A stretch of DNA of 23,211 nucleotides, from positions 1 through 23,211 of the IMG/VR virus record IMGVR_UViG_3300043823_000519; one strand, written 5' to 3'. How positions within the stretch are numbered: position 1 is the first letter of the stretch; the number at the start of each line of letters is the position of its first letter. Origin of the DNA: a virus. The notes beneath the pieces are model-generated. The model saw nothing but the letters and a program-made list of their open reading frames with translations. It did no database searches and had not been told where the DNA came from. Of the stretch, positions 1 through 23,211 are shown piece by piece. The translations under genes and the position numbers were made by a program.

Positions 1-685
1 AAGATTGAACACCAAGACCTGCTGTATTTGTACGAGCAATCGTTGTGTTTGTACCAAGTGTTACTGTGTTATTTGTTACTGTTGTTGTAATACCACCAGT
101 ACCTTGATAATATAATGTAGCGCCAGAATAAATTGTATTACTGTTTGTACCATCAGAAATATTGAATGATGATGTCGCTGTCGTATTAGAAATAGACATT
201 ACACGACCGTTAGCGGCAACTTGAATTACAGGGATTGTTGTAGTTCCTTGAGATGCACCACCATAATAACCAGCAGTTAATCCAGTAACTGCGTTAAGAG
301 AAGCGTTTAATGCTACAGGGTTATTACCACCAAACGATACTGCGGATGCAGTAATATCACCACCAGTAATACTAAAATTCTGTGGGTTTTGTAAATATGT
401 TGCTGTGTTAGCATTTCCTGCTAATGTTGCAGTAATTGTACCTGCAACAAAGTTTCCGCTTGAATCACGTTTAACTAAAGTGCCTGCTGTATTTAAGTTT
501 GTTGCGGCATCGATAGTCTGTGTATATAATAAACCACCTACGTTAACAACACCATTTCCGCCTGACGTACCTAAAAATAATGTATTAGATACGTATGAGT
601 ATGCTAATTCACCAGCTTTTAATGTGCCTGGATTCGAAGTTGCAGTAGATCGTTTAATTAGCAAACTTGTATTTGAGATAGCCAT
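1..685 (-). CDS. Tail fibre / distal tail structural protein, C-terminus cut by window edge
   Basis: The frame reads from an ATG at 685 (after an AAGGGA ribosome site) to the left edge, giving 228 residues with no stop. The N-terminus (AISNTSLLIKRSTA, then LKAGELAYSYVSNTLFLG at about 22-39) is of the type that starts many marine phage fibre and appendage proteins. At about 74-92 there is a motif common in phage fibres, beginning DSSGNF and followed by AGTITATLAGNA. At about 137-167 lies a module with YYGG, IPVIQV and NGRVMSISN that also occurs twice in the fibre at 1420-2673. The composition is rich in Thr, Asn, Gly and Ser with few charged residues, as in beta-rich trimeric fibres. A late-promoter-like octamer lies 32 bases upstream. 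A receptor-binding role is inferred; the tip domain that would decide specificity lies outside the window. Confidence 0.75.
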   Translation of the reverse strand, partial: MAISNTSLLIKRSTATSNPGTLKAGELAYSYVSNTLFLGTSGGNGVVNVGGLLYTQTIDAATNLNTAGTLVKRDSSGNFVAGTITATLAGNANTATYLQNPQNFSITGGDITASAVSFGGNNPVALNASLNAVTGLTAGYYGGASQGTTTIPVIQVAANGRVMSISNTTATSSFNISDGTNSNTIYSGATLYYQGTGGITTTVTNNTVTLGTNTTIARTNTAGLGVQS

Positions 686-716
686 TTTCTAATCCCTTGT
701 AATTATTTTATTCTTT

Positions 717-724
717 TATTTATT
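717..724 (-). promoter_or_regulatory. Candidate T4-type late promoter (AATAAATA)
   Basis: The - strand reads AATAAATA, one mismatch from the T4 late -10 element TATAAATA. It ends 32 bases before the ATG at 685, the same distance as the exact TATAAATA before gp48. It overlaps the stop codon of the upstream gene and lies in one of the few real gaps between genes here. The sequence is AT-rich, so chance matches are possible; the repeated position is the main support. Confidence 0.5.
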
Positions 725-1070
725 AAAAAGTACCACCGTCAAAAGTCTCATTTGACCCATAAAGTTCTTGACTAAATGTCACATTATTCGCTAAAACATT
801 ATTTGTTTGTATATTTCCTTGAATGATAAGATTTCCACCAATAGTACCACCTGATGATATCAATTGGCCTGCGGCCGCAGTATTTGCAACCGCGGCTTCT
901 GCATATGCTAAGGCAGTGTTGGCAACCGTAAATGCAGTATTAAGCATACCTTCAATTCCGGCCGCACCAATAAATGAAGCCGTGCTTGTTACAACAGTTG
1001 GATTTGTTCCAGAATTAATAGAAACACCAATAGTGTTAGGTTGACTAACTTGTACATAAATGTCTGTCAT
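723..1070 (-). CDS. Small beta-rich tail structural protein, unrecognised family
   Basis: This 115-residue protein starts 2 bases after the stop of the upstream gene, in a unit with the S74 fibre. It has no signal peptide, membrane segment or catalytic motif that I can see. The N-terminal half is Ser/Thr/Asn-rich. Residues about 42-67 form an alanine-rich stretch (NTAFTVANTALAYAEAAVANTAAA) typical of a short helix or coiled coil linking fibre domains. The C-terminal part (GGTIGGNLIIQGNIQTNNV, then a tail ending FDGGTF) has the alternating pattern of fibre beta-repeats. I infer a tail-fibre connector or minor appendage protein, from position and composition only. Confidence 0.6.
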   Translation of the reverse strand: MTDIYVQVSQPNTIGVSINSGTNPTVVTSTASFIGAAGIEGMLNTAFTVANTALAYAEAAVANTAAAGQLISSGGTIGGNLIIQGNIQTNNVLANNVTFSQELYGSNETFDGGTF

Positions 1071-1072
1071 TT

Positions 1073-1417
1073 TTACTGTGTTACTGATGGTGAAATATAA
1101 ATGACACCTTCCAAAACACGAGTTTTTGTTCCAAAAGTGTCAGTGATAATAACATCATATACTAATTTACTAATGCCATATTGAATATTTGCAGTATTAG
1201 CTGAACTTGCAGAAATCGTTATGACACCATTTGCGGCATCTGTAATACTTGAATTTAAATATATTGCAGTATTTTGTGAGTAGTACGATAATCTTGATTG
1301 TGATGAAACAGAAAATCCATAAAGGTTATATGAATTTCCTGTATTATCTGCAAGAGTAATTGTTCTATTGAAGTCTGTACCTTGTTCAAGATATATGTCT
1401 TGGTATCCTGCTGGCAT
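1073..1417 (-). CDS. Small phage tail protein with an Ig/BppU-like beta fold (tentative)
   Basis: The gene encodes 114 residues and starts 2 bases after the fibre stop, behind a good ribosome site (AAGGAATAACA before ATG). Its pattern resembles a widespread family of small phage tail proteins. It opens DIYLEQGTDFNRTITL, about residues 7-22, followed by a Gly-containing turn and a LYGFSV strand. The middle reads ANGVITISASSANTANIQYG. It ends YDVIITD..GTKTRVLEGVIYISPSVT, where a plus-charged strand leads into a conserved final SPxVT. Such proteins are predicted to be all-beta and sit next to fibre genes. I am fairly sure it is a structural protein, less sure of the family; an adaptor between baseplate or fibre parts is the likeliest role. 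Confidence 0.6.
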   Translation of the reverse strand: MPAGYQDIYLEQGTDFNRTITLADNTGNSYNLYGFSVSSQSRLSYYSQNTAIYLNSSITDAANGVITISASSANTANIQYGISKLVYDVIITDTFGTKTRVLEGVIYISPSVTQ

Positions 1418-1419
1418 TG

Positions 1420-2673
1420 TTATTCCTTAGATTTTTTTAGGTCATCGATCTCTGCTTTGAGTTCTTTGATTGCTTCCACTAAAATACCAACAATACTTCC
1501 ATAGTTAACTGATTTGTATTTTTCTGATGTAACTACTTCAGGAATAATTTTTTCAACTTCTTGAGCAATGAGACCTATATTTCTTTTATCACCAAGAGAC
1601 TTATCTATCCAGTTGAATGTTACACCTCTTAACGATTGAACAATATCCAATGCATTGCTGATTGTATCAATATCAGTCTTCAATCTTTCATCTGAAGACG
1701 CTGAGAATGTTGTTGCTGTTAAAGTTCCTGTACCAGGATTGAATATAAAATTCGATGCTGAAGTATATACGTGAGGAAGCGTACCGTTAGTAGCACTTGT
1801 ATAAAAAAGAGGATAGTAAGAAGCGTTTGTTGTATTATTTTCTATATCTGTTTGAACAATCGATACGTTTGATAGAGTCTTAATACGGCCATATGCGTCA
1901 ACTTGTATGTTGACTGCTTGTGTATTACTACCATAAAAACCTGCTGTAACTCCACTAGTTGATAAATCAAGTGTATTTGAAGTATTACTATAACTGAAGT
2001 TTGTTGTGAACGCAGTATTGGAAACAGATGAAACTCTACCAAATTGGTCAACAGTAATTGAACTAGGATGAATATATGTTGCGTTAGCTACACCAGATGT
2101 TGCTAGTGACAGTGCTGAATATTGTGAAGTTGTTGTTATTAGTAGCGGTGGTTGTACTGTAATTCCTAAAATACCTGGGTTAGTGATAGTAATAAATCCA
2201 TCACCGCTAGTAATGTTAATACCATAACCTTGAGTAATTGTTGCGGCAGATAAACCACCAGTATGATTACCAATTAGAATTTGACCATTAGCGTAACTAC
2301 TATATCCTGTACCACCATATTGTTGAGCAATGACGTTTGCTTGCCAAGTACCTGTGTTGACGTTTGCTAAAGAAGTGTTTCCTGTTACTAAAATCGTTGT
2401 TGTATTGACGTTATATGTCGTAACAGGTGAAGGAATAACAATAGAACCATTCGTTTGTGTGATACCTACAGTACCTATTTGAACAGTTCCTGTGAACAAA
2501 GCAGTATTAGATACAGACAATCCTGTACCTGGTGCTTGAATAGAGATACTTCCTGATGTCTTAGTCCAGTTGCCGAAACCTATTCCGTCAACCTCATTGG
2601 CTAACAAGTTTGTCGTAGTAATCCAATTACCAAACGTGTTACTATATGAAATCTGTGATATATTATTTGCCAT
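1420..2673 (-). CDS. Tail fibre with C-terminal S74 intramolecular chaperone
   Basis: The protein has 417 residues. At about 116-164 it carries a fibre motif with YGGTGYSSYANGQILIGN and, later, TITQGYGINITSGDG. Two copies of a G..Y....I.VD..GRV..lSN module follow at about 193-220 and 240-270. The last 92 residues match the peptidase S74 chaperone: SSDERLK at 326-332, FNWID, NIGLIAQEVEKIIPEVV, a Y..VNYGSIVGILVEAIKEL helix and a charged coiled-coil end. In endosialidase-type S74 proteins the catalytic Ser lies five residues before the catalytic Lys. Ser327 and Lys332 fit, so autocleavage before Ser327 would give a fibre of about 326 residues after trimer folding. That step is inferred. A late-promoter-like octamer lies upstream. 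Confidence 0.88.
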   Translation of the reverse strand: MANNISQISYSNTFGNWITTTNLLANEVDGIGFGNWTKTSGSISIQAPGTGLSVSNTALFTGTVQIGTVGITQTNGSIVIPSPVTTYNVNTTTILVTGNTSLANVNTGTWQANVIAQQYGGTGYSSYANGQILIGNHTGGLSAATITQGYGINITSGDGFITITNPGILGITVQPPLLITTTSQYSALSLATSGVANATYIHPSSITVDQFGRVSSVSNTAFTTNFSYSNTSNTLDLSTSGVTAGFYGSNTQAVNIQVDAYGRIKTLSNVSIVQTDIENNTTNASYYPLFYTSATNGTLPHVYTSASNFIFNPGTGTLTATTFSASSDERLKTDIDTISNALDIVQSLRGVTFNWIDKSLGDKRNIGLIAQEVEKIIPEVVTSEKYKSVNYGSIVGILVEAIKELKAEIDDLKKSKE

Positions 2674-2698
2674 TGTTATTCTTCTTTATAATATCTCT

Positions 2699-2706
2699 TA
2701 TTTATT
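2699..2706 (-). promoter_or_regulatory. Candidate T4-type late promoter (AATAAATA)
   Basis: The - strand reads AATAAATA 26 bases before the ATG of the S74 fibre. It overlaps the stop codon (2702-2704) of the oxygenase gene. It is one mismatch from TATAAATA. The expected start of transcription, about 6 bases past the motif, would leave a short leader of about 20 bases. Confidence 0.5.
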
Positions 2707-3304
2707 CAAAGAAAACACAGTTAATTACCATTCTATATCTGGAATCTTTTGGGCATGATGCCGCATGTAATTGATTAGAATCGAAAATGACTGCTCTTCC
2801 TTTTTTTGGTGTTACTGAAAGCACTTTTTTAATTTGTCCGATTTTTGAACCATCAAATCTTTCATTATAAAATGCGGTATCACCATCTGCATCATTAACA
2901 TAATATAAGAGTGTTTTTTTTCCTATACTTGCCAATACCCCATTCTCAACCTCCATACCATCCGCATGAGGATATTGATTTTGTGGTCCAGGTTGTGATA
3001 TTAAAAGATTTGCTTTTATTCTATACATACCTTTAATATTTTTTCCTGTTGCTTTAACATATTCACCTAATAATGGTGTAATATATTGGAAGTTTGGACT
3101 CATAATCTCATTATCTGTTACAAAACGATGTCTCATCTGAATATGTTCTTGATACGGTTCATCAATTTGATACAAATCTTCTAATGATTTTGCACTCACA
3201 GAATAATCACCAAATGTCCAATTAAATTCGCTACCACTCAACAAATGATAAATTGAGTCCTGATATATCTCAGGAATAAAGTCATCAATCACAATAGGTT
3301 CCAT
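2702..3304 (-). CDS. 2OG-Fe(II) oxygenase embedded in the tail operon
   Basis: I take the ATG at 3304 (200 residues, beginning MEPIVIDDFIPE), because it lies one base after the stop of the upstream gene and has GGAAA nearby. An upstream in-frame ATG at 3346 would overlap that gene by 41 bases. Iron ligands of the family are visible: His113 and Asp115 (YPHADG) and His180 (QLHAAS). Arg189 or Arg191 (SRYRMVI) is suited to hold the 2-oxoglutarate carboxylate. GDTAFYNERF at 141-150 fills the place of the usual GGxTxF turn. The family hydroxylates protein side chains or small molecules using O2 and 2-oxoglutarate. The substrate is unknown; the position between baseplate and fibre genes suggests a virion protein (inference). 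Confidence 0.85.
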   Translation of the reverse strand: MEPIVIDDFIPEIYQDSIYHLLSGSEFNWTFGDYSVSAKSLEDLYQIDEPYQEHIQMRHRFVTDNEIMSPNFQYITPLLGEYVKATGKNIKGMYRIKANLLISQPGPQNQYPHADGMEVENGVLASIGKKTLLYYVNDADGDTAFYNERFDGSKIGQIKKVLSVTPKKGRAVIFDSNQLHAASCPKDSRYRMVINCVFFE

Positions 3305-3305
3305 T

Positions 3306-3521
3306 TTATTTTTCCAATAATTTAAGCAATAAATTTTTAATTTCACTCACATCATTTTTCAATGTATCAATTTGTTGTTGTACATTTTTATGTTGTTCTT
3401 TTTGAATACGTAGCATATTTAATTTTGCTACGTATTCATTTCTAACAGCCTTATCGGTATTACTTAGACCCATACTAGTGGTGTCTCTAACAAATGGGGT
3501 GTCTGTTACTTTAACAAGCAT
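3306..3521 (-). CDS. 71-residue coiled-coil protein between tail genes
   Basis: The start chosen is the ATG at 3521, one base after the stop of the DUF4815 gene; an in-frame ATG at 3581 would overlap that gene by 59 bases. The N-terminal 30 residues (VTDTPFVRDTTSMGL at 5-19, then SNTDK) resemble short conserved proteins I know beside large structural genes in marine T4-like phages. Residues 31-71 form a charged helix with heptad spacing: Ile51, Val58 and Leu65 in one position and Leu54, Ile61 and Leu68 in the other. This predicts a two- or three-stranded coiled coil. No enzyme motif is present. I infer a small virion or assembly protein that oligomerises; its function is unknown. Confidence 0.7.
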   Translation of the reverse strand: MLVKVTDTPFVRDTTSMGLSNTDKAVRNEYVAKLNMLRIQKEQHKNVQQQIDTLKNDVSEIKNLLLKLLEK

Positions 3522-3522
3522 A

Positions 3523-6500
3523 TTATAAACCAGTTCCTGATGGTAATGCGATAGCACGAATATCTGATAAGAAAGGCACATTAGTTCTATCGTTTGTTTT
3601 CATTACAACTTTGATCTGGAATTGAATAAAATTGTTATATGTTTTACCATTAGTGCTTGTATAAGAAATCTTATTGGCAGCTTGATTAGATGTACCTGGA
3701 GCACATTCAAACTCAATCACATCATTTCTATCTGTTGAGTATGTTCCTACTTCAGTAGTCTGTGTCATTAGTTGCCATGATTGGGCATCAAATTGAGAAC
3801 TATCAGCAGAGCTTAGAATCTTATAATATACAAGAACATCAGTTCCGATTGGTTTATATGCTGAATAATAAACACGCATATCGCCAGAGTCATTACCTGG
3901 TACCATGATTACTTTCTTAGTAAAATACTTAGCATAACCATTTCCACCAAATGGTGATGTTTCGCCTTGTACTGTTACTACAGCATTAGTATTTCCGCTA
4001 CGAGTAGATGGATCACTAATTGTAATTGTTGGTGTGGTGTGATATCCAGAACCAGGATATGTTGTATAGATTGATGTAATGCCACCAGTGACTGTGTTCT
4101 GTTTAAATCCAAATAATGGATAGTCAGAACCTACATCGGGTGCAGAACATGTAATCGATAAAGTATTTGCATTGTATCCTGTACCTGTGTTTGCAACATT
4201 AATGATGTTACCATCAATACCCATGTTGTTAATATGATATACAATGGAATACAGTGAAACACCATCATCAGAAATAACTGGTGACACATTTGTATCTGTT
4301 GTTGCTAAACTTGCATATAATTGGAAAGAATTTGCAGAATTTTTAAATAATGCACGTTCACCTTGTCCGTCATTTAGATAAACATTATCTTGTGTTGGTG
4401 TACCATATTTACCTGGATTGATAGGTTGTTGAGAAGTTACTGCACCTGTACTTGCTAATGTTGTTTGATATGAATAATTAATTGATGTTCCTGTAGGAAT
4501 AAAATCTGTTGTAGAAACATTGATTGCATCTACAAGTTGATTTTGTGCATACAATGAATATACGTTGGGAACACTATTAGCACTGATACTATGTTGAATA
4601 TCGTGACGACCAAGTTTTCTATATGGTAATCCTTTTGGTACAACAAATTGAATATTTGATCCACCAGGATTAGAGAACACACATTGATCAATTTCAAACA
4701 TTAGATTTTTAGTTTGATCAGCAGTCCATGTAATTGAATTTTGTGATTCAAACAATGAACCTGTATATGGAGTTTGTCCAATCTTAGTTGGTACTCCACC
4801 GGATGCATAGTTGATTGCTATTTCATTTTGTTGTGCGTACCATAAGTTATAATCTGCTGAACTAGATTGAACAACAAATGCATATAAAACACCTGGTTGA
4901 ATATAAACAGGAGCATCAAATGTGAACACAGTAGCAGTAGCAGTATTGCTTGTAGAAGGGTTTGTAGACGTATTAACAAACTGTGATGATACTGTTGCTG
5001 TAGAGTGTGCTAATGCTTGTCCTGTTGGATATCCATTCAGTGTATTCAATAGATAAACAGAAACAGGTACGTTAGGTGTATTATTATTTGTAAATGGTGC
5101 AAAGAATAAATTCAATGAATTTAAGAATACACCATTTGGATAATTTGTTTTATCCACCATGAATGTTTGAGCAATCGGATCAATCTTAGGTGCTTGTGAT
5201 ACAAGATTATATCCAGTCTGTGCTGTTTGATTGAATGTAACAGACGTAGAATCAACTGTAGAAGCGAAATCTGGTAATTGTTGTGTTGATTGTAATCCTG
5301 TTGCCCAGAATGTTCCTTCTGCCCATGTTGTTGCAGATGATGGCATATTCATGATACTTCTATTATCAACTCTGAATACACGTTGACCTGTCCAGAACAT
5401 AGAACCTGGAACGTTGAATATAGCAACAAATTCACCATTCTCATTGGTTGATAAACTAGGTATTGATGAACCAACACTAATTGCATCAGCAACAGAAGTT
5501 GCAGTACCATTTATGGTATACTGAGATTGAATTTGTCCATATTGATTATTGTATCCAGTAGAAATATTAACTGGAGTATCAAGCGTTACTGTTTTAGTTA
5601 CACCATTGTATCCTGTAATATTTGCAGTAAATGTTCCAGTTGTAGATAATGTAATTGTTTGATTCTGTAAACTAATTACCTCTTGATTAATCTGTGCATT
5701 GTATTGAGCAACAGCGGCCTGATAACGAGAAACGTTACCACAGTCACCGTCGCCACTAAATGGTGGTGGAGGTGGATAGTATACTGAACCATAATTGTAT
5801 GTGTAAGTATATGTAGATTTAATAGTAATACTAGAACCAATATAGATGTTGTTTGCAGTAGATGCATTACCATCTAGTTGTAGTGATGTTGCACCAATAT
5901 AATAATTACCACCTTGAGGCATATTATAAATTGTACCTGATGTAGTAGTAATATTTGGTGGCGCTAAAGTATCCCATACAATATTACCACTTGGATCGGA
6001 TACTGTCAATGCAAATGCTGGACCAGTATATGCTCCACCTCCAGTATTAGTTAATGCATAATTCAAATAGTAAGTTGTGCCAGCAGTTAAACTTAATGTT
6101 ATTGTTTGTGGGTCTGTAGTTAAACTAGAAATAGTAGAACCCACTTGAGTTCCGGTGCTTCCTGATGTTGTAGAGAAGTATATACCTGAAGTAGAAATAT
6201 CACCACCAGCATATGTTACTGTGTATGTGCCAGTTATAGTAGGTGTGAATGAATATGATGATGAATTCCAAGATGATCCATCACTATTATCTCCCCATGC
6301 ACCATAGTTATTTAAGAAATCTGACCATCCATTTACGATAGCAGATTTATAATTTGTTACTGCTGGTAATGAAGTGTTTGCTGAATTTTTAAATCCACCA
6401 CCAATATTTGAAACAATACCGCTAGTATGTAAATCTGTGATTGTTTTACCATTTAACGATACTGTTCCACTTGCAGTTTGTCCTATGTAGTTTCCATTGA

Positions 6501-9500
6501 TATCAAAAAATGCGTTTTGGAATGTAGCATTTGTTGTAACAGTAGAAGGTAAACCGATCATAGTTGCAATATATAAGCGCCAGTTAGATGTACCTGGGTA
6601 GTTATATGCAGAAACAACACGAGCAATTGGGAAGAAATCTGTTACAGAAGGTTCATAGTAACCTACAATATCATCTTGATTGAATGTTCCTGTAACATTA
6701 GTTAATTCAATTGTATTAGGAGATGTCATCCATTGATCAACTAATGTACCATCAAAGAAACAATGTATAGGAGAGTTGACTAATAGATTTTTTGCTCTAA
6801 CAATAATTTCTTGGGGTCTGATATTAGGAACAACTGCATCGTTGTTTACATAACCATTAGATACTGACAATGCAGGTGATGATGCAGATGATAATTGAGC
6901 AGAATTTAATCCTTGTGTTTGAGCAACATATGTTTGAGCAGGTTGTGCTATGAATGATGCTGTAGGATTAGATGTAGAATTAACACCAGAGGTTGCTGTA
7001 ATTGTTGTTTGTGATGAAGTTAACAGTTGTTGTGTACCAGGCAATGAAGCAAAATCTCCAGCATTAGTCAAGTTAACGCCTCCGGCTTGTTGACTAAACT
7101 GTAGTGTTGGATCATTGATTGTTATCATTGGAACTTCAACAGTGTTTACCCAATTATCCATTGGTGGGTTGAGACTTAAGAAACCTTGCTCAACTACAAC
7201 GCTAAATGGATTAACACTTACTGTATTACTTGCTAAAACTTGTGAGATTAGATTAGCAGTAGTGTATGGTAAAGTATAAATGTTAGTTTGAGTTCCGGAA
7301 ATACTATTAACTGCAAATGTATTAAAGTTGTTTGCTGTTCCTAATGAATTTAAAACTTGTGGATTCTGTAATTGGAAGTTTGTAACAGAATTTAAAGGTC
7401 CCATTTGTTTTTTGCGAATGTTAATATTAGCCGCATAGTTAGGCTGTGTGCTATCAGCAGTTGCAAACGAACTGAAATCGTCAACAAGAATACCATAATT
7501 AGGTCTTGTGATACCATTATTATCAGGTACTTGAGTTGCCGCGGCACTTGCTTCTAGTTGATTTAGTGCGGCATAATATTCCATATTGTCAACTTGAGTT
7601 TGTAAATCTGTGATATCAGATTTTCTCCAGTTTTTGTGTGCAATCTTATTAATCGATAGATTGGCAGGAACACCGTCAGGATTTTCACCTGGAACATATG
7701 CTGTATATGGATCATGAATCAAATTCGCAATAACTAAAGATCCACTTGGTGCATCAGGCAGAATAGGTTTCAAATCTGGTGCACCAGATATTACTTTGAA
7801 TTGACTATCTTTTGTTAAAACAAGTAAATCTTGTCTTCCTAAATAATATGCATAAGAATCAATAATACCTACATTATTTTGTGGTAATAAAATACCACCA
7901 TTGTATGGTGAAGATGTTGGATTGTTATTGTATTCCCATGCACCAGATGTTGTCGCATTTTGTTTTGCTGGTCTAAAGTCCATACAATCTCTTAATGCGT
8001 ATGTTGTTCCATCTTTTGCTGTATATGATGGAATTGATGCATATTCTTCATTGATGTAAGATTGTATATTGAAATATCCATCACCACCAGAGTGTGAATA
8101 ATGATCAAAACACACTAAAATATTACCAATTGGTTTAATTGCACCTGGTATTAAAGTGATTGTTGCAAATTCATATGAGTTATCACGTTGACCATTATCA
8201 AAAGAGAATGATCCTGTAATGTCTTTGAATCCTGAAAGAGAGGAACTGAATGGTGTTGTTGTTGTACTTCCAGTATCAATAATCTTTGTGATTCGTTTTA
8301 CATCATTAACATACAAACTGATTGCTGATGTACCAATTACATTATTTTGAATGTATGCTTGACCTGTTGTTAAATCAACATAATTGTTTGATGTAACTGT
8401 TGTAAATGATGCTTGTGCTGGACAATATGATGTATTACCAGTTACTAGAGTTTTATATTTCAATACAGAACTAGCACCTTCACCATTAGGAATGAATACT
8501 TGTGCATAAACATCAACAGGATTTGTATCAGTGCCATATACACTAGAACTAAACATTACTGTTGTGTTTGTTGATAATGTTGCAGTATTGCCTGAATATG
8601 TGAAGTCTTGAATTTGTCCTGTTGTTGTATCGACAATAGTGAATAATTGTTTAAATTGTTCTCCATATAGTCCAGTATTCAATGGACCAACAAACGAGAT
8701 ACCTGGCTGACTAATGCTCAATGTTAAAGTTTTGCTTGTATTATTCCATCTTTGATTTCTGAATAACATAGTTGAATAAAATGATGTATTCGCAACATTT
8801 GCAACATATGGATTGCCTATTGGGAATATCATTTCAGAAGTACCTGAACTTTGTAGTACAGTAGGACTTGTTTGTGTTGGGCCAGATTTGCCTCCACCAA
8901 CTACACTGATATTTGCATTTGCGGTTAGTGATGTGTATCCGTTTTGTGTTACAATACAATCAATATCATTGATTGCAAATAAAAGACTGAATGTATCACT
9001 TGAACTTGGTGTTACAATGAATGGTGTTTCAACAGTAAATGTTTTTGTGCTACCAGAAACTGTGTATCCAGTAATCGCAAGGGCATTTCCTACATCACCA
9101 CCAGATGTCATCGACAATGTTACACCGACATATGCACCATTAATGTTTGAAAATGTGCCTGAAGTATCATTTACAACAAGAGTTGTTGATGTAGCACTTG
9201 CTACTGTTCCTGATAATGTGTTTGTTGCAATATCACATACGTATGCATTGAAAATATATGTTTGTGTATTTGCACCTTGTGATGTGACGTACTTTAATCC
9301 TCTAAGTCTTGCTGATCCAACTAAGGTTGAAGTATAATTTGTTTGACCTGATAGTCCAATATTAGCAGACGCAACACAATGTAAATCGACATACGGTTGT
9401 GATGTTGCATCAAATATACCACTTAATGTATCAACCACAAAATAATTACCATAATCAACAAAAATGTTGTTTGTTTGTATTGTGTTTGTTGTTCTTGCTC

Positions 9501-10617
9501 TAGGTATGTTTAACAGTTGTTGTGATTGATTTTCGATACGATAACCACGAACATATGCAACACCTTTTCCAATTGATAAATCATATGAATTTGGATCACT
9601 TCCTGAACCTAGATCCATATTAGTATTCATAGCACCATTGGCTGATGAAATTAATTTGAAATCTTGAACAATGTAGTCGCCATTTGTTTCATAATCACGT
9701 TTGGCAAAATAATCATCAATTACTGAGTATACTGTACCATTTACTTGCTTAATCAATTGACCATTTTCAATACGAACTAACTCAATAAAACTATCATCGC
9801 TACCTAAAGTCAATGGTAATGCTGTAAGTGTTAATGAAATTTCATAACGATCAGCACCTGGTGCTTGATAGTTTGATGCACCTACTGCCGGATCAAGTAA
9901 AGATGTATCTGTAGTATAATCAACAATAGATTCGTTAATTTGTAAACCAATTCTATATGTTGGTGTAGCATCATACTTGTCTAGAATAATAGTTTGTGGA
10001 GCAACATTTACAAAATTACCAATAGAATATTTTGTATATGTGCCATCTGGATTAGGTGATGATGATTGTGACCAACCATTGACGATATAATATACACCTT
10101 GTGCTACAGATGCAACAGATGAAAGGCCTGTACATGTTGTATTACCTGATAACGTTGTGCCAATTGTAGTTGCAACAAAGTTTGTACCTTTAGCAAAAAT
10201 TTGTGTACCGTCTGTAAATTGTACACCAGAACTATATGTGATAATTAGTGTGGGTGGATCGCCTGTACCTGCCGCATTAGTTGCTTCAGCAGTGGCAACT
10301 ACTTTAGCTATGATTGTTCCTGTAACATCTGTAATTGTTTGATTTAAGAAGTTTGCGGCTTTAATAGATGAACCATTATATGCGCCGTTAAGTTTTAAAT
10401 AATAGCAGTTTAAGTTTGTTGTAACTTGTCCACCAGTGACTGGTGTATTTTGTTGAAAAATATTAGATGCAAACTTAGAAATTTGGTCTTGCAGTATTGT
10501 TTGGGATTGTGTAAGCTCTCTACCCTGTACAGAGTAACCTGGTTTAAAGAGTATTCTATGAAAATTCTTTGTTGGATCAAAGTCATCATAGTAAGGGTAT
10601 TGATTAAAATTTTCCAT
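3523..10617 (-). CDS. Giant DUF4815-type baseplate/appendage structural protein (2364 residues)
   Basis: The start at 10617 has a strong AAAGGA site overlapping the gp8 stop. The N-terminus (PYYDDFDPTKNFHRILFKPG, then YSVQGRELTQSQTILQDQI at about 28-46) is the signature of DUF4815, found in marine T4-like phages downstream of gp8. The middle is a long series of Thr/Ser/Asn/Gly-rich beta domains. About 1457-1542 looks like a beta-sandwich binding domain (TYTVTYAGG, LTAGTTYYLNYAL). About 1613-1620 is a proline run (YYPPPPPF) followed by a helix-prone stretch. Two GxGY modules occur at about 2139-2217. The last 140 residues (from YAKYFTKKVIMVPG to IRAIALPSG) match the usual end of this family. 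T4 gp9, gp10, gp11 and gp12 are not in this window. The protein may take an outer-baseplate or fibre role instead (inference). Confidence 0.85.
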   Translation of the reverse strand: MENFNQYPYYDDFDPTKNFHRILFKPGYSVQGRELTQSQTILQDQISKFASNIFQQNTPVTGGQVTTNLNCYYLKLNGAYNGSSIKAANFLNQTITDVTGTIIAKVVATAEATNAAGTGDPPTLIITYSSGVQFTDGTQIFAKGTNFVATTIGTTLSGNTTCTGLSSVASVAQGVYYIVNGWSQSSSPNPDGTYTKYSIGNFVNVAPQTIILDKYDATPTYRIGLQINESIVDYTTDTSLLDPAVGASNYQAPGADRYEISLTLTALPLTLGSDDSFIELVRIENGQLIKQVNGTVYSVIDDYFAKRDYETNGDYIVQDFKLISSANGAMNTNMDLGSGSDPNSYDLSIGKGVAYVRGYRIENQSQQLLNIPRARTTNTIQTNNIFVDYGNYFVVDTLSGIFDATSQPYVDLHCVASANIGLSGQTNYTSTLVGSARLRGLKYVTSQGANTQTYIFNAYVCDIATNTLSGTVASATSTTLVVNDTSGTFSNINGAYVGVTLSMTSGGDVGNALAITGYTVSGSTKTFTVETPFIVTPSSSDTFSLLFAINDIDCIVTQNGYTSLTANANISVVGGGKSGPTQTSPTVLQSSGTSEMIFPIGNPYVANVANTSFYSTMLFRNQRWNNTSKTLTLSISQPGISFVGPLNTGLYGEQFKQLFTIVDTTTGQIQDFTYSGNTATLSTNTTVMFSSSVYGTDTNPVDVYAQVFIPNGEGASSVLKYKTLVTGNTSYCPAQASFTTVTSNNYVDLTTGQAYIQNNVIGTSAISLYVNDVKRITKIIDTGSTTTTPFSSSLSGFKDITGSFSFDNGQRDNSYEFATITLIPGAIKPIGNILVCFDHYSHSGGDGYFNIQSYINEEYASIPSYTAKDGTTYALRDCMDFRPAKQNATTSGAWEYNNNPTSSPYNGGILLPQNNVGIIDSYAYYLGRQDLLVLTKDSQFKVISGAPDLKPILPDAPSGSLVIANLIHDPYTAYVPGENPDGVPANLSINKIAHKNWRKSDITDLQTQVDNMEYYAALNQLEASAAATQVPDNNGITRPNYGILVDDFSSFATADSTQPNYAANINIRKKQMGPLNSVTNFQLQNPQVLNSLGTANNFNTFAVNSISGTQTNIYTLPYTTANLISQVLASNTVSVNPFSVVVEQGFLSLNPPMDNWVNTVEVPMITINDPTLQFSQQAGGVNLTNAGDFASLPGTQQLLTSSQTTITATSGVNSTSNPTASFIAQPAQTYVAQTQGLNSAQLSSASSPALSVSNGYVNNDAVVPNIRPQEIIVRAKNLLVNSPIHCFFDGTLVDQWMTSPNTIELTNVTGTFNQDDIVGYYEPSVTDFFPIARVVSAYNYPGTSNWRLYIATMIGLPSTVTTNATFQNAFFDINGNYIGQTASGTVSLNGKTITDLHTSGIVSNIGGGFKNSANTSLPAVTNYKSAIVNGWSDFLNNYGAWGDNSDGSSWNSSSYSFTPTITGTYTVTYAGGDISTSGIYFSTTSGSTGTQVGSTISSLTTDPQTITLSLTAGTTYYLNYALTNTGGGAYTGPAFALTVSDPSGNIVWDTLAPPNITTTSGTIYNMPQGGNYYIGATSLQLDGNASTANNIYIGSSITIKSTYTYTYNYGSVYYPPPPPFSGDGDCGNVSRYQAAVAQYNAQINQEVISLQNQTITLSTTGTFTANITGYNGVTKTVTLDTPVNISTGYNNQYGQIQSQYTINGTATSVADAISVGSSIPSLSTNENGEFVAIFNVPGSMFWTGQRVFRVDNRSIMNMPSSATTWAEGTFWATGLQSTQQLPDFASTVDSTSVTFNQTAQTGYNLVSQAPKIDPIAQTFMVDKTNYPNGVFLNSLNLFFAPFTNNNTPNVPVSVYLLNTLNGYPTGQALAHSTATVSSQFVNTSTNPSTSNTATATVFTFDAPVYIQPGVLYAFVVQSSSADYNLWYAQQNEIAINYASGGVPTKIGQTPYTGSLFESQNSITWTADQTKNLMFEIDQCVFSNPGGSNIQFVVPKGLPYRKLGRHDIQHSISANSVPNVYSLYAQNQLVDAINVSTTDFIPTGTSINYSYQTTLASTGAVTSQQPINPGKYGTPTQDNVYLNDGQGERALFKNSANSFQLYASLATTDTNVSPVISDDGVSLYSIVYHINNMGIDGNIINVANTGTGYNANTLSITCSAPDVGSDYPLFGFKQNTVTGGITSIYTTYPGSGYHTTPTITISDPSTRSGNTNAVVTVQGETSPFGGNGYAKYFTKKVIMVPGNDSGDMRVYYSAYKPIGTDVLVYYKILSSADSSQFDAQSWQLMTQTTEVGTYSTDRNDVIEFECAPGTSNQAANKISYTSTNGKTYNNFIQFQIKVVMKTNDRTNVPFLSDIRAIALPSGTGL

Positions 10618-10626
10618 CTTTTTCCT

Positions 10627-12201
10627 TTAGAATCCTAATACAATTCTGAATTGTTCTGTTCCATCTGAACTTCTTTGTGTTGCTGTTCTATTTTGTACGT
10701 AAACAACATAACCAGAATTTGTTACGAATGTTGGTGTTGTTATATTCAATGCTGTTCTGATAGTACCTGATGATGCACCATATACTGGAGCAGATTGTTG
10801 CGCTGTACCTGTAGTATTTATCAAGCGAACAATATTGTTTCCGCTATCAAAATCAACTACAGTTCCTGTAAATATTGCTGATGCAAGAGATATTCCTTGA
10901 TATACTGTTTCTGATGGTGTGTAGTTTAATGAACCACCTGAAACTTGAATGTTAGTAGTACATGAATATATTGTAGAATTAGCTGGATTTGGATTGGTTT
11001 CTAAGTCAACTGAATTAATTAAGAAACCAATTTGTCGATAAGAAATATCTGTTGGAACATAACCATTTTCACTCTGACTATATGTTGCAGTCAACATTAA
11101 TGATTTTGCACCAAGTTCAGATGCTGGATCATAACCATGTCCACCAATAGGTGATGGATAAGTTACTGCTTGAGCACCTGTACCGCTTGCTGATGAGATT
11201 GTAACTGTCGCATATGTGTAGTTATTTCCTGCATTATCAACAACAATATCTGTAATGACACCATTATTAGCAACTGCATGTGCGGCCGCTCCTTGACCAT
11301 TTCCTGTAATAGTTACATAAACCGCAGAGTTTGCAGGATCATATCCAGAACCACCATTGACCACGTTAATTGTATCTAATGAACCACTGCCTTGTGTAGT
11401 AACTAATGGGTTAGGTGATGCTTCACCTACAGCGACTGGAATCCAGTTTGAATCCATAAACTTTTGTTTACTTCCTTGATCTATAGTATACATGTAGTAC
11501 CATTTATACCCATCTGAGCCTTGGAAAATATCATTAGACTGAAATACACCAGGTGCAAAAGATGGTTCTATTGTAGATGGTGCACCATTGTTGTTCCATA
11601 AACACTTGAATACTTGATCATATCTGTTTTTTATATAAAATGTTTGTGGCGTCGATGCAGTAAATTGAGTATTTTCTAATACGCTACTTGTTGCTGGTAA
11701 ATTCAATTGAATTGTTGTAACCCCATTTGCAGTATTGAATGATTGTACTGTTGAGCCTAATTGCAATCCATTTCCGTAAATGACCGCATTGTAAGTTAAA
11801 TTTGTTGTGTTTGCATCTGACGTAGTGATATACGTATTTCCTGATTGTATATTAGTATTACTTAATGTATATGTTGTATTAAATAAATCTATATCATCTC
11901 GATAATAGTTATATACAGTATTTGCAGTCCAATTATTTCTATTAATAATAGGTGAAATATCTTGCGGAGTGACTTTTTTAGCCGCAATAATATTATTCAT
12001 AACTGTTTTTAGTCCTCGAACACTCTGATCAGGAATTGGTGGTATAGCTTCATTTGGCCAAGGTAATACTTGTCCAATGAAACTGTAGAATGATGAAAGA
12101 GGTACATTGATGTTAGTAGGTAAAACAACAACTGGAGAGAAATAAATCTGCTCCATTTCTACTGTTTTGCCTAGAGTTGTAAGTGTTCCGATATTTGCCA
12201 T
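10627..12201 (-). CDS. 8: Baseplate wedge protein gp8
   Basis: The protein has 524 residues against 334 in T4 gp8. gp8-type features are VLPWPNEAIPPIPDQSV at about 48-64, then a segment with AKKVTPQDISPIINRNNW and a later DQVFKCLWNN. These are followed by IEPSFAP and DGYKWYYMYTID, matching the Trp/Tyr-rich motif before the T4 gp8 C-terminal half. In T4, gp8 is a dimer in the baseplate wedge that binds gp7 and gp10. The extra length includes a GxGY beta-module at about 279-343 (VNGGSGYDPANSAVYVTITG and NGVITDIVVDNAGNNY) that also occurs in gp6, gp7 and the DUF4815 protein. A candidate late promoter lies upstream. The last codons overlap the ribosome site of the next gene, so the two are probably coupled. 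Confidence 0.85.
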   Translation of the reverse strand: MANIGTLTTLGKTVEMEQIYFSPVVVLPTNINVPLSSFYSFIGQVLPWPNEAIPPIPDQSVRGLKTVMNNIIAAKKVTPQDISPIINRNNWTANTVYNYYRDDIDLFNTTYTLSNTNIQSGNTYITTSDANTTNLTYNAVIYGNGLQLGSTVQSFNTANGVTTIQLNLPATSSVLENTQFTASTPQTFYIKNRYDQVFKCLWNNNGAPSTIEPSFAPGVFQSNDIFQGSDGYKWYYMYTIDQGSKQKFMDSNWIPVAVGEASPNPLVTTQGSGSLDTINVVNGGSGYDPANSAVYVTITGNGQGAAAHAVANNGVITDIVVDNAGNNYTYATVTISSASGTGAQAVTYPSPIGGHGYDPASELGAKSLMLTATYSQSENGYVPTDISYRQIGFLINSVDLETNPNPANSTIYSCTTNIQVSGGSLNYTPSETVYQGISLASAIFTGTVVDFDSGNNIVRLINTTGTAQQSAPVYGASSGTIRTALNITTPTFVTNSGYVVYVQNRTATQRSSDGTEQFRIVLGF

Positions 12202-12223
12202 AGTATTTTCTTCTTTAATTAAC

Positions 12224-12231
12224 TATTTATC
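12224..12231 (-). promoter_or_regulatory. Candidate T4-type late promoter (GATAAATA)
   Basis: The - strand reads GATAAATA, one mismatch from TATAAATA, 22 bases before the gp8 ATG. It lies in the 34-base gap between gp7 and gp8, one of the few gaps in the unit. It would let gp8 and the giant downstream gene be transcribed apart from the hub genes. Confidence 0.5.
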
Positions 12232-12235
12232 ATGA

Positions 12236-14944
12236 TTAAATGAAAGTGTAATAGTATGCATTTGCTGTATTAAAATGTCTTTGTGTTGTGATTAATACAG
12301 GATTATTAGCATTTCCTATTGTTCCAATTGTATTTGCAACGTAGATAATATTATTTGTATAATCTACTGATGTTACTGTCTGTATTGTATTATTAATTGT
12401 AACAAGGTCACCTTTGATTGCGGCATCATCAAGATCTGGTCCATCATCATCAGAATTTCCTGGGCCATACAAGTAATCCAATGTGTTAGTGAATGATGTT
12501 ATATGAATTGAATTACTCTGTGCATATGCATAAGCAACATTTGTCATTAATAATGGTATACTATCTTGAACCGTAATAGTGTTTCCTGAAATAGAGGTAA
12601 TCATACTATAGATTCCCATGTCTGCATCGCTATCCCATAATGAGAAGTAATTACCAACACTCATTACATTCGCTAAGTTACTTGTATTGTTTGAAATTGT
12701 AATTGTATTTGATGACCAACCAGAAACTAAAGAAATTGTTGCCATAGCATTTGCTGAGCCAGTTACATATTGTAAAGTATGTTTAATCTGTTCTTCACCA
12801 CTAACATTATAATTAAATTCATGTAAATAATCTGGAATAATATTAACACCAAAGAAATTCAAACCTGCTGGATGTAGAATGTTTAATAATGCATCTCTGT
12901 ATCGTGCAATTTCTTTTTCGACATAAATTTCATATGTGAACCCATTATTCATTTCACTTTGAATGATTGAATATGAACTTGGTTGTCCAGAAATAGTTAA
13001 ATATCTTCCTGGTTCTGTATAAGTTCCACTTGAGAATTGAACAGTTGCTTCTGCTTGACCATCACCGTACGTAGTAAGCGTATTCGGTACAATGTTCATA
13101 GAAATGTTACTAGTATCAATAATTAAAGGTAATGAGGTATTTGGATATGTATTAAAATTATAGCAACGTAATTTCCAAATAGAACTCAATTGATTGATAT
13201 TGTTCGAAGATATTTCTGTTACACTATCAATATATCCAGTAAATGTTTTAGTATTCGCTTGTTGTTGATATACGGATTCACCTGACTGCGGTAAGTCAGA
13301 AGAAAGAAGATTGGTTACTTCAATATCAAATATTTGTAGAGATACGTTTGGTGATGTGATATAATCGATACCACCATCTAGAACTGAAATAGATTGAATT
13401 GCACCTAATTGTGAACTTGTTAAAACAAATTGAGCACCTGTACCGATAGTACCTGTTGCAACAATAGATGCGTTAGTTCCATTTGCTGTGCTGATTGTTA
13501 CTACAGGTAAACCACCTTGATATCCAATACCACCATATGGGCCTGGACCAGTTGGTGGATAAACATATTTAACTGAAGTGATAGCACCGTTCGCATTAAC
13601 AGTTGCGATGTTTGCATATGCACCAATACCGCTACCACCAGAAATGATAATCTTATCATTTGTTGTATATCCTAAACCAGGATTAACAATTTGTAATGGT
13701 GCTAGAATTCCTAGCGTACTGATATCATGTGATGTATTTGTTGTATCTTTATATGAAGAATTTACTGAGATAGATGGAACACTAGGATATCCAGTACCTG
13801 GTGAAGTTAATAGAACTGCAAGTAGTGGACTTACATTGAATGATAAGAACGAGAACGCATTGATCATTGTTGTGTTTAGAATATTAGATGTTGCATTTGC
13901 CCATCCAGTATTCGTATTTGCTATAGTCACATTTGAATTCATAAATGGACCTAAAACATCAACATCAACAAAGTTAACCGGGAAACTATTTGCAGTGTCA
14001 TATGCAGAAATAACTGCGGCAGCTCCTGTACCGTTTCCAGTAATTGTTACTGTAGTATTTCCTAGGTCTCTATATCCATAGCCACCATTAGTCAAATATA
14101 GCGATGCAACAGATCCTGTGCTTACAGAGAATACTTCAGCACTAGCACCAGTGTTTGATATTCCTGCTCTTGAACCACCATAGAATACAACTGGATCGCC
14201 TGGACTATAATAAAGACCTCTTGCATTAGGATTAATGGTCACATTTAATACACTACCAATAATTTCATATTCTAATGTGGTTGCACCTACTGTACCTGCG
14301 GGAACTATTTGACCATTTAAAAAATACGCTGGTGTCAAATCGTTGTATACGAGTTGAACAAATTCACCCGAAATAAATGCTCTAGTTAATTTAGAAATAT
14401 AAACTGATGTTTTATTTCCTTGAATTGTGGCCACTTCAATATTAGCAAAAGCATTTGACTTTAAACCAAGCAAACTCAAACCTTTAATTGTTTCTAACGT
14501 AGGGTCTATTGTATTTAAACGAACTGCTGTTGGTATAAACCAAACACCTGATGATGTTTTGAATGTTGTGTCACCGGTATTGTAGAGATTACAATCAGTA
14601 TTATAAAGTACACGAAATAGGAAGTTATATGATGCTGGTGTACCTTTAGCAGAGTATAGTTCTTTTGCTACTTTTAATAATTTCTTTTGATCTGCTAACA
14701 AATCATTTGGAAAATATGGAAGAAAATCATTTAAAAAATATTGAATGAATTCATCTGTTGTGTTATCAACATCAATATAATTTAAGATATTTTTCGATCT
14801 GTCAGTAATATTATTTTCTTGTTCTAACCACTCATAGTATGCCTGTATAAACGCAACAAAAGTTGCGTAGTTAGGATCTTCACGTATGAACGCAGGTAAC
14901 TGCGATGGTATTAGAAGACTTGTTTTAAAATTATTTGGTATCAT
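12236..14944 (-). CDS. 7: Baseplate wedge protein, gp7-like
   Basis: The protein has 902 residues (T4 gp7 has 1032) and lies between gp6 and gp8, the place of gp7 in T4. Its N-terminus (LLIPSQLPAFIREDPNYATF at about 10-29, then VAFIQAYYEWLEQ) is typical of marine T4-like baseplate proteins at this position. The next part is helical (DEFIQYFLNDFLPYFPNDLL, KELYSAKGTPASYNFLFRVL). The KGTPxSYxFLFRVLY segment is well conserved in this group. From about 280 to 530 the protein is a chain of beta-modules with GxGY signatures (NGGYGY, SPGTGY, NPGLGY, DGGIDY). The C-terminal 370 residues are mixed. The name rests on gene order and N-terminal pattern rather than on a clear match to T4 gp7. The gp7 ribosome site is weak. 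Confidence 0.7.
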   Translation of the reverse strand: MIPNNFKTSLLIPSQLPAFIREDPNYATFVAFIQAYYEWLEQENNITDRSKNILNYIDVDNTTDEFIQYFLNDFLPYFPNDLLADQKKLLKVAKELYSAKGTPASYNFLFRVLYNTDCNLYNTGDTTFKTSSGVWFIPTAVRLNTIDPTLETIKGLSLLGLKSNAFANIEVATIQGNKTSVYISKLTRAFISGEFVQLVYNDLTPAYFLNGQIVPAGTVGATTLEYEIIGSVLNVTINPNARGLYYSPGDPVVFYGGSRAGISNTGASAEVFSVSTGSVASLYLTNGGYGYRDLGNTTVTITGNGTGAAAVISAYDTANSFPVNFVDVDVLGPFMNSNVTIANTNTGWANATSNILNTTMINAFSFLSFNVSPLLAVLLTSPGTGYPSVPSISVNSSYKDTTNTSHDISTLGILAPLQIVNPGLGYTTNDKIIISGGSGIGAYANIATVNANGAITSVKYVYPPTGPGPYGGIGYQGGLPVVTISTANGTNASIVATGTIGTGAQFVLTSSQLGAIQSISVLDGGIDYITSPNVSLQIFDIEVTNLLSSDLPQSGESVYQQQANTKTFTGYIDSVTEISSNNINQLSSIWKLRCYNFNTYPNTSLPLIIDTSNISMNIVPNTLTTYGDGQAEATVQFSSGTYTEPGRYLTISGQPSSYSIIQSEMNNGFTYEIYVEKEIARYRDALLNILHPAGLNFFGVNIIPDYLHEFNYNVSGEEQIKHTLQYVTGSANAMATISLVSGWSSNTITISNNTSNLANVMSVGNYFSLWDSDADMGIYSMITSISGNTITVQDSIPLLMTNVAYAYAQSNSIHITSFTNTLDYLYGPGNSDDDGPDLDDAAIKGDLVTINNTIQTVTSVDYTNNIIYVANTIGTIGNANNPVLITTQRHFNTANAYYYTFI

Positions 14945-14946
14945 TT

Positions 14947-17013
14947 TTATTGTTTTGCAACTAGATTAACAACAACAGATGTTGAATCATTTAAGTCTAT
15001 TGTCAAAATTTGATTTTGTTGTGTTTCAATAATTGAGGTTTTTGGTGTAGCAACAACTAAAAGACTCTCAAGCGTATTATCGATTGCATATGGTGCAAAA
15101 TTTGTTAATGTAATTATAACATTAGTATAATCAATAGTTCCTGCATTTGTATTTAATATGTTTTTTGTGCTTGCAGTATTATAGTATGTTCTCAATGCAC
15201 CTGTTTGTGATTCAATAATCGCTTGGGCTGCCGCCAATTGACCTGTTGAATCATTCGTTGCATTTGTAATTTGAACAACTGCTTGTGTATATCCATAACC
15301 AGCATTAGTTACTGTAATATTCGTGATGTAACCATTAACGATAGTTGCTTCTGCTGTTGCACCAGTACCATCACCTAAAATAGTAACTGTGGGTGCTACC
15401 GTGTAACTGAAACCAGGATTCAATACTTGAATTTCTGCAATACCACCAGTTGTAGATGGAATTTCTTCTAAGAAGACACCATCTACAATATTGTTATTGA
15501 CAAGATATTGCATTGACGGATAACTATAGATACCGCTTGTCAATACTCCTTTTTGTAAAGGTACTGCATAATTTAATGTATAATTCAAAGATGTAGTCAA
15601 ATTTGGATATATTTTCTTAGCAATTTGAATCGAATTTTCGTTTGCAATAATAGATTGGTCAACATTTTGAATAGTTGAAATGAGACTAGCAATATTAAAT
15701 GTAGAATTAAATGTGTTTAGTGTACTATTTAATTGATTTACGATTGCAGATTGAATATTAGATTGGAGTGTATATGGATCCAAAATAGTTTTCTTAGGAT
15801 CATACAAAACATTAGCATTTACACGAATGTATGTGTAATCTGGTTCAACAATAACAGGTTCTACAGTCATAATGCTAACCGGGTTCAAGATGTTATCAAT
15901 AATATCTTGTTTTTCTGTTGTTGTCAATGAATATCCACCTGAAGGCTTGATGCTCACAAATACTTGTCCATATACTGGTGGATTGTTTTCTTGTCCACCC
16001 CATACATTAACAGCATCAAACTGATATCCTAATGTATTTTGATTTAGAATAGTGATGTAATCATCTTTTGTTACCGCACGATTTTGTGCCGAATATGATT
16101 TTGGTGCAGTAAACTTAATTGAATCGATTGTTTCTTTATCGCCTCCAGCAGATGCTGGAACTACAGGAAATATTGTTGTACCAACTGGAGTGATTCCTGT
16201 AATTGAATCCATCAAAACAAAATTATTAGCACCAGTAGATGCACTACCATCAGTTACAATGTAACTTAAATTAACAATGTTTCCATCATTAAGTTGTTGA
16301 CCTAAAATACCATCACCAAAATAGATTTCATAAGTTCCTGTTAAACTCTCTTGTATAAAGTATACTTGACTGGAACCATTCAGTCCAAGAAAATCTGTTG
16401 CTTGAGTGAAAACTTGATATGATGTATTTGATAGTGATTGTTGTATTTGAACAGACAACGAAGTGATATCTACATTAGAATCTGGAATTTCGAATGTATA
16501 TGATGGGTTAGTTGTACTATCAACAGTATATGATTGTGTAGAAACAATACCTTGTTTTAATAAAATTTCATTGAATGTTGCAACACCATTTGCTGAATTT
16601 ACTGTGTTACCTTGTATTGTTACAAAGTTGTAGTTAACTCCGTTGATTGCTTCAGACATAAAGTTTGTATATGCTGGTATAGTAACCGGTCCGCTAGTAC
16701 CAGAAACTGTCATATTAATTTTTGCAGTTGGTGCTATAGAAGATTTGGGTATGTAATTTAGTAATTTTGCATGTGAAACAACAGATGAACGTTGTGTTGC
16801 AGAATCTAAAAACATTTCATTAGCAACCATATTAAGATAAAATGCATTATATTGCGTATTATATGCAAAAATATCTAATAGTGTATTTAATGTTGAACCT
16901 TGAAAATTATAGTCTTTAAACGTATCTTGACCCTGCAAGTACGTAATAAAGTTACTTTTTATATTATTGAAGTCTAAGTCTGTGACTTGTATGTTAGAGT
17001 TGGCGCCGGCCAT
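14947..17013 (-). CDS. 6: Baseplate wedge protein gp6 (gpJ-like)
   Basis: The protein has 688 residues, near the 660 of T4 gp6. It opens with VTDLDFNNIKSNFITYLQGQ and a GSTLNTLLDIFAYNTQYNAF segment typical of gp6 and phage P2 gpJ-type proteins. It continues with NMVANEMFLDSATQRSSVVS and LLNYIPKSS. A YEIYFGDGILGQQLNDGN segment at about 225-245 and AVTKDDYITIL are further family marks. gp6 dimers form the continuous ring of the inner baseplate. A GxGY module is inserted at about 520-585. It starts 1 base into the stop of gp25 with an AGAGG ribosome site. The first codons (GCC GGC GCC) are unusually GC-rich for this genome. Identification is firm. Confidence 0.9.
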   Translation of the reverse strand: MAGANSNIQVTDLDFNNIKSNFITYLQGQDTFKDYNFQGSTLNTLLDIFAYNTQYNAFYLNMVANEMFLDSATQRSSVVSHAKLLNYIPKSSIAPTAKINMTVSGTSGPVTIPAYTNFMSEAINGVNYNFVTIQGNTVNSANGVATFNEILLKQGIVSTQSYTVDSTTNPSYTFEIPDSNVDITSLSVQIQQSLSNTSYQVFTQATDFLGLNGSSQVYFIQESLTGTYEIYFGDGILGQQLNDGNIVNLSYIVTDGSASTGANNFVLMDSITGITPVGTTIFPVVPASAGGDKETIDSIKFTAPKSYSAQNRAVTKDDYITILNQNTLGYQFDAVNVWGGQENNPPVYGQVFVSIKPSGGYSLTTTEKQDIIDNILNPVSIMTVEPVIVEPDYTYIRVNANVLYDPKKTILDPYTLQSNIQSAIVNQLNSTLNTFNSTFNIASLISTIQNVDQSIIANENSIQIAKKIYPNLTTSLNYTLNYAVPLQKGVLTSGIYSYPSMQYLVNNNIVDGVFLEEIPSTTGGIAEIQVLNPGFSYTVAPTVTILGDGTGATAEATIVNGYITNITVTNAGYGYTQAVVQITNATNDSTGQLAAAQAIIESQTGALRTYYNTASTKNILNTNAGTIDYTNVIITLTNFAPYAIDNTLESLLVVATPKTSIIETQQNQILTIDLNDSTSVVVNLVAKQ

Positions 17014-17405
17014 TATCGTGTCCTCTCTAGTATCAGAGTTACATCGGTAGGTGTTGTATTGTTACCAATGTATATTGTTAATTTTACAAAAAAAGAATTT
17101 TGATCAGGATAAGCAGTAACATCGATACTATCAACGATTGCTCTCGGCTCAAAATTTTCTATAGCAAGAGCAATTTCATCAGAAATTACACTAGAATTTA
17201 AATCGTCAACATTTTCAAATAAAATACCAGAAAGATTTGTACCAACTAATGGTTGAAATGGTCTCTCATAATATTCTGTAAGTAACAATTGTTTGACTGA
17301 GCGAATTACTGCCTGATCATCATAACTCATGGCGACATCATTCGTCACTGGCTGACGAGTGAACATCATGTCTAAGTCTGAATATATTTTTTGTAGTGTT
17401 CCCAT
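17013..17405 (-). CDS. 25: Baseplate wedge protein gp25
   Basis: The protein has 130 residues, against 132 in T4. It opens with LQKIYSDLDMMF, aligning with the NKLYSDIDPEM of T4 gp25. It then has VIRSVKQLLLT, YERPFQPLVGTNLSGILFE and the diagnostic ENFEPRA with Glu86-Pro87-Arg88. The EPR motif is shared by gp25, phage P2 gpW and TssE of type VI secretion, and in the T4 baseplate it holds the inner core bundle with gp6 and gp53. gp25 also nucleates the sheath at the baseplate. It overlaps gp6 by one base (TAATG), so translation is probably coupled. The start is preceded by AAAAGG, but at a long distance of about 14 bases. Confidence 0.95.
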   Translation of the reverse strand: MGTLQKIYSDLDMMFTRQPVTNDVAMSYDDQAVIRSVKQLLLTEYYERPFQPLVGTNLSGILFENVDDLNSSVISDEIALAIENFEPRAIVDSIDVTAYPDQNSFFVKLTIYIGNNTTPTDVTLILERTR

Positions 17406-17461
17406 CTTTTATTTATTACCTTTTAAGCCAAAAGTAAAATGACTTTTTTAGAACCCGGATA

Positions 17462-17486
17462 CCCCGCCAAATTTTTCATGGCGGAA
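17462..17486 (-). promoter_or_regulatory. RNA hairpin between gp5C and gp25
   Basis: On the transcribed (-) strand CCGCCA pairs with UGGCGG across a 9-base loop (UGAAAAAUU), at 17464-17484. Two G-U pairs can extend the stem to 8 pairs (17462-17486). There is no run of U after it. It may stabilise or be cut in the message between hub and wedge genes, attenuate expression, or be a factor-dependent terminator. The structure is seen; the role is inferred. Confidence 0.55.
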
Positions 17487-17491
17487 ACCCA

Positions 17492-17505
17492 AAATTTCGA
17501 AATTT
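17492..17505. repeat. Perfect 14-bp palindrome AAATTTCGAAATTT
   Basis: The 14 bases read the same on both strands, centred on TTCGAA. It lies 3 bases past the stop of the gp5 spike gene and next to the hairpin. It could be a protein-binding site or part of a larger RNA fold, or be incidental in AT-rich DNA. Confidence 0.5.
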
Positions 17506-17508
17506 CCA

Positions 17509-18261
17509 TTATTCTTGTTGATTTGGTGTTCCTGTATCTCCACCTTGTGGATCTGGATGCGTATGACCATCATAAATCTGTCTATCATCAGCCATAGCAC
17601 GAACTGAATCTATTACATTTGCATATGATTTAATATCTTGATTTGCTACAATATTTAAGTTAGCAGAAATATTGCTTTGAGTCAAAATATTACCTGTATT
17701 TTTAAAATCGCCCACTTGATTGATTGGACCGACAAAATTGAAGTCACTTGCCGTTGCTGTAAATGAACCATCTACAGCCATATTCATATTACCACCAACT
17801 TTTAAGTTAACATCTCCATTGAACTGTAATTGTGCATTACCTTCTACTAAAACTTTACATGCACCTTGTATTGAGATTGTTGCTTTTCCTTGAATTTGGA
17901 TATAATCATCTTTCATAATAATTTGATAATTATCATTGACAATTTTCTCCACCATTGAACCATCAGGATGAATTTCGTAGAATGTACCTGTTCTGTGTCC
18001 TATTGATACACGTTCAGCACCTGGTGTATCATCAAATTCCATTAAATGACCAGATTCAGTTTGTTTTGCATTATTGTATGGATATTGTGGTGCATATGCA
18101 GTTTTTGGTTCACTAAACTCATTATTCGGATTAGCAACCGCTTCAATTTGATCAGCTTTAGCGTTATATGTGTTTTTATTAGCAGACACTTCCTCTAATG
18201 CAGATTTTTGTGCTTGTAATTTAGTAATCTGTGCTTGTAATAGTGTAATCAAATCTGACAT
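17509..18261 (-). CDS. Baseplate spike: gp5 C-terminal beta-helix with HxH tip, as its own gene
   Basis: The protein has 250 residues. Residues 1-28 (SDLITLLQAQITKLQAQKSA and on) form a coiled coil. Residues about 72-115 (GHLMEFDDTPGAERVSIGHR, TGTFYEIHPDGSMVEKI) match the entry to the gp5/VgrG triple-stranded beta-helix. This is followed by short strands (IQIQGKATISIQ, VLVEGNAQLQF, VNLKVGGNMNM) characteristic of the helix. The end reads DGHTHPDPQGGDTG. His233 and His235 form the HxH motif that binds iron at the apex of phage P2 gpV and phi92 gp138 spikes. In T4 the equivalent helix is released from gp5 by proteolysis and capped by the PAAR protein gp5.4. It starts 1 base after the gp5 hub stop, in another frame, with AGG upstream. 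Confidence 0.85.
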   Translation of the reverse strand: MSDLITLLQAQITKLQAQKSALEEVSANKNTYNAKADQIEAVANPNNEFSEPKTAYAPQYPYNNAKQTESGHLMEFDDTPGAERVSIGHRTGTFYEIHPDGSMVEKIVNDNYQIIMKDDYIQIQGKATISIQGACKVLVEGNAQLQFNGDVNLKVGGNMNMAVDGSFTATASDFNFVGPINQVGDFKNTGNILTQSNISANLNIVANQDIKSYANVIDSVRAMADDRQIYDGHTHPDPQGGDTGTPNQQE

Positions 18262-18262
18262 A

Positions 18263-19546
18263 TTATTTACCTAACGTGCTTACGAGTGATTGTAATTGTG
18301 AAATCTGAGAACCAAGAGAGCCAATTGCAGTATCTACTTGATTCAATGGTATATTCAATGGTATATCGCTTAAGTTAATATTCGATAAACTGCTACTTAT
18401 TTCTGGTGAAAGATTTGATAGTTGACTTGTTATACTACTCAATCCACCAGGAATAATACTTCCTAACTGCCCTGTAATACTACTTAATGAACCAGAAATA
18501 TCTACTTTAGGAATTCCTCCATCCAAATTCACTGGAAATTGAGTAGATATATTTCCACCAGCAAGACTACTTAATTTTGATGAAATTTGATCTGCGATAC
18601 CACTTACTTGTGATGATAAATCCGAAATTCCTGCTGATATTGATGCTTGTGCTTGTGCTTGTGCATCTGCTAGTTTTCCTTGTGCTTCAGCAAATGCTGA
18701 TTGAAATTGTGATTGTGCTTGTGATAAATTTGATTTAAATTCATCTGAATTTAATAAACTAGATGCTTGTTGTACAGAACTAGAAATCGCAGATTTTGCT
18801 TGTGACAACGCATCTGTTGCGGCTGACGTTACGTTACTTGAAATATCACTGACATTGATACTTGATGCTAATGATGATGGATCAGGAAGTAATGATTTAA
18901 TATCTGGTATTGAACCTGTAATAGCACTTAATGCACCTTCACCTGCGGCCGCAATCGTATCTGCTAAATTTTTTGCATCTGGTCCTTGAATATTTTCTAC
19001 TGTATTTTCTAATCTATCTACAATTTCTTGTGGTTGATTATTAGGATCATTAATCGCTAAAGTGGGTAAAGTAGGAAAACCAAACACAAAAGGAAATCGT
19101 TGTGCGGGTTGATTTGTTACTGTAGCACCAGAACCATCTGTAGGCATTTCTACACTTGCTGGTGTAGCAGGTGCTTCAGCCAATTCATCTGCTGTACGCA
19201 GGTCTCTAAAACCAACTTGTGGTGGTATGTCAGGTGGGTCTTGAGGTATACCTGGTATCACACCAAAATATGCTGGTGATTGACATGATGCACCATCTAA
19301 GAAAAAACCTACTACCCATTGTCCTTCTTTAGGTACTTGAGATGTATCCGCATTATTGAGTGGAACAACAGGATGTGCCCATGGTAGATCATCAGAAGGA
19401 ATAAGTTGTAAATTATCTGTATGTAGACCAAAGATACGAGCCTTCACACGACCGAGATATAATGGGTCGATTCTTTGTTCAACAACACCTATCCACCAGT
19501 AGAAACCGGACATTCCTAAGAAATTTGGTTTACTCATTACTGTCAT
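18263..19546 (-). CDS. 5: Baseplate hub gp5, N-terminal OB-fold part; no lysozyme domain
   Basis: The protein has 427 residues. The start at 19546 overlaps the gp27 stop (ATGA) and has AAAGG nine bases upstream; a second Met at 19537 is possible. Residues about 15-115 match the T4 gp5 OB-fold: YWWIGVVEQRIDPLYLGRVK, FGLHTD, DDLPWAHPVVPL, EGQWVVGFFLDG, YFGVIPG. T4 gp5 then has a lysozyme domain. Here there is a Pro-rich linker (about 118-195), followed by a long Ala/Ser/Gln/Leu-rich region (about 200-427) with helical repeats (DAQAQAQASIS, GISDLSSQVSGIADQISSKL). No lysozyme Glu-Asp-Thr triad is recognisable. It probably trimerises on gp27 and holds the spike through coiled coils. Cell-wall digestion must come from elsewhere or not be needed. 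Confidence 0.85.
   Translation of the reverse strand: MTVMSKPNFLGMSGFYWWIGVVEQRIDPLYLGRVKARIFGLHTDNLQLIPSDDLPWAHPVVPLNNADTSQVPKEGQWVVGFFLDGASCQSPAYFGVIPGIPQDPPDIPPQVGFRDLRTADELAEAPATPASVEMPTDGSGATVTNQPAQRFPFVFGFPTLPTLAINDPNNQPQEIVDRLENTVENIQGPDAKNLADTIAAAGEGALSAITGSIPDIKSLLPDPSSLASSINVSDISSNVTSAATDALSQAKSAISSSVQQASSLLNSDEFKSNLSQAQSQFQSAFAEAQGKLADAQAQAQASISAGISDLSSQVSGIADQISSKLSSLAGGNISTQFPVNLDGGIPKVDISGSLSSITGQLGSIIPGGLSSITSQLSNLSPEISSSLSNINLSDIPLNIPLNQVDTAIGSLGSQISQLQSLVSTLGK
18645..18664. repeat. Short tandem repeat (GCTTGT)x3 in gp5 hub
   Basis: Three copies of the hexamer GCTTGT plus GC lie in phase with the coding frame and encode Ala-Gln pairs (the QAQAQA stretch). A slippage-prone hexamer would change helix length without breaking the frame. 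Confidence 0.6.
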
Positions 19547-20946
19547 TGTGTCTTGCCTTTACTTGAGTTTTTCCAAATTGTGCTTGTATTATCAATAGTA
19601 CCAATTTGATTTGGTACGCTTTCTTTAGTTATTTCAATTTCTGTTGTATATCCGTTGCTATTAGGATTAATAAATTGTTTTACTGCTGTGACAAGATAAT
19701 TTCCAGAATAAAATGAATCAAGTGTTTTTCTTACTTCATCGTTTACTCTAAATTCTGTTGAAGGTAAATTAAACGTGATTACCATACCAACTTTAACTTC
19801 TGGATCACCAGGAATACTCAATCTTACTCTATGGTAATTAGCAAGTGCTAGTTGTGCTGTTCTATATGGAATATAAGTTTCAGCATAGATGTCTTGCGCT
19901 ACTGAACCGACTTTATTTTTAATATAATCAATTAATTGTTGACCGGAATTGACAATACTCATCTTAACTACAGCCTCAGATGTTTTATATATTTCATCAC
20001 CGAATCTGTTTTGATAATTGTTGATAATAGGATTACCATTTAAATTTTGTGCTTTATTTGCATAATCAGTATTACCACCAATATAATTAAAATCTGTAAT
20101 TTCATATCGTTGAAGTAGTGGGTCTATTCCTACAAAACGATTAGCAAATATACCTTGATTAATACCACTCAATACATCAAATGAATCAAGTATAGTATAC
20201 GACAATACATCTGTTAATACTTTGTCTGATAATGATTCTTGTTTTTTTCCAATATTTTGTGGTCGAACATTATATGTGTTATATGGTGTATTTGCAAATA
20301 ATGTTTGTAGAGACAAAAAATGGAAGCCGTCTTTATTTTGAAAGAACAGCATATCTGCACCAGGATTTCCTGATGCCGATCTAGCATATGTTGATAACCA
20401 ATTTATTGCTTCAAATGGTTTAAAATTAGGAATAATAAAATCATATGTTCCGTAAGTGTCTTCTATAGTGTAATTGCTACTATCGATTCCTAAATACTCA
20501 CTACAAATATTATCAATAATTTCAGATATTTTTTTCTTAGGATATGATTTTTGAATTTTATATTGTTCATTTAATATCATTTCTTCAGAGCAAAAATACA
20601 GCGTATATACTTCAGATTGCATATTATTGTCTAATGTTCTGTTTCCTATTTTATATACTCTAAAAATCGCATCGATATTATTAATATTGGATTTTGTTTT
20701 ACCAAAAATGATTCTAATAAACTCATTACCATTAAATCTTAATTTGTTTAGATATCCTGATGCATCACTCATACTTAAATGTCCTGATGTAGTGCTACTG
20801 AAAATGTCTTCATAGTAACACAATTCTATTGTTGATGCTTTGATATCGAAGGTTTGAGCTGGAGTTAATAGTGTAAGTGATTTAAGCGCATAGTCCTGAG
20901 GAAAAATTATACCAGGAGTTGCTGGTGTTGGTGTTGCATTTGCCAT
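19543..20946 (-). CDS. 27: Baseplate central hub protein gp27
   Basis: The protein has 467 residues (T4 gp27 has 391). Features fitting gp27 and its P2 gpD/VgrG gp27-like relatives are an early beta part (KASTIELCYYEDIFSSTTSG at about 36-55), LRFNGNEFIRIIFG, and VYTLYFCSEEMILNEQYKIQ followed by SYPKKKISEIIDNI at about 130-145. Next come FIIPNFKPFEAINWLSTYAR and LFFQNKDGFHFLSLQTL. The C-terminal part has VRLSIPGDPEVKVGMVITF and GNYLVTAVKQFINPN, as in the second tube-like domain. A gp27 trimer joins the tail tube to the gp5 spike. It lies directly before gp5 with a 4-base overlap, giving hub partners coupled translation. Confidence 0.85.
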   Translation of the reverse strand: MANATPTPATPGIIFPQDYALKSLTLLTPAQTFDIKASTIELCYYEDIFSSTTSGHLSMSDASGYLNKLRFNGNEFIRIIFGKTKSNINNIDAIFRVYKIGNRTLDNNMQSEVYTLYFCSEEMILNEQYKIQKSYPKKKISEIIDNICSEYLGIDSSNYTIEDTYGTYDFIIPNFKPFEAINWLSTYARSASGNPGADMLFFQNKDGFHFLSLQTLFANTPYNTYNVRPQNIGKKQESLSDKVLTDVLSYTILDSFDVLSGINQGIFANRFVGIDPLLQRYEITDFNYIGGNTDYANKAQNLNGNPIINNYQNRFGDEIYKTSEAVVKMSIVNSGQQLIDYIKNKVGSVAQDIYAETYIPYRTAQLALANYHRVRLSIPGDPEVKVGMVITFNLPSTEFRVNDEVRKTLDSFYSGNYLVTAVKQFINPNSNGYTTEIEITKESVPNQIGTIDNTSTIWKNSSKGKTQ

Positions 20947-20947
20947 A

Positions 20948-21577
20948 TTACGTACTCATCAAATATGCTAATTGTTTCTCCAAATCAGGTGCATATACAG
21001 CATTGATTATATTAATAGTTCTTTTAGCTTCATTCAAATTATTTTCATTATCATAAATTGATACTGCTTGAGTTGCAATTGTTTTAGTTACTGTATTTCC
21101 ACTAGGTAATGTTGCTGTTGTTGTTCCAGTAATAGTATTTGCATATTGTTGTTGTGATATGTTGACAGTATTTGTTGTAGTGTTTGATGTGAAACTATCA
21201 ACAGTAGTAATTGTCATTTCATAATGATCAATAGTAGTTTGTGTATATGCTAATGCTGTTTGATTATTTGCTTCAGCGGCTTCAGCATATTTGTCATTAA
21301 TATAATTATTGAAATCATTGTATGATAGAGGTAAATCCCACATTGGATCTATTGTATTGTTACCTAACAATACAATCCAATAACGATATGCATCACTATA
21401 ATATTTTGATGCGACTATATCTAGTCTATCTCCGTCTTGATAATCGTACTGATAATATACTAATGGATTATTTTGTAAACTTGGTAGTAATGTAACTCTC
21501 CTCATAATATTGGTTAAGATAACTTGACCATCGCTACTATCGACTAAAATTTTTGGAAAAGAATCGAAATATAACAT
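20948..21577 (-). CDS. 53: Baseplate wedge protein gp53 (LysM-like)
   Basis: The protein has 209 residues; T4 gp53 has 196. It opens LYFDSFPKILVDSSDGQVIL. It then has the motif YDYQDGDRLDIVASKYYSDA followed by YRYWIVLLGNN, about residues 45-75, which is the LysM-like core typical of gp53. MWDLPLSYNDFNNYINDKY follows. The last 100 residues are a Thr/Ser/Asn-rich insertion, then NNLNEAKRTINIINAVYAPD (matching the family end) and a short helix. In T4, gp53 clamps adjacent wedges around the hub. It overlaps gp48 by one base and has GAGG as ribosome site. Confidence 0.9.
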   Translation of the reverse strand: MLYFDSFPKILVDSSDGQVILTNIMRRVTLLPSLQNNPLVYYQYDYQDGDRLDIVASKYYSDAYRYWIVLLGNNTIDPMWDLPLSYNDFNNYINDKYAEAAEANNQTALAYTQTTIDHYEMTITTVDSFTSNTTTNTVNISQQQYANTITGTTTATLPSGNTVTKTIATQAVSIYDNENNLNEAKRTINIINAVYAPDLEKQLAYLMST

Positions 21578-22770
21578 TATCTAACCTCGTTATTAGTAAA
21601 TCTTGTTCTATCAATAATTTCCATTTCAGAAAACTGTAGTGTTAACTTAGTTTGAACAGGAGCACCATCTGCATGAGCAACCCAACCATTCGGTGCAAAA
21701 TCTATCTGAACATTCTTCAATACACAATCACCTACTTTATATAAAAATAAGTTTTCATCGCTGTTAATACCATCACTTCCACCAACAGTTTTTACACCAT
21801 CAATAAATGAACCAATAGCACTACCTACATTACTTCCACCTGCAAGAGCACTTGCTAGTCCAGAAACACCACCTGCTTTTTTACTAATGAAAGATACATT
21901 GAATATTGATGGTGGAATAAGGAACATGCCACCGGAAAACGAACCTGTATCGATTTGAGGTAAAGAGTGAAACTTAAATGTGTCAATGATATTCTTTACG
22001 TTCTGTGCTTCTGTTTTTGTTCTAGGTGTAAAAGTAAATTCTAATTGAAATGATCTGATTCCAATACCTTTATATACCATTTGTAACATTGGATTGATTG
22101 AATATCCAGCACCTTTGAGAAGAATATCTGAATATTTTCCGAATTCCGAATTCTTACTTAAAGCAGTAGCAAGTGCTAATGCATTTTTACTTGTTGATGT
22201 TTTGAAAGCAGAGTCAGATGTTTTTCCTAATATAGTGTTTCTATTCGAGTTGTTATAATTTTTTGATAATTCTTCCCATGTACCACCTGCAGCCAAATAT
22301 TTACCTATGAGTGATTGTACACTGACTGCATCATATGAATTGTCGTATGCCATGTTAATACTATCTGGCATATACAATTGAATAACTTTATCTGTTTTTT
22401 TCGTTTGTGCTTGTAAATTTTGAACACCGAGCTTATTTTGAGCATAACTTGTTGCGGCCTGTAAGGAAGGAAGAATTGTTCCTGTTGTTCCTGTTGTTGC
22501 TAGTGTTTCTCCAGTATTGGTTGTAACATTTGTATTTTGACCACCTTGTGTTGCGTAATCAGCAGGTATCACTTGACGCATTGTGAATTTAACATAATGA
22601 TGAATAACAGAATCACCTAAATTAGATGGATAATTTAAAATCGTACCACTACCTTTAGCACTACCAAACAATGATGCGAGAGGTCCTTGTGCTAACCCAC
22701 CTATACCACCAGGAATAGATACACCACCAATAGAAGTTGGAATTTGTGAGTTGATGTTGAAACTAGCCAT
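21577..22770 (-). CDS. 48: Baseplate tail-tube cap protein gp48
   Basis: The protein has 397 residues (T4 gp48 has 364). Marks of the family are VIQLYMPDSINMAYDNSYDA at about 150-169, YSINPMLQMVYKGIGIRSFQ followed by LEFTFTPRTKTEAQNVKNII at about 248-266, and DTFKFHSLPQ. The final part has VGDCVLKNVQIDFAPNGW and TKLTLQFSEMEIIDRTRF. These are shared by tube-initiator proteins gp48 and gp54, which resemble the tail tube protein gp19. The N-terminus has an IGGVSIPGGIGG glycine stretch. gp48 sits on the hub and starts tube polymerisation. It leads the leftward gene run behind an exact TATAAATA. Its own ribosome site is weak. gp54 is a possible alternative name; gp48 fits length and context better. 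Confidence 0.8.
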   Translation of the reverse strand: MASFNINSQIPTSIGGVSIPGGIGGLAQGPLASLFGSAKGSGTILNYPSNLGDSVIHHYVKFTMRQVIPADYATQGGQNTNVTTNTGETLATTGTTGTILPSLQAATSYAQNKLGVQNLQAQTKKTDKVIQLYMPDSINMAYDNSYDAVSVQSLIGKYLAAGGTWEELSKNYNNSNRNTILGKTSDSAFKTSTSKNALALATALSKNSEFGKYSDILLKGAGYSINPMLQMVYKGIGIRSFQLEFTFTPRTKTEAQNVKNIIDTFKFHSLPQIDTGSFSGGMFLIPPSIFNVSFISKKAGGVSGLASALAGGSNVGSAIGSFIDGVKTVGGSDGINSDENLFLYKVGDCVLKNVQIDFAPNGWVAHADGAPVQTKLTLQFSEMEIIDRTRFTNNEVR

Positions 22771-22778
22771 TATAGATA
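22771..22778 (+). promoter_or_regulatory. Candidate late promoter for gp4 (TATAGATA)
   Basis: TATAGATA is one mismatch from TATAAATA on the + strand, 30 bases before the gp4 ATG. It directly adjoins the gp48 start codon. With the - strand promoter at 22802-22809 the two face each other across 23 bases. Confidence 0.4.
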
Positions 22779-22801
22779 CTTTTATTTGTTAGATTAATAC
22801 A

Positions 22802-22809
22802 TATTTATA
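22802..22809 (-). promoter_or_regulatory. T4-type late promoter (TATAAATA) for the leftward tail run
   Basis: The - strand is an exact TATAAATA, the T4 late promoter -10 element used by the gp55-type sigma factor. It lies 32 bases before the gp48 ATG and shares a base with the gp4 start codon. It is the only exact copy I found and heads the longest gene run in the window. Confidence 0.75.
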
Positions 22810-23211
22810 TGGCATACTCAGGACTATTCAAACCAAGAAATCCACAGAAATACAAAGGCGATCATACAAACATCATTTATAGATCGTCTTGGGAACTTCG
22901 TGTAATGAAATATTTAGATGAAAATCCTAATATTATACAATGGGGAAGTGAAGAAATTATTATCCCATACAAATCACCAGTTGATGGTCGTTGGCATAGG
23001 TACTTTCCAGACTTTTTTGTAAAAGTAATTCAGCGTGATGGTCAAATAAAAACGTCAATACTTGAAGTAAAACCTAAAAAACAAACACTTGAGCCTATTA
23101 AACAACAACGTAAAACAAAAAAATACGTCAATGAAGTCGTAACGTATGGTATCAATCAAGCAAAATGGAAATATGCAGAAGAATATTGCATGGATAGAGG
23201 TTGGGATTTCA
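22809..23211 (+). CDS. 4: Head completion protein gp4 (TnsA-type nuclease fold), 3' end cut
   Basis: The frame runs 134 residues to the right edge; T4 gp4 has about 150, so little is missing. It begins MAYSGLFKPRNPQKYKGDHT, typical of T4-like gp4. The PD-(D/E)xK nuclease signature is visible: Glu29 (SSWELRVMKYLD), Asp68 (WHRYFPDFFV), then Glu86 and Lys88 (ILEVKPKKQ). gp4 acts late in head filling and is needed for stable joining of full heads to tails; it may trim DNA ends (known for T4 by genetics, mechanism inferred). It is the only gene on the + strand here. In T4, gp4 and gp53 are neighbours on the same strand; here gp48 lies between them and the orientation is reversed. Confidence 0.88.
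   Translation, partial: MAYSGLFKPRNPQKYKGDHTNIIYRSSWELRVMKYLDENPNIIQWGSEEIIIPYKSPVDGRWHRYFPDFFVKVIQRDGQIKTSILEVKPKKQTLEPIKQQRKTKKYVNEVVTYGINQAKWKYAEEYCMDRGWDF

Follow-up and report, generated by a model that had tools for sequence, protein, structure and literature searches.

The textbook example of a puncturing device is T4 gp5. The spikes of P2 (gpV), phi92 and R2-pyocin carry an OB-fold within the spike chain itself, and the central spike proteins of phiKZ and OBP are encoded as separate genes. Phage T4 cleaves gp5, and both parts stay in the particle (PMC7650644, PMC7600766). The purpose of this cleavage is unsettled; release of the spike in the periplasm is one possibility listed (PMC7600766). 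PAAR caps and six-histidine iron tips are described as alternatives for sharpening spikes of this kind (PMC10715212).

The gp5-like locus analyzed here lies in a 23,211-nucleotide stretch of viral DNA, referred to as the window. We propose that the needle of this uncultured T4-superfamily phage is made from two co-translated genes, and not as one protein that is later cut, and that it combines a stalk, a self-tip and an exchangeable cassette; we give this reading a probability of about 0.74. The domains, the split, the retention of the linker, the tip motif and the exchange were demonstrated by sequence comparison, and the split, shared with dozens of relatives, is a conserved variant of a well-known device. 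No paper describing a split gp5 in T4-like phages was found among the titles, abstracts and selected passages searched, and the consulted parts of the paper on phage Melnitz do not mention gp5 (PMC9004378). Separate spikes and lysozyme-less gp5 proteins are already present in public phage records, although they are not described as such in the literature found.

Locus organization and gp5-type domains

The baseplate block of the window follows a T4-like order, with these features:

21577-22770, minus strand: tail-tube cap
20948-21577, minus strand: gp53-like gene
19543..20946, minus strand: gp27-like hub (PHROG_350, E 4e-77), expected seat of the OB domain
18263..19546, minus strand: hub gene, 427 aa, with OB-fold, pre-spike linker and Ala/Ser/Gln-rich helical extension; conserved in the clade
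19232..19546, minus strand: OB-fold domain, hub aa 1-105, homologue of the T4 gp5 OB domain (which seats in gp27)
18986..19225, minus strand: pre-spike linker as in T4, kept at hub aa 108-187 (profile HMM from the linkers of 39 fused gp5 proteins without lysozyme, E 5e-14)
18266..18985, minus strand: Ala/Ser/Gln-rich extension, hub aa 188-427, predicted helical with low confidence
18266..18349, minus strand: heptad-periodic helix at the hub C-terminus, aa 400-427, proposed docking coil (periodicity in 6 homologues)
18262..18265, minus strand: junction, with the hub stop (TAA) and the single base that separates it from the spike ATG (TAAtATG)
17509..18261, minus strand: spike gene, 250 aa
18133..18258, minus strand: helices at the N-terminus of the spike, aa 2-43, proposed to dock with the hub C-terminus (AlphaFold2; conserved in the clade)
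17758..18126, minus strand: gp5-type trimerisation/beta-helix core, spike aa 46-168 (T4 gp5 homology; Foldseek)
17512..17574, minus strand: putative self-tip, HxH motif (H233, H235), gpV-apex-like; both His invariant in 9 aligned homologues
17406..17508, no strand: gap between spike and gp25, with no gp5.4/PAAR gene present
17013..17405, minus strand: gp25 wedge protein (Pfam PF04965), where the exchangeable cassette ends on the downstream side; near here split and fused loci become homologous again at the DNA level
14947-17013, minus strand: gp6

An earlier reading, made from the sequence alone, had described two open reading frames of 427 and 250 aa, one base apart and in different frames; the coordinates were recovered exactly, the single base being position 18262. 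It had also taken the pair for a gp5 split into hub and spike genes, and the homology searches agree. Residues 14-106 of the hub match the OB-fold of T4 gp5 (residues 7-109; phmmer against PDB 1PDL, E 1.5e-9), PHROG_430 (E 1e-30) and Pfam Gp5_OB (PF06714, E 3e-6), and residues 48-168 of the spike match T4 gp5 residues 375-495 (PDB, E 5e-23; PHROG_430, E 1e-47). A Foldseek search with the spike model also returned gp5 proteins as top matches, which adds little beyond the sequence. The locus thus has the gp5-type OB-fold (in the hub) and the gp5-type trimerisation/beta-helix (in a separate spike gene) of the T4 gp5 family, and lacks a lysozyme between OB-fold and spike, a single precursor chain and a PAAR-capped tip.

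The reported absence of a lysozyme held up: Pfam and PHROG family searches detected neither a lysozyme nor any other peptidoglycan hydrolase in the window proteins searched, including the middle region, and no hydrolase fold was found in hub residues 188-427. A search of the window, a 23-kb fragment, for PF00182 found none. In two relatives of type A, the two-gene split of the window clade (G001, G002), a GH19-like domain occurs in an ORF of 517-570 aa on the opposite strand, adjoining a gp26-like hub gene; its position suggests that the product is a virion protein, and the corresponding place would fall beyond the end of the window. Searches of the relatives for GH24 and M15 gave nothing above cut-off. 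The ORFs with the GH19-like domain (L182, 5462-7015; L183, 4587-6299) are candidates for the missing tail hydrolase.

Other ORFs of the window have features of their own. The gp6 homologue contains an extra stretch at about residues 520-610 that matches a gp8-family PHROG (phrog_438), and the hub of Synechococcus phage S-BM3 carries a Gly-rich repeat region with repeats resembling this stretch. A 2364-aa protein with DUF4815 (3523-10617) strongly matches PHROG_358, of unknown function, and an ORF among the tail genes (2702-3346) has similarity to 2OG-Fe(II) oxygenase as well as to a PHROG annotated as DNA endonuclease V.

The position of the gene break was assessed from fused relatives that lack the lysozyme. 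In these proteins a conserved linker, GF.DPRT..L..AP...YP...EPTT.RLARN....T.I..R....V.TA, comes after the OB-fold and leads directly into the start of the spike, W.EP..Y...YPYN, and the T4 cleavage region ARSLS/AMAATVAK (S351/A352) aligns, roughly, inside this linker. A profile built from 39 fused relatives covers 79 of its 90 positions in the window hub (residues 108-187, E 5e-14) and also matches nearly all hubs of the window clade, which indicates that the hub has kept the linker and that the helical part, residues 188-427, was added after it. The region aligned with S351/A352 sits about 255 residues before the end of the hub. By this alignment, the break between the genes does not coincide with the site of T4 proteolysis, as had been claimed, and is located downstream of it, at the boundary between linker and beta-helix, with residues 188-427 as an addition at the break. 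Nor is the lysozyme replaced by Pro-rich and Ala/Ser/Gln-rich sequence: the slot between OB-fold and linker is, on the same comparison, empty in the hub, as it is in the fused lysozyme-less relatives.

Recurrence, exchange and tips of the split spike

The search for split gp5 in related phages that the sequence-only reading had proposed recovered 21 further IMG/VR contigs of the same spike clade in which both genes are visible, all split and none fused, together with separate clades and the cultured phages Melnitz and S-BM3. Six of the 21 contigs come from different metagenome assemblies with nearly identical, L009-type sequence. The loci surveyed were classified as fused with a hydrolase-like middle; fused with the linker only, a class without lysozyme that includes Pelagibacter phage Mosig and Acidovorax phage ACP17; split type A; split type B, also of two genes, whose hub has a different helical-looking domain (HVCD...SLPA..L..L...CL); and split-in-three type C, which encodes the OB-fold alone (99-101 aa), a helical domain of the type B kind as its own gene, and the spike. 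Three-gene loci were seen in L155, L157, L160-L166, L087, L093 and L123, where an OB-only gene, a helical gene of 290-405 aa and a spike gene stand between gp27 and the next ORF. As judged from sequence, lysozyme-less gp5 is common among the fused relatives and occurs also in cyanophages. Two apparent splits were rejected: the Aeromonas avDM12 "5_2" annotation is actually a fused gp5 of about 604 aa, and the Pelagibacter phage Mosig "OB protein" is a fused OB-linker-spike chain. The region of HTVC008M that was inspected contained no gp5. With respect to annotation, the label "baseplate hub subunit and tail lysozyme" is given to proteins without a detectable lysozyme, and separate spikes are labelled hypothetical, which calls for caution.

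Type A formed one clade in the spike tree (99*), and types B and C joined each other (93). The gp27 tree, by contrast, scattered these type A phages, and a single clade was rejected (p-AU 1.5e-55). Because both trees were quick searches and the spike alignment has few columns, the exact number of origins is uncertain; the trees point to two or more (A and B/C), with Melnitz and S-BM3 apparently separate.

Comparison of split and fused loci revealed the extent of the exchanged segment. The split locus L146 and the fused locus L115 share 89% identity over 3.7 kb upstream and 86-92% downstream, and lose homology from about hub residue 115, at the end of the OB-fold, to near gp25. In three further pairs of a split and a fused locus, homology also stops at this OB boundary (L116/L118, upstream side only, as its contig ends; L111/L091; L003/L097). 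These DNA alignments demonstrate that the entire stretch that follows the OB domain behaves as an exchangeable cassette. At the C-terminus of the fused L115 spike (4956-6005), the sequence RIGDTCDTG...GTVFIGD resembles neither an HxH tip nor a blunt end and may be a PAAR-like cap within the spike itself.

Type A spikes end in an HxH motif and a Gly/Pro tail. H233 and H235 are invariant in 9 aligned close homologues, and the motif is present in 16 of the 18 type A spikes surveyed; the spikes of L145 and L151 lack it, and their ends consist of a Gly/Asn-rich repeat. The Pfam gpV Apex family (PF18946) matches the tips of a relative (L009, E 8e-12) and of a fused relative (L108, E 3e-8), and its search of the window spike's own tip gave no match. 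With reference to P2 gpV-type spikes, the locus has the C-terminal HxH apex and lacks the OB-fold in the same chain. No PAAR ORF was found in the window, a fragment, or in the 163-kb relative G001. Among 93 distinct loci with downstream sequence, 31 had HxH only, 27 PAAR only, 34 neither in reach and one both; this last, Melnitz, is a false positive whose HxH match sits in a C-terminal peptidase-like region. The near-complete exclusion (Fisher p 1.3e-5 over the 93 loci, not corrected for relatedness) suggests that self-tips and PAAR genes are interchangeable means to sharpen the same spike.

These patterns also bear on whether the split is functionally meaningless, that is, a neutral fission of the gene that became fixed and was then carried further by cassette recombination. 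Fission would be cheap, since mature T4 gp5 already consists of two chains (PMC7650644), and fused and split cassettes do interchange among close relatives. On the other hand, the split is found in two or more separate clades as well as in Melnitz and S-BM3, and most split spikes have a self-tip, which suggests a linked functional change, although the same link could come from shared cassette ancestry. We regard neutral fission as rather doubtful. Split phages beside near-identical fused ones offer a natural comparison for the roles of covalent linkage, of the lysozyme and of a PAAR cap.

Helical extension and hub-spike junction

The hub was modelled by AlphaFold2 with a mean pLDDT of 41, and a Foldseek search with this model returned nothing meaningful; the spike model reached an overall pLDDT of 64, with helices at residues 2-27 and 29-43 (block pLDDT about 50-85). 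Coiled-coil-prone ends had been suggested for both proteins. The hub C-terminus indeed has a strong 3.5-residue periodicity across 6 family members (p < 1/3000), but heptad periodicity of the spike N-terminus is weak (p 0.47 for the whole, p 0.02 in a chosen register). A coiled-coil junction between the two chains is plausible in the window clade, but spikes of the other split clade have short N-termini with no such helix by eye.

At these model confidences, the stalk and its docking are what we infer rather than what the models resolve. Three hub chains would seat via their OB domains in the gp27 trimer, and the helical extensions would form a trimeric stalk gripping a separately made spike trimer, with docking through the helices of the hub C-terminus and the spike N-terminus. 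The particle would reach directly the non-covalent hub/spike state that T4 obtains by cutting gp5 at S351/A352. The spike would pierce the outer membrane with its own metal-bound tip (the metal is predicted) instead of gp5.4 and could detach in the periplasm, and the peptidoglycan would be opened by another protein.

The extension might alternatively be ejected, as a plug or a segment like a tape measure, to act on the membrane. Its Ala-rich helices and weak matches to apolipoprotein-like models would fit such a role, as would the weak tape-measure PHROG matches of the corresponding helical protein in the other split clade; such matches are, however, typical of low-complexity helical sequence, and no lytic or membrane-active family scored above its cut-off for the extension. 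We consider a plug unlikely and retain the stalk as the preferred role.

The junction was compared across 30 distinct two-gene loci from the window clade, another clade and Melnitz. All three relative frames, all three stops (TAA, TAG and TGA) and gaps from -4 to +11 nt occur, and no conserved frame relation or slippery site was found across this set, which indicates that neither an assembly error nor a programmed frameshift accounts for the split; the sequence-only reading had likewise held that it is not a simple frameshift. The genes are nearly contiguous and 5 of the 30 junctions are in frame across a stop, as expected if frameshifting or stop readthrough yielded some hub-spike fusion, but the variety of junctions and a TAG in the spike frame of the window, 4 codons upstream of the spike ATG, make such a product very improbable. 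A sequencing or assembly error in an ordinary fused gp5 can be dismissed, because although close relatives of split phages with a fused gp5, which had been named as a sign of such an error, do exist (L115, L109), the split is seen again in 21 more contigs from this clade and in separate clades, and the fused relatives have another kind of spike and no hub extension, so that deleting one stop would not yield their gene.

Estimates of dN/dS were 0.27-0.51 for the helical region of the hub, 0.09-0.26 for the spike N-terminus and 0.04-0.14 for the spike core, low values which indicate that both flanks of the break are coding sequence under purifying selection. Each gene had been credited with its own ribosome site. 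An AGG resembling a Shine-Dalgarno motif does lie about 10-12 nt upstream of the window spike ATG, but no such motif is present at 6 of the 30 split loci, so coupled re-initiation at the stop/start is equally likely, and the spike may depend on such coupling for its translation.

Comparison with known systems

More broadly, the T4 superfamily might possess an exchangeable puncturing cassette of one to three genes, with the lysozyme of gp5 lost, in which a helical stalk was added between hub and spike, and a PAAR-capped spike was replaced by a self-tipped one, with wholly non-covalent attachment and the unit swapped behind a constant OB/gp27 seat; we hold this wider reading at even odds.

The locus shares with T4 gp5 and gp5.4 a homologous OB-fold, linker and beta-helix core, and the neighbors gp27, gp53, gp25 and gp6. 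T4 gp5 is one 575-aa chain with a lysozyme, cut at S351/A352 and capped by the PAAR protein gp5.4, whereas the window has two genes, no detected lysozyme, a helical extension after the linker, an HxH self-tip and no PAAR gene found. The self-tipped spikes of P2 gpV, phi92 and R2-pyocin have the same C-terminal HxH apex (PF18946 in relatives of the window), but the window has its OB-fold in another gene and a shaft of gp5 type.

Among cultured phages, Methylophilales phage Melnitz (MZ577095-98) also has a gp5 split into an OB protein of 346 aa and a spike protein of 667 aa, whose stop and start overlap (L046, 5001-8044). It differs in that its OB protein has a VanY-like peptidase (a Pfam match just under cut-off), the pre-spike linker lies on the spike side, and the spike has a C-terminal peptidase-like region by eye. 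Cyanophage S-BM3 (L171, 3492-6941) similarly encodes a separate spike-like ORF 6-7 nt after the hub ORF, but its hub is of 914 aa and the spike match, annotated hypothetical, is weak (E 7e-6). The gp5 proteins of cyanophages S-RIM8 and S-ShM2 combine an OB-fold, a long helical-looking middle and a spike, as here, but in a single fused chain; Pfam found no lysozyme in that of S-RIM8. In phiKZ and OBP the central spike (gp164 and gp146, respectively) is likewise its own protein, and the tip of OBP gp146 aligns with that of L009, although these are jumbo phages with distant baseplates.
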